Shown: positions 1 to 64,000 of the stretch, piece by piece | Position numbering within the stretch: position 1 is the stretch's first letter | How the letters are laid out: each line of letters opens with the position of its first letter | Source: Bacteroidota bacterium | Lineage (GTDB): Bacteria > Bacteroidota > Ignavibacteria > Kryptoniales > JAKASW01 | Direction: 5' to 3' | Length of the DNA: 64,000 nucleotides | Assembly (NCBI GenBank): GCA_021825585.1 | Contig: JAKAGT010000013.1 | Span: 62,001 to 126,000, forward strand | Made by a program: the position numbers and the translations under genes | The notes under the pieces: generated by a model | Told to the model about the DNA's origin: nothing | What the model saw: the letters and a program-made list of their open reading frames with translations, nothing else | Database searches by the model: none

Positions 1-18
1 CCATCTTGTCAGTGCCAT
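1..18 (-). CDS. Start of a gene running off the left edge, possibly Hsp20-type small heat-shock protein
   Basis: Only six codons (MALTRW) are inside the window, read leftward from position 18. They follow a strong ribosome binding site (AAGGAGG, about 7 nt upstream of the ATG), so the start looks real. The opening residues resemble the start of many Hsp20/alpha-crystallin proteins (MALxRWEPF), but six residues cannot prove identity. The 213 bp between this start and the next gene hold no other recognisable feature. Confidence 0.35.
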
Positions 19-231
19 AATCTATTCCTCCTTTTTTGTTTTCAGTTGAACTATAGATCAACCGTTGTGCCAACAAAAAAGGCTCGAAACACACTTCCGT
101 GAAGGACTTCGCACCTTCCGGAAAACCCTTCGGACAAATCGAAGAAATAACACGTCATAATCAGAAAAATCTCCGCCTGTAAGATGTCAAATTGTCAGGA
201 CGGGATCAAACGAGGAGAACAAATCACCTCT

Positions 232-855
232 TCATAGTCCGATAGATTCCATAATCGACCGGGCGACCAGCTTATTCCCTCCGTCATTCAGATGAACACC
301 ATCTATGGTAAGAATGTTCTCACGGACATTATCCTGATTATTCAATCGAAGGTAGGCGACGAATATCTTATGCAGGTCGCACAAGGAGACTCCTGTTTCC
401 TTTGCTATCTCCCGGCTTATCCCCGAGTATTCGTCGAGCATCGTGTCCTGCGGATTCCCGCCATTATGTTTCTCGCCGATCACGCTCGGCGTGCATAAAA
501 TAACGGCCGCCCCCGTGGCACGTACACGCGAAACGACGTCCCTCAACCCCGCTTCATAAACATCTTTCGGAGTCCCGCCCAACCCCGGCGACGCAAAATG
601 CCAGACATCGTTTATCCCGATATATACGACGACAACGGTTGGTTTCTTGGAAAGTACATCGCGGTCCAATCTGGCTTGAAGATCCGTGACCTTGTTCCCG
701 CTTATTCCTGCATTGATCACAGCGGGCGCATGCTCACCATATTTCGCCCTCAGTGAATCGGTCACGATCGTAACATAACCGCGGGGACCGCCTCCCTGCT
801 CCGTGATAGAGTCACCGAGAAATATGATCTTATCCCTTGGGCCAAGTGCTTTCAT
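232..855 (-). CDS. SGNH/GDSL-family hydrolase
   Basis: A 207-residue protein with the full SGNH block pattern: GDS with the nucleophile Ser16, the Gly of block II near residue 50 (NAGISGN), Asn82 in GIND, and the Asp185/His188 pair in DGVH. The family acts as esterases, lipases or carbohydrate deacetylases. The substrate cannot be told from sequence. No signal peptide is evident, so it is probably cytoplasmic. Its length matches a stand-alone single-domain SGNH enzyme. It lies downstream of the DUF362 gene on the same strand with a gap of about 190 bp. Confidence 0.85.
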   Translation of the reverse strand: MKALGPRDKIIFLGDSITEQGGGPRGYVTIVTDSLRAKYGEHAPAVINAGISGNKVTDLQARLDRDVLSKKPTVVVVYIGINDVWHFASPGLGGTPKDVYEAGLRDVVSRVRATGAAVILCTPSVIGEKHNGGNPQDTMLDEYSGISREIAKETGVSLCDLHKIFVAYLRLNNQDNVRENILTIDGVHLNDGGNKLVARSIMESIGL

Positions 856-1043
856 TAAAGATTCTCCATGTCTGAAAGGGAGCTACGGATTGAATACTAT
901 TCCGCTTGAGTCGACAGCAGGTTTTTTCGTCCGACAAATTGATCCGTCAATCTCTTCGCCGGTTCTGCTGGAAATAAGACGGAGCAAGAACGGGGAATCA
1001 ACAGGAACGAACCGGCGGGAGAATCCAGACTTTAAGAAGTCCA

Positions 1044-2132
1044 TCAAGCTTCGGGGTAACTCGTGAAGAGCTTGCCCCACTTCGTTCTCTTCCGGACTCC
1101 GGCCTGTATCCTCTTGCCCTTTGTCGGCCACCACAAGAAGTCATGATAGAAAAAACTGCCGAACACGAACGCGTAGACGAGAGGCGTCCTGAAAAAGAGC
1201 TTCTGAAATATCCTCATAGGAGAGAACCACAAGACGTCTCCTACCCGGCTGGCGGCATTATCGCCGACAAAGAAATGCAGGTTGACGCCTCTTATGTCTT
1301 CTCCAACGATCTCGATCCGGCTCGGATCACCCATACCGAGTCCCGCCTCATGAGCGAGTCTGATATATTTAATTGACAAAGGATCAAAGCCCATCATTTT
1401 TGCGGAAACCGCGTCTATCGCAACCTGGTCTGCGGAAGCGAGTATAAAATCGGTCTCCACGGGTATCATCGTCCGCGGACCCGGACCGTTGCCCGCCACT
1501 GTTCCGTCCATGACGGCAAATATTCCCGGGTGAATTTCTTTCTGTATGGCGAGTAAATCGACGAGTGTCTCATGAATCCATGAATGCGCATAGTGGCGCC
1601 TGCTGTTCAGCAATCCTCCGAAAGCATTCTTCATCGCGCCCGTCGTAGTTGTATAGATGTGCGTCTTCATCGTCGGCAGGTGGACGATGTTCTTTCCGAT
1701 GAAATATTCCGGGACATCGATCCCATCAGGGAAAATCTTATCAAGCGCGAAGAGCCTGGTTTGAGGTGCATAACGGACCCACTTGATTTCCTCAGGCAGG
1801 AAGTTGTTCTTTTCTTCTACGTTGTATTTCCTATATACCGGAATCAGGCGATTCAGCTTCTCACCTTTTTCGGAATCGGTGACAACCGTGTTGTTATGTA
1901 CCGCGACGAGCTCTCTGAAACCCGCCCCCCTCAACGATCGAATAGTTCCCTCCAGCTGCCATGGAGTCGTGTTGGCAGAAAGATACGGGAAATGCCAGCT
2001 GATGTTGTCTTTAAGAATGATAGTTGCGCCCGGATCGAGTGCCTCCCTAACACCGGCCATGTCGAGGAGTTTTCCGTAGTCTTCAAGGACTGAATCCGGT
2101 TTCGTCTTGATAACAGCAACTCTAGATTTCAT
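1044..2132 (-). CDS. DUF362 domain-containing protein
   Basis: A 362-residue protein of the DUF362 family, recognised from the N-terminal layout (VAVIKTKPDSVLEDY, then ATIILKDNISW), the central LPTMKTHIYTTTTGAMKN segment and the later LASADQVAIDAVSAKMMGFDP segment. DUF362 proteins are often fused to ferredoxin domains, but no Cys cluster is present here. Two hydrophobic aromatic stretches near residues 310-340 could associate with membrane. The biochemical role of the family is unknown, and neither neighbour pins it down. Confidence 0.8.
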   Translation of the reverse strand: MKSRVAVIKTKPDSVLEDYGKLLDMAGVREALDPGATIILKDNISWHFPYLSANTTPWQLEGTIRSLRGAGFRELVAVHNNTVVTDSEKGEKLNRLIPVYRKYNVEEKNNFLPEEIKWVRYAPQTRLFALDKIFPDGIDVPEYFIGKNIVHLPTMKTHIYTTTTGAMKNAFGGLLNSRRHYAHSWIHETLVDLLAIQKEIHPGIFAVMDGTVAGNGPGPRTMIPVETDFILASADQVAIDAVSAKMMGFDPLSIKYIRLAHEAGLGMGDPSRIEIVGEDIRGVNLHFFVGDNAASRVGDVLWFSPMRIFQKLFFRTPLVYAFVFGSFFYHDFLWWPTKGKRIQAGVRKRTKWGKLFTSYPEA

Positions 2133-2527
2133 AAAGGCAGTATTAAAATAACTCTGGCCTCGCCGTCATTCAACCCGCAGCTGTTTCAAACGACTAATAT
2201 CATAGTTATAACCGGCGAGCTGCCGTTATTAAAGGAGTACATGCGTGATTCTTGACTGGGCTATGTACATTAGCGATATTTCACAAAACGGAACTCCTGC
2301 ACTTTACGCGGAAACGTGTCGGTTTTTCATATAGATAGAGCACAAGTCCAAATCCGTCCAGATCATTGGTATGAACCTCGGGGCAAGCCCCGAACTCTGT
2401 TCCGCCGCAAGCGGCGGGGAATCAGACCCGAGCCTCTCGTCCGCCGAAGTCCGCCTCGGCGGACGAAGGCGGATTGAACACTGCAGAGAACTAAAAGGTC
2501 AATCTGAACAACAGAAAAGGTGGAAAG
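2133..2527. other. Intergenic region with a run of GC-rich hairpins
   Basis: No gene was found in these 395 bp between two divergent genes. From about 2374 to 2476 there are three consecutive perfect or near-perfect palindromes: TCGGGGCAAGCCCCGA, CCGCCGCAAGCGGCGG and a longer one built on GTCCGCC/GGCGGAC. The gCAAGc loops resemble the small hairpins found in the CRISPR array and near position 9840, which suggests REP-type dispersed elements and not a promoter. They lie in the 5' leader of the radical SAM gene, so an effect on its mRNA is possible. Confidence 0.55.
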
Positions 2528-3814
2528 ATGGAAGAACCCTTCTTCAATATCGAATCGCTGTACAGGTTACCATGGACTATGCCGGACAATGGCATAACAT
2601 GGCTAGAGCCGACGGCGCAGTGCAACTTGAATTGCTACGGCTGTTACAGAAAGAACATCAAAAACTCCCATAAGCCGCTGGAAGAGGTGAAACATGAGCT
2701 GGATTTCTTCCAGAAAATGAGGAAGACCGACTGCATCTCCATCGCGGGTGGCGACCCGCTTCTCTATCCCGACATTATCGAGCTTGTTGCGGATATAAAG
2801 CGCCGCGGCTTGAAGCCTATCATCAATACAAACGGTATCGCGCTCACTAAAGAATTTCTTCATAATCTGAAAGAGGCGGGAGTTTTCGGATTTACGTTTC
2901 ATATCGACAGCAAACAAGGCAGAGGCCGCGAGAAAGAGTGGCTCGGGAAAAACGAAATTGAGCTTAACGAGTTGAGGCTGCATTATGCCGAAATGCTCGC
3001 TGCTGAAGGAGGAATAGCGTGCTCCTTCAATTCAACAGTGTATGAAGATACTCTTCACTATGTCCCCGAGCTGGTGAAATGGGCGCAGCAGCACATCGAC
3101 ATCGTCCACACCATGGTCTTCATACTCTTCCGCTACATTACCCCGGACACGCCGTATAATTTCTTCGCCGGGGACAGGCAGGTCTCATTCGACGATATTC
3201 ATTACCACTCAGACAGACAAGAGGTTACGGACCTGATGGCACCTGATGTCGTTCAAGTAATACGCGAGGAATATCCGGACTTCATGCCTGCGGCTTATCT
3301 GAACGGGACTTACAGACCCGATCATTATAAGTGGCTGCTGACCGAAAGGATCGGCACGAAGAAGAAGATCTTCGGCTATGCCGGCAAGCGGTTCCTCGAA
3401 CTCGTGATGACTTCATATCATTACGTGAAAGACAGGTACATTTCTTATGCGTCGCCGAAGGCGCTGGGAATGGGGAGGACCACTTTGTTCAGTACCTGGG
3501 CGTTCGACACTGGAATTCGCAAGGCGCTGAAGAACTACCTGAAATTCATCGCGGTAAATCCGTTCAGGCTGTTCAGGAAAGTACACATACAGTCCATAAT
3601 GATAATACAGCCCGTGGACCTGATGCCGAACGGCGACCAGAGCATGTGCGACGGATGCCCCGACATCACTTACTGGAAAGACGACAAGGGAAGAGAGCAG
3701 CTTGTCTGGTCCTGCAGGCTTGAAGAGCCGATGAAATACGGCGACTTCCTGAGAATGGTGCCGAAGAATGAGGTCGAGTTGAAACACGAACAGGAAAAAG
3801 AGCTCGTCAAATAA
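2528..3814 (+). CDS. Radical SAM protein
   Basis: A 428-residue protein with the radical SAM cluster motif C32-x3-C36-x2-C39 (CNLNCYGC), followed by the GGDPLL motif that contacts SAM near residue 75. A C-terminal Cys group (CDGCPDITYW, then a further Cys in VWSCRLEEP) could bind an auxiliary cluster. The start is supported by AAAAGGTGG upstream. The reaction is not predictable. The family builds a 5'-deoxyadenosyl radical for difficult modifications. It is a single gene ended by its own terminator. Confidence 0.85.
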   Translation: MEEPFFNIESLYRLPWTMPDNGITWLEPTAQCNLNCYGCYRKNIKNSHKPLEEVKHELDFFQKMRKTDCISIAGGDPLLYPDIIELVADIKRRGLKPIINTNGIALTKEFLHNLKEAGVFGFTFHIDSKQGRGREKEWLGKNEIELNELRLHYAEMLAAEGGIACSFNSTVYEDTLHYVPELVKWAQQHIDIVHTMVFILFRYITPDTPYNFFAGDRQVSFDDIHYHSDRQEVTDLMAPDVVQVIREEYPDFMPAAYLNGTYRPDHYKWLLTERIGTKKKIFGYAGKRFLELVMTSYHYVKDRYISYASPKALGMGRTTLFSTWAFDTGIRKALKNYLKFIAVNPFRLFRKVHIQSIMIIQPVDLMPNGDQSMCDGCPDITYWKDDKGREQLVWSCRLEEPMKYGDFLRMVPKNEVELKHEQEKELVK

Positions 3815-3852
3815 GCTGAGCCTCCAAACAGATTTCAGTATCCCGGCTGAAC

Positions 3853-3882
3853 AAAAAGGGCGGACTTATGTCCGCCCTTTTT
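3853..3882 (+). terminator. Rho-independent terminator
   Basis: An 11-bp stem (AAAAGGGCGGA / TCCGCCCTTTT) with a 6-nt loop runs into a T-rich tail, 38 bp after the radical SAM stop codon. The flanking A and T runs make it work in both directions. Confidence 0.85.
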
Positions 3883-3996
3883 AATACCCCGCACATTAAC
3901 CGTGAGCGTAAGATGATGACTGCCGGCAGATTCCCTTATCCCAAGAGGTTTGAATGAACTGCCTGCAAAAGAACCTTTGTTTACCCGGTTGTATCT

Positions 3997-4077
3997 TCAT
4001 GGACCACCGATGGCCCGGGCGCCGAATCCCACAACGGTTAACTCGGGACCGTTGTTACCCAACTTTCTGGTTCTCAT
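3997..4077 (-). pseudogene. Remnant of an aldo/keto reductase 5' end
   Basis: After an AGGAG-like site, 26 codons read MRTRKLGNNGPELTVVGFGA and then RAIGGP, ending at TGA where aldo/keto reductases continue with Trp (GFGAxAIGGPW). The opening matches the beta-1 strand and first loop of aldo/keto reductases. The rest of the gene is missing, as the next 115 bp lead into the radical SAM terminator. The open frame continues upstream without a stop for about 37 further codons of unknown origin, so this may be a fusion remnant. The rest of 3885-4346 holds no intact gene. Confidence 0.5.
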
Positions 4078-4346
4078 TATTACTCCTCTGGCAATCTCGA
4101 TTTGTCCTTCACCATATAGCTGAAGAGACATAAGAGTCCAGGACCAGGTACCATCTGAGAGCGACATGGGAAGCTCAAGAAGTCCGGGATTTTTCTTAGG
4201 CAGCCTCCTTCAGGAGCAGAGAATACGCAGCAAACGCCTCGGCTGCCCGTGTTAAGCGGCCTTTCTCTCTTGCGTTATACTGGGTTGAGTGTTATAATGA
4301 AAGAACATCAGATAGAGTCCACACCGTCAACATTTCTTTCAGTAGA

Positions 4347-4931
4347 ATGGAACAGATTCAAACGAAGCACAAAATTTTCGAAAAGGAAATGTTGCCGCAT
4401 ATGGCGGCACTCTACAATTTTGCACTCAGGATGACCGGGGCTCCCGACGACGCGAAAGACCTTGTCCAGGAAACTTACATGAAGGCGTACAGGTTCTTCG
4501 ACAAGTATTCACAGGGAACGAATGCCAAAGCATGGTTGTTCCGAATAATGAAGAACTCGTATATCAATCGTTATCGCAAGGAGTCGAAAGAACCCGACAA
4601 GATTGATTACGACGACATAAAAGATTTTTATGCGAGTGTCAAGGCTTCATCAGCAGACACGAATGATCTGCAAGAGAAGATATTCGGAAATCTGTTTGAG
4701 GATGAGGTAGCGAATGCGTTGCAGGAGCTTCCTGAAGACTTCAGGACGGTGGTGATACTATGCGACATCGAGGGATATACCTACGAGGAGATCGCAGACT
4801 TCATCGAAATTCCCATCGGCACCGTAAGATCACGGCTTCACCGCGGCAGGAAAATGCTGCGTTCGATGCTTAGGGATTATGCACTGACGCGCGGCTTCAA
4901 AGACGCCGATGATGAGACAGGCGATGATTGA
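4347..4931 (+). CDS. ECF-type RNA polymerase sigma factor
   Basis: A 194-residue sigma-70 family protein. Region 2 is seen in DDAKDLVQETYMKAYRFF, which recognises the -10 element. Region 4 is seen in YEEIADFIEIPIGTVRSR, the helix-turn-helix for the -35 element. Only regions 2 and 4 are present, the ECF architecture. A short acidic tail (DADDETGDD) follows. The gene lies 15 bp before its presumed anti-sigma factor and forms a three-gene operon with it and a thioredoxin-like lipoprotein. Confidence 0.93.
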   Translation: MEQIQTKHKIFEKEMLPHMAALYNFALRMTGAPDDAKDLVQETYMKAYRFFDKYSQGTNAKAWLFRIMKNSYINRYRKESKEPDKIDYDDIKDFYASVKASSADTNDLQEKIFGNLFEDEVANALQELPEDFRTVVILCDIEGYTYEEIADFIEIPIGTVRSRLHRGRKMLRSMLRDYALTRGFKDADDETGDD

Positions 4932-4946
4932 GTGTAAAAGGAGTTG

Positions 4947-5816
4947 ATGACGGTGGATTGCAGGGAGTCACACGAGCTGATGAGCGGTGCAGTCGACAAC
5001 GAGTTGTCAAAGGAAGAGGCTTCCGAGTTTTACGATCACATAGAGATCTGTGGCAGCTGCAAAGACGAATTTGATCTCGAGAGGTTGACCAAGTCTTACA
5101 TCAGGAAGAAAATAACCTTCGTTGACGTTCCGCTGGATGTTGAATCGGCAATTATTGAACAGATAACCTCGTACGGCGGGGCAGAACTGCGCCAGGGATT
5201 TTTTCCCCGTTTTTTTAGCAGCAATCTCCTCCAGCCGACGTTTGCAGTTCTCCTGGTTGTCTTGATGGCTGTCGTTCTCGTCTTTGTGAACCGGGATAAC
5301 GTAGTCATGCCCGCCCCACCTGTAGAGTCGATCGGGAATGCCCAAACCTCTGACGTACAGGACGTCCTGACATTAGCAGAGGATGATTTCCAAAACGTAC
5401 TGGACGGGACATTCAAACCACAAATTACGACTGAGCACACGGCAGACGTGGCGGAGTTCATCAATCGGAATACCGGGTATAATATTACCGTCCCGGAAGT
5501 GCCAAGAGCCGAATGGATCGGCGGAAGTGTTTCGACGTTCAATGGAGTCAAGATAGCCCACCTGGTATATAAGGTGGGAGAGTCATACATCTACATATAT
5601 AGCTTCCCCAAGGGTTTTGCAAAATCAAAGAAGATTTTTCTTCCACACGCATGCAAGAGGGTGATGGAAAGCAAGAAATGGTTTTGGGAATTGGATTCGA
5701 ACGGCGATACTCAAGCGGTTTGGTGTTCGGGCGATCACGTTTACATTGCGACGGCGAACGTCGGGAAGAGAGACCTCGGCACTGCCCTTCAACAAAAACA
5801 GGAAACGGGACCGTGA
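4947..5816 (+). CDS. Membrane-anchored zinc-finger anti-sigma factor
   Basis: An N-terminal anti-sigma zinc finger (H31-x3-C35-x2-C38, in DHIEICGSCKDEF) is followed by one membrane segment (AVLLVVLMAVVLVFV, around residues 105-120) and a large extracytoplasmic domain of about 170 residues. The zinc domain would hold the preceding sigma factor, and the outer domain would sense the signal. Start choice is open: TTG at 4944, ATG at 4947 or GTG at 4953 all follow AAAAGGAG. The outer domain resembles anti-sigma C-terminal domains of unknown ligand. Its stop overlaps the next start. Confidence 0.85.
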   Translation: MTVDCRESHELMSGAVDNELSKEEASEFYDHIEICGSCKDEFDLERLTKSYIRKKITFVDVPLDVESAIIEQITSYGGAELRQGFFPRFFSSNLLQPTFAVLLVVLMAVVLVFVNRDNVVMPAPPVESIGNAQTSDVQDVLTLAEDDFQNVLDGTFKPQITTEHTADVAEFINRNTGYNITVPEVPRAEWIGGSVSTFNGVKIAHLVYKVGESYIYIYSFPKGFAKSKKIFLPHACKRVMESKKWFWELDSNGDTQAVWCSGDHVYIATANVGKRDLGTALQQKQETGP

Positions 5817-6394
5817 AATACTTCCTCATGCTCGCGGCAATCGCCGCCCTAAGTTCGTGCAGCAAACCACCGGCAAAGGATCCGCCGGCGACCGCAAAGT
5901 CAGTTTCTTCCATGACGTCCAAGGTTGATCATGCGGACAACATATCGATGGAAGCCGGAGTGAGACCGTCACCCGAAGGAATGGCGGCGGATTTCTCATG
6001 GTACAACCGCGAAGGCAAGAAGGTCTCTCTCTCGGACTTCAGGGGAAAAACTGTGCTGATAAACTTCTGGGCAACCTGGTGCGGACCATGCAAAGCAGAG
6101 CTTCCCGATATCGAAGCCATAAGCAACGAGTACGCCTCAAAGGGGCTTGTTGTGATAGGTGTTTCGGAAGACGAGGGAAGTAATCTCGTCGGCAAACTCA
6201 AGAGTTTTGCGTCGCAACACGGCCTGACATACCAGATTGTCATTGATGACAACAGCATCGCAGATGCCTACGGAAACATCAATGCGATACCTACCTCGTT
6301 TCTCGTCGGGAAAAAAGGAGAGATTCTCAAGTCGTGGGTCGGAGAGAAGGACAAATCTTACTTCGAATCAACGCTTGGGAAGTATTTGCACTAA
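5813..6394 (+). CDS. TlpA/ResA-like thioredoxin lipoprotein
   Basis: A GTG start overlaps the anti-sigma stop (GTGA), giving 193 residues that open with a lipoprotein signal (LMLAAIAALSSC, lipid Cys16). The thioredoxin fold carries the redox motif WCGPC (Cys90, Cys93), the TlpA-type FATW-like context (INFWATWCGPC) and the cis-Pro segment AIPTSF. It should act as a membrane-tethered thiol-disulfide reductase outside the cytoplasm. Translational coupling to an anti-sigma factor suggests that the sigma regulon responds to envelope redox state, which is inference. Confidence 0.9.
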   Translation: MKYFLMLAAIAALSSCSKPPAKDPPATAKSVSSMTSKVDHADNISMEAGVRPSPEGMAADFSWYNREGKKVSLSDFRGKTVLINFWATWCGPCKAELPDIEAISNEYASKGLVVIGVSEDEGSNLVGKLKSFASQHGLTYQIVIDDNSIADAYGNINAIPTSFLVGKKGEILKSWVGEKDKSYFESTLGKYLH

Positions 6395-6494
6395 TTCGTG
6401 AGCCACACCCCGCCCACCAGGTCTCAACACCCGTCAACATCTCATTAGACGTAGAATTTCGAAGCACTCCTGACATTCGGGGTTACCTGAAGGA

Positions 6495-6570
6495 TGGTAG
6501 CGCTAACGGGAGTCGAACCCGTGTTTTCGCCTTGAGAGGGCGACGTCCTAGGCCACTAGACGATAGCGCC
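6495..6570 (-). tRNA. tRNA-Glu (CTC anticodon)
   Basis: Reading the minus strand, the acceptor GGCGCTA pairs with TAGCGCT, the anticodon stem TCGCC/GGCGA holds the loop CTCTCAA (anticodon CTC), and the T-loop is GGTTCGACTCC. The 3' CCA is encoded in the genome. Confidence 0.9.
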
Positions 6571-6660
6571 GTGGCATTTCGAATTTCGAATGTCGGATTT
6601 GGGGCTCTTGTGTTGGCAGGACTGTTCTAAATCCGCAATTCGCAATCCACAATTGAAGAG
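6571..6660. repeat. Short dispersed AT-rich repeat between two tRNA genes
   Basis: The spacer carries the pattern ATTTCGAATTTCGAATGTCGG followed later by its loose inverse (AAATCCGCAATTCGCAATCC). Similar 'AATTCCAAATCC' text is present at 26647-26785. It looks like a dispersed, self-complementary intergenic repeat, not a gene. Confidence 0.45.
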
Positions 6661-6733
6661 CTGCCCGGCAAGGGCTCGAACCTTGACTTTCCTGATCCAG
6701 AGTCAGGCGTGTTGCCAGTTACACCACCGGGCA
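6661..6733 (-). tRNA. tRNA-Gln (CTG anticodon)
   Basis: Acceptor TGCCCGG pairs with CCGGGCA. Anticodon stem CCTGA/TCAGG encloses CTCTGGA (anticodon CTG). The T-arm is AAGGTTCGAGCCCTT. CCA is not encoded, unlike the neighbouring tRNA-Glu. Confidence 0.9.
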
Positions 6734-7116
6734 ATAGTCGCTTCCAACGTTTTCAAAGCACATGCGCATCAAGCGTATGGTCTTACCTTGAGTATAAATT
6801 TAATTACCGCAAGCCAATTTCCCAAGTGATCCTTAATAGAAATGGGTTTAAACTCTTTGCTGGCTTATCATCGTTCCTTCCTATCCGATGGAAGTAACAT
6901 CTACGGTATTTAGAAATCGTTTGGCATAGATGTTAGACGAGGCAACCGGCCGGAATCAGAAATTTGCGCGGAGCCTGCGGCAAACAGTATTGCTAACACC
7001 GTCGCGGCTTGACCGACTTGCTGAGAAATTCCTTCCGACTTGTAATTTCCCGATCAAGTTGAATGCAGCCTCGGATTCAGCCAGGAAGTTTTCCCTCCTT
7101 ATTGAAGGAGATGAAC
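6734..7116. other. Intergenic region without recognisable gene
   Basis: These 383 bp between tRNA-Gln and the end of the GMC oxidoreductase gene hold only open frames antisense to, or trailing from, the neighbours. I see no terminator, RNA gene or repeat that I can support. Confidence 0.4.
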
Positions 7117-8403
7117 TCAAGCCAACGCCAGGCATTTCCTGCTCACCCGCTTTGCCATCGCCATTATTGTCAGTATCGGCGGGTTGCCAAGCGACTCGGG
7201 AAACAGTGTGGAGTCGGCAACATACACGTTTTCCGGAAGGACATCGTTGTGGAAAGTCCCGGATTCCTTACCGGTCAGCGGGAGCATGCCGCCGGGATGT
7301 CCCGCATTGAGGGTGCCGGGAAATATCTCTTCATCCCTGCATCCCAGACCACGTAGGATTTCTCCGCAGAGCTCTGCGCCTTCTCTCAATCTGTCAAGGT
7401 CTGACTCGGTCAAAGACTTGTTTATCTTCCGCCCAACGACTTCGCCGGAATTCGAATCGGCGAGCTTGATCATAAGGCTATAAATGTCTTTCGCCCGGTA
7501 CTTCCAATTCCTGTTGAAGAAATAACTCAGAAAGTCGAAATAAGGTGACAGTATGAAATGTTCCTTCTGCACTATGAAAGGCATGGGGATCTCTCTGTCC
7601 TGCAGAGAGCCTTCCCATTTAGCGGCGACGCACAGGACCGGATCGACGAAGAGCCTCGGCTGGCATTCTATGCCCGAATTGCGCAGAATGGCGGGCGTAC
7701 CAAATCCACCTGCCGCAAGAACTATCAGATCCGCGGGATAAAAACCTGATCCCAGACCGCCCGCAATCTCGACTCCGATTGCACTGCCGTCATGTATCAC
7801 CACTTTCTTCACACTGCACCCGGAGACTATCTTCGCACCCCCCTCAACCGCCTTGTCGAGAAACACGCGGCTGTCCCACTTCGCGCCCCGCTGACAACCA
7901 AACACACATCTCCCGCATCCGGCACACCGGCTACGGTACGCCATCTTCTGCGTCGGCACCGGTTGCAAACCCATTTGAGAACACAGCTCGAACGCCTGCT
8001 GCGTGTGCGCGTGCCAGTGTCTCTGATGGTCGGAGGATATCGGCACCTCTTCAAAAAGCTCCTTGAATTCCTGATCTAAATTGATCCCCAGTGCTCTCAG
8101 CGCCTCGTCTTTCCGGATGGCATTGGCCGTGCAGATTGTCGTCGTGCCGCCGGTCCCGACCCCGTTAACCATCATCACATCCCCGCTCGATTTTCTGACT
8201 CTCATCGCCGGGAAGAGGAGTCGCACCAGACGAGCATCCACCATCAGCGCCGACTTTTTCATGATTTCCATATTGCGGAGCTCCACCGTAAAAGGACGGA
8301 ATGGCCTTCCCTCCTCGAGCACCGTCACTTCGAAACTTCCCTGCAGCTCTTTCGCCACGGTGGCTCCTCCGGCGCCGCTCCCGACCACAACGGCTTTCTT
8401 CAT
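7117..8403 (-). CDS. GMC-family FAD-dependent oxidoreductase
   Basis: The start is ATG at 8403, overlapping the upstream radical SAM stop as ATGA. The 428-residue protein begins with a dinucleotide-binding loop (VVGSGAGGATVA, residues 6-17). It has the GMC signature region (NGVGTGGTTTICTANA), a Cys-rich segment CAGCGRCVFGC typical of some GMC members, and a C-terminal FAD/active-site region (NVYVADSTLFPESLGNPP). GMC enzymes oxidise alcohols. Coupling with a radical SAM enzyme suggests a two-step modification of a shared substrate. Confidence 0.85.
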   Translation of the reverse strand: MKKAVVVGSGAGGATVAKELQGSFEVTVLEEGRPFRPFTVELRNMEIMKKSALMVDARLVRLLFPAMRVRKSSGDVMMVNGVGTGGTTTICTANAIRKDEALRALGINLDQEFKELFEEVPISSDHQRHWHAHTQQAFELCSQMGLQPVPTQKMAYRSRCAGCGRCVFGCQRGAKWDSRVFLDKAVEGGAKIVSGCSVKKVVIHDGSAIGVEIAGGLGSGFYPADLIVLAAGGFGTPAILRNSGIECQPRLFVDPVLCVAAKWEGSLQDREIPMPFIVQKEHFILSPYFDFLSYFFNRNWKYRAKDIYSLMIKLADSNSGEVVGRKINKSLTESDLDRLREGAELCGEILRGLGCRDEEIFPGTLNAGHPGGMLPLTGKESGTFHNDVLPENVYVADSTLFPESLGNPPILTIMAMAKRVSRKCLALA

Positions 8404-9800
8404 TGAGTTTTCTGTCCAAAGGATAATTGAGCGCGGCAGCAAATATCGCCGCTCGTTATGCGCTGCTGAAAGGCCAGCCTCCCTCCGGCGGAAAGTCCGG
8501 AGAGTATTCCCGCATCGAGCGCAGACATGAATGAACATACGGAGGGAGAATACGTCGAGCCGAAGAAACAACGGCTGATGACGATCTCGCCGTTTGCATC
8601 GCCGCGGAAGTCTATTTCAATCGCGTTATATATGATTCGCGAAAGCTTCATCACATCCTTCACGCTCTTTACGCCAAAGTCTTCCCGGAGACGCTGTCCC
8701 ATACGGTATGCACCCCGATATAGTCTCTCCTTTGTTGCCGTTTCCAGACCGAGCCTGACCGCGTCTTCCGCCCGTTCGTTTGTGAAGAGTGCATAGAGTC
8801 CGAGAAGCTCATGGAAATCATGTCCCTTCCATGGGGGCATGGGGATGCCGAATGCATCGACATACACCATCTTGTGACCGGCATTGCAGCCGAAACACTC
8901 CCTCCCTTCGAAATGGCCGAGGTAGTTGACGGTCATTCCGCCCCGTGCATTGTGACGGTCCTGAAAGTCCAGAACCTTCAGCCTGTCCTGTTCGGTAATA
9001 ATCCATTTTTCTTCCCGGAACACTTCGGCAGTCGGTTTCACTTCACTCAGCCACGCTTCATGCACACCGAGTGTCTCGAGGAAACGGACGAATTCCCCGG
9101 TTTGATTGCTTCGGATCATTTCCGGAGTCAGGACTGCAGATACGCCGACATCTATGCCGCCTATGCTTTTGAATACTTCTATGGCTCTCAAGGCTTCCCT
9201 GAATGCGCCGCGGTAGTTTCGGGCTGCATCATGAACTTTTTCGTCCCAGTGATCGAGGCTCACGGAGACGGAAAACAAACCTGCATTCTTCAGGTCGACG
9301 GCCAGTTGGTTTGTCAGCGTACACCCCGTTGTGAAGAGTTTTACCGCGCAATCGGCAGACACGCTCTCGACAATCCTCACAATGTCGCGGTTGAGAAGCG
9401 GCTCGCCGCCCGTAAGCCCCAGCCAGACTACTCCCATGTCCCGCAATTGCCGCGCGATGTCTATTATAGTCTCAGTTTCCATCACCCGGCCGCTCCTGCT
9501 CTTATTATAGCAGTAATTGCAATTCTGCGGACACTGGTTTGTGATGGCAATCTGTGCATGTGAGGGGCCGATGGTCCTGGCGATCAGGTGTTCATCCACA
9601 AAACGGGAATACGCCTTGCTGTTCAACGGCGGGAGGTGTGAATGGAGAATGAGGTTTCTTCCGACATTTCGCACTTTGAACTTGTTCATGTACGAGCACA
9701 TGAAGCGTGTGAGCGCCGGCCGAACTAATACCATCTGAGGATTTGACACAAATACCCTTGCCATTGCGGGCAGGTTCCTAAAAGCAGATATACTCTTCAT
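8400..9800 (-). CDS. Radical SAM protein paired with GMC oxidoreductase
   Basis: A radical SAM core motif C90-x3-C94-x2-C97 (CPQNCNYC) is followed by GLTGGEPLLN. A later CFGCNAGHKMVYVDAFG segment resembles the start of a SPASM/twitch auxiliary-cluster region, though it lacks the usual PC ending (MPPW instead). ATG at 9800 has better spacing from AGGAG than the ATG two codons upstream (9806). The two genes share four bases and are surely co-transcribed. No precursor-peptide gene was recognised nearby, so the substrate is unknown. Confidence 0.85.
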   Translation of the reverse strand: MKSISAFRNLPAMARVFVSNPQMVLVRPALTRFMCSYMNKFKVRNVGRNLILHSHLPPLNSKAYSRFVDEHLIARTIGPSHAQIAITNQCPQNCNYCYNKSRSGRVMETETIIDIARQLRDMGVVWLGLTGGEPLLNRDIVRIVESVSADCAVKLFTTGCTLTNQLAVDLKNAGLFSVSVSLDHWDEKVHDAARNYRGAFREALRAIEVFKSIGGIDVGVSAVLTPEMIRSNQTGEFVRFLETLGVHEAWLSEVKPTAEVFREEKWIITEQDRLKVLDFQDRHNARGGMTVNYLGHFEGRECFGCNAGHKMVYVDAFGIPMPPWKGHDFHELLGLYALFTNERAEDAVRLGLETATKERLYRGAYRMGQRLREDFGVKSVKDVMKLSRIIYNAIEIDFRGDANGEIVISRCFFGSTYSPSVCSFMSALDAGILSGLSAGGRLAFQQRITSGDICCRAQLSFGQKTQ

Positions 9801-9829
9801 ATGCATGTCTCCTGCGGTCTAAATGAACC

Positions 9830-10045
9830 ACCTCGCCGCAAGCGGCGGGCTGTCGCGTCATGCCCGAGTGCTTTTGTCGGGCATCCATAAATAGATTCCC
9901 GCTAAAGACATACGGGAATGACAACGTCGCAAGCGGCGGGGAATGTATCCCTCAGCGATTCAAACACAGAGGCACTGAGACACAGGGTGAACACGAGAGA
10001 GCCATTTCTCTGCGTCTCTTGTGTCTCCCGTGGTCTGATTTGAAC
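9830..10045. repeat. Cluster of dispersed palindromic and 'cacagag' repeats
   Basis: Between the radical SAM gene and the TonB receptor gene lie GCCGCAAGCGGC, a hairpin ATGCCCGA/TCGGGCAT, another ATTCCCG/CGGGAAT and a fourth GTCGCAAGCGGC. A CACAGAGGCACTGAGACACAG tract with its loose inverse follows at 9960-10030. Similar 'cacagag' text recurs at 32150-32225, 33410-33450 and 45580-45690. These are REP-like and other dispersed intergenic elements. Confidence 0.6.
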
Positions 10046-10061
10046 AATCGCGCCTCCGCTC

Positions 10062-12569
10062 TCAGAACTCCACCTCCAACCCGACCACCGGGAGTATCGC
10101 GAACTGGTACACGGTCTCGATCGTCCCGTCCGAATTGTACTGATAGAATGCGACGTTCTTCCGGTTAAGTACGTTTTGCACAGACAGGAACATAACAAGG
10201 TTCCACGCCTCGTAATTGAACCTGCTGGAGAAGGCGACATCGAACCGCTGGTAATCGGGATACCTGGCGGAGTTTATATTGTCCGTCGCAATCCACCACC
10301 CGCTGCTCCACTTCGACGTCCCTTCCCTGTGCTGTTCATCCGTCACGAATTCCATGGGGGTGTACGGCTTCCCCGTCGCATATCTGTACCGGAAGCTTAT
10401 TTCCATGTCGTCTGAAAAGGGAAGAATGTAGCTCGGATATTTCAGGTAGAACGGCATGTCGTTGAGTTGGGACCTCAATCCCGCAAACCTCTTTCCGAAG
10501 ATCGCTGTGGCCACATACGGGAAGTCATAATCCGAAGGAAAGGTCCTTCCTTCCATGCCGATTCGCGGGTCGTAAAACGTGCTGGTCATCCTCGAGAAAG
10601 CCAGCGTGCCGTAAAAGTCCCGGATGAGCTTCTGTTGAACAAGCACATCGAGACCGTACACATCCTGCCGTCCGATGTTGAGGAACTTCTGCGACCTGAA
10701 GGTTCGGTCATAAAAGTGGACGAAGGCCTCTGAAACCGGAAGGCGCGAGTACTTCTTGAAATATCCCTCGACATCGACCTTGAGACCGGGCGCCGGAAGA
10801 TATTCCACACCCAACACATAATGATCCGCCTCGGAGCTCTCCAGGTAGCGGTTTGTTTCGGTCTGGAACCTGTCGCCGAAATAAGGAAGAGCCGGCGTCT
10901 GGAAGAACTTTCCCAGCGAGAGGTTCAATGCGAGCCTGTCCGGCAGTATGGAATAAGAGGCGGAGAATCGGGGGCTGAAATCTCCGTTCCCGCTGTATGA
11001 CATGTAATCGTACCTGACGCCGACGTTCAGGACAAGCCGTTCGCCAAGGAGCCTCATCTTATCATTTATATAGGAGTAGGCCTTATGCTGATCGGGAAAG
11101 GGGAAATTGTAATCGATTATCGATGCGGGCAGCGTGACCGTAGCGTCAAAGTACCCGTCGCCGTTGATATCATAACGTGCGGTGTCTGCATCGACCGACT
11201 CGAGCGTCCTGAACTCTATAAATTTCAGCGAGCCACCGAAGTTTATCTCGTGGTTCCTGTCGAGATTCCATATAAATTCCGAGTTGAGGCATGTTTCTCC
11301 GTTGTCGGCATTCTGCCTGTAAACATCCCTTCTATATAGGATGTTTGTCGAATTGATCTTACCGCTTGAGCCGTAGTTCCTCTGGGTGAAATCGCTCGTT
11401 ACGTATGTGCCGTCATGATAATTGTTGCGCGATAGAGTCAAGATGGATACGAACCGGTCGGACCACTTGCTTTCCAGCGTGAGGCCGGCCGCGTACTGAT
11501 GCTGCTTCACATCGACATTGTACACGTCCACCGTATCGCTCCTCCCTGCGAGCGACAAATTCACCGTGTTCGGTTCCCCTTCGATGTTTATGAGATCGTT
11601 GCCGTAGATTCCGGAAAACGACAGGTTATGGATCCTCGACAGGTCGTAAACGACCCTCGACTGGATGTCGTAATACTTCGGTATCGCAGTGAGGCCGAAC
11701 GATCCCGCGATGAGATCTATGTAGCTTTTCCGCGCGGAGACCAGCCAGGATCCGGTTCTGCCGTTTATGTTTCCTTCGAGGACCGCACCATATCCGGCCA
11801 TCGAAAGATTCGCACTCCCGCTCAAGAGACGCTCCCTCGTTCCCTCCCTGCTGGTGATATTCATTACGGAAGACGACTTGTCGCCGTATTTGGATATGAA
11901 TCCTCCGGTAGAGAACTGTACGTCCTGTATCAGGTCCACATTAATCATGTTGATAGGACCGCCGGAGTTGTATTGGTTCGGGTAATGGTTCGTCGAATGT
12001 ATCTCCATGTGGTCGAGGACCGTGAGGTTTTCGTCCGGCGCTCCGCCCCGCACCAGCAATTCGTTCGTCTGGTCCGTCGAGAAAGAGACGCCTGCCATCG
12101 CCTGGAGAATTCTCTGGAAGTCCTGGTCGGAGCCGGGCGACCTTCTCACTTCCTCGGCGCCGAGAACCACGGTGCTCATCGTGTTTTCAATTGAAGCCTT
12201 GTCGAAATAGTCCGGAGTAACGGTTACCTGTCCCAACTCGAGAGGTGCCTCGATCATTTTTATTACGACGTGCGTCTCTCCGCCGGTCGTGACGATGATG
12301 TCGGTCTTCACGATTGCCTGGTATCCGAGTAGACTCGCCTTCAGGGAATAACTTCCGACGGGGGCTGCGATTCTGAACCTCCCGTTTTCATCCGTAGATG
12401 ATCCCGTGTTCATCAGCTCGTTGATCATCATATTGACTCCGACCAGCGGCTCGCCGGTCTTGGCGTCTGAGACGAAGCCTGTAATTCTCCCGGTCTGGGA
12501 GAGCACCTGACTTTCAAGAAAACAAAAGAATACTATAAGAGTGGCAACAGTTTTCAAAGTTTTTCTCAT
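10062..12569 (-). CDS. TonB-dependent outer-membrane receptor with CarboxypepD_reg-like domain
   Basis: An 835-residue protein. A signal peptide (TLIVFFCFLESQVLSQ) is followed by a beta-sandwich domain (GRITGFVSDAKTGEPLVGVN, residues 27-110), a plug domain (LLVRGGAPDENLTVLDHMEI) and a long series of amphipathic strands ending in the aromatic-rich C-terminus (VVGLEVEF). This is the usual Bacteroidota layout for uptake of large or scarce substrates across the outer membrane. No SusD partner, substrate-binding lipoprotein or regulator is adjacent, so the ligand is unknown. Confidence 0.92.
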   Translation of the reverse strand: MRKTLKTVATLIVFFCFLESQVLSQTGRITGFVSDAKTGEPLVGVNMMINELMNTGSSTDENGRFRIAAPVGSYSLKASLLGYQAIVKTDIIVTTGGETHVVIKMIEAPLELGQVTVTPDYFDKASIENTMSTVVLGAEEVRRSPGSDQDFQRILQAMAGVSFSTDQTNELLVRGGAPDENLTVLDHMEIHSTNHYPNQYNSGGPINMINVDLIQDVQFSTGGFISKYGDKSSSVMNITSREGTRERLLSGSANLSMAGYGAVLEGNINGRTGSWLVSARKSYIDLIAGSFGLTAIPKYYDIQSRVVYDLSRIHNLSFSGIYGNDLINIEGEPNTVNLSLAGRSDTVDVYNVDVKQHQYAAGLTLESKWSDRFVSILTLSRNNYHDGTYVTSDFTQRNYGSSGKINSTNILYRRDVYRQNADNGETCLNSEFIWNLDRNHEINFGGSLKFIEFRTLESVDADTARYDINGDGYFDATVTLPASIIDYNFPFPDQHKAYSYINDKMRLLGERLVLNVGVRYDYMSYSGNGDFSPRFSASYSILPDRLALNLSLGKFFQTPALPYFGDRFQTETNRYLESSEADHYVLGVEYLPAPGLKVDVEGYFKKYSRLPVSEAFVHFYDRTFRSQKFLNIGRQDVYGLDVLVQQKLIRDFYGTLAFSRMTSTFYDPRIGMEGRTFPSDYDFPYVATAIFGKRFAGLRSQLNDMPFYLKYPSYILPFSDDMEISFRYRYATGKPYTPMEFVTDEQHREGTSKWSSGWWIATDNINSARYPDYQRFDVAFSSRFNYEAWNLVMFLSVQNVLNRKNVAFYQYNSDGTIETVYQFAILPVVGLEVEF

Positions 12570-12889
12570 CTGTAATTATTGGAAACAGCTTGTGCCCTGA
12601 CATTACTTAATACGCATCTCTGTCCCGCCCGGTTACAAGACACGATCATGAGTGCCGCCGGACGCGGTCACGGGAAAGCCCGTTGAGCGCTGCGACATCG
12701 AAAATGGAGCACGAATCCAGAATGGTGAGAGTTTGAACCGCTGACAGAATAAGATAAGAAGACGAGGGAGATTACACAATCAACTTGAAGGGCATAAAGC
12801 ATCGAGCAAAGGGCGAAGGGCGTGGGACATAGAGAAATCAACTTGAGGCGAAGGGTTTTGCGGGCCTGAACTCTGTAGTCCCGATCGAT
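12570..12889. other. Upstream region of the TonB receptor gene, with a short dispersed repeat
   Basis: No gene was found. Around 12788-12833 the sequence 'agggcataaagcatcgagcaaagggcgaagggcg' type text (purine-rich near-repeats of GGGCATAAAGC and GGGCGAAGGGC) looks like another dispersed intergenic element. A promoter for the receptor gene must lie here, but no convincing box was found. Confidence 0.35.
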
Positions 12890-13687
12890 GTGTATGACGG
12901 CGAGTTTTCTTTTTTCATTTCCTTCTTGACATTACATGGTACAGTTGCTAAGTTGCCTTCGGCGGAGCAGAAGAGGGCAAAATGCGGGTGTGTCATGCGG
13001 ATGAGCGGCGGTTTATCCCATTATTCATTTAGACATGGCGGCTCCCCTGCCACGGCACAGTTAGGCTGCGGTTCCGCACATGAACAGTCAACCAGGGTGA
13101 TCAACCGATATGATGGCTGTGGTGATACCTCGATATCATCGCAGTCCCGAACATATGCGTACTTGGCTGGTTTTTCGGGGGTTTCTGCAGACTCTAACCG
13201 TCGTTCCGGCCGCGTCAACGCATTTGCCGGAGGCCCGCCCCAGCTTTCCTGTGCGGGTGGCATACCGGCTGACGGCCCGTATGTACTTACCGATCGCACT
13301 GGCAAGCTTTCCGGCGGCCCAAATGTCCTCGCCGATGCTCATTACGTCATTGCCGGAGGCTTTAACCTCCTGAATTATCTTTCCAGCACCCTTTCCCACG
13401 GCCCGAACGTGCTTGCCGATCACATTCATCTCCTATCCGACGGCTCTTGCCCGCTTGCCGGGGAGTCTAACCTTGCTGCAGGACCCATTTTCTGGCCGAA
13501 TAACGCGTTGTTTTCGTTTTCAGCCGCGGCCCTCAATCTTTCGACCCCCAAAACCCTTGAAATGTACAGATTGTCCGGGCCCATTCCCGGAGGCAATGCC
13601 GAAGATTCTTGCTTTGAAACGGGTGCCTTTTTCGGCAAACCAGATTACAGTCCATTCCAATACGACAGTGATTCTCACCTGAAATAG
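12890..13687 (+). other. Long open frame over a 21-nt-periodic (heptad) tract; coding status unclear
   Basis: A 265-codon open frame whose middle (about 13230-13500) repeats with a 7-codon period, for example GPNVLAD twice and the related GPYVLTD and SNLAAGP. The opposite strand shows the same period as x-GK-xxxA heptads between 13136 and 13429. DNA-level 21-nt periodicity keeps frames open on both strands, so an open frame here is weak evidence for a gene. No family was recognised and no clear ribosome binding site was found. The tract ends 80 bp before the next gene. Confidence 0.3.
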
Positions 13688-13766
13688 GATTCTCGTCCGA
13701 ATTCCAAGATAGATTTGGAACGGGATCAACAACCGAAAGAAAAACAAAATCAGGAAAGGATCAATC

Positions 13767-14450
13767 ATGGAAAAAATGGACTCGACAATTCAGCAAGCTG
13801 AAATGCTCAAAGTTACGTGCGGCAGACATGCAGCCGATGGAACCACGAACGGGATCCCGGACAACCAGATCCAGACTCTATCGGTGCAGACAACAGGCGC
13901 TTCCCAGAAAGATACCAACCAGAAGAACGCGATCGAAATCGTGTCAAGCCTCACTGTCCGGCAGAACGAGCTAATCAAGAAGGGGGACTCGCTGGTCGTC
14001 AGAACAAGAGAGGCAGCCAAGGGAGCCTACGGCGAGGACGACAGGGCAAAGATGAATGAGTTCCATGTCGGGAACAAGATTCCGGTCACTGTTAAGGGGC
14101 TGATCTCGGAGTTGAGGTACACCGGGAACGTCGCGTCGAGCCACAAGACCGACCTCGCAAATCACGGGATCAAGGATGAGCAGATAGGGCAGCTCACAGG
14201 CACGGCGGACGAGCTGTCATCCGTCGACAGCGAGCAGGAGGCGGCAAAGAAGAAGCAGAAAGCCGCGACGAAGGAGCGGGACACCGCGATGAAAGCTCTT
14301 CAGAAGACGATACGGAAGATACAGCACACTGCGAAATCGGTCTTTGCCGATCAGCCGTCAGTGCTGATTGAGTTCGAGTCGATAACGAAGCGGCGCGGTC
14401 CGGGCGGGCAAAAGAACGCTTCGCCGCCTGCCGGGCCGCCGGCGCAGTAA
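13767..14450 (+). CDS. Conserved-looking hypothetical protein, helical and charged
   Basis: A 227-residue protein not assigned to any family. AGGAAAGG lies about 6-10 nt before the ATG. The sequence is mostly polar and helix-favouring, with a Lys/Ala-rich probable coiled coil at residues 150-195 (EAAKKKQKAATKERDTAMKA) and a Pro/Gly-rich tail (PGGQKNASPPAGPPAQ). It has no signal peptide or membrane segment. It directly follows the heptad-repeat tract, so the two may belong together. Confidence 0.6.
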   Translation: MEKMDSTIQQAEMLKVTCGRHAADGTTNGIPDNQIQTLSVQTTGASQKDTNQKNAIEIVSSLTVRQNELIKKGDSLVVRTREAAKGAYGEDDRAKMNEFHVGNKIPVTVKGLISELRYTGNVASSHKTDLANHGIKDEQIGQLTGTADELSSVDSEQEAAKKKQKAATKERDTAMKALQKTIRKIQHTAKSVFADQPSVLIEFESITKRRGPGGQKNASPPAGPPAQ

Positions 14451-14467
14451 GCGCCGTGCGCTGCGAC

Positions 14468-14497
14468 CCGCCGCACAGCAGCTTCTGTGCGGCGGGG
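14468..14497. terminator. GC-rich hairpin between convergent genes
   Basis: An 11-bp perfect stem (CCGCCGCACAG / CTGTGCGGCGG) sits between the ends of the convergent genes at 14450 and 14500. There is no T run, so it may be a REP-like element, not a classical terminator. Confidence 0.4.
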
Positions 14498-14499
14498 AC

Positions 14500-14898
14500 T
14501 CATTGCAGTTTAATGTCAACCCAGCGAACGCCGGGATCCAGAACTACAGCCAGGAAGCAGAAGCTAGCGACAGTTGAACTGTCGCGGGACACGGTGCGGG
14601 AGTTAAACTCCCGCACACCAGTAGAGTTTACCCCGCCGAAAGACGGGGCCGGACTCGGGATAGTCGATGAAGACTGCGATCTGGCTTCTTCACTTTCCGA
14701 CGAATATTCTATCAGTTCCCCCTGGCTGCATTGGAGGACTTCGCAGAGTTTGTCGAGAGTGGAAAACCTTATGGCCTTTGCCTTTTCGTTCTTGAGTATT
14801 GAAAGATTCGCCTGAGTTATGCCGACCTTTTCCGAAAGCTCTGTCAGGGAAATCTTACGCTTAGCCATCATCACGTCGAGGTTTATTCTAATCGCCAT
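14500..14898 (-). CDS. XRE-family (YozG-like) transcriptional regulator with unusual C-terminal extension
   Basis: Residues 1-66 form a Cro/CI helix-turn-helix (AIRINLDVMMAKRKISLTEL, then VGITQANLSILKNEKAKAI) ending in GELIEY, where YozG-like regulators normally stop. A further 66 residues follow, low in complexity and partly encoded by a perfect DNA palindrome (14594-14616). This regulator type is typically paired with a DUF2975 membrane protein, and such a gene lies just upstream. The extension may be read-through into repeat DNA after loss of the native stop. Confidence 0.85.
   Translation of the reverse strand: MAIRINLDVMMAKRKISLTELSEKVGITQANLSILKNEKAKAIRFSTLDKLCEVLQCSQGELIEYSSESEEARSQSSSTIPSPAPSFGGVNSTGVREFNSRTVSRDSSTVASFCFLAVVLDPGVRWVDIKLQ
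14594..14616. repeat. Perfect palindrome within the regulator's C-terminal extension
   Basis: GTGCGGGAGTT-A-AACTCCCGCAC has an 11-bp stem with a single-base loop, too perfect for ordinary coding sequence. It lies in the part of the XRE gene that has no counterpart in the usual family. Confidence 0.6.
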
Positions 14899-14907
14899 TC
14901 CATATTC

Positions 14908-15255
14908 CTAAACTATCATCTCATTTTCTTCTTCCAGAGAGGTGCCGGCCCTGAAAACCTCAGAGAGGATGAAAAGAAATAATCCAACCATGAAACAGGT
15001 AAACAGAATCGAGTTCCCACCGGAGGGTACCAGCACCATATCCTTGAATTTTACGGCAGACAGGACAGAACTGAGCACGAGGTTTCTCGAGAGCAGTAAG
15101 AACACGATCAACGGGTACGCCCCGCAGCCGAGATCCCACTCGGGAACTGGAAGCGGTCTATGGGGAGCACGGAGGGTCGAAAGAACTTGGTCAATCGGAG
15201 GAATAGTGTTGCCACGACTTCGCAAAAGGTGGCTCAAGGATATATTAAGATGCAT
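14908..15255 (-). pseudogene. DUF2975 membrane protein, probably 5'-truncated
   Basis: The C-terminal half matches DUF2975 proteins: a transmembrane helix (SILFTCFMVGLFLFILSEVF) followed by the family's closing RxGxxLEEENEMIV. The first about 45 residues look like unrelated sequence, and the expected N-terminal helices are missing (about 115 instead of roughly 160 residues). It sits 10 bp upstream of the XRE regulator in the normal order for this pair. I infer that a truncation or frameshift destroyed the 5' part. Confidence 0.6.
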
Positions 15256-15388
15256 TTGACAGCACCAGGTGCGCTACGTGGAAGATGTGTCTGCTTCGAG
15301 GTCTCAATCCGCAGGAACTCTTCAGGACCGACATCCCCGGCCGCGGGAATGAACTTCACGGGGTGGTTTGTTCCCCGGGCCCTTCCCT

Positions 15389-15922
15389 CTAGAGCCTTAT
15401 CCTGACCCCAACCGCTCCGTCGAAGTCGAGGTCGAAGATGCGGCTGGCCACAACGAGCGGGCCGGATTCGACGAAAAATTCGGCCGGACCCCCTCCCGGA
15501 GTAATCGTCATCCCAACGGTCGCAGTACCGCCTATCTCGAACCTGTTGTCCTCGGCGGCGGCGAATCTTTCCCTGTTCGGCTCGTGAGTGTAAAACGCGT
15601 TGATCCCCTTCGCGAACGCTATCGCCAGGCCCGGACCGGCATAAAATCCGAACGGCCCTGAGCCGAATAAATCGAACTGCCATACATAATCGAGCTGAAG
15701 CCTCGGGGAGCCGAAGTAATCGGGCCCGAAACCGACATCGAGCGCATGGTCTACGCCGATAGGGCAGCGTACAGTCACACCGGAGGGATCACCGAACACT
15801 CCGCCGACACTGATGCGCCTCCCTCCGGCAACCTGGGCCAGCGATACACCGGTGGCGATAAGCATACAGAGAACTGATACTGCGGCGAACCGCGCAGCTT
15901 TGATGGTGCACAATGACGACAT
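15389..15922 (-). CDS. Secreted/outer-membrane beta-barrel-like protein of unknown function
   Basis: Starting at ATG 15922 gives 177 residues with a signal peptide (FAAVSVLCMLIATGVSLAQ) and alternating glycine/aromatic strands such as VDHALDVGFGPDY, FGFYAGPGLAIAF and PLVVASRIFDLDFDGAVGVR, as in small outer-membrane barrels. The open frame extends 67 codons further upstream, but the signal peptide would then be internal. Function unknown. It is transcribed away from the CRISPR locus. Confidence 0.65.
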   Translation of the reverse strand: MSSLCTIKAARFAAVSVLCMLIATGVSLAQVAGGRRISVGGVFGDPSGVTVRCPIGVDHALDVGFGPDYFGSPRLQLDYVWQFDLFGSGPFGFYAGPGLAIAFAKGINAFYTHEPNRERFAAAEDNRFEIGGTATVGMTITPGGGPAEFFVESGPLVVASRIFDLDFDGAVGVRIRL

Positions 15923-16325
15923 GACTAATATATAACCCCTGCGGCTGCCGGAGAGTTCAATGCCGCGGATGAAAAAAGATGCGTGCGCTCTCTTCAACCC
16001 GAGCATCAGTGGCGGGATCCATTTCAGCCGGAGGAGATTTGTCATCACCGGAGGCACACCCTGTTCCACCCGGCCTGCAGAGCAAAGGACTTCCACGCCA
16101 GGGAACCATCCAAGGACATGCAAAGGCGCAAATTCCTGCCCGCAATACTCATTCCCTGAGAGATCCTTGGCCTTTTTGATTTTAAGAAGAGTGACGGATA
16201 TATTCTGACAGGAAAGAATAGTCAGGGCTAAGCATTAAAGGATGTCAGGCGAGATGGTGATAGTAAAATCCGGGGCGATTTCACTCGTGGGAGAGAATTA
16301 CCAAAGTCGGTTGAAAACCAGCTTA
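15923..16325. other. Intergenic region without recognisable feature
   Basis: Between the barrel protein start and the tracrRNA terminator I find short overlapping open frames only and no convincing gene, repeat or promoter. Confidence 0.35.
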
Positions 16326-16326
16326 A

Positions 16327-16462
16327 AATAAAAATGCCCATTAAGTACGAGCGGGCACCAATAAAGAAGCGCCACAGTAGTTTGCGGCGCTCGAGAGCAA
16401 ATCGCTCTGCGGCTTATAGCCTTGTTGTGATTTGCACAAGCAATATAATGGATTTTCATACT
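16327..16462 (-). ncRNA. tracrRNA of the type II-C CRISPR system
   Basis: On the minus strand an anti-repeat begins near 16462 with GAAAATCC (pairs with GGATTTTC of the repeat), then a bulge, then GCAAATCACAAC (16424-16435), which pairs perfectly with GTTGTGATTTGC of the repeat. The tail folds into GGCT-ATA-AGCC, AGAGC-GATTT-GCTCT and AGCGCC...GGCGCT. It ends in a terminator, TGCCC...GGGCA followed by TTTTTATTTT (16327-16358). The orientation means the array should be read on the minus strand so that crRNAs carry spacer then GTTGTG repeat. The RNA is divergent from cas9, with its start at or just before the cas9 ATG. Confidence 0.85.
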
Positions 16463-16481
16463 TGATTGCAAGGAGAAAGCC

Positions 16482-19400
16482 ATGAAAGTATTAGGTCTCG
16501 ATTTAGGAACAAATTCAATCGGATGGGCCATCAGGGACACTGCTACTCCGGCCGACAATCAGATTATTGACTACGGGGTCACTGTTTTTAAAAAGGGTGT
16601 GGGCAATGGAGAATCCGGTGAATTCTCCCTGGCAGCGGAAAGAAGGAAGAATAGGAGCAAAAGAAGGTTATACAATGCCAAGCGATACCGCAAATGGGAA
16701 TTGCTCAGAGTCTTGATAAAGCATGGAATGTGTCCGTTGAGCATAGAGGGACTCAGATTGTGGAGCGTTGGTAATTGGCAGGTAGTTGACGGGAAGCGAA
16801 AGAATCTCGGACGCATTTATCCATTAAGCAATGTGGACTTCATGCGCTGGCTGGCATTGGCCCCTGAATATTTTGGTGACAAGGGTAAATCCGGAAATGG
16901 GAAGCCTATAAGAAGAAGTCCCTACGATCTGCGTTGTGAGTTGATTGAAGCTTTTGAAAAGGACGACCAGAAAAGAAATTATAAGATAGGAAGAGCATTG
17001 TACCATCTGGCCCAAAGAAGAGGCTTCAAAACAAGTCGTAAGAGTGGGAAAAGCAGATATGAAGCAGAGGCAAGCCAGACACTGAGCAAATTCTACCTGA
17101 AATATCCGGGAAGGAAGGATTGGCCCATGGCCAAAGTGTTCAGCTATCTTCAGTCTGATGAATGTGACGATAACGAACTTAAGCTCACGAGAATAAGGAA
17201 GGAAACCGGGATACAAAAGAGGGACGATTACCTAAAGGAATTCGATGCGATCTGCGAGAGACAGAACTTGCCTGAGGAGCTGAAAGCAAAGCTCCATGAT
17301 GCGATCTATTTCGTACGAGGACCACGGGGTCAAAAAGGGTTGGTTGGCAAATGCACGCTGGAAAAAAGGAAACCGCGTATTCCCATCAGCCATCCCGCTT
17401 TTGAAGAATTCAGAGCACTGTCTTTCATCAACAACATCCAGTGGAGGCAGACAGGGAACAAAGAAGCCTTTGGGCAGATCCCGATGGAGCTTAGGAAGAG
17501 GATCCTTGAAGACGTATTCTTCAAAACAAAAAAGAAATCAGGGTTCGTGGATGAACGAGCCTTCTTTAAGTTTGATGAGATCGTTGACGACTTTTCTGAA
17601 AATGGTAAATGGGAATTCAATTACAGGAACAAACCTAATGTTTCAACTTGCCCAGTGATTGCTGGCCTGATGAACACTTTCAAGGATGAATGGAAAGACA
17701 GATTCATTCAAGACAAAGATAGGTATGGAATAAACTGGGACGGCCTCACACTCAGCTACAAATTAAGGTACACAAACAGAAACGAAGCAAGAGATGGATT
17801 GAAGAGGAAAGGACAGGGCTATGTCTGCAAAAAGGCGGGTGAGCAGAGAACACTAGACCACGAGGGCATTTGGCATTTGCTATTCAACTCTCTTCAAACG
17901 AAAGACAAACCGGAAGCCCTGGCGGCATTCTGCGAAGAGGTTCTTGGATGGAAAGATGAGAATAAAGTACGTCAGTTTGCTGAAATCAATGTACAGCAGG
18001 GATACGGCTCTCTGAGCCGAAAGGCCATCGTCAAGATCATTCCGTATCTACAGGAAGGACATATCTATTCAGAGGCGGTTTCTTTTGCGAATCTTTCCAA
18101 AGTAATGGGAGAGAAAGAGTTCTCTGCTAACAAGGGAGCAATTGAAGATTGCATTACCGATGTCATCAAAAGGACCAACAATGAAAAACAAAAATTGAAT
18201 ATCGTCAACAGTTTGATTCAAAACTACTTTGGTGAAATCGAGACGATTAAAGCAGAAGGGCTGGACGAACAAATCAAAGAATCTGCAAAGGCTGATGTTG
18301 AGAGAAAGCTGAAGAATTACTTCGGCGAAAGGAATTGGAATGACAAATCGGAAGCAGATAGAAGAGAATATTCCGATTTTGTCCTTAACAAATACGTTTC
18401 ATTTCTCGACCGCAAGCAGCAGCCAAAAGAGAAAGCATCCTCATCCCAAGAAAAGAACCCAGAGATTGATTATTACAAAATTCCCCGTCTTGACGAAGCG
18501 ATCAAGCAGCTTTTGAGGGACAAATTTTCCGTCGGCGAAAAAGGGCTCACGCATCTCTACCATCCTTCGGACATCCAGATCTATCCCCCATCGAGAAATG
18601 ATAGGCTCGGCAATCCAGAACCGCCAAGCAAAGGATGGAAGAACCCGATGGCAATGCGGACCATGCACGAGTTAAGAAATCTCATGAACTATTTATTGGA
18701 AGAGGGCAAAATTGACCAAGAAACAAAGATAGTTGTTGAGATGGCAAGGGAATTGAACGATACGAACAAGCGCTGGGCAATCCAGAATTATCAACGGCGC
18801 CGAGAGGAGGAAAACATAGAATTTGCTAAGGCGATATTAGGCGTTGCAAAAGACAAGTATCCGGGCCTCAATGAAAATGACGCAGATAACATAGACAAAG
18901 TGCGTTTATGGTGGGAACAGTTGGAGGATGGAGAAGAGGTATATAAACAGATAAAAGCATTGAAAGAAGATGTCCGGAAGTATCGCCTGTGGAAAGAGCA
19001 ACAATGTCAATGTATTTATACCGGCAAGTTCATCAGCCTGACAGATTTGTTCGATGGGACAAGGACGCAGTTTGCACATACATTCCAACGAAGCGAGTCG
19101 TTTGACAACTCGCTCGCGAATCTGACCGTAAGCGATGCCTACTACAACGTTAATATTCAGAGGAATCGGATTCCGACTCAGCTGGAAAACTACAAGGTCG
19201 ATTGGAAAGACCCTGTAAGTGGGAATACATACACAGCGATCGAGCCCCGCATCATGAAGTGGATCGAGAAAAGGGATTCGCTGCAAGAAAGGATTGAAGA
19301 TAATAAGGCTCAAACACAAAGAGTGGCTAGAAGCGGAGATACCGAAGGAAAGAATGAATTAATCAAGCGCAGGCGATACCTTGAACTTGAATTTGAATAC

Positions 19401-20768
19401 TGGGACAAGAAAGTGAGAACGTTCACGCTTGAGGACATTCCCAACTTCTGGAAACACAGTCAACTTGTGGACACTCAAATAATCACAAAATATGCACGCG
19501 CGTATATGAAGTCGTTGTTCCACAAAGTCGACGTGCAAAAAGGAATAATTACTTCCGAGTTCAAGAAAATCTACGGTATAATGGGTGATGAGAAGAAGGA
19601 TCGTAGCCGCCACAGTCATCACGCCATGGATGCGGCCGTCCTTACTCTTATTCCAGGTTCAGCAAAGAGGGAGGAGATACTGAGGCAATACTACCGTTCC
19701 CTGGATAAAGGAATAAGATTCCACTCAAAGCCATACCTATCATTCGATATTACTCACGTGACATCCATCGATCAGAACGTGTTGATCAATCATGTGAATC
19801 GATATAAAACACTTGTCGCGACATACAAGAAGATTCGCAAACGAGGAAAACCCCAGCAGTCGGAAAACGGTGCAGATTTGGTTATGCAGGGGGACAGTAT
19901 TCGCGGCCAATTACACAAAGAGACTTTCTTAGGGGCGATTAAAGTACCGGAGAGAAATAGCCACGGATATGCGGTTAAGGAAAATGGCCAGTACCTGGTT
20001 CAGAAAAACAAGACGACAGAGGAAGATGAAATATGGCTTGTTGTAAGAAAACCGATAGAGGATGCTCAGCTAGATAAGATCGTCGACCCGTTATTGAGAG
20101 AACGAATAAGAGAACAAATGAATCGAGGCGTCAAGATGGAACAAGTCGTTGATTTCAACGGGAAAAGGATCAGGCACGTTCGCTGTAAGGTCTCACTGCC
20201 ATCATATGAAAAGTCACTAAGAATTAAGCCCCACTTGCACCTGTCAGAAAAAACACACAAACAGTATTACAGAACCGACAATTCTGAAAATTATCTATGC
20301 ATCTACTATGAGGGGACCGACGAAAGAGGAAGACCAACGAACGCGTTCAGGTTCGTTAGTCTATTTGAGTATTCGAAACTCAAAGACAAGGATATTATGG
20401 CAAATCTCGAATACTCAAGGCTCGTGAAGCTCGCCAGGAGAAAGGAAGTGCTCCTCACCGCAAAACATATTTTCAAGGTCGGCAACAAAGTAATTTTATA
20501 TCGGGATTCCGCTGCCGAAATCCAGAAGAACGGGATTCCTATCGAACATGTTTTTCGTGTCTATAAGTTCAATAACTCGGGAGCAGACTACATTTTCCTC
20601 CAAAACGTCATCGAGGCAAGGGAAAACGACGAGTTGGGCGATGGGGAAACACGCTTTAACCCGGACAAGTACCAACCGAGATTGAAACTAACCGCGCAAA
20701 ACCTAAGATGTTTAGTGGAACACACACATTTTGAGGTTAAGCCGGATGGCGAGATAATCCTCAAATGA
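16482..20768 (+). CDS. cas9: Cas9, type II-C RNA-guided DNA endonuclease
   Basis: A 1428-residue protein. RuvC-I is GLDLGTNSIGWA (Asp7). The arginine-rich bridge helix is RRKNRSKRRLYNAKRYRKW. RuvC-II is KIVVEMARELN (Glu753) and RuvC-III is HSHHAMDAAV (His1047, Asp1050). The HNH domain has His866, Asn880 and Asn889 with the same spacing as SpCas9 His840/Asn854/Asn863. The acidic residue normally just before the catalytic His (Asp839 in SpCas9) is Ala865 (QFAHTFQRS). AAGGAGAAAGCC precedes the ATG. The large size and Bacteroidetes-like repeat fit II-C. Its stop overlaps a truncated cas1 start as ATGA. Confidence 0.97.
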   Translation: MKVLGLDLGTNSIGWAIRDTATPADNQIIDYGVTVFKKGVGNGESGEFSLAAERRKNRSKRRLYNAKRYRKWELLRVLIKHGMCPLSIEGLRLWSVGNWQVVDGKRKNLGRIYPLSNVDFMRWLALAPEYFGDKGKSGNGKPIRRSPYDLRCELIEAFEKDDQKRNYKIGRALYHLAQRRGFKTSRKSGKSRYEAEASQTLSKFYLKYPGRKDWPMAKVFSYLQSDECDDNELKLTRIRKETGIQKRDDYLKEFDAICERQNLPEELKAKLHDAIYFVRGPRGQKGLVGKCTLEKRKPRIPISHPAFEEFRALSFINNIQWRQTGNKEAFGQIPMELRKRILEDVFFKTKKKSGFVDERAFFKFDEIVDDFSENGKWEFNYRNKPNVSTCPVIAGLMNTFKDEWKDRFIQDKDRYGINWDGLTLSYKLRYTNRNEARDGLKRKGQGYVCKKAGEQRTLDHEGIWHLLFNSLQTKDKPEALAAFCEEVLGWKDENKVRQFAEINVQQGYGSLSRKAIVKIIPYLQEGHIYSEAVSFANLSKVMGEKEFSANKGAIEDCITDVIKRTNNEKQKLNIVNSLIQNYFGEIETIKAEGLDEQIKESAKADVERKLKNYFGERNWNDKSEADRREYSDFVLNKYVSFLDRKQQPKEKASSSQEKNPEIDYYKIPRLDEAIKQLLRDKFSVGEKGLTHLYHPSDIQIYPPSRNDRLGNPEPPSKGWKNPMAMRTMHELRNLMNYLLEEGKIDQETKIVVEMARELNDTNKRWAIQNYQRRREEENIEFAKAILGVAKDKYPGLNENDADNIDKVRLWWEQLEDGEEVYKQIKALKEDVRKYRLWKEQQCQCIYTGKFISLTDLFDGTRTQFAHTFQRSESFDNSLANLTVSDAYYNVNIQRNRIPTQLENYKVDWKDPVSGNTYTAIEPRIMKWIEKRDSLQERIEDNKAQTQRVARSGDTEGKNELIKRRRYLELEFEYWDKKVRTFTLEDIPNFWKHSQLVDTQIITKYARAYMKSLFHKVDVQKGIITSEFKKIYGIMGDEKKDRSRHSHHAMDAAVLTLIPGSAKREEILRQYYRSLDKGIRFHSKPYLSFDITHVTSIDQNVLINHVNRYKTLVATYKKIRKRGKPQQSENGADLVMQGDSIRGQLHKETFLGAIKVPERNSHGYAVKENGQYLVQKNKTTEEDEIWLVVRKPIEDAQLDKIVDPLLRERIREQMNRGVKMEQVVDFNGKRIRHVRCKVSLPSYEKSLRIKPHLHLSEKTHKQYYRTDNSENYLCIYYEGTDERGRPTNAFRFVSLFEYSKLKDKDIMANLEYSRLVKLARRKEVLLTAKHIFKVGNKVILYRDSAAEIQKNGIPIEHVFRVYKFNNSGADYIFLQNVIEARENDELGDGETRFNPDKYQPRLKLTAQNLRCLVEHTHFEVKPDGEIILK

Positions 20769-20854
20769 TCAAGCGTACTATCGTCATAAGTCAACGTTCA
20801 TATATCTTCCACCAAGAAGCAACCCTTGAAGCGTTCGTGTCGAAATGGAAATAG
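20765..20854 (+). pseudogene. Truncated second cas1 5' end
   Basis: An ATG overlapping the cas9 stop (ATGA) opens a 29-codon frame. Its first 18 codons (MIKRTIVISQRSYIFHQE) match the start of the intact cas1 at 21640 (MIKRTIVISRKSYISHKD), with 42 of 54 bases identical by my alignment. The match then breaks into the 63-nt palindrome at 20821, whose codons end the frame at TAG. The ATGA overlap is the arrangement expected for cas9-cas1 in an intact operon, so this is probably the original cas1 start. Confidence 0.8.
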
Positions 20855-20883
20855 CTGTAATTAATAGAAACGCTTCAAGGGTT
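20821..20883 (+). repeat. 63-nt palindromic element, copy 1 (cas9/RAYT junction)
   Basis: Perfect 15-bp arms AACCCTTGAAGCGTT and AACGCTTCAAGGGTT enclose 33 nt. It is nearly identical to copy 2 beyond the RAYT gene, as expected for REP elements flanking a REP-associated transposase. Confidence 0.9.
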
Positions 20884-20893
20884 TGACGCGAAA

Positions 20894-21547
20894 ATGGCAA
20901 AGCCGCATCCGCCTCTGGAACCGGAACAATTTTACCACGTGTTCAATCACGCTAACGGCAATGACAACATCTTCCGAGCAGATAGAAACTACCGCTTCTT
21001 CCTGCGATTGTACTTGACGCATATTTCCGGCATCGTGAATACTTTAGCTTATTGCCTGATGCCGAACCATTTTCATTTTGTTATTCAAATGAAATCAGAA
21101 GCGGAACTGCGGAGCTTTTATTCAAAGAAGATTGCAACCCTTGAGGCGTCTTTAACGCTTCAAGGGTTGTGTCGCTTAAACAGCCAGCAGTTTTCAAATC
21201 TCTTCAACTCCTATGCTCAAGCATTTAACAAGGTCTATAATCGCCGCGGTGGATTATTTATCAGCAACTTCAAACGGAAGAAGGTTACTTCCAACGAATA
21301 TCTGTTGAACTTGATCCATTACGTCCATAACAACCCTGTCCACCATGGATTTGTCGAGACGGTGGATGATTGGAAGTATTCATCGTACCAGGCGCTATTT
21401 TCAGAGAAGAGAACCATGCTTGCGAGAAGTGAAACGTTGGAACTGTTTGGTGGAGCGGATGAATGCAGGGAATTTCATCAGAAAGAAATCAACAAGAAAT
21501 TTCTAATATCGGAAGGAGAAACCCTTGAAGCGTTCGTGTCGAATTGA
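20894..21547 (+). CDS. REP-associated tyrosine transposase (RAYT, Y1 HUH family)
   Basis: A 217-residue Y1 transposase of the IS200-like RAYT branch. The HUH motif is His59-Phe-His61 (MPNHFHFVIQ), and the nucleophile is probably Tyr143 (NLIHYVHNNPVHHG). These enzymes cut and join single-stranded DNA at REP palindromes. It sits between cas9 and cas1 on the same strand and is flanked by 63-nt palindromes. The second palindrome overlaps its last codons (TLEAFVSN). Residues 81-92 (ATLEASLTLQGL) are encoded by another palindrome, so the gene has itself been invaded in frame or carries its own recognition hairpin. Confidence 0.88.
   Translation: MAKPHPPLEPEQFYHVFNHANGNDNIFRADRNYRFFLRLYLTHISGIVNTLAYCLMPNHFHFVIQMKSEAELRSFYSKKIATLEASLTLQGLCRLNSQQFSNLFNSYAQAFNKVYNRRGGLFISNFKRKKVTSNEYLLNLIHYVHNNPVHHGFVETVDDWKYSSYQALFSEKRTMLARSETLELFGGADECREFHQKEINKKFLISEGETLEAFVSN
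21136..21168 (+). repeat. Short palindrome inside the RAYT coding region
   Basis: AACCCTTGAGGCGT and AACGCTTCAAGGGTT, separated by four bases, form the same arms as the 63-nt elements with one mismatch. The segment is read in frame through RAYT. Confidence 0.75.
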
Positions 21548-21582
21548 AATTAGCTGTAATTAATGGAAACGCTTCAAGGGTT
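21520..21582 (+). repeat. 63-nt palindromic element, copy 2 (RAYT/cas1 junction)
   Basis: Same 15-bp arms as copy 1 and the same length, with only a few internal differences. It provides the last eight codons and the stop of RAYT. A degenerate half-copy with a worn right arm (AAAGCTTCAGGGGTT) follows at about 21584-21631, just before cas1. Confidence 0.9.
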
Positions 21583-21639
21583 GGTATCGAATTGAAATTA
21601 ACTATAAATATTAGAAAAGCTTCAGGGGTTTAATTCGAT

Positions 21640-22590
21640 ATGATCAAACGTACCATCGTCATAAGCCGGAAGTCATATATTTCCCACAAAGACGAGCAGC
21701 TGCTTATCAAGCAGGAGGATGATGACCCAAGTGTTCCTATAGAAGACATAGGAGTAGTAATTCTTGAGGACCACCAGTCAATCATAACGGTCTCAGCGTT
21801 GAATGCCCTGATGGAGAACAACAGCGTTGTGATCGGATGCGACGCGAAGCATTTGCCGAACGCTATCATGTATCCGATGTCCTCGAATACACTTCACACG
21901 GCGGTGCTTAAGACACAGATGAATGCATCCGCCCCCTTGAGAAAGCAGCTCTGGCAGCAGACCATCAAAGCAAAGCTGATCAACCAGGCGGCTGTACTTG
22001 GCTCAAGAGGAGTGAATGCAAAACCTTTGGAACTCTGGGCAAAGAAAGTACGCTCGGGCGATCAAGCGAATCTCGAAGGAAGAGGGGCGGCGTATTACTG
22101 GAAGAATGTTTTTAATGCGCGAACACTTGAAGGGTTTTCTAAATTGGGCACCAAAATCGACTTCTCGCAGCAACCCTTCAGGGGTTTCATCCGTGACCCG
22201 GAAGGAGACGGGCCGAACAGTGCGCTGAACTATGGGTATGCTATTGTCCGAGCGGCAATGGCAAGAGCTATCGTAGGCTCGGGACTGCATCCTTCGATAG
22301 GACTCCACCACAAAAACCAGTACAACGCGTTTTGCCTTGCCGACGACCTGATGGAACCGTACAGGCCGTTTGTCGATCTGATTGTCCTTGATATTTGTGA
22401 AGAGCAGGGAATAGAAATCAGCCTTACGACAGAAAACAAGAAGCGGCTTCTATCGATCCTTTCAGCCGATACGTTCGTTAGTGATGAACGAAAGCCGCTG
22501 ATGCTTTCATTGACGGCGACAACGGCTTCGCTGGTAAGGTGTTTTGCTGGAGAGACGAGGAAAATTGTATATCCGGAGGTTAACCCTTGA
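21640..22590 (+). CDS. cas1: Cas1 integrase
   Basis: A 316-residue Cas1. The characteristic core is present: GRGAAYYWKNVF (catalytic Glu in LEGRGAAYYW), NYGYAIVRAAMARAIVGSGL, HPSIGLHHKNQYNAFCLADD and DLMEPYRPFVD, which holds the remaining metal ligands. Together with Cas2 it inserts new spacers. Between KNVF and FIRDPEG there are about 22 extra residues (162-182 and neighbours) that coincide with a palindrome at 22122-22186. The final residues and stop lie within the next 63-nt palindrome. It starts after the degenerate palindrome that follows RAYT. Confidence 0.95.
   Translation: MIKRTIVISRKSYISHKDEQLLIKQEDDDPSVPIEDIGVVILEDHQSIITVSALNALMENNSVVIGCDAKHLPNAIMYPMSSNTLHTAVLKTQMNASAPLRKQLWQQTIKAKLINQAAVLGSRGVNAKPLELWAKKVRSGDQANLEGRGAAYYWKNVFNARTLEGFSKLGTKIDFSQQPFRGFIRDPEGDGPNSALNYGYAIVRAAMARAIVGSGLHPSIGLHHKNQYNAFCLADDLMEPYRPFVDLIVLDICEEQGIEISLTTENKKRLLSILSADTFVSDERKPLMLSLTATTASLVRCFAGETRKIVYPEVNP
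22122..22186 (+). repeat. Palindromic element inside cas1
   Basis: Arms AACACTTGAAGGGTT and AACCCTTCAGGGGTT, 35 nt apart, match the arms of the 63-nt family. The centre is not clearly related. It encodes the stretch TLEGFSKLGTKIDFSQQPFR in frame, at a point where Cas1 relatives have a short loop. Confidence 0.65.
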
Positions 22591-22644
22591 AGGGTTCGTG
22601 TCCAATTGAAGATAACTGTAATTGATAAAAACCCTTCAAGGGTT
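22582..22644 (+). repeat. 63-nt palindromic element, copy 3 (cas1/cas2 junction)
   Basis: Arms AACCCTTGAAGGGTT and AACCCTTCAAGGGTT, total length again 63 nt. The left arm contains the cas1 stop codon. The arms carry a matched pair of changes (GCG to GGG) relative to copies 1 and 2, which keeps the stem paired. Confidence 0.88.
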
Positions 22645-22647
22645 TAA

Positions 22648-22983
<336 letters not shown>

Positions 22984-22996
22984 AGTCCCAAAACAG

Positions 22997-23038
22997 AAAA
23001 GCGTCCGCCTGAGTCTTGACAAAGGCGGGCGCTTTTTT
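22997..23038 (+). terminator. Terminator between cas2 and the CRISPR array
   Basis: The stem AAAAGCGTCCGCCT / AGGCGGGCGCTTTT with one mismatched base runs into a T6 tail. It separates cas operon transcripts from the array, consistent with array transcription from the other strand. Confidence 0.88.
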
Positions 23039-23655
23039 CCTTGCCGAACTTTCAGCTAAGTCAATGCTTTTCAATGAGTTGTTCTATGGTGCACTGAAAG
23101 AACATTACTCAAAGAAAAATCCGAAAGCAAATCACAACACGACCTGAAGAGGGGCGCTGACTGGGACAACTGAAAGAACATTACTCAAAGAAAAATCCGA
23201 AAGCAAATCACAACGTGCATCTCCTGGACCATCTGGCCCACGCCACTGAAAGAACATTACTCAAAGAAAAATCCGAAAGCAAATCACAACCCGGAGCGAA
23301 CGCTCTCCTGATGAACGGCAACTGAAAGAACATTACTCAAAGAAAAATCCGAAAGCAAATCACAACGGCATCCCGCTTCCGGAGGAAGGCGAAGAGACTG
23401 AAAGAACATTACTCAAAGAAAAATCCGAAAGCAAATCACAACGATCCCAGGGAAATAGAAAAGAAGAGACTGACTGAAAGAACATTACTCAAAGAAAAAT
23501 CCGAAAGCAAATCACAACTATCCTTTATCGCTCAACAAATACCCTCTCACTGAAAGAACATTACTCAAAGAAAAATCCGAAAGCAAATCACAACTTTACG
23601 CGTCGGGTTCTCTTTCGCGTTCCAACTGAAAGAACATTACTCAAAGAAAAATCCG

Positions 23656-23708
23656 TCCCGTTCCGACATCATATCATATAAGATGATACGGGATGCCGCA
23701 AGGCGGCA
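23656..23708. repeat. 53-nt double-hairpin element in CRISPR repeat 8
   Basis: It is inserted between ATCCG and AAAGC of the repeat. One hairpin has outer stem TCCCGT/ACGGGA with inner ATCAT/ATGAT. The second is TGCCGC-AAG-GCGGCA. Removing the 53 nt restores a perfect repeat. Confidence 0.93.
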
Positions 23709-23937
23709 AAAGCAAATCACAACTATCATCAGCTTTTGCATCGGTTCCGAGGTACTGAAAGAACATTACTCAAAGAAAAATCCGAAAGCAAATCACAACT
23801 AAATATGCGTTCCCTGCGCTCGAAGTGTGGACTGAAAGAACATTACTCAAAGAACAATCCGAAAGCAAACTACAACGTTCAGCACCTTCTCTTTGTCGTA
23901 TTTTAACCTGAAAGAACATTACTCAAAGAACAATCCG

Positions 23938-23990
23938 TCCCGTTCCGACATCATATCATATAAGATGATACGGGATGCCGCAAGGCGGCA
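23938..23990. repeat. 53-nt double-hairpin element in CRISPR repeat 11
   Basis: Base-for-base identical to the insertion in repeat 8 and at the same repeat position, although the host repeat half differs at two bases (CCTG start, ACAATCC). Confidence 0.93.
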
Positions 23991-24053
23991 AAAGCAAATC
24001 ACAACACGCATAGAACGGCCCACGGACGAGCAGCCACTGAAAGGACAATACTC

Positions 24054-24083
24054 TCCGCCAGAGGTGGATGCGCCTTTGGCGCA
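24054..24083. repeat. About 30-nt double-hairpin element in CRISPR repeat 12
   Basis: Two adjacent short hairpins, TCCGCC-AGA-GGTGGA and TGCGCC-TTT-GGCGCA, interrupt the repeat after ATACTC. It is a miniature version of the 53-nt elements and lies at a different site in the repeat. Confidence 0.75.
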
Positions 24084-24149
24084 AGAGAAAAACTTGAAAG
24101 CAAACTGGAACAGAAAGTCAAAACCAAATTGGAAAAACCATTACTCAAA

Positions 24150-24265
24150 TGATACCTTGCGCCATCCCGCATATCCTTATTCAATATTAATAACTGAGCG
24201 GGAGAACAATCTGCCCCGCTCGGACATCAAATTTAATATATGATGCGGGGTCCCGTAAGGCGGGA
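24150..24265. repeat. Two double-hairpin elements in CRISPR repeat 13
   Basis: The first (24150-24203) reads CCTTGCGCCATCCCG...CGGGA, in the orientation seen in the IS21 genes. A 10-nt piece of repeat (GAACAATCTG) separates it from the second (24214-24265), which has CCCCGC/GCGGGG plus TCCCG-TAAGG-CGGGA and occupies the same site as the insertions in repeats 8 and 11. Confidence 0.8.
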
Positions 24266-24284
24266 AAAGCAAATCACAACTCAG

Positions 24285-25322
24285 TCATGCTTCTCCCCCG
24301 ACATGCTTAACGATAAACTCCGTGTTTTCGTTTGCATTCTTTACGACGATAGTTTTATCAGGATATTTCTTCCTCCAAACGCGAAAGACTTCATCGGCAA
24401 ATGCCTGTCCGACCAATTCGACCCCTTCAAAATCCAGGATGATTTTTGAAAACTTCTCCAAGCCGGTGAGGATTCGGCGGGCCTGAGATCGGGAGACATA
24501 TCCGGTCGAGGGTTTGTACAGTCTTACCGATACCTCAGTTGCGCCGAATTCATACTCTTCACCCGTGAAACGCGAGAACACACTCGCCAATTTCCTCCGC
24601 GAATTAAGCTGTATGGAAAACACCACCTCAGTGCCTTTGAAGTCTTTGACATCGCGCACAAATATATCGTCGATCAGGTTGTTGAAGATCACTTTCTTCC
24701 TGTCACTCTTGATGACGAGTATATCGGCCACCTTTGAAGTAAAAAAAATCCCCTCCCCCGAATGATAATCCGGGGCGGTCGTTTGTTTACCCTTCAGAAG
24801 ATCCTGTATTGCCTCGAAGGCAGAATTGAGGTGTTTCTTCTCCATAATGTTCCGGTAAATCCCGATACCACGATCCAGAACCGTAAAGTTCAACGAGGAT
24901 TCATCACGGCGTATCTTCACGACTATCTTCTCGGATCTGGAGTGTTCAATGGCATTGTTGAGCATTTCCGTGAAGCCATACTCTATTATTTGTCGGACAT
25001 TATTCGGAAGCGAATGAAAGATTCCCGTCGATGTCCTCGCTTCCTCTAACACGATATCCTCTTGTAATCCGACATTTGTAAGTATACGATGAAACGCAAG
25101 CTGCTCCAGCTTAACCCTGGCGTGGATCTTCTTGTCCACCGGCAGATATCGCGCCTGATTTGCCTTGCCTACAAGTACAAGTTTTCCCTCCTGCTGCATT
25201 TGCTGCAGGACTTTATTGACATAGGAACGTGAGTACCCGGTCGCCTGAATTATGGTCGAGCGCCTGAATTCACCTTTTTTCTTGAGGATGGCGATTATGA
25301 CTTCTCTTATGTCTTTTTTCAT
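24285..25322 (-). CDS. HTH - histidine-kinase-like ATPase - DUF4325 regulator
   Basis: A 345-residue three-part protein. Residues 1-60 form a winged helix-turn-helix (STIIQATGYSRSYVNKVLQQ). Residues 90-235 form a GHKL ATPase with N-box EMLNNAIEHS (119-128), G1 box DRGIG (150-154) and GEGIFF (189-194), without the histidine-phosphotransfer helix. Residues 260-345 match DUF4325, a STAS-like domain (SRSQARRILTGLEKFSKIIL). It resembles anti-sigma-kinase/STAS switching fused to a DNA-binding domain. Its stop lies 4 bp from the last CRISPR repeat. A 12-bp direct repeat GAGTGGTCAACT occurs twice upstream (about 25325 and 25383), a possible operator. Confidence 0.85.
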   Translation of the reverse strand: MKKDIREVIIAILKKKGEFRRSTIIQATGYSRSYVNKVLQQMQQEGKLVLVGKANQARYLPVDKKIHARVKLEQLAFHRILTNVGLQEDIVLEEARTSTGIFHSLPNNVRQIIEYGFTEMLNNAIEHSRSEKIVVKIRRDESSLNFTVLDRGIGIYRNIMEKKHLNSAFEAIQDLLKGKQTTAPDYHSGEGIFFTSKVADILVIKSDRKKVIFNNLIDDIFVRDVKDFKGTEVVFSIQLNSRRKLASVFSRFTGEEYEFGATEVSVRLYKPSTGYVSRSQARRILTGLEKFSKIILDFEGVELVGQAFADEVFRVWRKKYPDKTIVVKNANENTEFIVKHVGGEA

Positions 25323-25568
25323 GATGAGTGGTCAACTCCGCATCGTTCGGCCCACAAAAGTCGACTACCGGAAGCTCTCCGTGAGTGGTCAACTTCTAAT
25401 CCAAATAAGATAAAAAGTTGTCTACTAAGCTTCAAATGATAGCGAACGGCCGCGGCATAAAGGTTGTCCAGGAGTTCAATCGGCCCACTGCTCGCGGTCT
25501 ACATGCGTGACGCACCACCCGCAGTTCAACTGCGGCAGAGAATCCGGCGGATAAGATTGAAAGGAGAG

Positions 25569-26648
25569 TCATACAGGCTGTTCGTGCGTCAGGCAGTGTA
25601 GCGTCCCGAGTCCCCAGACAAGGTCGAGCGCGTGGATCCCGATAACCGCGCGGTCGGTGATGTATTCGCTTATGACACCCAGCGCAACCCTGTCATTCGG
25701 ATCGTCAAACGTCGGGACGAGAACCGCTGCGTTTGAAATATAGAAGTTTGCATAGCTTGCCGGGAGCCTTTGCCCCTTGAAAATGACCGGCCAGGGCATC
25801 GGGAGAAATCCGATTTCCGGCCTCGATCCGTTTTCCAATCTAAAATCCTGGAGGCGTTCCCTGTTTTCAGCCAGTCGCTTGTAGTTGTCGTCGCGCGAAT
25901 CGTCCTCGTGTACCATGAGAATTGTCCGTGGATTAACAAACCTGCAGAGATCATCGACATGTCCGTGAGTGTCGTCGCCTGCGATTCCCTTCCCGAGCCA
26001 GAGAACATTCTCAATGCCGAGATAATCCCGGAACACCATCTCATAATCGCCCTTTGTGAAGCCGGGATTCCGCACCTGGGTCTTATCGTCGAGAAGACAC
26101 TCCTCTGTCGTAAGCAAGGTGCCTGCGCCGTTGTAGTCGATCGATCCTCCCTCAAGGACGACATGCCGGCCGTTGTGTTCGGGCATGAACGATTGAAGAC
26201 GAAGCTTCCTCGATATGAAGCCGGGCAGCCTGCGGTCCTTCTTGTAATTCGGATACTTAGCCCAACCGTTGAACCTGAAATTGACTTGTGCGACGCCGCC
26301 TTCATTCTTCATAAACTGCGGCCCGGAGTCACGTGTCCATCCCCTGTCGGTTTTCATGATGTAGAACTCGACATTCGAGGGGTCAACATTTGCCGCCTTA
26401 AGAACCGCGCGGGCCTGACGTTCGTGTTCTCCGGACTCGACGACAATTCTTGCCTTCTCGCCTGAAGATATTCTCTTCACAATTTCCGCATACACCCAGG
26501 GTATCGGCGGGAATTTCCCCGGCCAGTCGCTCTTGTTGTGCGGCCAGCCGAGCCAGGTAGCTTCGTGTCTCTCCCACTCCGCGGGGAGGCGGTAACCAGA
26601 CTCAGCCGGTATGCCATCCTGATTTTTTCTTTTGCTCTCGTCTGCCAA
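25569..26648 (-). CDS. aguA: Agmatine deiminase
   Basis: A 359-residue member of the agmatine deiminase/PAD fold, converting agmatine to N-carbamoylputrescine and ammonia. Visible motifs: WERHEATWLGWPHN, WTRDSGP, GGSIDYNGAGTLLTTEECLL, HGHVDDLCRF (catalytic His/Asp) and the C-terminal nucleophile Cys in GTLHCLTHEQ. The start shown is TTG. No ATG precedes the conserved region, and the start lies at the edge of an AT-rich dispersed repeat (26647-26785), so the 5' end may have been altered. It is paired with the amidase gene upstream. Confidence 0.92.
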   Translation of the reverse strand: MADESKRKNQDGIPAESGYRLPAEWERHEATWLGWPHNKSDWPGKFPPIPWVYAEIVKRISSGEKARIVVESGEHERQARAVLKAANVDPSNVEFYIMKTDRGWTRDSGPQFMKNEGGVAQVNFRFNGWAKYPNYKKDRRLPGFISRKLRLQSFMPEHNGRHVVLEGGSIDYNGAGTLLTTEECLLDDKTQVRNPGFTKGDYEMVFRDYLGIENVLWLGKGIAGDDTHGHVDDLCRFVNPRTILMVHEDDSRDDNYKRLAENRERLQDFRLENGSRPEIGFLPMPWPVIFKGQRLPASYANFYISNAAVLVPTFDDPNDRVALGVISEYITDRAVIGIHALDLVWGLGTLHCLTHEQPV

Positions 26649-26785
26649 ATTCCAAATCCTAAATTCTAAATCCTAAGCAAACTCGAAATCCAAAATTCAA
26701 AAACATTTTGTCCCAATTGTGTCTGCCGTTTCAAGCACTTTGGCTTTGGAATTTTGATTTTTTTAGAGTTTAGAGTTTTGTTGCC
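26649..26785. repeat. Self-complementary AT-rich dispersed repeat
   Basis: The sequence carries runs of AATTCCAAATCC / TAAATTCTAAATCC on one side and the loose inverse (TTTGGAATTTTGATTT, AGAGTTTAGAGTTTTG) on the other. Similar text is found between the tRNA genes at 6571-6660. Confidence 0.5.
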
Positions 26786-26804
26786 CGTTCCAAAGATCGC
26801 GCTT

Positions 26805-27743
26805 CTAGCTGCCAATGAATCTCTCTTTGATGCCATCGTACGCATCTATCCTCCTGTCCCTGAGGAACGGCCAGTTCTGCCTGATGTATTCGATTCGTCC
26901 GGGATCGATTTCAGCCGTCAATATTTCCTCCTGATCGGCGGAGGCCTGGGATATTATCTTTCCCTGTGGGTCCGATACAAATGATTGCCCCCAGAATTCT
27001 ATGCCGGCGCTCCCCGGACTCAGCTTTTCAAGCCCGACCCGGTTGACTGCTGCGACATACACGCCGTTCGCGATTGCATGACCGCGCTGAATAGTAAGCC
27101 ACGACTCGAACTGCGCTTTCCCGTGCTCCGCCTTCTCATGGGGATGCCATCCGATAGCCGTCGGGTAAAACAGGATTTCCGCCCCCTGCAGGGCAGTCAG
27201 CCTCGCCGCCTCGGGATACCACTGATCCCAGCAGACCAGTGTCCCGATGTTTCCATACTCAGTCCTGAATGTTTTGAATCCGAGATCGCCCGGCGCAAAA
27301 TAGAACTTCTCATAGAAGCCCGGGTCGTCGGGAATGTGCATCTTCCTGTAGACGCCCGCAATTTCCCCGTTTGAACCGATAACCGCAGCGGTGTTATGGT
27401 ATACTCCGGCTGCGCGTTTCTCGAACAATGGGACGACTACCGCCACTTTGTATTTCTTCGCCAATTTGGAAATTGCCCGCGTCGACGGGCCCGGTATGGT
27501 CTCCGCAAGTCCGAAGTTCCTGATGTCCTCGACCTGGCAGAAGTACCTGGACCGGAACATTTCCGGCAGGCATATTACCCGGGCGCCCTGCCTGGCGGCT
27601 TTTTCTACCAGCGACACCGCTTTCTTCAGATTGGCGTTTACATCATCTTCCATCGCCATCTGTACCAGGCCGACCGTAAACTTGCCAGGATTCTCTCCGG
27701 TTTCGGCCCGTGGCCGACGGACCGGTGCGGTCTTTTGCTTCAT
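26805..27743 (-). CDS. aguB: N-carbamoylputrescine amidase
   Basis: A 312-residue nitrilase-superfamily enzyme with the catalytic triad Glu (CLPEMF), Lys (YRKMHIPDD) and Cys (LVCWDQWYPEAARL). The WDQWYPE text and the PGFYEKFYFAPGD loop are typical of plant/bacterial N-carbamoylputrescine amidases, which release putrescine, CO2 and ammonia. ATG at 27743 has GGAG about 9 nt upstream, better than the TTG five codons earlier. With aguA it completes the agmatine-to-putrescine route. Confidence 0.92.
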   Translation of the reverse strand: MKQKTAPVRRPRAETGENPGKFTVGLVQMAMEDDVNANLKKAVSLVEKAARQGARVICLPEMFRSRYFCQVEDIRNFGLAETIPGPSTRAISKLAKKYKVAVVVPLFEKRAAGVYHNTAAVIGSNGEIAGVYRKMHIPDDPGFYEKFYFAPGDLGFKTFRTEYGNIGTLVCWDQWYPEAARLTALQGAEILFYPTAIGWHPHEKAEHGKAQFESWLTIQRGHAIANGVYVAAVNRVGLEKLSPGSAGIEFWGQSFVSDPQGKIISQASADQEEILTAEIDPGRIEYIRQNWPFLRDRRIDAYDGIKERFIGS

Positions 27744-27806
27744 CACGCTATTCTCCAATGATTGGGAAAAACCGAGAATAAGATACTAAAAGTACCGGAA
27801 AGAGTA

Positions 27807-28436
27807 TTATACTTTTCTTCTTATTGACATTGACTCCGCATGATTAGTCACCGTGACGTCAAGGTCCTTGAGTATCCCGTCGCCGACGTCATAAATCCAG
27901 CCGTGAACGTTCAGTTCCGCTCCCCTGTCCCAGGCGCTTTGAACGAATGACGTCCGGCAAACATTCCACACCTGCTCCATGACATTCAGTTCACAGAGGA
28001 GGTTAAGTTTGGCAGGACCGTCAGGATGAGTATCAAGCAGCGCGGAATGATGCCGGTAGATATCCCTTATATACTGCAGCCAGTTGTCCATCAGCCCGTG
28101 GCTTTCCTTGTCCACCGCTGCTCTCACCCCGCCGCATCCGTAGTGGCCGCAGACGATAATGTGCTTCACTTTCAGAGCCTCCACGGCAAATTGGATGACG
28201 GAAAGGCAGTTTAGGTCCGAGTGGACGACAAGGTTAGCTATGTTTCTGTGGACGAAAATCTCTCCCGGAAGGAGGTCGACGATCTCAGTCGCGGGAACGC
28301 GGCTGTCTGAGCAGCCGATCCACAGGTATTCCGGCGCCTGCTGGTTTGAGAGCCGCAGGAAAAAGTCAGGGTCCCGCTCCTTGATTGCCGCGGCCCATCT
28401 GCTGTTTCTATCGAAAAGTGTCTTTAAAGTTCTCAT
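27807..28436 (-). CDS. can: Beta-class carbonic anhydrase
   Basis: A 209-residue enzyme with the zinc ligands Cys (WIGCSDSRVPA), then His and Cys (IIVCGHYGCGGVRAA) and the Asp-Arg dyad in CSDSR. It interconverts CO2 and bicarbonate. GGAGATAG precedes the ATG. It sits between the putrescine genes and a PLP decarboxylase, all on one strand. The neighbouring reactions release CO2, so a supporting role is plausible. Confidence 0.93.
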   Translation of the reverse strand: MRTLKTLFDRNSRWAAAIKERDPDFFLRLSNQQAPEYLWIGCSDSRVPATEIVDLLPGEIFVHRNIANLVVHSDLNCLSVIQFAVEALKVKHIIVCGHYGCGGVRAAVDKESHGLMDNWLQYIRDIYRHHSALLDTHPDGPAKLNLLCELNVMEQVWNVCRTSFVQSAWDRGAELNVHGWIYDVGDGILKDLDVTVTNHAESMSIRRKV

Positions 28437-28519
28437 TACTATCTATCTCCAAATCTCATCTCACACGTCTGGCCGACTGTACTTCGTTCCGTTATCGCAA
28501 TACCGGATTCTTCCGGTGC

Positions 28520-30061
28520 TCAAAAGCGGCCTCTCTGTTTCTTGACTTCATGTCTTCGCGGCTTCTTAACTCCCCCGCCAGGCATCGTCTTGATCGCAGC
28601 GTCGTCAATAATCTCCCAGATGCGATCTATCCACTCCAGGTGCTCCGGTTTCATAAGAACAGATCTCAGGCACGTGATGGTTTCCGAGTTTTTCTCCATC
28701 CGTGCCGACCCAACGTCAAAGAAATCTGCCGGAAGTTCCGCCAGGGCCAGGTGAAGGTTGTTGTTTGCTGCCTCATTGAATATTGCCCTGGAAAGAGAGG
28801 AGGCTTCTGTGACAGTCTTTGCGAAGGGCGCCCAAACGACGATGTCGAGCTCCGGAGGAAACGCCGTGACAAACCGGCTATCCTCCCTGATTCTATCATA
28901 CAAATGAAGCGCGGCATCGCGGCAATTCTCCAGGGACCTGGCGAACTCTCCTCCCTTCTCAAGCGGCAGGAGTTTTTGTGTCGCCCATAGCCCGACAGCG
29001 GAAGCGCCGGCTCTCGAACATTCCAGGCTGATCTCGCCGAGGTGCAGCTCTTCCGACGTGAAGTATGTGTACGGTGAATCGTGCTTGTAAAATCTAGCCA
29101 CTTTCGGGTCCTTGAATAGCACGCAGCCGCAGGCATAAGGCTGAAGCCCGTGCTTGTGCGGGTCTACCACGATTGAATCGGCCTCGCCGAGTCTGTCGAA
29201 TACCTCGCGCGTTTCTTCTGTTAGATTCCCAGCCAGCGTGTAGTAGCCGCCGTATGCGGAGTCGGCATGAAGTCGGAAACCGTATTGTTCGCGAAGGTCG
29301 AAGAGCTGCGGCAGAGGGTCAATCGAGCCGGTTGCCGTTGTACCGATAGTAGCGACAACAGTCCCGACATCTCCTGCATCCAGACGTTTCTTCAATGCGT
29401 CGAGATCCATCCTGCCTATTCGATCACATGGTACCGGCTGAAAATCCAGGCCGAGCACCGCGCTGATGCGCGAGTGAGTATAGTGGGCCTGCTCCGATGC
29501 AACTACTTTCTTCCCGGGATTGAGCTGTCCGGCAACCCACAGGGCTTCAAGGTTTGCCATTGTGCCACCGCCGGTCAGGTGACCAAGATGGGGCTTCCAT
29601 CCGAACATGCGGGCGATCTCTGCAACAGCCTCCTTCTCCATCTTCGAGCTGGCTCGTCCACCGTCCAGAGCGTGGTTGTTCGGGTTGATCCACATCGAAA
29701 GCATGTAGGCAATTCGTGCGATCGGGTGAGGCGGCTTAAGCATCTGTCCCGCATATAAAGGATGGAAGTAGGGATAGTTGTCCCTCATGCGTTCGGCAAC
29801 TTCACTGAGGATCTCTTCGAAATTTCTTTTGTTCCTAAGCGGGGTTGTCGCTGGCGGCAGATCAGCAAAGCCCTCCTCCAGCTTGTCGAGAGCCGAGCGC
29901 AGGATATCGAGCGACTCCTTCTCAAAAGAGAACTTCGACGGTCTGTTCTTCCGCCCTTTCATTTCCCTCATCCCATTTCCTGCTTCTACCTTCTTCCTTC
30001 TGTTTTCTACCATATGCTTTGCAGCTTTTCTTCTCCTAGACAGCTTCGATCGCTTCGCCAA
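28520..30061 (-). CDS. Group II PLP-dependent amino-acid decarboxylase
   Basis: A 513-residue member of the glutamate/tyrosine/aromatic decarboxylase family. The PLP Schiff-base lysine is in VVDPHKHGLQPYACGC. The cofactor-binding segments GGTMANLEALW, ASEQAHYTHSR and HADSAYGGYY are present. Start is TTG with GGAGG 7 nt upstream. The basic N-terminal 40 residues are unusual. The substrate is unclear. Group II enzymes act on aromatic acids, glutamate, aspartate or diaminobutyrate, and arginine decarboxylases are usually of other folds, so a link to the agmatine genes is not proven. Confidence 0.85.
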   Translation of the reverse strand: MAKRSKLSRRRKAAKHMVENRRKKVEAGNGMREMKGRKNRPSKFSFEKESLDILRSALDKLEEGFADLPPATTPLRNKRNFEEILSEVAERMRDNYPYFHPLYAGQMLKPPHPIARIAYMLSMWINPNNHALDGGRASSKMEKEAVAEIARMFGWKPHLGHLTGGGTMANLEALWVAGQLNPGKKVVASEQAHYTHSRISAVLGLDFQPVPCDRIGRMDLDALKKRLDAGDVGTVVATIGTTATGSIDPLPQLFDLREQYGFRLHADSAYGGYYTLAGNLTEETREVFDRLGEADSIVVDPHKHGLQPYACGCVLFKDPKVARFYKHDSPYTYFTSEELHLGEISLECSRAGASAVGLWATQKLLPLEKGGEFARSLENCRDAALHLYDRIREDSRFVTAFPPELDIVVWAPFAKTVTEASSLSRAIFNEAANNNLHLALAELPADFFDVGSARMEKNSETITCLRSVLMKPEHLEWIDRIWEIIDDAAIKTMPGGGVKKPRRHEVKKQRGRF

Positions 30062-30215
30062 GTTAACCTCCGAATATCTACTGATAGACTGCTGAGTGAC
30101 AATTTAAGAATGCGGGCCAAGCGAAGCCAACTTACGAAGGTCCAGGTGGGAATACGGTGATAATAGGGTGAAAGAGACGGATCGAGTTGCATATATTACA
30201 TTGTGAGGAGGAAAA

Positions 30216-30584
30216 ATGGGAATAACGACGCTGAAGCTGCAGGTGGCTAACCCGGCAAATCCCGCGAAGCGGGAAATACTGGAAATGATAGTTGATTCCG
30301 GGGCGGTCTATTCCGTTGTACCGGCTTCGATTTTAAGGAGGCTCAAAATCAAGCCGGTCGCAAAAGAGGAGTTCCGTCTGGCAGACGGGAGTACCATTAC
30401 TCGCAAGAAGGGTGTTGCCTTATTCATATATGACAATAAGAAAGGCGGCGCCGATGTAATCTTTGGGGAGGAGGAGGACGCGACGCTACTCGGGGCACTC
30501 ACTCTTGAGGCTCTCGGCCTCGCTCTCGATCCCCTGCGACGGGAGCTGAAACCGATTCCGCTTATCCTCGCAAGACAAAACTAG
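30216..30584 (+). CDS. Small retropepsin-like aspartic protease family protein
   Basis: A 122-residue protein with the aspartic-protease catalytic motif in MIVDSGAVYSVVP (Asp-Ser-Gly) and the closing LLGALTLEALGLALDPLRRE typical of small bacterial retropepsin-like (clan AA) proteins, which probably act as dimers. GAGGAGG lies before the ATG. The 30250-30275 segment is locally palindromic (CCCGCGAAGCGGG). Its substrate and role are unknown. Confidence 0.8.
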   Translation: MGITTLKLQVANPANPAKREILEMIVDSGAVYSVVPASILRRLKIKPVAKEEFRLADGSTITRKKGVALFIYDNKKGGADVIFGEEEDATLLGALTLEALGLALDPLRRELKPIPLILARQN

Positions 30585-30653
30585 AACGAAAATAGGTTTG
30601 GATTAAAGGCCGGTACGGGTCCCGCCTTTCCGGCATAATGCACCGAATTCAGA

Positions 30654-32117
30654 TCAACGGGCCGGGCGAGTCTTTTCGGCTATCCAGTCTGCAATTATTG
30701 AAAGTGCCTTCGGAGAGAACGTCTCCTGAATGGCTGCATATTCAGTGGGAGAGCCGGTCTTCGCGTCCTGGAAGAGGTGGTTCAGCCCATCGAGTTCCAT
30801 CGTCTTAATATCCTCGTCCCCCCCTTTCTTGAGTGCATCCTCAACAGCGGGGAGGTTCTCGGAAGGTGGAACCTGCAGGTCCTTGCTTCCCCAGAGCGCC
30901 AGGACCGGACATTTCACTTTCTCCAGCGCCGGTCGAGGGTCATAGGTGAGAAACGACTTCATCCAGGGCGACAGCAGGAAATTCAACTGGCCATTTATGA
31001 ACGCCGACGCTTCTTCTCGCTGCGCGGCACTGACCATGCCAAGGCGTACCAGTCCGTCCTCGAGTATTTTTCTGAGCCTTTGCTCGGCCTTCGCCGAATC
31101 CTTTTCAGTCTTTACGACCGCAAACAACTGCTGCTGCAGACTCCGGTTGATCTCAATGATACTGTCGGGCGCACCGTTGGCTTTCATAATAAGCGCTCCC
31201 TGGCTCGTGAGAATACGTTCTCCGGGCAGGCCCGGCGCACCCAGAAGTACCATGAATGCAACGTGGTGCGATTCGTCCGCGACCATCGGAGCGATGATCC
31301 CGCCTTCGCTGTGACCTATGAGACCGATCTCATTGTGTTTGATCTCGCTGAGCGATTCCAGGTACCTTACGCCCGCCATGGCATCGGAGGCAAAGTCTTT
31401 CAGTGTTGCAGTCTGAAAATTTCCGGTCGATTCCCCTATTCCTCTGTCGTCCACTCTCAGGACCGCTATCCCGTTCCGGGTCAGGTAATCGGCAAGCACC
31501 AGAAATATCTTATGCCCCATTACGGTCTCGTCCCTGTCCATGGGGCCCGACCCCGGAATAAGCAGGACAGCCGGAAATCTCCCGATGGAATCCGGCAGCG
31601 TGAGCGTCCCGGCCAACTTTATGTGTGCATCCTCGTTTTCAAACGTAACATCCCTGGATATATACGTCGCTCCGTGGATTTCAGACTGCCCGTGATCCTT
31701 CATATTCTGTGTCGTGCCGGATTGTTGTGAAGCGTCTTTGTGCGGAGAGAAGAAGAGTCCTGCGACTTCTCCGCTCTTGTCGAACACCAGCCTGATATCC
31801 TGGTATGACCTGGCGAACTTGCACGTCACGATTACAATGTCGTGGCCCTTGACTTCGAACGTCGTATCCTGGAGCTGGGCCTCCAGATTACCCGAGTCCT
31901 TGATGAGCGAGACCCACACGTCGCGGAGCCTGCTCTCAGGCGCGGCCTTCTTCATAGTGCTGTCGAACAGCGACATGACCTCCTTGTACTTGCCTTCATT
32001 CAATAGGGAGATAATCTTGCGGGCAGACTTCACGTTATCGCCGCCTGAAGCTGAAACAACGGCCGGGATGAATATCAACATTATAAGTGATGCCGCCCGT
32101 AGCAAACTATTTTTCAT
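30654..32117 (-). CDS. Secreted alpha/beta hydrolase with DUF3887-like N-terminal domain
   Basis: A signal peptide (AASLIMLIFIPAVVSASG) is followed by a small alpha+beta domain like DUF3887 (residues 25-125) and an alpha/beta hydrolase domain from about 150. The nucleophile elbow is GHSEGG, the oxyanion region is LLIPGSGPMDRDE, and acid and His lie near LWGSKDLQVP and LDGLNHLF. Together this resembles exported esterases/peptidases of the DUF3887-hydrolase type. 487 residues. Substrate unknown. Confidence 0.88.
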   Translation of the reverse strand: MKNSLLRAASLIMLIFIPAVVSASGGDNVKSARKIISLLNEGKYKEVMSLFDSTMKKAAPESRLRDVWVSLIKDSGNLEAQLQDTTFEVKGHDIVIVTCKFARSYQDIRLVFDKSGEVAGLFFSPHKDASQQSGTTQNMKDHGQSEIHGATYISRDVTFENEDAHIKLAGTLTLPDSIGRFPAVLLIPGSGPMDRDETVMGHKIFLVLADYLTRNGIAVLRVDDRGIGESTGNFQTATLKDFASDAMAGVRYLESLSEIKHNEIGLIGHSEGGIIAPMVADESHHVAFMVLLGAPGLPGERILTSQGALIMKANGAPDSIIEINRSLQQQLFAVVKTEKDSAKAEQRLRKILEDGLVRLGMVSAAQREEASAFINGQLNFLLSPWMKSFLTYDPRPALEKVKCPVLALWGSKDLQVPPSENLPAVEDALKKGGDEDIKTMELDGLNHLFQDAKTGSPTEYAAIQETFSPKALSIIADWIAEKTRPAR

Positions 32118-32355
32118 TGTAAAAGCATTCCTTTCCGGTATGTTTCAACCCAAACCACGTGAGACATCCGAAGCACGGAGAAAAGGCTCTATTGTGTTCT
32201 CTCTGTGTCCCCGTCTTCCTGTGTTTAAAATAAAATCACGGCAAAGACTGGATGTACTGAGAAAATAGCGACTCCCATTTCCGCCATGTCTCCGTGATTA
32301 TCTGTATTTAACCAGTCCGTGCTGAACTTCGTCATATCCTGCTCAAACGGGCGCG
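32118..32355. repeat. Spacer with 'cacagag' type dispersed repeat
   Basis: Around 32150-32225 the text CGAAGCACGGAGAAAAGGCTC ... CTCTCTGTGTCCC is a diverged copy of the repeat at 9960-10030. No gene was found here. Confidence 0.45.
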
Positions 32356-33021
32356 TCATTCAACCGACCTGCCCGGAACCTTGGGCTTTTGCAGCCGCTT
32401 GTACAGTATGAAAGAATAACCCACCGGAATAAACGCGGCCAGCAGGACAACGATCAGCGATATTGTCGGGCTCATTTTCAGTAACGCCGCAACTACGTAC
32501 AGAAACCCTGCAGCGGTGAACATCCATCCGCCGAGGATGTGCGTCTTCTTCCAGACAATCTCCGAAGAAATCGTCCATGGCGTCTTTATCCCGATGAACC
32601 AGTTCTGCGGAAACTTAGGCATGTAGTTGCCGAGCACAACCAGAAGGATACCTAACAGTACGCCCATGTAGTTCACGTAAGTCTTACCGCCCAGGGCGGC
32701 GTTGATGCTCATGATGAAGATTACGGCAAATACGACGAGCATTACGTCGCGGATGATGAGGAGTATTTTGAACTTGGGCTCGATCTTCTTCCTGAGCGGA
32801 TCGATGAAGGGGAGGAAAGAGATCAACAGGTATGTGAGTATGATAATTGCGCCCCACATCACGAAGAACGCATTCTTTCCGGTCCACCCGTTCACCTTCC
32901 CCTGAAAGTCGAAGTGACTCGGCATTCGGGCCGGGAGGATAGGATAGTAGTGAATTGAGATAATAACCAGTGCCGCGAGCACGGCTATCCCCAGTATCTC
33001 TCTTTTCCAGCTCATCTTCAT
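32356..33021 (-). CDS. SdpI/DUF1648 family membrane protein
   Basis: A 221-residue polytopic membrane protein (about six helices, the first at REILGIAVLAALVIISIHYY) with the DUF1648 signature PARMPSHFDFQGKVNGW and the SdpI-family segment NWFIGIKTPWTISSEIVWKKTH. The Bacillus relative confers immunity to SdpC toxin, but many homologs are found without toxin genes, as here. Its start overlaps the stop of the ArsR-type gene upstream (ATGA), an operon like sdpRI. Confidence 0.88.
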   Translation of the reverse strand: MKMSWKREILGIAVLAALVIISIHYYPILPARMPSHFDFQGKVNGWTGKNAFFVMWGAIIILTYLLISFLPFIDPLRKKIEPKFKILLIIRDVMLVVFAVIFIMSINAALGGKTYVNYMGVLLGILLVVLGNYMPKFPQNWFIGIKTPWTISSEIVWKKTHILGGWMFTAAGFLYVVAALLKMSPTISLIVVLLAAFIPVGYSFILYKRLQKPKVPGRSVE

Positions 33022-33296
33022 TGTTTCTTCCCCTTTTTGGTTATCGACGCCATGTATTCCAGGGCCATCTCGAATATGGTCATGTTCAGCGAATACCGGA
33101 TAAACTGCCCTTCGCGTGTGGTCTCCACGAGCTCCGCCCTCTTGAGTATGTCGAGGTGATGCGAGAGGGTGGGCTGGCTGACGTTCATGCGTTCAAGCAT
33201 TTCGGATGGAGTCAGGTCTTCTCCCTTCAGGTTCTCGACGACCTGCCTTCTGGTAGGGTCGCTCAGCGCGGCGAATATCAGTCCGAGGTTTTTCAT
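33018..33296 (-). CDS. ArsR/SdpR-family transcriptional repressor
   Basis: A 92-residue winged-helix protein (ALSDPTRRQVVENL, then PSEMLERMNVSQPTLSHHLD as recognition helix). ATG at 33296 is preferred over the TTG three codons upstream because it matches family length. No metal-binding Cys is evident, as in SdpR. It is translationally coupled to the SdpI-like gene and should autoregulate the pair. Confidence 0.9.
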   Translation of the reverse strand: MKNLGLIFAALSDPTRRQVVENLKGEDLTPSEMLERMNVSQPTLSHHLDILKRAELVETTREGQFIRYSLNMTIFEMALEYMASITKKGKKQ

Positions 33297-33499
33297 TTTT
33301 GACAATGTTTATATGTACAATAATACATACATCCCAGATTGTCAAGAGAGGAAAGTTGGAGGTGAGGAAAAAGGAGAAAGGAAGGTCGGATTCATCTGGC
33401 GGGCGTGGTCCAATTCAAACACTGAGGCACAGAGACAAGGAGAGAATGTCCCCGGCGTCGGTTAAAACTGCCGCCTTGTAAGAAGCGTGAACATCGGCA
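33297..33499. other. Spacer with short dispersed repeat
   Basis: It contains AAACACTGAGGCACAGAGACA (33417-33437), a copy of the 'cacagag' repeat. No gene was seen. Confidence 0.4.
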
Positions 33500-33663
33500 C
33501 TACGTTGTTCTTTTCAATATCTGCGCAGAGAATTCCTTCAGGTCATCCAGATTACCCAGCGATTCATATACGATCCGGTCATCAATGCTAAAATGCCCAT
33601 GCACCAGAATGTTCCTGAGTCCGACCGCTCTTGTCAGACGGGAGACAAGGTCATCGGTTAATT
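33500..33663 (-). pseudogene. 3' remnant of a HepT-like (DUF86/HEPN) toxin gene
   Basis: The minus strand reads in one frame LTDDLVSRLTRAVGLRNILV, then HGHFSIDDRIVYESLGNLDD and LKEFSAQILKRTT before a TAG. This contains the HEPN RNase motif R-x4-H (RNILVH) and the C-terminal layout of HepT toxins. The 5' half is absent: an in-frame TAA lies immediately upstream and no start was found. No MntA nucleotidyltransferase partner is nearby. Confidence 0.65.
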
Positions 33664-34113
33664 AGGCACCACTCCGGCGTTCTCCAGGGTTCAATTCACA
33701 CACAGTTGCTCGCTTAAGCCAGCAGAAAAAAGCCGGTGTCTGTCCGAAAGGAAATCCGTGCGCCGGTCAGCGTCGGGGAGGTTCCGACGTGAGCAATCGT
33801 AACCGGACGACTGAGGTTCGGCCATTGCATACGAGCCGATTGGCTGAGCGCATCCGATAATACCCTGCTTTGCGATGCGACGAGGCGAGCCTCCCTCCGG
33901 GGGGTTGGGAAAGGTGAGGGAAGCTACGGCTTCTCACGGAAATAGAAAAGAGTACGAGAAGTTGTAATAGAACGTTAACAGGAACGAGAATGACTGAAGC
34001 TGAAAGCAGGAGCCTCGCAGGCATTCTCATTTACTTTTCCATTTGCGTTTATTCGCCATTTATCGAAGCCAAAGGTTGGTGCGATATCTCTGCTCACACC
34101 TATATTTATAACA
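33664..34113. other. Intergenic region without recognisable gene
   Basis: About 450 bp between the HepT remnant and the polysaccharide operon terminator. A short minus-strand open frame (33767-34030) has no recognisable domain and no ribosome binding site. I do not call a gene. Confidence 0.35.
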
Positions 34114-34137
34114 AAGCCCTGTCTGTCGACAGGGCTT
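34114..34137 (-). terminator. Terminator of the heptose/polysaccharide operon
   Basis: A 10-bp perfect stem (AAGCCCTGTC / GACAGGGCTT) with a 4-nt loop is followed on the minus strand by TGTTATAAATAT, 28 bp beyond the transaldolase stop. Confidence 0.75.
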
Positions 34138-34165
34138 CGGAGACCACCGACGATACAACTTCTCT

Positions 34166-34900
34166 TCATTTCTCCACAGGCTGCTTCTCGATCTGAAGTG
34201 TGTACCCTGCGGACTTAGCGTCATTGTAGAACATCTTCACGGTGTCGAGGGAATACTCATCGAGGTCCTTTCCAAACAACGCCATTTTCTTTATCAAGTC
34301 GTTCGTCACGGTAATGATATGACAGCCAATTTGGTCTGCCTGGATAATGTTCAGTACTTCCCGCGGACTTGCCCAGATCAATTCCACCGACGGATACGGC
34401 CTGAGATATTCGACTATTTCCTGCATGACCGGCACAGGGTCACGACCGGTGTCTGCAATTCTTCCGGCAAAAACCGAAACGTACCCACCCGGGCCGTTGA
34501 GCAGAGCCGGGACGGCCCGCTTGACTTGTTCGAGCATCATCATCGCCGTGACATTTACCCTGACCCCCTGCCGAGCCAGGTTCTCTACCGTTTTTGTACT
34601 CGACTTCCCGTTAGTGTTGGTGACAGGTATTTTCACATAAACATTCGTCGCCCACGATGCTATCTCGAGCGCTTGCCCCTCCATTTCTTCGAAGTCGTCC
34701 GAGAAGACCTCAAACGAGATCGGCTTGTCCCTGATCTCGGACAGAACTTCCTTCGCGAATGATTTATAGTCTTTGATCCCTGCCTTCTTCATGAGCGTCG
34801 GATTTGTTGTAAACCCCGAAATTATCGGATTAGCAGCCATCTCGATCATCCCGGCTTTGTCGGCCCCGTCGGCAAATATTTTCACATTGAGTGCCCGCAT
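34166..34900 (-). CDS. Transaldolase
   Basis: A 244-residue member of the small transaldolase family. The opening FADGADKAGMIEMAANPIIS and GFTTNPTLMKKAG carry the family signature, and Lys90 in NVYVKIPVT is the Schiff-base lysine. It is longer than fructose-6-P aldolases (about 215). In a sugar-nucleotide operon beside a sedoheptulose-7-P isomerase, its likely job is to make sedoheptulose 7-phosphate from fructose 6-phosphate and erythrose 4-phosphate. Confidence 0.88.
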   Translation of the reverse strand: MRALNVKIFADGADKAGMIEMAANPIISGFTTNPTLMKKAGIKDYKSFAKEVLSEIRDKPISFEVFSDDFEEMEGQALEIASWATNVYVKIPVTNTNGKSSTKTVENLARQGVRVNVTAMMMLEQVKRAVPALLNGPGGYVSVFAGRIADTGRDPVPVMQEIVEYLRPYPSVELIWASPREVLNIIQADQIGCHIITVTNDLIKKMALFGKDLDEYSLDTVKMFYNDAKSAGYTLQIEKQPVEK

Positions 34901-34982
34901 GGTCCCCTTCCTTTCAGTTTGTGAATGAAATTATCAGAAATGCCTTATTGCGAAACTGTTAAGCATTGTCATGAAACGCAGG

Positions 34983-35579
34983 TTATCTGGTCGACTCCCA
35001 CTTTGTCGGACTGACCTGAAGCCTGGGATGGGATACAAGCAAGTGCCACACGACGGCTTGGAACCCTTCTGTTAAAGGGGTTACATGAGCTGAGTTTATC
35101 GTCGGGATGACTACAACTGCGTCTCCGACCCGCTTCGTATAACCCCCATCCCTTCCGACTATCCCGACAATCCCGGCTCCGATTTCCTTTGCATACTTCA
35201 GAGCTTCAACAAGGTTGGGACTAATGTTCCTCTCCTCGTCCCCTCCGCCTACCGAGAAAACAAACAGACAATCCGTCGGACCAAACCGGCTAGCCCTAAG
35301 CCAATTCAGAATTGAGACGTCCCACCCCTCGTCGTTGACCCGCGCAGTCAATTCTGATACGTTATCGTAAGGCGCGTACGCTTCAATACCGCACAATTTT
35401 CTGAAGTCACATACCGCATGGGAGGCATGACCCGCCCCTCCGCCAGAACCGATAACGAATAGACGTCCCCCTCTCTCTCGAACTAAGGACAGCGTCTCCG
35501 CGATTTTCTCCATATCGGAACAATTCAACTCATTTATAAGCGCCCTGGACTCACCTATGAATGTTTCCGAAAAAGTCAT
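34983..35579 (-). CDS. SIS-domain sugar phosphate isomerase (GmhA-like)
   Basis: ATG at 35579 has GGGAG upstream and gives 198 residues. The SIS fold is visible in RLFVIGSGGGAGHASHAVCD (phosphate-binding Ser/Gly loop) and FVFSVGGGDEERNISPNLVE. The layout matches sedoheptulose-7-phosphate isomerases (GmhA), which make D-glycero-D-manno-heptose 7-phosphate. Residues differ from canonical GmhA at several places, so specificity is inferred mainly from context. Confidence 0.75.
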   Translation of the reverse strand: MTFSETFIGESRALINELNCSDMEKIAETLSLVRERGGRLFVIGSGGGAGHASHAVCDFRKLCGIEAYAPYDNVSELTARVNDEGWDVSILNWLRASRFGPTDCLFVFSVGGGDEERNISPNLVEALKYAKEIGAGIVGIVGRDGGYTKRVGDAVVVIPTINSAHVTPLTEGFQAVVWHLLVSHPRLQVSPTKWESTR

Positions 35580-35627
35580 CTCCACTCCCTCTGTTTGCCG
35601 AATCAGCACTAGTCAGACAAAAGCCAG

Positions 35628-36800
35628 TTACACCCGGCGGGTAATTTCTCGCTTTGCGCCGTATTCCACTTCGTCTACCTCAGACACAATCTTGCTGAGG
35701 TAACTCTTGCCCTCCGGCGTGATTTGAAATTCTGCGGGGTCGTAGTATCTGCTGTCTACAAACCGGTGAAATTTATCGATCCCCGTTTGCCCTCTCAGAT
35801 CAATAGTTTCCGCTTTAAAGCCATCTTTTCCATCACTGATAGTCAAAAGTACCGGTTCGCTGATTCCGTTCGAGAAAAGGTCTACTCCTTCCTTTCCCAA
35901 CAGAATTGCTGAATTGTAATCCAGTTGGTTGGGCTTACCCGCTCTATATATGTATGACGGATTCACGGCATTAACATTCCTGGTATCAAAGTGTGTTTTC
36001 AGATCAGTCTTGAGTCTCTTCGCCAAAGACTCCGCACCCCCTTTGAACCTCGGATGTCCGAAGTTATCCTTCTCGCTCTCGTCGGCAGATATATATTCTC
36101 CGTTCTCCCACCTGGCCCCCTCCGATACTACTATCAGAACACTTCTCTCCTTCCGGTATCGCTCAACGACTTTCTCCATGAGCAAGTCGTAATTCAAGGG
36201 AAATTCCGGAATGATGATAAAATCCGGATGTCCCATCGACGAGGCAAGGGCGAGCCAGCCGGCGTGCATCCCCATAGATTCAACCACCATGATCCTCTCA
36301 TGCGAGTAAGCTGTAGTTCTCAACCCTTCTTTCAAACTGACGAGTGACGATATTTTCTGCGCTGCGGTGGGATAACCCAATGTAAAGTAGTTCACTATCT
36401 CGCCCGGCTCGTTTATACCGACATCGTTGTCTATCGTCTTGCTGATGAGGACCTGGGGCACGTCCCGGAAGAGGAACGCGTTGGATAGAGTGTCCTCCCC
36501 TCCGACCACGATCAACCCATCCAGCCCCAAACGCGACAGGGCTCTTTGTATTTGCTCTCGGGAACCGTCGACTTTGTTCAGGTTAACGCGCGAGGACTTC
36601 AGGACTGTGCCGCCAATCGATAGGTCGATGGACAACCTGCTCAGATCAACCAAGTCCATTTCAAACAGCCCCTGCCATCCTCTTGCGATCCCAACCAGAT
36701 CAACGCCGACGGACTCTGCCTGCCGGTATGCCGACCCTATTACCGCATTAAGCGGTGGGACGTCGCCCCCTCCGGTTAGTATTCCAATTCTTCTCTTCAA
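35628..36800 (-). CDS. Phosphofructokinase family, PPi-type signature
   Basis: A 390-residue PfkA-family enzyme. The opening is GILTGGGDVPPLN, the nucleotide site reads GGEDT (Asp103), the catalytic base is in KTIDND (Asp124 or neighbouring Asp126) and the substrate site is ESMGMHAGWLAL. E. coli PfkA has Gly at the Asp103 position and Gly just before TIDND, where this protein has Lys121. The Asp/Lys pair is the known mark of pyrophosphate-dependent enzymes. Between a sedoheptulose-phosphate isomerase and sugar oxidoreductases it may act on a seven-carbon sugar. Confidence 0.85.
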   Translation of the reverse strand: MKRRIGILTGGGDVPPLNAVIGSAYRQAESVGVDLVGIARGWQGLFEMDLVDLSRLSIDLSIGGTVLKSSRVNLNKVDGSREQIQRALSRLGLDGLIVVGGEDTLSNAFLFRDVPQVLISKTIDNDVGINEPGEIVNYFTLGYPTAAQKISSLVSLKEGLRTTAYSHERIMVVESMGMHAGWLALASSMGHPDFIIIPEFPLNYDLLMEKVVERYRKERSVLIVVSEGARWENGEYISADESEKDNFGHPRFKGGAESLAKRLKTDLKTHFDTRNVNAVNPSYIYRAGKPNQLDYNSAILLGKEGVDLFSNGISEPVLLTISDGKDGFKAETIDLRGQTGIDKFHRFVDSRYYDPAEFQITPEGKSYLSKIVSEVDEVEYGAKREITRRV

Positions 36801-36875
36801 CCTACGTTCCGCGCGTCGCGGCTTTGCATCTGATGGGCTCGTGCGTTTCCCTCAATCCCACAGTCCCCGCGTCCT

Positions 36876-37871
36876 TCATAACCAGACCATCCTTCCTTCC
36901 GCGCTCGACCGGTAGATCGCCTCTATGATCTGATTTGCTTTCATCCCGTCGACGCCGCTCCCGACGGGCTGCCTGTTTTCCTCGATCGCGTCCTCGAATT
37001 CCACCCACTCGTTTCGCCAGCTTACGTCGTCACCTGGAAACTGATAGACTCCTATTTTGGGCATTCCCCCGCCTTTATTTCGCACTCCGTATTCTAAGGT
37101 CTCCATTCCGTAACTCCCGCCTAATCCTTCGATGCTGAGGTACCCGTCGGTTCCGAACACCTCGAAGGAAAAGATATTCCTCCAGTTCGTCCAGCTCACA
37201 TTGAACTGGATGTCGACACCTGTGATTGATTGCATATAGACGAAAGCATTGTCCTCTACCTCCGACGCCCAGTATTTCGTCCTGACGACTCCGAAGACAC
37301 TGCTTATGTCACCGGCAAACCATCTGCATAGATCTACAATATGGACCCCTTGATCAAGGAGCTCTCCGCCGCCGCACAAATCTTTCGAAGCTCGCCATTC
37401 CTTCTCCATTCCTGGTCGCCCTCCGTGTCCATATCTTGCCCTGATGTTGAGGATTCTGCCAATACCTCCGTTATTGAAGATTTCCCTTGCTTTCTGTGGA
37501 GCCGGATGAAAAACATGGTTGAAACCAGTTTTTAGAATACATCCATTGACCGCAGACGAATTGAGTATCTCTTTCGCTTCAGCGAGATTTCTTCCAAGTG
37601 GTTTCTCCACCAAGACGTGTCTTTTGTGGCTTAAGGCTTCAATGGCGATGCCATGGGAATACTTGTTAACAACTGAGATGACGACAGCGTCACACGATGC
37701 ATCCCGGATAAGTGCCATGTAGTCGGCGTAATAGCGGCAATTGAATTGAGATGCAAAGGCTTCCCCTTTCGTCTGATCCGTGTCGCAGCAGGCAATGAGT
37801 CTATCATGACAGCCCAGGGCCATCGCTCTCTTCTTACCTATCGCCCCGCATCCAATAATGCTAACATCCAT
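36876..37871 (-). CDS. Gfo/Idh/MocA family NAD(P)-dependent oxidoreductase
   Basis: A 331-residue enzyme. N-terminal Rossmann fold: SIIGCGAIGKKRAMAL; the catalytic-domain motif EKPLGRNLAEAKEIL follows, with the Lys that is typical of the family. The second domain begins near residue 120 (KTGFNHVFHPAPQKAREIF). These enzymes oxidise or reduce sugar carbons. It lies in the heptose operon next to an SDR, together likely to modify the sugar at one or two positions. Confidence 0.88.
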   Translation of the reverse strand: MDVSIIGCGAIGKKRAMALGCHDRLIACCDTDQTKGEAFASQFNCRYYADYMALIRDASCDAVVISVVNKYSHGIAIEALSHKRHVLVEKPLGRNLAEAKEILNSSAVNGCILKTGFNHVFHPAPQKAREIFNNGGIGRILNIRARYGHGGRPGMEKEWRASKDLCGGGELLDQGVHIVDLCRWFAGDISSVFGVVRTKYWASEVEDNAFVYMQSITGVDIQFNVSWTNWRNIFSFEVFGTDGYLSIEGLGGSYGMETLEYGVRNKGGGMPKIGVYQFPGDDVSWRNEWVEFEDAIEENRQPVGSGVDGMKANQIIEAIYRSSAEGRMVWL

Positions 37872-37883
37872 TATCTGTTTTTC

Positions 37884-38735
37884 CTACGTCGTTGCCTTAC
37901 GTCCATATTGCTTCTCATCAATCCTGCGAAGAGTGGCGATATCTCGATCTTGCCTTAAGTTCTCCTGAAAGACCTTCTCCCTCCACGGATCCCATTTTGC
38001 ATTGATCAACTTCCCCGTAATTCCATCGGAGTCATCGGATGCTAAAAAACAAGCCAATTCTCCGGCGATCTCAGGGTCGTCTCCGCCCGTATCCCTTCTC
38101 TTCTCTGCATCGAATGCCTCCGTTCCGGCAAGTGGTCCGGCGTTCAGCACCTCTTCGAGCATTTTAGTATTTACCGCACCTGGGGATATAGCATTCACGT
38201 CTATGTTGTACTGCGTGAGCTCTATTGCAAGAATCTCCGTGAAACGCACTATCGCCGTCTTGGAAACTGCGTAAGCCGAAAAATTGGCCCTTGGAGAAGT
38301 CGAGCCTCCGCCTGAAAGGTTTATTATCTTTCCCCTCCTCCTTACAATCATCTCCGGCAAAACGCTCTTTGTGACATGGATAGTGCCGAAAATGTTGACC
38401 CGGACATTTTTCTCCCATTCATCTATACTGATGCTTTCAAACGGTCCGATCGGAGGTTGGATCCCGGCGTTATTGACAAGGACATCTATATGCCCGTAAG
38501 TCTCCCTGGCATTCAAAATGGCGCGACCTACGTCTTCCATTGAAGATATATCACACACGACCGGACTGGACTGTCCGCCGAGGTTGGAGATACGATCGCT
38601 GGTTTCGTTTAGTTCGGTTGCAGTCCTTGCGAGGAGGGCGACATTCGCTCCCTCCGAGGCGCACTTAAGCGCGATTGCTCGCCCTATTCCGCGCCCGCCA
38701 CCGGTGACCAGGACAGTCTTACCTGCGAGAATCAT
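37884..38735 (-). CDS. Short-chain dehydrogenase/reductase
   Basis: Start at ATG 38735 (MILAGKTVLVTGGGRGIGRA) gives 283 residues and a 17-bp overlap with the upstream nucleotidyltransferase gene. It carries the cofactor loop TGGGRGIG, the NNAG motif (VLVNNAGIQ) and the catalytic Ser...Tyr-x3-Lys (YAVSKTAIVRF). Probably a sugar or sugar-nucleotide oxidoreductase within the operon. Confidence 0.88.
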   Translation of the reverse strand: MILAGKTVLVTGGGRGIGRAIALKCASEGANVALLARTATELNETSDRISNLGGQSSPVVCDISSMEDVGRAILNARETYGHIDVLVNNAGIQPPIGPFESISIDEWEKNVRVNIFGTIHVTKSVLPEMIVRRRGKIINLSGGGSTSPRANFSAYAVSKTAIVRFTEILAIELTQYNIDVNAISPGAVNTKMLEEVLNAGPLAGTEAFDAEKRRDTGGDDPEIAGELACFLASDDSDGITGKLINAKWDPWREKVFQENLRQDRDIATLRRIDEKQYGRKATT

Positions 38736-39429
38736 CCGCTCCTCGGAATGCGTCTCGAAGCAGAACAGGAGTGTCAAAGGCCTTCAGCGACACATCTGAA
38801 CACACACTATAAATCGGGATGCCCTCTTTCAGCAGTCTCGGGAATATATCCTTTCCGAAATCTGAGTTCCCCAGCGGAATATACTCAAATACAACCGGGC
38901 TCAAATAGTAGATACCTGCGTTTACCCAATGGCTATCGGTTGATCCAGACTTCGGCTTTTCAATAAACCGGACAATTCTTCCGTCGGGGGCAAACTCCCC
39001 CACCCCGCTCTGCGACACGTCATCCCTATGATGAAAAGCAATCACCCCGATACAATCGTGTTTATGAAATTCCTCTGTGAGCGAACTTAGATCGAAATTC
39101 GAAAAATTGTCCCCATATAGGACGAAGAACTCTTCTCCCGCGAGATAATCACGAAAATTGTTCAGGGCTCCCGCCGTCCCGAGCATTTCCTCCTCTAACG
39201 AATAACGGATGTTGACGCCGAAGGCGGAACCATCCCCGAAATAGGATCGTATGACCTCATGGAGATGATGTGTGTTTATGAAGATCTCACGGATTCCTGA
39301 ATTCCGGCAGAGATCAATGTTGTGTTGCAAGATCGGCTTTCCCCTGTATCGGATCATGGGCTTAGGGATGTTGTCTAAAGCACCCCTAAGGCGCTCGCCT
39401 TTTCCGGCGGCAAGGATGATGGCTTTCAT
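38719..39429 (-). CDS. Sugar nucleotidyltransferase (HddC/RfbA-like)
   Basis: A 236-residue enzyme with the signature ILAAGKGERLRGALDNIPKP (the pyrophosphorylase motif), the metal-binding LYGDNFSNFDL and the sugar-site VNAGIYYLSP. Related proteins attach a nucleotide to mannose-1-P, glucose-1-P or heptose-1-P. With the heptose kinase at 41720 and the GmhA-like isomerase, a D-glycero-D-manno-heptose-1-P guanylyltransferase role is likely. Confidence 0.85.
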   Translation of the reverse strand: MKAIILAAGKGERLRGALDNIPKPMIRYRGKPILQHNIDLCRNSGIREIFINTHHLHEVIRSYFGDGSAFGVNIRYSLEEEMLGTAGALNNFRDYLAGEEFFVLYGDNFSNFDLSSLTEEFHKHDCIGVIAFHHRDDVSQSGVGEFAPDGRIVRFIEKPKSGSTDSHWVNAGIYYLSPVVFEYIPLGNSDFGKDIFPRLLKEGIPIYSVCSDVSLKAFDTPVLLRDAFRGADDSRR

Positions 39430-39469
39430 GGTTATGGAAGGAGAAATGAAAAAGGAAAATACAGGTGCT

Positions 39470-39748
39470 TTAGTAATGATATCTACACTGGATAAAATCT
39501 ATCCTTTCATCACTGACAATGTATACGATTCTATGTTCTAGCGTTAGTCTTCTGGACCACACACCTGGACCCAAATACCGCAATGGTTCAGGCTTGCCCG
39601 TTCCCTCAAAAGGTGTTCTTAGGATTTCATCGACCAGGTCTAGGATTTTTATCGCAGTCCTTCTGTCCGTCTTCACCCAATACGCTAAATCTTCCCTGAA
39701 CTCTGGATGGAAAACACTGTCGCGTTTTGCCGATGCCTTAATCTTCAA
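39470..39748 (-). CDS. YoeB/Txe-family toxin
   Basis: A 92-residue RelE-superfamily mRNA endonuclease. The C-terminal pattern VWSRRLTLEHRIVYIV and CRYHY is the YoeB/Txe hallmark, with the closing His-Tyr as catalytic residues. It is translated from within the end of the antitoxin gene (11-bp overlap), the standard order for yefM-yoeB. It cleaves ribosome-bound mRNA when the antitoxin is degraded. Confidence 0.88.
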   Translation of the reverse strand: MKIKASAKRDSVFHPEFREDLAYWVKTDRRTAIKILDLVDEILRTPFEGTGKPEPLRYLGPGVWSRRLTLEHRIVYIVSDERIDFIQCRYHY

Positions 39749-40019
39749 GCCCGAATTCTTTTTTCAATTCGGCAAGCGTTTGTGTCCTCCCTTTTTTCGC
39801 GTGGACCCTCAAAAGAGCGGTGAGAAGCCGCCGTGCGTTTTTTGGGGAACGCAAGAGATGAACGGTTTCCAACAAACTCGACAGCTCACTTTCAGAAATA
39901 AGAGCCACGTTTTCTGCCTTCTTGCGACTTACTATCACAACTTCCTTGTTAGAAGAAACCTCGTCTAATAGTTTTGCCAAATTAGCTCTCGCTCGGCTGT
40001 AGGTCACATTTATCGACAT
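39738..40019 (-). CDS. Phd/YefM-family antitoxin
   Basis: Start at ATG 40019 gives 93 residues beginning MSINVTYSRARANLAKLLDE, the Phd/YefM DNA-binding fold, with EVVIVSRKKAENVALIS as the central strand. It neutralises the YoeB-like toxin and represses the operon. A perfect 8-bp inverted repeat lies 17 bp upstream of the start. Confidence 0.88.
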   Translation of the reverse strand: MSINVTYSRARANLAKLLDEVSSNKEVVIVSRKKAENVALISESELSSLLETVHLLRSPKNARRLLTALLRVHAKKGRTQTLAELKKEFGLED

Positions 40020-40035
40020 AATCCATGTCCTTTCT

Positions 40036-40058
40036 ATTGTACAGGAATAATGTACAAT
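40036..40058. promoter_or_regulatory. Probable operator of the YefM-YoeB operon
   Basis: ATTGTACA and TGTACAAT, separated by 7 bp. YefM/Phd proteins bind palindromes with a TGTACA core in their own promoters, which matches the established operator consensus of the family. Confidence 0.75.
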
Positions 40059-40262
40059 TATATCCGATCCGATGCAATTCTGCTCTTCCCTGCTTCGATG
40101 ATAAGTTTTTCCTCCCAAAGTCGTAGACCTCGTCGAGGTCTCTTCGTGACGAAGTCCCGAGACAAACGAAACGGGCCAGATACCAGGAAAGAGACCACAA
40201 GCAAGATTTACCGCGGGGATGCAAAGCTTTCGCAAAGACCGCAAAAAGAATTGCGAATGCCC

Positions 40263-41261
40263 TCAGCTAATATTGCCTTTTGCCAGCTCGTTCCTAATGA
40301 ACTCGATCAAAGTTCGAAGGCCTTCTTCCAGGCTAATTCTAGGTACCCAGCCGAGAGACCTGGCAAGCGATATATCCGCCAGATTTGCGAGGGCTTCACC
40401 TGGAAGGTCAGGCTTGTGGACGGGCTTTAGGTCCGAACCGAGCAAGGGCGCGATTATCGAGTATATCTCATTCACCGAATAGTTCGTACCCGACCCCAGA
40501 TTAAATACTCTCCCGGTTGTGCGTCGGTCCGTGATGCACATCTCATGGAAGTCGTCGATATCGTCGACATGTATGAAGTCCCTGCGCTTCTCACCCGTTC
40601 CGTATATGATCGGCACCTCTCCCTTCAGCAGTTTTATTATGAACGCGCTGAAGACCGGCGGTATCGTCCGGCGATAATCTTGTCTGGGACCATATACACA
40701 GAAGTATCTGAGCGCGGTCGAATTCAGGCCAAAATAACGCCTGTAACCTTCTGCAAAATGCATCGAGGCGAACTTACTCAGCGCGTAGAAGCTCTCAGGT
40801 TTCACTTCACTCTCAGGAGTAGGAAAGACCAGGCTCCCTTCGTACACTGCGGAGGATTCGGCGTATATCACCTTCTTCACTCCACTCCGTCTTGCAGCCT
40901 CGAACACGTTTACCGTTCCCCTGACGTTAATATCTGCGGTCTCGACAGGGTCCAGCTGGCAGTCGCTGATACAATTCTTGGCGGCAAGGTGGAAAACATA
41001 ATCGGAATGCTGGAATAACGGAAAAATCGATTTGTCACGGATGTCGAGTTGATGAAATTCCACGCCTTCCGGAATCTGCTCCCTGACACCGTAGGACAGA
41101 TTGTCGATGCCGGTTACCCTGTAACCCTTTTGAATCAGCCGGTCGGCAAGGTTGGAGCCGATGAAGCCAGCGACGCCGGTGATGAGGACTGTGGGAAGGG
41201 GAGAGGGAGGGACTTGGGGAATCTGAGACACCGAGACTTTGGGAGTTGTGGGCTTGCTCAT
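40263..41261 (-). CDS. NAD-dependent nucleotide-sugar epimerase/dehydratase
   Basis: A 332-residue extended SDR with LITGVAGFIGSNLADRLI, catalytic Ser and Tyr-x3-Lys (SSAVYEG... YALSKFA) and RYFCVYGPRQDYRRTIPPVF. It resembles UDP-glucose/GlcNAc 4-epimerases. The first about 22 residues (SKPTTPKVSVSQIPQVPPSP) are not family sequence. They come from a low-complexity DNA repeat ('tcccaagtccc' type), so the N-terminus is an acquired extension. Confidence 0.88.
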   Translation of the reverse strand: MSKPTTPKVSVSQIPQVPPSPLPTVLITGVAGFIGSNLADRLIQKGYRVTGIDNLSYGVREQIPEGVEFHQLDIRDKSIFPLFQHSDYVFHLAAKNCISDCQLDPVETADINVRGTVNVFEAARRSGVKKVIYAESSAVYEGSLVFPTPESEVKPESFYALSKFASMHFAEGYRRYFGLNSTALRYFCVYGPRQDYRRTIPPVFSAFIIKLLKGEVPIIYGTGEKRRDFIHVDDIDDFHEMCITDRRTTGRVFNLGSGTNYSVNEIYSIIAPLLGSDLKPVHKPDLPGEALANLADISLARSLGWVPRISLEEGLRTLIEFIRNELAKGNIS

Positions 41262-41629
41262 AGAGTCCAGCTTTCTGGTTGATTTGACATGACTACCAGT
41301 CTACCGATTATTGCGTCGTACCTTCCCGTAGCCCTTGCAGCATATTCCGGCTCGACATACTTACAGTTACCTGCAAACTCCAGCCATGTCTGCGTTTCGG
41401 CTGCCTCAGCCTCTGCGTCATTCAATTTTGACACGAATGAATTTGGATACCGCCTCCGACGAAAAGCCTCCGCGACGTTGGCGCAGACTGATCTCGAAGA
41501 TCGCCTGATTTGATCTGTCAGCGAATACTTCTCCTCCTTCGGAAATGATTTCGATACTTCGAAGATCTCCATCGCAATTCCAAAGGCCTCTCCATAGACT
41601 TCAAGCTCCTGATGCGTTCTTATCTTCAT
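41258..41629 (-). CDS. Four-helix-bundle protein (S23/IVP family)
   Basis: A 123-residue member of the family named for the protein encoded in 23S rRNA intervening sequences, opening with FGIAMEIFEVSKSFPKEEKY and continuing with DQIRRSSRSVCANVAEAF, the family core. Function is unknown. Homologs include Avd, the accessory protein of diversity-generating retroelements. No reverse transcriptase is present here. It is bracketed by G/C-skewed low-complexity repeats (41200-41240 and 41685-41720) and overlaps the epimerase start by 4 bp. Confidence 0.88.
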   Translation of the reverse strand: MKIRTHQELEVYGEAFGIAMEIFEVSKSFPKEEKYSLTDQIRRSSRSVCANVAEAFRRRRYPNSFVSKLNDAEAEAAETQTWLEFAGNCKYVEPEYAARATGRYDAIIGRLVVMSNQPESWTL

Positions 41630-41684
41630 CTTTCTCTCGTCTTCACAAATCCTTCATATCCACCATTCGCGCCTTCGCGCAGTC

Positions 41685-41719
41685 CCCCAATCCCCCCATC
41701 TCAAAGTCCCCAAGTCCCC
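41685..41719. repeat. Low-complexity 'tccccaagtcccc' repeat
   Basis: CCCCCAATCCCCCCATCTCA and AAGTCCCCAAGTCCCC lie between the S23-family and kinase genes. Related text is in the epimerase 5' end, inside the kinase gene and at 42930-42975. Confidence 0.65.
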
Positions 41720-42904
41720 TCAAATGTCCACCAGTGTCTTGCTTCCTTCCCAATCAAACCTGAAGTCCATATATTTCAGGCCGACGGATTCCAGTGTCTT
41801 GCGCAGGTGCTTTCTGGCACCGTTCTCCACGCAGAACAGCATGAAGCCCCCGCCTCCCGCACCCATGACTTTTCCTCCGAGTGCTCCGTTTGCTATCGCT
41901 AGTTCGTACCAGCTATCTATCTCCCGGTTGCTCATTTTGTTAGAAACTTGCTTCTTCGTAAGCCAGTGCTCATGCAGCAGCCTGCCGAACGCACAGACAT
42001 CTCCAGCCATCAAGGCGTCTCTCGATTGGTAACCTATCTCCTTTATCTTGTGCATGGCTTCCACTGCGGTCAATTGCCTTGTTGCTGTCGCAGCTTCCGT
42101 GTACAGCTCATATCCACTCGCGCTCTCCCGGAATTCGCCTCGCCCCTCTTCTCCGTCCCCGTTTCTCCTCGTCCCCACGTCCCCCTTTCCCCCCATCTCC
42201 CCGTCCCCCCATCTCCCCGTCCCCCCATCCCCCCGTCCCCCCATCCCCCCTCTCCCGCTCTCCCCGCCATCTCTTATCTTCCTGCTCTGTTCACCGAGTA
42301 TCTCATTCGCGTCCCTTTCGATGTCCGTGTAGAACATCATCAGCCTGTTTTCCAATTCATAAATGATCTCATTGTCCAGATGAAGCGGAGTAACAGTGAC
42401 TTTTCCAAGCTGGTCGATATCCAGTTGAATGATCCCGCCAAATGCAGCGGCATACTGGTCCTGCTTCCCGATGGGTTTGCCGATCAAATCGATTTCAATT
42501 TTGCAAGCCTCTTCGGCTAATTCCTGCGTCTCCATTTGCCTGCGCATCATCGCGTTCAGAGCCCTAAGCAGACCAACCGTGTATGAGCTTGATGACCCCA
42601 TTCCCGTTCCAGCCGATAGGTCCGCCATAGAGCTAATTTCCAGCGGATGATTCAGTTTAACGTGTTTAAGGGATTCGCGCACGATATCATGATGTATAGT
42701 ATCTATCTCATCCACTTTTACGGTTTCGGTTCTGGAATAGTTTATTCTGACCCTGTCGAATATAGCCGGGACATTCAGATTTATGAACATATACTTGTTT
42801 ATTGCCGCGGTAATAAGAAATCCGCCATATTTGCAGTAGTACGATGGCAGATCGGTCCCCCCGCCGCCCAGCGGGAGACGAAATGGGGTGCGAACAACTA
42901 TCAT
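41720..42904 (-). CDS. hddA: GHMP-family heptose kinase with internal G-rich insertion
   Basis: A 394-residue GHMP kinase. The N-terminal VRTPFRLPLGGGGTDLPSYY, the phosphate loop AGTGMGSSSSYTVGLL and the C-terminal VMGAGGGGFMLFCVE fit D-glycero-D-manno-heptose 7-phosphate kinases (HddA), which form the 1,7-bisphosphate. Residues 212-260 are a Gly/Arg/Asp-rich stretch (GGMGGRGDGGTGRWGDGEMG) that has no family counterpart and lies between helices (LGEQSRKI and AVEAMHKIKEIGY). It is in frame, so activity may survive. Confidence 0.88.
   Translation of the reverse strand: MIVVRTPFRLPLGGGGTDLPSYYCKYGGFLITAAINKYMFINLNVPAIFDRVRINYSRTETVKVDEIDTIHHDIVRESLKHVKLNHPLEISSMADLSAGTGMGSSSSYTVGLLRALNAMMRRQMETQELAEEACKIEIDLIGKPIGKQDQYAAAFGGIIQLDIDQLGKVTVTPLHLDNEIIYELENRLMMFYTDIERDANEILGEQSRKIRDGGESGRGGMGGRGDGGTGRWGDGEMGGKGDVGTRRNGDGEEGRGEFRESASGYELYTEAATATRQLTAVEAMHKIKEIGYQSRDALMAGDVCAFGRLLHEHWLTKKQVSNKMSNREIDSWYELAIANGALGGKVMGAGGGGFMLFCVENGARKHLRKTLESVGLKYMDFRFDWEGSKTLVDI
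42125..42271. repeat. C/G-skewed minisatellite inserted in the heptose kinase gene
   Basis: On the plus strand it consists of tandem CCCCATCTCCCCGTCCCC units with C4-C6 runs. The minus (coding) strand has more than ten G-runs of four to seven, able to form G-quadruplexes. The in-frame length keeps the gene open. Confidence 0.85.
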
Positions 42905-43099
42905 TTTGGGGATTCCTTTGTAAGTATAAGAAGAGATGACTTGGGGAGAATGGGACTCGGGGACTGGGAGAGTAGGGCTCTTGTATCTGAACTATTTCGA
43001 ATGAAAAAGGGACGGCATCACTTCGAATCTAAAGACGAGCTGAGAAATCAGGATTCTCTAATGAGGACTTCAGACCAGACCCATTTCGGTTCAGTGGCC

Positions 43100-43381
43100 T
43101 CACATAACTAGAACTTCAACCTGATGCCGTTTCTTGCCTGCCTCGTTTACAATTCTCTCCAGTTCCTGCGCGATCGAGTTATCAATCCACTCTTCACCAC
43201 ATTGCGCGCAAATCTCGGCCCTGACATTCCTTACGATGACCAGACCGATCCCGGTATCAACTGTGTAGGTGGTCGTACCCTGGTGCTTTTGCCCTCCACA
43301 CATCGGGCATCTCTCGACCTTTCGCCCGTTACCCTTTTGCCCCGCGCTCTTAATAAACTTCCTCGTGTGTTCCAATATCAA
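43100..43381 (-). CDS. MqsA/YgiT-type zinc-finger antitoxin-like protein
   Basis: A 93-residue protein with two CxxC knuckles (RCPMCGG and EICAQCGEEW) and the intervening strand pattern TYTVDTGIGLVIVRNVRAEI, as in the N-terminal half of MqsA. It lacks the C-terminal helix-turn-helix of full MqsA. It overlaps the end of the RelE-like toxin gene by 32 bp. The exact start is uncertain (TTG at 43381 shown). Confidence 0.75.
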   Translation of the reverse strand: MILEHTRKFIKSAGQKGNGRKVERCPMCGGQKHQGTTTYTVDTGIGLVIVRNVRAEICAQCGEEWIDNSIAQELERIVNEAGKKRHQVEVLVM

Positions 43382-43634
43382 TTAGAAGAATCTCCTCAGC
43401 TCCAGTTTGGGGATTCTGGACAAACTCAAAAACAATCCGCATATCATATTCAACTGAACATGCCCATGATCCCTCGAACTCTCCCTTTAACTTGTGTGTC
43501 TTCAACTCCGCTGCATAGGGACTCTCTGAAAGGCACCTCATTGTGTGCAGAATTTTTGAACGAAGTAGGGGACCACGCTTGGCAAGCCTTTTGAACGACC
43601 GAGAATAGCACGAAGACCAATGAAGAATTTTCAA
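43350..43634 (-). CDS. RelE/ParE-superfamily toxin-like protein
   Basis: A 94-residue protein with the RelE/YafQ layout: an N-terminal helix pair (SCYSRSFKRLAKRGPLLRSK), then HKLKGEFEGSWACSVEYDMRIVF, the family strand with conserved Lys/Leu-x-G and Arg, and the ending LLIDIGTHEEVY. The usual action is mRNA cleavage on the ribosome. Its start overlaps the stop of the upstream antitoxin-like gene by 4 bp. Confidence 0.82.
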   Translation of the reverse strand: MKILHWSSCYSRSFKRLAKRGPLLRSKILHTMRCLSESPYAAELKTHKLKGEFEGSWACSVEYDMRIVFEFVQNPQTGAEEILLIDIGTHEEVY

Positions 43635-43849
43635 TCTTTGTCAATCTCGCGCTCAAAATCTTCAACTGTGCCGTGACTGGTCAAGCCGTCGCGGTATTCT
43701 TGACGGCTAATACGGATAGATTCCTTGATCTCCTTCCGGCGCTGGTCAATTATCCGCTTACGGACGATCTCCGTTATCATCTCTTGCTCCTCTAAAGAGC
43801 GACGTCCGATCGCTTCGAGCAAGTCATTGAATGTTAAAGTCTCCGACAT
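43631..43849 (-). CDS. Small antitoxin-like protein
   Basis: Start ATG 43849 follows GGAGGATTTGCA and gives 72 residues (MSETLTFNDLLEAIGRRSLE ...), helical and charged, without a recognised DNA-binding domain. Coupling to the RelE-like gene makes it the likely cognate antitoxin. The open frame extends 20 codons upstream, but the ribosome binding site favours this start. Confidence 0.7.
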   Translation of the reverse strand: MSETLTFNDLLEAIGRRSLEEQEMITEIVRKRIIDQRRKEIKESIRISRQEYRDGLTSHGTVEDFEREIDKD

Positions 43850-43913
43850 TGCAAATCCTCCCGTTATTCTTCTTCGTTTCTTCCTGTTAATTTCCGATCT
43901 TCCATCCATAACT

Positions 43914-45347
43914 TCAAGATGCCCCTTTCCCCGACAACACCGCTGGTATAGTCTTCAGTAAGATCTTCAGATCGAGCCAGATCGACCAGCTGTCTATATA
44001 TTCCAGATCAAGCTTAACCCATTCGTCGAAACTATCTATTTTATTCCTCCCATTGACTTGCCAGAGGCAGGTAAGTCCCGACTTAATGCAGAGTTTCCTC
44101 CTCTGCCAGCTTTCATAGCGTTCGAGCTCATGCGGTCCTGCCGGGCGGGGACCGACCAGGCTCAGGTCGCCCTTGAGGACGCTGAATAGCTGCGGCAGTT
44201 CATCTATGCTCCACTTCCTCAGCAATCGTCCGAAGGGGAGTATGCGCGGATCATCTTTGATTTTGAACACCGGGCCGCTCATTTCGTTTTTTCCCGCGAG
44301 GGAGTCCTTCAGCCTGTCGGCGTTTCTGACCATCGTCCTGAATTTCCAGCTCTTTATCGCGCGCCTGTCAAGTCCGATGACGTTCCACTGGTACAATACT
44401 GGTCTCCCGTCCGTAATCAGGATCCCGAGCGCGACCAGGAGCACCAGCGGGGAGAGCATGACAAGGGCGATAAATGAAACGACGATGTCGATGAGCCGCT
44501 TCAAGATCAGCTGCGCCTCGCTCTGGTGAACCATACTGAACGTGATTATGTCGAGCCCGTAAATCTTATCGACGGTGACGTCCTTTGTAATGCGTCCGAA
44601 GAAATTGGAATTCAGACGTGCCACGACTCCCTGCTGCTCGCAGACTTCGAGGAGCGACCTTATCAGGTCGAATCTTTTCGTAGAGATGGTGATGATCACT
44701 TCCTGAGGATTAGTGTTTTTAAGGGCAGACTCGATGTTCTCGAGGGTATCCACGATTCCTTTTCCGCAAAACTCCTCGCCGACCCGTTCCTGGTTCTCGG
44801 CCAGAACACCGACTATATCAAGCCCCCATTTGAAATTGCAGTCGACGGCCTCGATGAACTGTCTCGCCCTTCTCCCCGTACCCACGAGCAGAACTCTCCT
44901 GCGGTTCTTCCCTTTTCCCCTTATGAAGGCTGCCACCTCGAACATGAGTGTTTTTTCCGCCAGGAAGAACAACACACTGACGAGGAACATCGCTATTACT
45001 ATAGTCCGCGAGAGGTCGCCGAACCTGACGAGGAAGAGCAAAGCGATATCGATGAGGATTCCGAGCGACGTGACTTTGAAAACGATGATGTATTCCCTGA
45101 AGAGCGACGTGAACCGCTGGTAGCTGTAGGCGTTCTGGTAGCTGAATAGGACGACGTAGCAGAAGCCGATAACCAACACGACCAGCAGCTGTGATGTCTG
45201 CAGAGGCACGGTTCTCGGGAAGAAATAAGGGAATTGCCTGTGCAGAAAGTCCGCCAGGTAGTATGCAGCTATAAAGCTTGCCACCGCGGTGAGAAAATCA
45301 CCGGCCTGCGCGATTCGTGTATGATATGACGGACGCCAGGGAATCAT
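43914..45347 (-). CDS. Polyprenyl-phosphate sugar phosphotransferase (WbaP/WcaJ type)
   Basis: A 477-residue priming glycosyltransferase. Four N-terminal helices (from AGDFLTAVASFIAAYYLADF) precede a Rossmann-like CoA_binding_3 domain (RRVLLVGTGRRARQFIEAVD), a fifth membrane segment (VVSFIALVMLSPLVLLVALG) and the catalytic domain (SWKFRTMVRNAD, LRKWSIDELPQL, LSLVGPRPAGPHE). It transfers a sugar-1-phosphate to undecaprenyl phosphate to start a polysaccharide repeat unit, and so marks this region as a surface-polysaccharide locus. Confidence 0.93.
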   Translation of the reverse strand: MIPWRPSYHTRIAQAGDFLTAVASFIAAYYLADFLHRQFPYFFPRTVPLQTSQLLVVLVIGFCYVVLFSYQNAYSYQRFTSLFREYIIVFKVTSLGILIDIALLFLVRFGDLSRTIVIAMFLVSVLFFLAEKTLMFEVAAFIRGKGKNRRRVLLVGTGRRARQFIEAVDCNFKWGLDIVGVLAENQERVGEEFCGKGIVDTLENIESALKNTNPQEVIITISTKRFDLIRSLLEVCEQQGVVARLNSNFFGRITKDVTVDKIYGLDIITFSMVHQSEAQLILKRLIDIVVSFIALVMLSPLVLLVALGILITDGRPVLYQWNVIGLDRRAIKSWKFRTMVRNADRLKDSLAGKNEMSGPVFKIKDDPRILPFGRLLRKWSIDELPQLFSVLKGDLSLVGPRPAGPHELERYESWQRRKLCIKSGLTCLWQVNGRNKIDSFDEWVKLDLEYIDSWSIWLDLKILLKTIPAVLSGKGAS

Positions 45348-45505
45348 TGATTATCAAGCCTCAGGAAAGGCATGACGCAACAAAACCTAGCAGGCAAAAG
45401 AAGGATTTTTTTACCGAACATTTCTCACGCCCTCGACACAAATATTAACGGAGACGGCATTCGAATCAAAACGCTTGACTCAGATCTCTACATACAGGGA
45501 CAGCC
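45348..45505. other. Upstream region of the priming transferase
   Basis: No gene or clear promoter was recognised. Confidence 0.3.
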
Positions 45506-45709
45506 GGGTAGTGGGGTACTTTCAAAATGCCGATATAAATTGTAATCTTTGTGGCTGAATCTAACGCTTTATTATTGCACACAGAGTACACTGAAAAAGG
45601 CACGGATTCTCACTGATACATCGATTAATAATAATTTGATCCGTGGTTATCTTGTTTTTTCCCGTGATATCTGTGTGCTAATGTTTCCATTCAAAATAGC
45701 CCACTACCC
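45506..45709. mobile_element. 204-bp MITE-like element
   Basis: Imperfect terminal inverted repeats: GGGTAGTGGGGTACTTTCAA at the left and, read inward from the right, GGGTAGTGGGCTATTTTGAA. There is no open frame inside. A 'cacagag'/'ctgtgtg' repeat pair forms the core. The flanks (CAGCC left, AAGCC right) suggest but do not prove a short target duplication. Confidence 0.55.
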
Positions 45710-45800
45710 AAGCCCGCGTAAACATGGTGGAGCACTCCTCAGAGTACGTAGGAAAGGGCATAGCCGCAGAAGGCAGTGCAAAAATCTGCCAAGCGAGCTA

Positions 45801-45808
45801 TTCCACTA
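45801..45808. repeat. Left target-site duplication of the IS1595-like element
   Basis: TTCCACTA, repeated exactly at 47452-47459. Eight bases is the duplication size established for IS1595-family elements. Confidence 0.85.
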
Positions 45809-45859
45809 CGTGCTTATTCCCCTTGCACATATTGGCTATAGGTGCTATAATGGGGTATA

Positions 45860-46192
45860 ATGGAGCTTCCAATAAATGTGCAAGCAAAGGGTTTCTTAGC
45901 TGGATTTGGGGCGCTATATGCAATTTTTACAACCAGCTGCGTAATGCTATTTGTTTCAGTTCTGTATTTTATGCGTGGTGGGCAAGAACAAAGAATTTTT
46001 CTTCTCGTTTTTGGGGGCGCGTTCTTTTTTCTGATAATTTGGGCTTTCATTTGGCAAACCAAGAATCCGAACATCTTCAAAACAGTCTGGCGATTCGAAG
46101 GAGATTACGATATTGGTGGCAAGGGAAGGGGCGAAACAAAAATGTCATCCGATCAAATGGGAACCCTAAGCAAAATACCACCGAAATCATGA
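45860..46192 (+). CDS. Small membrane protein, IS passenger
   Basis: A 110-residue protein with two membrane helices (LAGFGALYAIFTTSCVMLFV and FLLVFGGAFFFLIIWAFIW) and a polar tail (GGKGRGETKMSSDQ). No family was recognised. Its stop overlaps the next start (ATGA), so the two passengers are co-translated. Confidence 0.65.
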   Translation: MELPINVQAKGFLAGFGALYAIFTTSCVMLFVSVLYFMRGGQEQRIFLLVFGGAFFFLIIWAFIWQTKNPNIFKTVWRFEGDYDIGGKGRGETKMSSDQMGTLSKIPPKS

Positions 46193-46479
46193 TCTATTTA
46201 TTCTCATATGAGTTGCATCCGGGTTTCCCACGAAACACCGATAGCTTGATTAAAAACATTAAGTCATTCGATGCGTGGGCGCAATGTCAGGCAAGTACAT
46301 GGTTGATTGCTGCTCACGAACAAGAAATAGCTCCTGAGCAAGTTATGCAGAGATTACGACAGCACTTGCGGGCGACGGATTCGGTCGTACTGGTACCTAT
46401 CAATCGTTCCGGTCTCTGGGCTAATTTCCCGCAACCAATTTGGGATTGGGTAGACCAAATGCAAAAGCAAGGATACTAA
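46189..46479 (+). CDS. Small SinR/Cas2-like ferredoxin-fold protein, IS passenger
   Basis: A 96-residue protein (MIYLFSYELHPGFPRNTDSL ... STWLIAAHEQEIAPEQVMQR ... TDSVVLVPINRSGLWANF). The beta-alpha-beta-beta-alpha-beta pattern and the 'YLFSYEL...W....STWLI....' spacing resemble stand-alone SinR-family/Cas2-like proteins. No function is established for these. It is 6 bp upstream of the transposase start and inside the IS ends. Confidence 0.6.
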   Translation: MIYLFSYELHPGFPRNTDSLIKNIKSFDAWAQCQASTWLIAAHEQEIAPEQVMQRLRQHLRATDSVVLVPINRSGLWANFPQPIWDWVDQMQKQGY

Positions 46480-46485
46480 CTATAT

Positions 46486-47430
46486 ATGCCCGATTTTCCT
46501 AACAACATATTCGAGTTCACAAAACGTTTCTCAATAGAAGATGCGTGCTGGAATTATCTTCGAGAAATTCGATGGCCTGATGGGGTTGTGGATTACAGAG
46601 ACGGCAAAACTAAGCCGGTAGCGTATTGTTCAACGCGCCGAGTGTGGGAATTTGCAGATCACTTCCAACAATCGGTTACCGCAGGAACCGTGATGCACAA
46701 AACAAGAACTCCCTTGACTCATTGGTTCTATGCGGCGTACCTCATGGCAACTCTGAAACCAGGGATTTCTGCTTTGCAGCTTCATAGACAATTAGGGATG
46801 CACTTCAAGACTGCGTATATGCTTTTGATGAAACTCAGAGGTGGTCTTGTCAATCCCTTTCGTTCTAAGCTCAAAGGAACCGTGGAGATTGACGAAACGT
46901 ATATCGGAGGCAAAGCAAGTGGCAAACGTGGACGTGGAGCGGAAAGTAAATCCATTGTGGTCGGGGCCGTAGAGGTCATAGACCTTTCTGATAAACAAAT
47001 CGGAGGTCGGATCCGAATGAGAAAAATTTCTTCGGCTTCACGAAAAGAACTCTTCAAATTTATCCAAGAAAACGTTGAGAAAGGTTCCATGATAGTAACA
47101 GACGGCTGGCAGGGTTATAACGGAATTGAAAACGAAGGTTATGGACACGAAATAAAGGAAGGTGAAGATTCAATTGAAGTGGCAAGCCAGTTGGTGCATA
47201 TTCATAGAGCCTTTTCCAATTTAAAAACCTTCATCAATGGCACGTATCATGGAGTATCTAAGAAGCACTTGCAAGCCTATCTCAATGAATACGTATTTCG
47301 ATACAACCGGAGACGTGTCCCTTTTGAATCTTTCAATGCACTCTTAGGCATTGGAACGATGCGGGAAGCTCTGACATATCGAGGCTTGTTTGAAGGGAAA
47401 TGGATTCACCCTAATCCCAAGGCGAAATAA
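46486..47430 (+). CDS. IS1595-family transposase lacking its zinc-ribbon cysteines
   Basis: A 314-residue DDE transposase. The N-terminal region still follows the family (RFSIEDACWNYLREIRWPDG ... QSVTAGTVMHKTRTPLTHWF), but the CxxC pairs normally found after WPDG are absent: a single Cys remains in AYCSTRRVW. Catalytic residues: Asp in VEIDETYIGGK, Asp in IVTDGWQGYNG and Asn/His-containing VHIHRAFSNLKTFINGTYHG in the ISXO2-like domain. The reading frame is complete. Confidence 0.9.
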   Translation: MPDFPNNIFEFTKRFSIEDACWNYLREIRWPDGVVDYRDGKTKPVAYCSTRRVWEFADHFQQSVTAGTVMHKTRTPLTHWFYAAYLMATLKPGISALQLHRQLGMHFKTAYMLLMKLRGGLVNPFRSKLKGTVEIDETYIGGKASGKRGRGAESKSIVVGAVEVIDLSDKQIGGRIRMRKISSASRKELFKFIQENVEKGSMIVTDGWQGYNGIENEGYGHEIKEGEDSIEVASQLVHIHRAFSNLKTFINGTYHGVSKKHLQAYLNEYVFRYNRRRVPFESFNALLGIGTMREALTYRGLFEGKWIHPNPKAK

Positions 47431-47451
47431 TGTTCAAAGGGAATAAGCACG

Positions 47452-47459
47452 TTCCACTA
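47452..47459. repeat. Right target-site duplication of the IS1595-like element
   Basis: TTCCACTA, identical to 45801-45808. Confidence 0.85.
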
Positions 47460-47548
47460 TTGAAGGATGAACGCCAGAGCATGTCAATGTCAATTTCCGG
47501 GCGGCTACATCTTGTAATGCGAGGATGGTGCCGTATCTCAAAGTGACC

Positions 47549-48310
47549 TCACTTCACCGTAAACGTGCTCCATGGCGACGTACTCCCCTCATACGGCCTC
47601 CCCGTTCCATCGACATCAAACCTATCTACACGCCATTGATAAGAGTGCCCGGAAATCAGTTGTTGAGTTGCCGTGCTGTCGAAGTTGAAGTACCGCTTTG
47701 GGTCAGAATTTAAAACTTGAAATCTTTTCGTGACCCAAAGTGTCGACGGTGGAATATCCGTAATATCTTTCAGGCGAATCACGGTATATCCCCCACCCAT
47801 TACGTCGTACCAGATGAAAAAGAGGCCGGTTATGCCAACAGTGGGATATCTGTGCCCCCCAGGATAAGATGGATTGTTCCGGTAGAGCAATTTGTAGTTT
47901 ATGGTGTCAGAAGGAGTGCTGGAACTTCCGTCGGAAGCATACGCCTTCAGACAGTAATAATATCTTATACCTGTCTCGATCGAGGTTACGTCTACCATCG
48001 ACGTATCATTGAGTACCTTCGAGGCATTGACATTCCCAACCAGCATGAATTTGATCGGCGCGCCACTTTGGTCTGTCGTGTCGGCGCGATAGACTTTGTA
48101 GCCTGCAACGCCTCGCGCTCTGTACCATTGTAACCAGATTCCACCAGTGTTAGGGTCCTGGCGGATTCCTGTTTCATTCACCGAGTCTGGCTGCGACTGT
48201 GGAACGAAACGAGGTGTTCCAAGGACGGAGATCGGTGTTCCCTCCGTTACACAGCCCTGCAATAGCACCAGTAGGCATCCGGCCATTAAAGCAGCTATGT
48301 ATGCTTTCAC
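47549..48310 (-). CDS. Lipoprotein with fibronectin-type-III-like domains
   Basis: A GTG start at 48310 follows AAGG and gives 253 residues with a lipoprotein signal (AALMAGCLLVLLQGC). The body has one clear Fn3-like unit (GIWLQWYRARGVAGYKVYRA ... IETGIRYYYCLKAYASDGSS) and probably a second near the C-terminus (GHSYQWRVDRFDVDGTG). Such proteins sit on the outer or inner membrane surface. Function unknown. It lies alone between the IS element and the sugar genes. Confidence 0.75.
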   Translation of the reverse strand: MKAYIAALMAGCLLVLLQGCVTEGTPISVLGTPRFVPQSQPDSVNETGIRQDPNTGGIWLQWYRARGVAGYKVYRADTTDQSGAPIKFMLVGNVNASKVLNDTSMVDVTSIETGIRYYYCLKAYASDGSSSTPSDTINYKLLYRNNPSYPGGHRYPTVGITGLFFIWYDVMGGGYTVIRLKDITDIPPSTLWVTKRFQVLNSDPKRYFNFDSTATQQLISGHSYQWRVDRFDVDGTGRPYEGSTSPWSTFTVK

Positions 48311-48726
48311 AGTGACAACCTTAATAGTTGAACAGATTTCGCGATTGTTCAGGATTTGTAGAAAGCCCACCACGACAAGTCAAGACAGAGTGATATGACC
48401 CAAGAGTCATGATGTAAAGGACTTACAATGTCCCCTTCAGAAAGAAACGGCCCTTCCTGAAAAAGTGGACAGAAATCATAACGGCAGTTCTCTTTTTCTC
48501 CATCGGGAATTTCAGCGCGCAGGCGCATAGGGCGCTGAGCATTCTTCGCGATGATCATGATACTTCTTCGTGTGTCACCGGTGAACCACCTTCTCTCCCC
48601 TTCATCCCTGAAGCTATCTGAGGACAAGGGAGGACAAAGCGAAAAAGATCCTTCGCAGTTCGGTATCATATCAGAGCACGAATGCCGTCAGGACATATGA
48701 CATCAGAAAAGACAAGGGCAGCGCAG
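48311..48726. other. Intergenic region without recognisable gene
   Basis: A 106-codon minus-strand open frame (48349-48669) has no recognisable domain and no ribosome binding site. I see no repeat or RNA gene. Confidence 0.35.
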
Positions 48727-49686
48727 CTATGCTTGCGTGGTTTTCCTGTACCATTGAACAGTCCTCTTGATCCCCTCAACAAGCGGGGTCTTGGCTTCAA
48801 ATCCGAGAAGCTCTCTTGCTTTCGTAACGTCAATAAGCCTCTTAGGAATCATGGTTGGCTTGGATGAATTATAGGCCACTGCCGCGTCCTCATAGCCTGC
48901 AGCCTTCAATATTGCGGCCAATGCCTCCCTGATACTGCAGGGCCTGCCGCTGCCTATGTTGATCGGGTCGAAACTATCGATCCTCTCCATTGCCAGGAGC
49001 ATCCCCTCGACAAAATCTCCCACGTAAATCAGATCCTTGATGTCATTACCGTCGCCCCATACTTCCAACGGATTGTGCCTTTCCACTGCCTTCCGTATCA
49101 GTGCCGGAATAACATGAGACGTTTCCCACTCAAAGTCATCATGTTCTCCGTAGATATTTGCAGGCCTTACAACTACGACCCTCATGGGCTCTTTGAGTTT
49201 TCTCGCATACATTTCACACATTATCTCGGTAAACCGTTTCATCCAACCGACAAAAAAGTACTTCTCGTAGACATCCCCTTTCATCACATCATCCTCTTTT
49301 ACCGGATAATCTGTCAAAGGGTACACCGTGTTACTACTTATCCACAAGAACTTCTCCACTTTCTGGGTATATGCAGCTTCCAGCATTAGTGCGTTCATTA
49401 TGACATTCGGAGTGACGTGGACGAGCGGAGTTTTTTCCATGACTGCAGCGCCGGATGTGTTTGCCGCGCACATAAAAACAAAATCCATATCCCTTGTAAC
49501 ACGGTTGCAATCATCCCGATCAGTCAAATCGCACTGAGTGTACGTTATCCGCCCGTCATTGATCACTGGCGGTCTCTTATGAAAAGCTGCCCTTATTTGT
49601 GCACCCCGCTCCAGTAAAGCTTTGATTAAATTGGTCCCCACAAACCCGGCCCCGCCGGCGACTAAAACGTTTTTGCCTTCAAACAT
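48727..49686 (-). CDS. NAD-dependent nucleotide-sugar epimerase/dehydratase
   Basis: A 319-residue extended SDR: VLVAGGAGFVGTNLIKALLE, then SSNTVYPLTDYPVKEDD with the active-site Ser/Thr region. The usual YxxxK is seen as YFFVGWMKR, that is Tyr-Phe-Phe-Val-Gly-Trp-Met-Lys, with altered spacing that is shared with the paralog at 51210 (YFAVGWMNR). It overlaps the RmlC-like gene by 8 bp. Probably a nucleotide-sugar modifying enzyme; the substrate is unknown. Confidence 0.88.
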   Translation of the reverse strand: MFEGKNVLVAGGAGFVGTNLIKALLERGAQIRAAFHKRPPVINDGRITYTQCDLTDRDDCNRVTRDMDFVFMCAANTSGAAVMEKTPLVHVTPNVIMNALMLEAAYTQKVEKFLWISSNTVYPLTDYPVKEDDVMKGDVYEKYFFVGWMKRFTEIMCEMYARKLKEPMRVVVVRPANIYGEHDDFEWETSHVIPALIRKAVERHNPLEVWGDGNDIKDLIYVGDFVEGMLLAMERIDSFDPINIGSGRPCSIREALAAILKAAGYEDAAVAYNSSKPTMIPKRLIDVTKARELLGFEAKTPLVEGIKRTVQWYRKTTQA

Positions 49687-50194
49687 AGCGCCCTTTCTCG
49701 TCTCGCTGCGAGAGTATTGGATCCTTTATTGGCCACCATATTTTGAACCGCGGATCGTTCCACCTGATCGTGAACTGTCCGGTTGGATCGTAACATGTGG
49801 ATTGTTTGTACTGGAAAATGCACTTGTCTGTCAGGCATAAGTGCCCATTCCCGTGTTTAGGAGGAACCAGTATCTGATGCTTGTTCACATCGGACAACGT
49901 GAACGATTCCCACTTTCCGAAATCCTTTGACTCCTCATCGTTATTCACGACAACCAGATAAAATTTCCCGTAGAGACAGGAAATCAGCTTCCATGTTGAT
50001 AAGTCGCCATGGATGCCCTTGATCACTCCTCTTGTGGCTATTGATATGTCATCTTGCACAAAGTCGACTGAAATGCCCTTTGATCTGTATAACTCCCGGT
50101 TATAAAGTTCGACGTATTCTCCTCTGTGGTCTTCGAAGAACGAGGGCTTAATAAGCAGGACATTGTTCAACTTCGTTTTGGATACTTCTATCAT
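49679..50194 (-). CDS. RmlC-like sugar epimerase (cupin)
   Basis: A 171-residue member of the dTDP-4-dehydrorhamnose 3,5-epimerase family: FFEDHRGEYVELYNRELY, then GVIKGIHGD with the catalytic His, VPPKHGNGHLCL, and QYKQSTCYDPTGQFTIRWND. It epimerises carbons 3 and/or 5 of a 4-keto nucleotide sugar. The adjacent epimerases on both sides would make and reduce the keto sugar. It starts directly after the upstream gene's stop. Confidence 0.9.
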   Translation of the reverse strand: MIEVSKTKLNNVLLIKPSFFEDHRGEYVELYNRELYRSKGISVDFVQDDISIATRGVIKGIHGDLSTWKLISCLYGKFYLVVVNNDEESKDFGKWESFTLSDVNKHQILVPPKHGNGHLCLTDKCIFQYKQSTCYDPTGQFTIRWNDPRFKIWWPIKDPILSQRDEKGRYV

Positions 50195-51193
50195 TTATAT
50201 CTCCTTTTCATTGAAGTAATTCTGTCGTTTTGATCCCTCCTCATTGTTCTTGAGGTACCAATCCCAAGTCTGCTTGAGGCCGTCCAACAGGGAGGTTGTC
50301 GGGTTATAATCAATCAGTTCCTTGGCGACGGAAATATCCATCACTCTCCTCGGAAAGCCCGAAGATTTTGTGGTATCAAACATAAACTTAAACTGGAGGA
50401 AACTCCTCAAGGTCTCCACTAATTCTCTGATAGAGTAACCCTTCCCGCTACCCAAATTAACAAAGCCCCCCTTTGTGCCATGATAAAGCGCCAGTATCAC
50501 ACCTTCCGCTACATCTCTGCTGTATGCGAAATCGCGAATGGCTGTCCCATTCCCCCAAATGACTACCGGATCATCTCCGCGGTGGATCCTATTGATCAAC
50601 GACGGAATCACCATAGCGTTGTCCGGGTCAAAGTTATCCCCCGGCCCGTACACATTACATGGTCTCACCACAGCGAAATTATCGAGACCGTATTGAATCC
50701 GATAGGCCTGCACCTGCAGTTCGGCCATCCTCTTGGCCCAGCCAGGAAACATATCCATGGGTGGGCCGTCAAGGTTATCGGTCTCCTTGAATACTTCAGC
50801 ACTTGCATATGCTCCAATGGAACTTGTGTAGACCACTTTTTGGACTTTATTGATCCTGCAAGCTTCCAAAACATTAGTATTGAACATCAACAGGGGAACG
50901 AAGAAGCTGGCGGGTTTTGACTTGGTCACCTCTATCGATCCCTTGATACCTGCCAGGTGGCAAACAAAGTCCGTGCCCCTGGTTATTTCTTGGCAGAATT
51001 CAAAATTCCTAAGGTCCCCGAAGATATGCTCGGCCTTGTCATGTACACTGAGCTTATCCAGAGAAACGATCCTGACTGCTGCCCCAGCTCCGCACAGGAT
51101 ATCGACCACTTGCCTCCCTATCAGGCCGGTGCCACCAGTCACGAGAACGCTTCTACCAGAAAAGTTGCTCAGCACTTCATCCTTAATCGCCAT
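50195..51193 (-). CDS. NAD-dependent nucleotide-sugar epimerase/dehydratase
   Basis: ATG at 51193 follows TTGGAG with proper spacing, giving 332 residues (the frame extends nine codons upstream). Extended SDR with VLVTGGTGLIGRQVVDILCG, SSIGAYASAEVFKE and RPCNVYGPGDNFDPDN. The YxxxK is replaced by FPGWAKR (Phe-Pro-Gly-Trp-Ala-Lys), similar in form to the paralogs on either side. Together these three share a sub-type of active site. Confidence 0.88.
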   Translation of the reverse strand: MAIKDEVLSNFSGRSVLVTGGTGLIGRQVVDILCGAGAAVRIVSLDKLSVHDKAEHIFGDLRNFEFCQEITRGTDFVCHLAGIKGSIEVTKSKPASFFVPLLMFNTNVLEACRINKVQKVVYTSSIGAYASAEVFKETDNLDGPPMDMFPGWAKRMAELQVQAYRIQYGLDNFAVVRPCNVYGPGDNFDPDNAMVIPSLINRIHRGDDPVVIWGNGTAIRDFAYSRDVAEGVILALYHGTKGGFVNLGSGKGYSIRELVETLRSFLQFKFMFDTTKSSGFPRRVMDISVAKELIDYNPTTSLLDGLKQTWDWYLKNNEEGSKRQNYFNEKEI

Positions 51194-51209
51194 CATAACT
51201 CCAAGATTG

Positions 51210-52205
51210 TTATTTGACATTCAGTGGGATCGAGCTCGGGCCCTTCCTCAAGTATTCGCGGCGATACCATCGAATGGTCCGTCGGATCCCTTCTCTGAGA
51301 TCCGTTTTCGCCCTGAAGCCAAGAATCCTCTCCGACTTCGCCACATCAACCAGTCTTACCGGAATCATCGAAGGCTGCGAGGAGTCGTATTGGATTTCCG
51401 CACCACCGTATCGGTCGATGTCCAGCATCATTTCCAATATCTGCCTAACACTATATCCTCTTCCTTGTCCAATATTGATCGGAGAATACGAGTCAATCCT
51501 GTCCATTGCCAGCATCGCGGCATCCACAAAATCGTCAACATAGAGAAAATCCCGGATGTCGTTTCCACTTCCCCATACCTCAATCGGGGAGCGGCGTTCG
51601 ACGACTTTTCTCACGAGCGCGGGCAACACGTGAGAGGTTGCGATCTCGAAATTATCATGCTCTCCGTAAATATTGGTTGGACGCAGCACAACTGCGGTCA
51701 TTCGCTTCTCGATTTTTTCAGAATAGACCCTGCACAGCACTTCGGTGAATCTATTCATCCACCCAACTGCAAAGTATTTGTCGTATGGATCTCCATCGAA
51801 TGCCTCCTGCTCTACCAGTGGCTTGCTCCCGGAGTCTGGATACATGGTCGTGCTGCTTATCATGAGTATCTTTCTGACATCCGCGTCAAATGAGGCCTCC
51901 AGAACATTCATGTTCATCGAAACGTTTGGACCAAGGAAGCTCATTGGGGCGTTATCGAGACCCACTGCTCCGGAGGTGTTTCCGGCACAATGAAAAACAT
52001 ACTCCATCCCTTGAATGGATTTCCTGCAGTCTTCTTTCTTGAGAAGATCACATTTGACGTACTCAACGCCATCGTGACACACCTCCGGTTCCGTCTCATG
52101 AACAGTGGCTCTGACAACAGCCCCCTGCGAAAGGAGTCTGCCGATCATATTTACACCTACGAAGCCTGTTCCACCTGCCACCAATACCTTCTTTCCCTCG
52201 AACAT
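51210..52205 (-). CDS. NAD-dependent nucleotide-sugar epimerase/dehydratase
   Basis: A 331-residue extended SDR very similar to the enzyme at 48727 (both open MFEGK-VLVAGG-GFVG-N and share VEQEAFDGDPYDKYF/VKEDDVMKGDVYEKYF), so the two are likely duplicated paralogs. RPTNIYGEHDNFE and NIGQGRGYSVRQIL define the sugar-nucleotide domain. It overlaps the next gene's open frame slightly. Confidence 0.88.
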   Translation of the reverse strand: MFEGKKVLVAGGTGFVGVNMIGRLLSQGAVVRATVHETEPEVCHDGVEYVKCDLLKKEDCRKSIQGMEYVFHCAGNTSGAVGLDNAPMSFLGPNVSMNMNVLEASFDADVRKILMISSTTMYPDSGSKPLVEQEAFDGDPYDKYFAVGWMNRFTEVLCRVYSEKIEKRMTAVVLRPTNIYGEHDNFEIATSHVLPALVRKVVERRSPIEVWGSGNDIRDFLYVDDFVDAAMLAMDRIDSYSPINIGQGRGYSVRQILEMMLDIDRYGGAEIQYDSSQPSMIPVRLVDVAKSERILGFRAKTDLREGIRRTIRWYRREYLRKGPSSIPLNVK

Positions 52206-52240
52206 ACTCTACCTTTTACGACCAACCAGGTTAAATTCTC

Positions 52241-53284
52241 TTAGAAGGGTCCCCTGAATTTATTCTCATAGCTGTAGAAATCTTCGCCGCTCAAGTCCAC
52301 GGGATCCATTCCAAGCAGTCTCTCAGCTGCTCGAATGATGTTGATGGCGTTAGGATAGAATTGATTTTCAAGCGGTCGGGCACAGGGACACGGAGTGAAC
52401 TCGAACCCGATTCGTTCTATGGGAGACCTCAGAACTCCGAAACAGGAGCTGTAGATTCTGCTGGCCAATTCGGCGCTGAACCCTGAAAACGTCCAATCGT
52501 TGTCTGCAACGATACACCGCCTTGTTTTCATTACGGACTCTACAATTGCAGCGTCTTCCAGTGGGGAGATAGTCCGGGGATCAAGTACTTCCAAACTCAC
52601 CCCGTGCTTTTCCAGAATCTCCGCAGCCTTCAATGCCTCGACGTTCATCCAGGAGGTCGCTACCACGGTCAGATCTGTACCTGCACGGAGTACGTTCGGG
52701 ACACCAAACGGGATCGGCCCGTCTTCGTCAGAAACCTCCCCCACGGCATCATACAACCACCTGTGTTCGATGAAAACGACCGGATTGTCATCCCTTATCG
52801 CGGAAATCAGGAGTCCCTTCGCATCGTTTGGGGTAGTCGGCATCACGACTTTCAGACCGGGTATGTGAGCGAAAACAGAATGCATGCTCTTGCTGTGTTG
52901 ATACGATTGTCCCCAACCTCTACCGATGATGGCCCTGATAACCAGAGGGACCTTGAGTCGCCCGCCCGCTCCATACCTGTAGCTGGAAACCATGTTAACG
53001 AGCTGATTCATGGCAAGGAGCAGAAAATCGACCCGCATGTGGACATTGATCGGCCTCAGTCCGTTGATTGCAGCTCCCAACCCAAATCCCATGAGAGTAT
53101 CCTCGCAAAGCGGGGTACTGAAGCAGCGGTCACCTCCGAATTTCTCCGGTATATTCTTCGTTGTGCCGAATATGCGTTTGTGATCGGCTACATCGATCCC
53201 GTAGATGAATACGGTTTCGTCCCGGCTCATTTCCTCAACGATTGCTTCGTTCAACGCCTGACGGTAACTTATACTCCTTTTCAT
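52241..53284 (-). CDS. TPP-dependent dehydrogenase E1 beta-type subunit
   Basis: A 347-residue transketolase-like C-terminal protein (ISYRQALNEAIVEEMSRDET, YGIDVADHKRIFG, GLGAAINGLRPINVHM, then FIEHRWLYDAV). It matches the beta subunits of pyruvate/acetoin/2-oxoacid dehydrogenases but with a divergent C-terminus. Coupled to the alpha subunit by a 4-bp overlap. No E2 (lipoyl transferase) or E3 gene is in the window, so a conventional dehydrogenase complex is not formed locally. Confidence 0.88.
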   Translation of the reverse strand: MKRSISYRQALNEAIVEEMSRDETVFIYGIDVADHKRIFGTTKNIPEKFGGDRCFSTPLCEDTLMGFGLGAAINGLRPINVHMRVDFLLLAMNQLVNMVSSYRYGAGGRLKVPLVIRAIIGRGWGQSYQHSKSMHSVFAHIPGLKVVMPTTPNDAKGLLISAIRDDNPVVFIEHRWLYDAVGEVSDEDGPIPFGVPNVLRAGTDLTVVATSWMNVEALKAAEILEKHGVSLEVLDPRTISPLEDAAIVESVMKTRRCIVADNDWTFSGFSAELASRIYSSCFGVLRSPIERIGFEFTPCPCARPLENQFYPNAINIIRAAERLLGMDPVDLSGEDFYSYENKFRGPF

Positions 53285-54240
53285 GCAGATAGATCCCTAT
53301 ATATTTCATTCTTATCGGAATGCTGTGCCTCCTGGGCCAGCTTGACACTTCTGGAGATTTGATCATCAATCGCTCGCTCGAGTCCGCGAATTTCGGCCTC
53401 GTCGTAACCGTCAGTCAGCAGTTTTTCCCTCTGTAGGAGTACGGGGTCCCGTGCGTACCACTCTTCAAATTCCTTTCTCGAACGATACCCGCTGTCAAAA
53501 TCCTCATGCACGCCGACATGCTCGAGGTACCGATAGTATTTCAGATGCAGGAATGACGGATGACCATCTTTTTTTACAGATTCAATTGCGCGGCAGGTCA
53601 ATTCATAAATGGACTCCACATCGGTTGTATCGCTTTGGAAGACACTGCAGTTAAATTGTGAAACTATGTTATCTATGGATTCATACCCATGCCTGCGCGA
53701 TGCAGGCGTATGAACCGCGAGGCCGTTGTCTTCCATCACGAACAGGACGGGGACTTTCAGTACGCAAGCCAGGTTCAGCGACTCCCAGAAATCCCCCTCA
53801 TCGACCGCGCCGTCTCCGAAGAAAACGGCGGCGATGCTATCGGAGCCCTTTCGCTTATTTGCAAACGCCGCTCCTACCGCAACAGGCAAAGTGCTGGCAA
53901 CTATGGCTGAGGCTCCCAGGTATCCGGTTTCCACTGACGATAGATGCATCGACCCCGCCTTTCCTTTGGCCATCCCCTTGCTTTTGCCGTAAAGCTCGGC
54001 GAAAAACAGGTCCGTCTCTTCCGTATTTGCGAGGTACACGCCATGGCTTCTGTACGAGGAAAGCATCTGTCCGTGAGAACCAAGTGCCAGACACACACCG
54101 GCAGCAATTGCCTCTGCTCCAGCCGACATATGCATCGGGGTCTTCATTTCGTCATTTTCATAGTTGTCGATTATGGTCTGTTCAGCCTTCCTGATCAGAT
54201 AGAGCTTCCTATACAATCTAAGGTTTATGGTGTCGGTCAT
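53281..54240 (-). CDS. TPP-dependent dehydrogenase E1 alpha-type subunit
   Basis: A 319-residue protein with the TPP/Mg motif G-D-G...N (FFGDGAVDEGDFWESLNLAC) and the E1-alpha entry region MHMSAGAEAIAAGVCLALGS. With the beta partner it would decarboxylate a 2-oxo substrate or transfer a two-carbon unit. Its place between sugar epimerases and GDP-mannose dehydratase suggests a role on a sugar or an acyl group attached to it; this is inference. Confidence 0.88.
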   Translation of the reverse strand: MTDTINLRLYRKLYLIRKAEQTIIDNYENDEMKTPMHMSAGAEAIAAGVCLALGSHGQMLSSYRSHGVYLANTEETDLFFAELYGKSKGMAKGKAGSMHLSSVETGYLGASAIVASTLPVAVGAAFANKRKGSDSIAAVFFGDGAVDEGDFWESLNLACVLKVPVLFVMEDNGLAVHTPASRRHGYESIDNIVSQFNCSVFQSDTTDVESIYELTCRAIESVKKDGHPSFLHLKYYRYLEHVGVHEDFDSGYRSRKEFEEWYARDPVLLQREKLLTDGYDEAEIRGLERAIDDQISRSVKLAQEAQHSDKNEIYRDLSA

Positions 54241-54397
54241 AAGAGTGCTCCAATTGACTTTCCGCAGAACTGTTCGATTTATGACAACTACGCGGGGCCG
54301 TTATCGTTATAAACGATGGCCCGCACACGGTCTTCTGAACTTCGTCCGGTATGCACCGGAACAATTAATTGCCGGCGCACACCAATTCATCTCAAAA

Positions 54398-55432
54398 TCA
54401 AACATGAATCGAAGGTCCAAGGAGCGGTTTGGTCTCCGGCTTGGAGTACTTCTCTACCCTGTAGTATGTCCTCCAATATTCAAGGGTGTCTTCGATTGTC
54501 TTGTCGAACTTTATCTCGGGCTTCCATCCGGTGACCCCGTAGAACTTATCGGTACTGGGAATTTGCAACGTCACATCAGACGGTCGCAGTCGGGAGGGGT
54601 CGACCTCGACGGTTATATCATTTCTCGTGGAGAAACTCAGCAGTTTCTGCAACATCTCTCCTATCGTCATTGTCTCCTGTCCTCCGATATTGTACACTTC
54701 CCCGGGAGGGGCATCTTCTACCAGCAGCCAATAGGCCTTGACCGCGTCCCGGACGTCCATGAACGTCCTTATGCTGTTAAGATTTCCGACCTTGACGATG
54801 GGTGGAGCCAAATCCTCCTCGATTTCGGCGACTTGTTTTGCGAAGTTCGACAACGCGAAGACCTGTCCTCTTCTTGGCCCAGTGTGTGTGAACATCCTTG
54901 TCCTGATAGTTCTGACTCCCCACGAAAGCCAGTACTGATACGCCAGCATGTCTTCACCCACTTTGCTCACCGCGTACGGCGACGCGGGTCTGAGAGGATT
55001 GTCCTCCCTGATCGGAATCTCATCTTCTCTCACCTGTCCGTAAACTTCCGAAGAACTGCAGACATGAATGACGGGATCGTAACCATCTGAAAGTTTCAGC
55101 TCTTTCGTCACTTCCAAAAGGTTACAAGTCCCGATGATATTGGTTTCCAGTGTTCCCGTCGGAACCAGGTAGCTGAAATCAACATATGATTGTGCAGCCA
55201 GATGAAATATCACGTCGGGCTTGTGTTTGACGAGTATCTTTTTGAGAGAAAATGCATCCAGCAAGTCTCCGTACTCCAGCGTGATCTTGTCGAGGATATT
55301 CCTGATGTTGTCCGATGGTGATCGCCAACGCACCAGACCTACAACTTCCACGTCTGGGTGATTGGCGAGAATGTAGTCTGCCAGATGACTCCCCACGAAA
55401 CCGGCGATTCCTGTGATCAATACGTTTTTGAT
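54398..55432 (-). CDS. GDP-mannose 4,6-dehydratase-like protein, non-standard start
   Basis: An extended SDR: NVLITGIAGFVGSHLADYIL, SSSEVYGQVREDEIP, YAVSKVGEDM and RMFTHTGPRRGQVFALSNFA, the last typical of GDP-mannose 4,6-dehydratases. The natural N-terminus IKNVLITG has no ATG, GTG or TTG in front. AGGAGG lies six bases before an ATC at 55432, which would be a rare start. The nearest standard start is TTG at 55420, which cuts into the first strand. About 341-345 residues depending on start. Confidence 0.85.
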   Translation of the reverse strand: MKNVLITGIAGFVGSHLADYILANHPDVEVVGLVRWRSPSDNIRNILDKITLEYGDLLDAFSLKKILVKHKPDVIFHLAAQSYVDFSYLVPTGTLETNIIGTCNLLEVTKELKLSDGYDPVIHVCSSSEVYGQVREDEIPIREDNPLRPASPYAVSKVGEDMLAYQYWLSWGVRTIRTRMFTHTGPRRGQVFALSNFAKQVAEIEEDLAPPIVKVGNLNSIRTFMDVRDAVKAYWLLVEDAPPGEVYNIGGQETMTIGEMLQKLLSFSTRNDITVEVDPSRLRPSDVTLQIPSTDKFYGVTGWKPEIKFDKTIEDTLEYWRTYYRVEKYSKPETKPLLGPSIHV

Positions 55433-55553
55433 GGCAACCTCCTCAAGAAAGTGTGATTAGCGATTTGACGTCATGACTAGCGGTAACCGACAAACAAATG
55501 CTTAAGAGGTTAAAGACTCTCTGAAGATTTCTCGGTCGGACCCTTCTTTACCG

Positions 55554-55560
55554 CTCTTAC
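55554..55560. repeat. Left target-site duplication of the IS21-family element
   Basis: CTCTTAC, repeated at 58252-58258. Confidence 0.85.
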
Positions 55561-55757
55561 TGTCAAGGGCCAGAAATATTCCCCACGTTAGGATGATTTA
55601 GGGCCATAATTATTCCCCATACCTGGGGCCATAAGTATTCCCCACCCCCAGGGCCATAAATATTCCCCACCCCGTAACTTTAACAATTTCGATAGTGACG
55701 CCATTTTTGATCCTGACAAATGAAAGGACGGAAGTGGCGTACAAGAGGATTTTCATA

Positions 55758-57349
55758 ATGGATATTCGAGAGATAGTCAGACGTTACAAGGACGGTCAGA
55801 CAATCAGGTCTATCGCAAGTACGATGGGGTACGACAGAAAAACCGTGAGGAAGTACATAAGTGCGTTACGGGCAAAGGGAATACTCGACAGCGACACGAT
55901 GGTCGACACCAAGGATCTGGCCGAGATGTTCAAAGACGATGCATCGCAGCACGGACGGCCATCGGAGAAACAGGGCCTGCTTGAGCCGTACCTCGAAGAG
56001 CTGAAGGGGCTTATCGACAAACCCTCCGGTATGAAGCCGAAGACAGCATTCAAAGTTCTGTGTGGAAGACACGACCTCATCGGGAAAGTGAGCTACACGA
56101 GCTTCAAACGGTTCGTGAGGAGTAATCAGGTTGTTTTGAATGTAAGGGAGATAACCTGCCGCATAGAGACCGACCCCGGCGAAGAGATGCAGGTTGATTA
56201 CTTCAAGGCGGGGATGCTGTACGATCCGATTGAAGGGAGAATGAAAACGGTCTACGGTTTTATTGCGACGCTCTCGTTCAGTCGACATAAATTTGTCGAG
56301 TGGCGCCTTGCGCCATGCCGCATACCCATTTCAATAATTGGGCGGCATTCGTTTTCCGCCAGAACCAACAAAGCTTCGTATCCTCCCATGTAAGAGCGTT
56401 TAATTACTTCGGCGGCGTACCCAAGAGAATAATCCTCGATAATCTGAAGCCAGGAGTGATAAGGCCCGATCTCTACGATCCGCAGTTCAACCGGGCCTAT
56501 CGTGAGATGGCCGAGCATTACAACACATTCCTTGACCCGGCACGTGTAAGAAGTCCAAAGGACAAGGGGAAAGTTGAACGTGATGTCCAAACGGCCCGGG
56601 AGAAGTTCAAAGAACTTACAGCCTTATATCCCGGGATCACCCCCGCTGAACTTAACAAGAGAACCCAGGAGTGGCTCCGTGATGGCTACGGAATGACAAA
56701 ATACGGAACTACTTACCGGATGCCTTATCCGGTTTTCATGGGAGAAGAACAGCCTCAGCTTATCCCGCTTCCTCGCGACGAGTTCGAGCCGGCCTTCTGG
56801 AAAGAGGCAACGGTTCATCCGGACTGCTACATCCAGGTAAAGAAAAAGAGCTATTCCGTCCCGTTCCAGTACGTAGGGAAAAAGGTCTGGGTCAAGGTAT
56901 CGAACAATATCGTACATATCTACTACAACGAAGCGCTTATCAAAGAACACCTTGTCCTCACCAAAGGATACCGGAAGACCGATTTGATCGACTTTCCAGA
57001 TAATCTCGCAGCGGCCGTAGACAAGGGGTTGCCACGTCATCTTCAGATCGAAGCAGGCAAGATCGGACCTCAGTTCCGGAGCCTTATAAAATCCGTGCTG
57101 AACCCAAATGCGTTCTTAAATCTGAGAAGAGCTCAGGGCATCGTCTCCGTTGCGAAGAGCTACCCAACCGAGCTCGTCGAGCAGGTGGCAGCTACTCTGA
57201 TTACCCAACCGTTCCAGTTCACTCCTAAGTACTTCAAAGCTTCGATCGAAAAGCTCGTAGAACTTGAATATCAATCGCAGGAAATACCGCTCTCTGAGGA
57301 AACTAGAACCTTCGTCAGGGACCCGGAATACTTCAACCACACATCATAA
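55758..57349 (+). pseudogene. istA: istA transposase, interrupted by a 47-nt palindromic element
   Basis: The start MDIREIVRRYKDGQTIRSIA with its helix-turn-helix is followed by the DDE domain (EMQVDYFKAGMLYD). At 56301-56350 the frame is broken: the first part ends FSRHKFVEW and the second resumes VFRQNQQSFVSSHVRAFNYF in a frame shifted by two. Removing 47 nt restores a continuous IstA of about 510 residues. Glu of the DDE triad is in the second half (VRSPKDKGKVERDVQ). Confidence 0.92.
56304..56350. repeat. 47-nt double-hairpin element in istA
   Basis: Core GGCGC-CTT-GCGCC followed by GCCGC...GCGGC. Exact edges are ambiguous by about 3 nt. Same family as the elements in the CRISPR repeats (opposite orientation to those in repeats 8 and 11). 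Confidence 0.88.
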
Positions 57350-57362
57350 GGGGAACAGCTTT

Positions 57363-58180
57363 ATGTCCACAAACTCCGCCCAGCTCATCACGCAGCTTAA
57401 ATCTCTCAAGCTATCGGGAATGGCCGACACGCTTGACATCAGGCTCATGGAGGCTCAGAACAACAGCTTAAGCTTCTCTGAGTTCCTCTCCATGGTCATT
57501 ACCGACGAACTCCAGACCAGATCCAACAGAAAGCTTCAGCGTCTCTTGAGCCATGCTCATGCCGATCCAAGCAAGACACTGGAGACCTTCGACTTCTCGT
57601 TCAATCCGTCCATCAATGCAACCGTGATACGCGAGCTGTCCACCTGCCGCTTCATCGAGAAGGGCGAAAACATCTTCTTCCTCGGTCCAACCGGCACGGG
57701 AAAGACTCACCTGGCGAAAGCCATAGCTCACATGGCCTGCCGGAAGCACCTCAACGTCGAGTACTTCAACTTCTGAGCGCCTTGCGCCATCCCGACATAT
57801 AAATAATTTTGACGGGACAGGAACTGTTCCGGCTTCTCTCTCGGGCTGATCTCGTTAACTCTCTCGATAAGAAGCTGAGGCCGCTCATCAGAACAGACCT
57901 ACTTATCCTCGATGACTTTGCCTTCAAGAAGCTCGATCAGCAGTCCGCCGAATACCTGTACGCCATCGTAGATGCCAGGTACCCGACGAAGTCGACAATC
58001 CTAACCAGCAATCGGGCCATTACCGACTGGCATGCGATCTTCCCGGATCCCGTCATGGCCAACGCACTCATGGACCGGCTTGCTCACAATGCTCATCAGA
58101 TATCAATCAAAGGAGAATCGTACAGAAAAAAGCTTTCACCGAAATCCCAGAATGTTGACTCTAAGAAGCCGGTGAAGTAA
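57363..58180 (+). pseudogene. istB: istB ATPase, interrupted by a 44-nt palindromic element
   Basis: The first part carries the Walker A motif (LGPTGTGKTHLAKAIAH) and stops at TGA 57774-57776, which belongs to the inserted element. The second part, from CAG 57818, continues QELFRLLSRADLVNSLDKKL with Walker B (LLILDDFAF) in a frame shifted by two. Removing 44 nt restores FNF-QELF and a normal IstB of about 258 residues. Confidence 0.92.
57774..57817. repeat. 44-nt double-hairpin element in istB
   Basis: GCGC-CTT-GCGC followed by TCCCG...CGGGA. The small-hairpin text GCGCCTTGCGCCAT is shared with the istA copy. Confidence 0.88.
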
Positions 58181-58251
58181 ACTTATTCCCGTTAGCAAAA
58201 GGGTGGGGAATTAATTTGGCCCTGCCATGGGGAATAAAGTGGCCCTCGACA

Positions 58252-58258
58252 CTCTTAC
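58252..58258. repeat. Right target-site duplication of the IS21-family element
   Basis: CTCTTAC, identical to 55554-55560. Confidence 0.85.
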
Positions 58259-58286
58259 CGAACGAGCAATCTACAATAGGGTAGGA

Positions 58287-59483
58287 TCAGCCCTGTTCCT
58301 TGTACGCCTCCATTGTGTCGAGCATGAAACGCTCTAATTTGTCCATAAGCTGCGGCCAACTGAGATATTCAGACGCTAATCTCAGAGCGTTGTCGCCGCA
58401 AGACTTCAGCCTCTCTTTATCACTTAATAGATCGAAGATTTTCCGGGCAAAATCGTCTGGCGTATCTTCAGCCGCTAATCCAAATTCAGATATGCTGAGT
58501 AACTCAGTAACAACCGATATTTTCGTTGACACAACCGGCTTGCCGCAGGCCAAATAATCATTCAATTTGGAAGGCCACCGTCCGTTGTTTGCCACGTTAT
58601 TCTTCAACGGCATCACCATCAGATCACAGCAGCCCACATAGGCAGTCAGATCCTCACCGGAGACCTTTCCTGTCACAATAGTATGAGGAGGAATCTGATA
58701 CCGTCCACCAAAATTGTTACTACCGATGAGAATGAGTTCGGCGTCCATCTTATTCCTGACAAGTGCAAAGCTTCTGAAGAGCAGGTCTGCATCCGACGGA
58801 AACAGACTGCCGACGCAGCCTATCAGCGGCCTGTCCGGCGAAACATTCAGCCTCCTTCTAATGGCGATTCCATCTCCACGTTTCTCGGGTGCGTGATTAC
58901 ATCCGAGTGGAAAAAAATGAATCCGGTTCGTATACCCCAAACCTCTGAGCCTTCGTTCAAGCGCGGGACATATAACCATTGAACTGTCTCCATATCTTCG
59001 AAAATGTTCTTCAAAAAATGTCTCGATTCGCTCAAAAAAGACCCGATACAACAGTCCTGACCTTTGCTCAATAGTACCGCCCCGTCCAAACCAGTCGGTC
59101 CAATCAATGATTAAAGGTACCCGCTTGATGAGCTTGCCAAAGACAGCCGGCAAGATTACCGTCGGGCGGGAATCAAAGGCAAATATGATATCGTACTTCA
59201 GAATGCCGACAAAAAACATCTTATAAATAAGTTCCAATGGATCTGATCCCTTTTTCAATCCACCCCACAACATAGTCGGGCAGAAGTACAGAGAAAGATT
59301 TCCGTTAACATGCTTGACCTCACACCTCGGGGAAAGCTTTTCCATCGGCAATACCAGGGATACATTGTAACCGCGCTCACTGAGATGAAGAGCAACGTGA
59401 TAGGGCATCAATGGCAGATAATCCCAATTGTGAGCAAGCAGAAGAATACGCTTGTTCGCTGTATGTGCGCGTACAGAATCCAT
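58287..59483 (-). CDS. Glycosyltransferase, GT-B fold
   Basis: A 398-residue cytoplasmic glycosyltransferase. N-terminal domain: YLPLMPYHVALHLSERGYNV. The C-terminal donor-binding domain has PLIGCVGSLFPSDADLLF, VMPLKNNVANNGRWPSKLND and YLACGKPVVSTKI, the GT4-like E-x7-E region being replaced by the WPSKLNDYLA segment. It adds one sugar of the surface polysaccharide. The sugar cannot be predicted. Confidence 0.85.
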   Translation of the reverse strand: MDSVRAHTANKRILLLAHNWDYLPLMPYHVALHLSERGYNVSLVLPMEKLSPRCEVKHVNGNLSLYFCPTMLWGGLKKGSDPLELIYKMFFVGILKYDIIFAFDSRPTVILPAVFGKLIKRVPLIIDWTDWFGRGGTIEQRSGLLYRVFFERIETFFEEHFRRYGDSSMVICPALERRLRGLGYTNRIHFFPLGCNHAPEKRGDGIAIRRRLNVSPDRPLIGCVGSLFPSDADLLFRSFALVRNKMDAELILIGSNNFGGRYQIPPHTIVTGKVSGEDLTAYVGCCDLMVMPLKNNVANNGRWPSKLNDYLACGKPVVSTKISVVTELLSISEFGLAAEDTPDDFARKIFDLLSDKERLKSCGDNALRLASEYLSWPQLMDKLERFMLDTMEAYKEQG

Positions 59484-59537
59484 TAAACAGCTTTGTAGAC
59501 AATTATCAAGGCTCTGGCGTTCCCGCTCGGCTCCACA

Positions 59538-60722
59538 TTACTGTCTCTGATGACGGTGCCCATCCGAGAGGACTTCCACGAATATGTCTCCCAAGTCTTT
59601 TGCCACGCGCTCTACAGTGAATTCCCGGGCAGCCTTCTCCAGATTCCTTTGCGCCATTTCTTTTCTGAGGTTTTCGTCATCAATTAGTTGTACAATCTTT
59701 TCAGATAGCGCTTCATAATCACCCGGCTCAATCACAAATCCATTCTTACCGTCCGTGATAATCTCAGGAAGCGCTCCGACATTCGTGGTAACCACAGGCA
59801 AGCCGTACGCCAAAGCCTCTAAGATAGCAAACGAGAACCCCTCGGAGTACGATGGCAGTACGAAGATGTCAGCATCTTGGAGCACCTGTTTCTTCGACTC
59901 TCCGCTTATGATACCCAAGTATTTTGCATTGTAAGAATGCGCATTTTGCACGAAATTGATGATGGCATCCGTTGATTTCAAAAAGCGTTCTTTAATTTCA
60001 CCCGAAAAGTATGTGGGTATGATATTTCGTTCATCCTTGAGTCGGATAATCTCGCCGGCAAAGTACAGCTGAGTTCCCGGGTGCATCTTCAAAACCTTCT
60101 TGTAGGCAAGGATGAGATCATAGAATCCCTTTGCAAAAGAGACGTTACCCATGAACAAGATGTTAAATGGCTTCCCATCACGATGCAAAGATAGACCCTT
60201 CTCTTCGGTGATTGGGTTAATTCCGTTGTAAAGCACACGCATTTGGTCCATCGGATACAAGCCGTCTAAAGTACTCTTCAATCTATGTCCTTGAACAATT
60301 ATGATGTCCACTCGCCGCAGGCCAAACCGAATAACCCGCTTCAATCTGGCCGATGAAAAATTGTAAAAGGTATTGAAGTTACCCCCACGATAATGGGCGA
60401 CAACTTTTCTACCTGCTAGTTTAGCCAAGGAAATCACACTTACATCTCTCAGAAAACCCGACTTGTTCGAGCCGATCACACAGTACACAAGGTGAGGACG
60501 TAACGTCACTGTCTTCCAGAGTATTTGCCAGAAAATTCCGAGAAACCTCAATGCACCCGCAAGATCAATCTTGCCTCCATCTTTGCTATTCGTCCGGACA
60601 TTGCTGCGTACATGAATTATCTTGAATCTCTCTATTAGGCTAGAGTCAAGCAGTTGCTCTGTTGCAATTTCCGGCCCGGTATAACGAGGAGGAGTGGGAG
60701 CAATGAATAGAACTTTGTACAT
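59538..60722 (-). CDS. Glycosyltransferase family 4 protein
   Basis: A 394-residue GT4 enzyme with the FNILFMGNVSFAKGFYDLIL donor-domain start and the classic E-x7-E motif in SYSEGFSFAILEALAYGLPV followed by VTTNVGALPEII. Retaining transferase using a nucleotide sugar, cytoplasmic face. It is part of the same minus-strand series. Confidence 0.92.
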   Translation of the reverse strand: MYKVLFIAPTPPRYTGPEIATEQLLDSSLIERFKIIHVRSNVRTNSKDGGKIDLAGALRFLGIFWQILWKTVTLRPHLVYCVIGSNKSGFLRDVSVISLAKLAGRKVVAHYRGGNFNTFYNFSSARLKRVIRFGLRRVDIIIVQGHRLKSTLDGLYPMDQMRVLYNGINPITEEKGLSLHRDGKPFNILFMGNVSFAKGFYDLILAYKKVLKMHPGTQLYFAGEIIRLKDERNIIPTYFSGEIKERFLKSTDAIINFVQNAHSYNAKYLGIISGESKKQVLQDADIFVLPSYSEGFSFAILEALAYGLPVVTTNVGALPEIITDGKNGFVIEPGDYEALSEKIVQLIDDENLRKEMAQRNLEKAAREFTVERVAKDLGDIFVEVLSDGHRHQRQ

Positions 60723-60855
60723 ATCTTTTACTATCTTTCTAAAGTGTCTATTATATCTACGAAACTGCCTCCCAACACGCAGCGGCTAACTTGAAAAGCC
60801 ACTTAGGTAACGCTCTCCTATATTGCTTTCCAAGTTATCTGACAAACATACTCGG

Positions 60856-61797
60856 TTATCTGACAGGCGCCGCAGCGAACCACGCAATCGTATTCCGCAG
60901 GCCATCAAGGAATGATACGTCTGGGGAATAATCAAGTATTCTTTGAGCCTTAGAAATATCTGCGTAGGAATGCCTGACATCTCCAATACGGGGTCGCTCA
61001 TAAATAGGCTTTATCGACGCTCCGAGTAACCCGTTCAAAGTATCAACCAGTTGATTCAAAGTTACACGGTTTGAACACGCACAATTGAAAACATCTCCGG
61101 AAATTCCCTCCGTGCGACATGCCAAGAGATTCGCTGTAACGACATTATCGACATAGGTAAAATCTCTAGATTGCTCACCATCACCATAGATTACAGGGCT
61201 TTTCCCCGTTTTCATAAGTGTGATGAATTTCGGTATTACCGCTGAATACTGAGATGTTGGGTCCTGGTTTGGGCCGAAAACGTTAAAATACCTGAGGCAT
61301 ACGGTTTCGAGGCCTAGCGCGTTGGAAAACACTTTGCAATAGTATTCGCCGGAAAGTTTAGAAGCCGCATACGGTGATAAAGGTGACGGCACCATCTCCT
61401 CACGTTTAGGGAGTACTTCACTATTCCCGTATACTGAAGATGACGACGCACAAATAACCCGTTTCACCCCTGCTGAAACCGCTGCGTTGAGAATGTTCAA
61501 GGTCCCTATAACGTTTACTTCGGTGGTTGTAATAGGGTCCTGCAGTGACCTCGGGACCGAGGGCAAAGCTGCTTGGTGCAAAATATAGTCAACGCCACGA
61601 ACTGCCTCAATGACAATATGATAACTTCGTACATCACCCTCTATCAACTCAACTTCGCTCTCAAGACTTTTGAGATTGTCACGCTTGCCTGTTGAGAAGT
61701 TGTCCAACACTCTCACAGTTTCACCGCACCTCACCAATTTTTCCACAATGTGCGAGCCGATGAAACCCCCTCCTCCAGTCACCAAGTATGTTGCCAT
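60856..61797 (-). CDS. UDP-glucose 4-epimerase-like SDR
   Basis: A 313-residue extended SDR with YLVTGGGGFIGSHIVEKLVR, the catalytic Ser (ASSSSVYGNSEVLPKREE), YAASKLSGEYY (Tyr-x3-Lys) and RYFNVFGPNQDPTSQYSAVI. The text closely follows bacterial UDP-GlcNAc/glucose 4-epimerases (WbpP/Gne type). It supplies an epimerised sugar donor for the glycosyltransferases upstream and downstream. Confidence 0.92.
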   Translation of the reverse strand: MATYLVTGGGGFIGSHIVEKLVRCGETVRVLDNFSTGKRDNLKSLESEVELIEGDVRSYHIVIEAVRGVDYILHQAALPSVPRSLQDPITTTEVNVIGTLNILNAAVSAGVKRVICASSSSVYGNSEVLPKREEMVPSPLSPYAASKLSGEYYCKVFSNALGLETVCLRYFNVFGPNQDPTSQYSAVIPKFITLMKTGKSPVIYGDGEQSRDFTYVDNVVTANLLACRTEGISGDVFNCACSNRVTLNQLVDTLNGLLGASIKPIYERPRIGDVRHSYADISKAQRILDYSPDVSFLDGLRNTIAWFAAAPVR

Positions 61798-61843
61798 TTA
61801 CCTCCAGCGCTCCACGATGAATGTCTTTGATGTTTGAAGCCGG

Positions 61844-63763
61844 TCAATGAAAAAAACGCTGCGACCATAATTGAAAACTCAGTAGTGTCCACAACCGCTG
61901 ATTCACCTGATAACGACTTATTTTCTTGTTGAATTCACCCTCGGCCAAACTGAACAGTTTGACTAATCGCTCCACCTCTTTCCATTGGAATATGCCCTGA
62001 GACTTTATACGGGGCTCGGTAAGTGAGTCATTAATGAAGTCGACCATTCCCTTGTCCGCCCAATTATGAAGAGGAATTTCAAACCCCATTTTCCTCTTTT
62101 TCAGGACTCGATCGGGAAGCACTCCTCCTAATGCTTTTTTTAAGAGATATTTCTTACTGACATAACGAACTTTCAAATGCGATGGAATGGAAGCCGCGAA
62201 TTCCACCACCCTATGATCCAAAAGAGGCACTCGCACTTCTAATGAATTGGACATACTCATTCGATCCACCTTCGCCAACATATCATCTGGAAGCGACGTT
62301 TTCAGGTCGAGGTAAAGAAGTTGATCGACGAGAGATTCACCACGCATCTTGTTTAGATACTGATCGAAGAGTAAGGTCACATCTCGTTCCTGAACAGAGG
62401 AAAGGAATTCATTGCTGAGCAGGTCTTCTTTGTCCTCTGCCGAAAATAGGCTTCTCAAGAAGAGGAGAATCTCTTTCTCAGGCTTATTGAAAACACCAGC
62501 AAATCTTCTGATGCGACGAACGTGATCACCGGAAAACATAAAACTTCCCGATGCTACAAATCTTAGCAGCCAAAGCACCAGCGCAGTGAAAACCGACGGT
62601 AAACGCCGACCGTGCTCCAACAATAACAGGTATTGATAGTATGGATATCCACCAAAGAGCTCATCTCCTCCGTCACCTGAAAGAGCTGCTGTAACTTTTG
62701 ATCTCGTCAACTTCGAGAGTATATACGTTGGGATCATGGAGGAATCCGCGAACGGTTCATCAACCCGCTCAAAGATCTCGTTGATAATGTCCGGATCAAA
62801 GGACATGTCGTCGAGGATGAATTCCTCATGCTGGGTATGGAAACGATTCGCAACCAGTTGAGCATCATGGCTTTCATTGAAGCGTTGGTCCCGAAAGCCA
62901 ATTGAGAACGTTCTGAGCGGTTGAGGCAAGAATTGGCCCGCCATTGCAACGACAGTACTGGAATCCACTCCTCCGCTGAGAAATGCTCCTAACGGGACAT
63001 CACTCACCAGATGCATTTGGATTGATTCTCTTAAAAGGTCCACCAGTTCTTCTCGGAGGTAAGACTCACTTGAATGATTGTTTCTCCTGAATTGGACATC
63101 CCAATACTGTTCCAGCCTGACTCCCTGTGCATCGCAGATAAGCAGATGGCCGGGAAGGAGCTTGCGAATACCTTTAAATATTGTCTGCGGTGCCGGTACG
63201 TACGAGAAAGATAGATAGTAGAACAATGCATCGTGATCTAGCTCGCGAGGCACAGATGGATGCTTGGTAAGCGCCTTAATTTCCGAACCGAAAACAAGGA
63301 TGCTCGAATCATAGTAGTAGTGAAGCGGCTTGATTCCTATCCGATCACGTGCTAGCAAAAGCCGCATCCTTTTCATGTCCCACAGAGCAAAAGAAAACAT
63401 CCCACGTAGATGAAGCACGCAGTTCTGACCATACTCCTCGTAGAGATGTACAATGACTTCAGTATCCGAGTCGGTTCGGAAAATGTGCCCTTTCTGACTA
63501 AGATTCCTGCGTAATTCCCGGAAGTTGTAAATCTCTCCATTGAAAACGACACAAATGCTCTTGTCCTCAGAGAATATGGGTTGATGACCCGTTTCAAGAT
63601 CTATGATCTTAAGCCTGCGCATCGCCAAACCAACGTTTCCCTCGACATAATATCCTTCGTCATCAGGACCACGGTGCGAAAGAGCAGTGTTCATCTCCTG
63701 AAGAATCTCAACTTCTGCCTTGGTATCGGGCTCGAAGTACAACAGTCCACAAATCCCGCACAT
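61844..63763 (-). CDS. asnB: Asparagine synthetase (glutamine-hydrolysing)
   Basis: A 639-residue class II amidotransferase. Cys2 (MCGICG) is the glutaminase nucleophile. The N-terminal domain has RRLKIIDLETGHQPI and FNGEIYNFRELR. The synthetase domain has the PPi loop SGGVDSSTV and the LSGDGGDELFGGYPYY segment. The length and position in a polysaccharide locus fit the exopolysaccharide-associated AsnB group, which may amidate sugar acids and not aspartate; this is inference. Confidence 0.93.
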   Translation of the reverse strand: MCGICGLLYFEPDTKAEVEILQEMNTALSHRGPDDEGYYVEGNVGLAMRRLKIIDLETGHQPIFSEDKSICVVFNGEIYNFRELRRNLSQKGHIFRTDSDTEVIVHLYEEYGQNCVLHLRGMFSFALWDMKRMRLLLARDRIGIKPLHYYYDSSILVFGSEIKALTKHPSVPRELDHDALFYYLSFSYVPAPQTIFKGIRKLLPGHLLICDAQGVRLEQYWDVQFRRNNHSSESYLREELVDLLRESIQMHLVSDVPLGAFLSGGVDSSTVVAMAGQFLPQPLRTFSIGFRDQRFNESHDAQLVANRFHTQHEEFILDDMSFDPDIINEIFERVDEPFADSSMIPTYILSKLTRSKVTAALSGDGGDELFGGYPYYQYLLLLEHGRRLPSVFTALVLWLLRFVASGSFMFSGDHVRRIRRFAGVFNKPEKEILLFLRSLFSAEDKEDLLSNEFLSSVQERDVTLLFDQYLNKMRGESLVDQLLYLDLKTSLPDDMLAKVDRMSMSNSLEVRVPLLDHRVVEFAASIPSHLKVRYVSKKYLLKKALGGVLPDRVLKKRKMGFEIPLHNWADKGMVDFINDSLTEPRIKSQGIFQWKEVERLVKLFSLAEGEFNKKISRYQVNQRLWTLLSFQLWSQRFFH

Positions 63764-64000
63764 TTCGAATGCTATTGTTTTAAGTGTGTTTTTATGTAGT
63801 GCTTACGATGAAATTTCCCAGTTCTGTGGTATGGTGTTTCCTCTCAAACAGCTCAAATGCTCTGAAAATATATTCGTTTATCTTCATCGTGAATACTCCT
63901 TGACCTTAATCTCATTGAATAGTCCATAAATCCTGCAAACGGTGTATCTCAGAGATACGCGCGCTCAGTTGCCCCTCAAACAGATAACCCCGGCCTATTT
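63764..64000. other. Right-edge region without recognisable gene
   Basis: No supported gene in these 237 bp. The promoter of the asnB-led gene series should be here, but I see no clear boxes. Confidence 0.35.

Follow-up and report, generated by a model that had tools for sequence, protein, structure and literature searches.

The CRISPR-Cas locus and its array

The 64,000-nt stretch of DNA analysed here (the window) carries a type II CRISPR-Cas locus composed of cas9, a RAYT-like gene, cas1, cas2 and a repeat array (Table 1). The operon holds cas9, cas1 and cas2 without any further cas gene, interrupted by the RAYT gene, and is accompanied by a tracrRNA candidate and long repeats; by gene content and these features, the array would be classed as II-C-like. 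The tracrRNA candidate, upstream of cas9, displays further hairpins beyond its anti-repeat and a terminator-like end with a T run. As the anti-repeat is complementary to the repeat and lies on the minus strand, we assigned the crRNA sense to that strand. The Rfam scan of the window returned two tRNAs only.

Table 1. Features of the CRISPR-Cas locus and of the interrupted repeats (positions within the window)
Feature	Position	Strand	Remarks
tracrRNA candidate	16325-16460	-	anti-repeat GCAAATCACAAC (16424-16435) + GAAAATCC
cas9, 1428 aa	16482-20768	+	
RAYT-like Y1 transposase gene inside the cas operon	20894-21547	+	weighed as mobiliser candidate
cas1 (type II; TIGR03639)	21640-22590	+	
cas2	22654-22983	+	
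Leader end adjoining cas2	23070-23092	+	
CRISPR array, 13 repeats of 46 nt	23093-24280	crRNA sense - (5' GTTGTGATTTGC...)	sense from tracrRNA anti-repeat
53-nt A-type double-hairpin element in repeat 8 (23625-23723)	23656-23708	+	
53-nt A-type element in repeat 11 (23907-24005)	23938-23990	+	same site as in repeat 8
30-nt small double-hairpin element in repeat 12 (24036-24111)	24054-24083	.	between ACTC and AGAG
54-nt B-type element, inverted, in repeat 13 (24129-24280)	24150-24203	-	between CAAA and GAACAATC
52-nt diverged A-type element in repeat 13	24214-24265	+	between AATCTG and AAAGC

A near-identical leader sequence (AATGAGTTGTTCTATGATGCA) stands upstream of the array of another genome of the same genus (G009), and from the sequence we place the leader on the cas2 side of the array. 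Once the inserts are removed, no difference is left among repeats 1-9, 2-3 positions are changed in repeats 10-11, and repeats 12-13 are degenerate, so that degeneracy rises across repeats 10-13. Together with the position of the leader, this gradient indicates that repeats 10-13 are the oldest units of the array. The spacers measure 30-31 nt after insert removal, with a shortened one before repeat 13, and the exact 22-nt cores of three spacers had no match in viral contigs. Among the named genomes, a single Cas9 relative was found, 58% identical and encoded in a Flavobacteriales MAG, whose array, truncated where the contig stops, displays four visible repeats, all uninterrupted. On the side away from the leader, 4 bp separate the array from the end of a minus-strand gene (24285-25322), which encodes HATPase and DUF4325 (STAS-like) domains and has the same reading direction as the crRNAs.

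Five exact insertions in six repeats

Five insertions fall within six repeats, all in the half of the array distant from the leader. The elements of repeats 8 and 11 are identical (53/53) and both sit between ATCCG and AAAGC, as stated in a preliminary description of this DNA. The same description gave repeat 13 one element at that shared site plus another, which is right as to position, but the copy at the shared site is a diverged one of 52 nt and does not have the same sequence; the smaller element that it placed elsewhere in repeat 12 is indeed present. Removing the inserts restores 46 nt in every interrupted repeat, and target-site duplications are absent at all insertions of the array. 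Each insertion was therefore exact and left no duplication.

The assembly is a draft of 88 contigs, which leaves room for an assembly artefact; set against the exact 46-nt and 30-nt arithmetic, host repeats that differ in sequence and flanking spacers that are unique, such an artefact is exceedingly improbable. Note that the difference between host repeats, also pointed out previously, applies to repeat 11, with 2-3 changed positions, but not to repeat 8, which is the plain consensus once its insert is removed.

The inserts belong to dispersed families of double hairpins

Matches to the 53-nt element occur at many genomic positions, all of one design, in which TCCCG...CGGGA and then TGCCGC-AAG-GCGGCA form two hairpins in direct succession. 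In an alignment of 17 copies, 95.5% of the pair cells are paired and 5 of the 12 pairs have changed on both sides; none of 500 shuffles matched this alignment on the main measures. A covariance model built from the 17 copies, and thus partly from copies that it then finds, gave 57 matches in this genome at E <= 1 and 34 at E <= 2.5e-5, from which we count about 34 confident copies. With the model at E <= 1, copies are present in all 13 genomes of the genus (9-80 each). Outside the genus, 50 of 56 genomes of the class have no copy at E <= 1e-5, and five of the six positive ones represent a single other genus. Chance is excluded as the source of this structure and distribution. The 30-nt insert of repeat 12 comes from another small family of this genome, also made up of paired hairpins. 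The 3' half of the element had no exact match in viral contigs. Two more copies of the double-hairpin family lie in the window (56301-56347 and 57774-57817, both on the minus strand), the latter at an insertion site common to copies on other contigs.

Within the genus, B-type elements also occur inside the loop of C-type elements, at a single point between ATTTA and TATGT and without duplication; C-type loops with and without B-type elements thus represent natural filled and empty sites. Since the inserts belong to dispersed, compensatorily varying double-hairpin families, they are resident mobile elements that invaded the array and not products of CRISPR adaptation, and we regard it as very likely that they are inserted REP-like elements. 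Copying of a whole unit during spacer acquisition, already judged insufficient in the preliminary description, does not account for the inserts.

The array is strongly enriched in these elements. Four matches to the covariance model within 1.2 kb are far above the genome average (Poisson P ~1e-9), a value that becomes ~1e-4 if repeats 8 and 11 are counted as one event and one eighth of the genome accepts insertions. No insert was found in ~220 repeats from eight other arrays of the genus, including 34 repeats from the same genome and 29 from a related type II array, so that among the arrays seen the invasion is peculiar to this one. The search for another strain whose version of this array lacks the inserts found none.

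Each element carries two G+C-rich hairpins, and a T-rich stretch follows the insert of repeat 8 on the crRNA strand, features that would suit hairpins recruited as regulators of the older part of the array, whether as processing sites, terminators or attenuators. However, the terminator scan gave 1 against a mean of 2.3 in shuffled sequence, i.e. no excess, and the elements are dispersed at unrelated places and absent from the other arrays of the genus, which makes a regulatory recruitment very improbable.

One base of the repeat was struck more than once

The A-type copy of repeat 13 occupies the same site as the elements of repeats 8 and 11. Its similarity to the genomic copies L077, L049 and L080 is 0.80-0.83, higher than that to the repeat 8/11 copy, which stays below 0.75; judging from these similarities, the shared base of the repeat was thus struck at least twice, independently. 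Alternatively, a single insertion could have been copied among repeats by gene conversion, template switching or unequal recombination, the shared site then reflecting copying. This would fit the full identity of the elements in repeats 8 and 11, since the nearest other copy compared is only 89% identical. However, simple unequal crossing over should have left duplicated or missing spacers, which are not seen; a conversion tract must begin no more than 6 bp from the insert, because repeat 11 keeps a C there and repeat 8 keeps an A; and copying leaves unexplained why repeat 13 has a diverged element at this very base. We therefore find copying a doubtful explanation of the shared site, for which site-specific insertion is favoured. 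Both processes had been offered in the preliminary description: the first is favoured by the independent insertion at that base in repeat 13, and gene conversion is possible for the repeat 8/11 pair only. This pair would probably stem from a short-range second jump or from a short gene conversion between repeats.

The flanks of genomic copies display a preference that holds in leave-one-out analysis, the native sites of types A-C falling in the best 1-9% (median). By this preference, the B-type insertion of repeat 13 is the best of 70 repeat sites, and the A-type sites of the array take ranks 1-3 of 70, though these ranks are for the strand opposite to the element orientation: the A-type copies of the array are oriented against the flank preference of their genomic counterparts. 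The ranking of the A-type sites may lend site preference moderate weight only, because the preferred sites are simply T-rich and the corresponding repeat strand is T-rich too.

The shared site lies in an internal loop of the predicted crRNA:tracrRNA duplex

In the predicted crRNA:tracrRNA duplex, an unpaired internal loop lies between a spacer-adjacent 12-bp helix and an upper helix, and it is into this loop that the shared insertion point falls. In cofolding, repeat 8 retains its two helices while the inserted hairpins loop out, and repeat 11 keeps the 12-bp helix. When an insertion was simulated at every position of the repeat, few interior sites retained 29/29 predicted intermolecular pairs, the observed one among them. 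With the insertion placed in the internal loop and both helices still able to fold, the interrupted repeats 8 and 11 are predicted to give extended crRNAs still able to pair with the tracrRNA, and silencing of the neighbouring spacers is not expected. The earlier suggestion that an added stem within the tracrRNA-pairing region could silence spacers finds no support in these in silico predictions. On the same models, we see about even chances that the inserts are near-neutral passengers. A 53-nt double hairpin tolerated in this internal loop, as predicted, would be a natural counterpart of engineered guide-RNA extensions.

The retention of all 29 predicted pairs at one of few interior positions is also what selection would leave behind if only insertions in the internal loop were tolerated and others in the repeats were lost. 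Yet insertions after repeat position 12 all keep the spacer-adjacent 12-bp helix, so that many other sites should be tolerated, and repeats 12 and 13 do carry inserts at other positions. Selection as the cause of the shared site is accordingly unlikely.

A proposed route into the array

We propose that non-autonomous REP-like double hairpins of 30-54 nt, resident in the genome and the genus, transposed into the array after its older units were in place, and that they would have moved via single-stranded DNA through an HUH (Y1/RAYT-type) transposase acting in trans. We lean slightly towards the HUH transposase step, which is suggested by each element being a hairpin pair with exact ends that left no duplication. 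The elements display several traits of HUH elements, namely subterminal hairpins, no target duplication and preferred flanks, the last being opposed by the A-type orientation in the array.

Within ~1.5 kb of the RAYT/Y1 loci examined in 13 genomes, no full-score element was found, and the sole match there is a marginal, 20-bit one by one Y1 gene. Genome G002 has ~10 element copies, yet no RAYT or Y1 gene was detected in it. Across the genus, the number of RAYT genes is weakly correlated with the number of element copies (Spearman 0.60, P 0.03, n = 13). It is improbable, in our estimate, that the repeats are a preferred landing site to whose loop region a Y1/RAYT protein, possibly the one of the cas operon, steers REP-like elements.

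The RAYT of the cas operon was rejected as the mobiliser, its own palindrome (AACCCTTGAAGCG...CGCTTCAAGGGTT) being unrelated to the inserts. This palindrome has four copies in the genome, all within this cas operon. The cas-operon palindromes at 20818-20883, 21517-21630 and 22582-22644 stop right before the RAYT gene, cas1 and cas2 begin, and two other genomes of the genus have related palindromes, in one of them beside a RAYT.

Relation to known elements

IS elements and MITEs are documented in CRISPR direct repeats, with 59 transposon-broken CRISPRs, among them one with a 180-bp MITE in a Microcystis repeat (PMC4852346). There, as here, resident mobile DNA interrupts repeats. Those examples have target duplications of 4-5 bp, in contrast to the duplication-free elements of 30-54 nt described here, which also differ in making five insertions in six repeats and in striking one base repeatedly. 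A MITE of DDE transposons was rejected as the identity of the elements, which lack the combination of terminal inverted repeats and target-site duplication; no duplication is found in the array or at nested copies.

REP elements and their RAYT (PMC3733652) are closer: both sets are small, dispersed, structured palindromes of limited phylogenetic range, and the elements here are dispersed multicopy palindromes in the REP manner. They differ from REP in having two hairpins per unit, no GTAG or CGTC tag at one end (copies start with TCCCG/TGCCG and end with GGCGGCA) and a location away from RAYT genes (GTAG type), bar the one marginal match by a Y1 gene. No conserved tag was found in the flanks of the element copies. 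The rickettsial RPE-4 and RPE-6 (PMC3733652) are likewise small palindromes inside functional sequences with no dedicated transposase known; host and end tag differ. The cyanobacterial small dispersed repeat SDR5, located precisely within HIP1 (as cited in PMC4390886), is likewise a tiny mobile element that inserts precisely at a preferred site; the host is different, and the likeness is one of size and insertion behaviour.

In the open-licence literature, we found no report linking REP/RAYT elements with insertion in CRISPR repeats, nor any of repeated insertion at one base of a CRISPR repeat. The array is an unusual example of a known process, the entry of mobile DNA into CRISPR arrays, and not a new immune mechanism. 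How very small mobile elements transpose is poorly understood, and the array, which offers many identical, time-ordered copies of one target, serves as a natural experiment on where such elements end, which sites they choose and how they insert without duplication.

History of the cas operon

The 5' end of cas1 (MIKRTIVIS...) is present a second time immediately downstream of cas9, ahead of the RAYT gene (20766-20830, compared with 21640-21700), the complete cas1 being downstream of the RAYT gene. From its sequence and position, this partial copy looks like a scar left when the RAYT inserted or when cas9 was replaced. In genome G009 (L195:5951-12850, compared with 16482-24280 of the window), cas1 (66% identity), the leader and the 46-nt repeat are related and Cas9 is very different (~1090 aa, 23% identity); it appears that cas9 was swapped and the cas1-cas2-array part retained. 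Elsewhere, another RAYT adjoins a putative Cas7-like gene, recognised by eye (L031, G000 contig C53), and RAYTs near cas1 are also present, by coordinates, in the genus genomes G006 (C28), G009 (C30) and G010 (C2).
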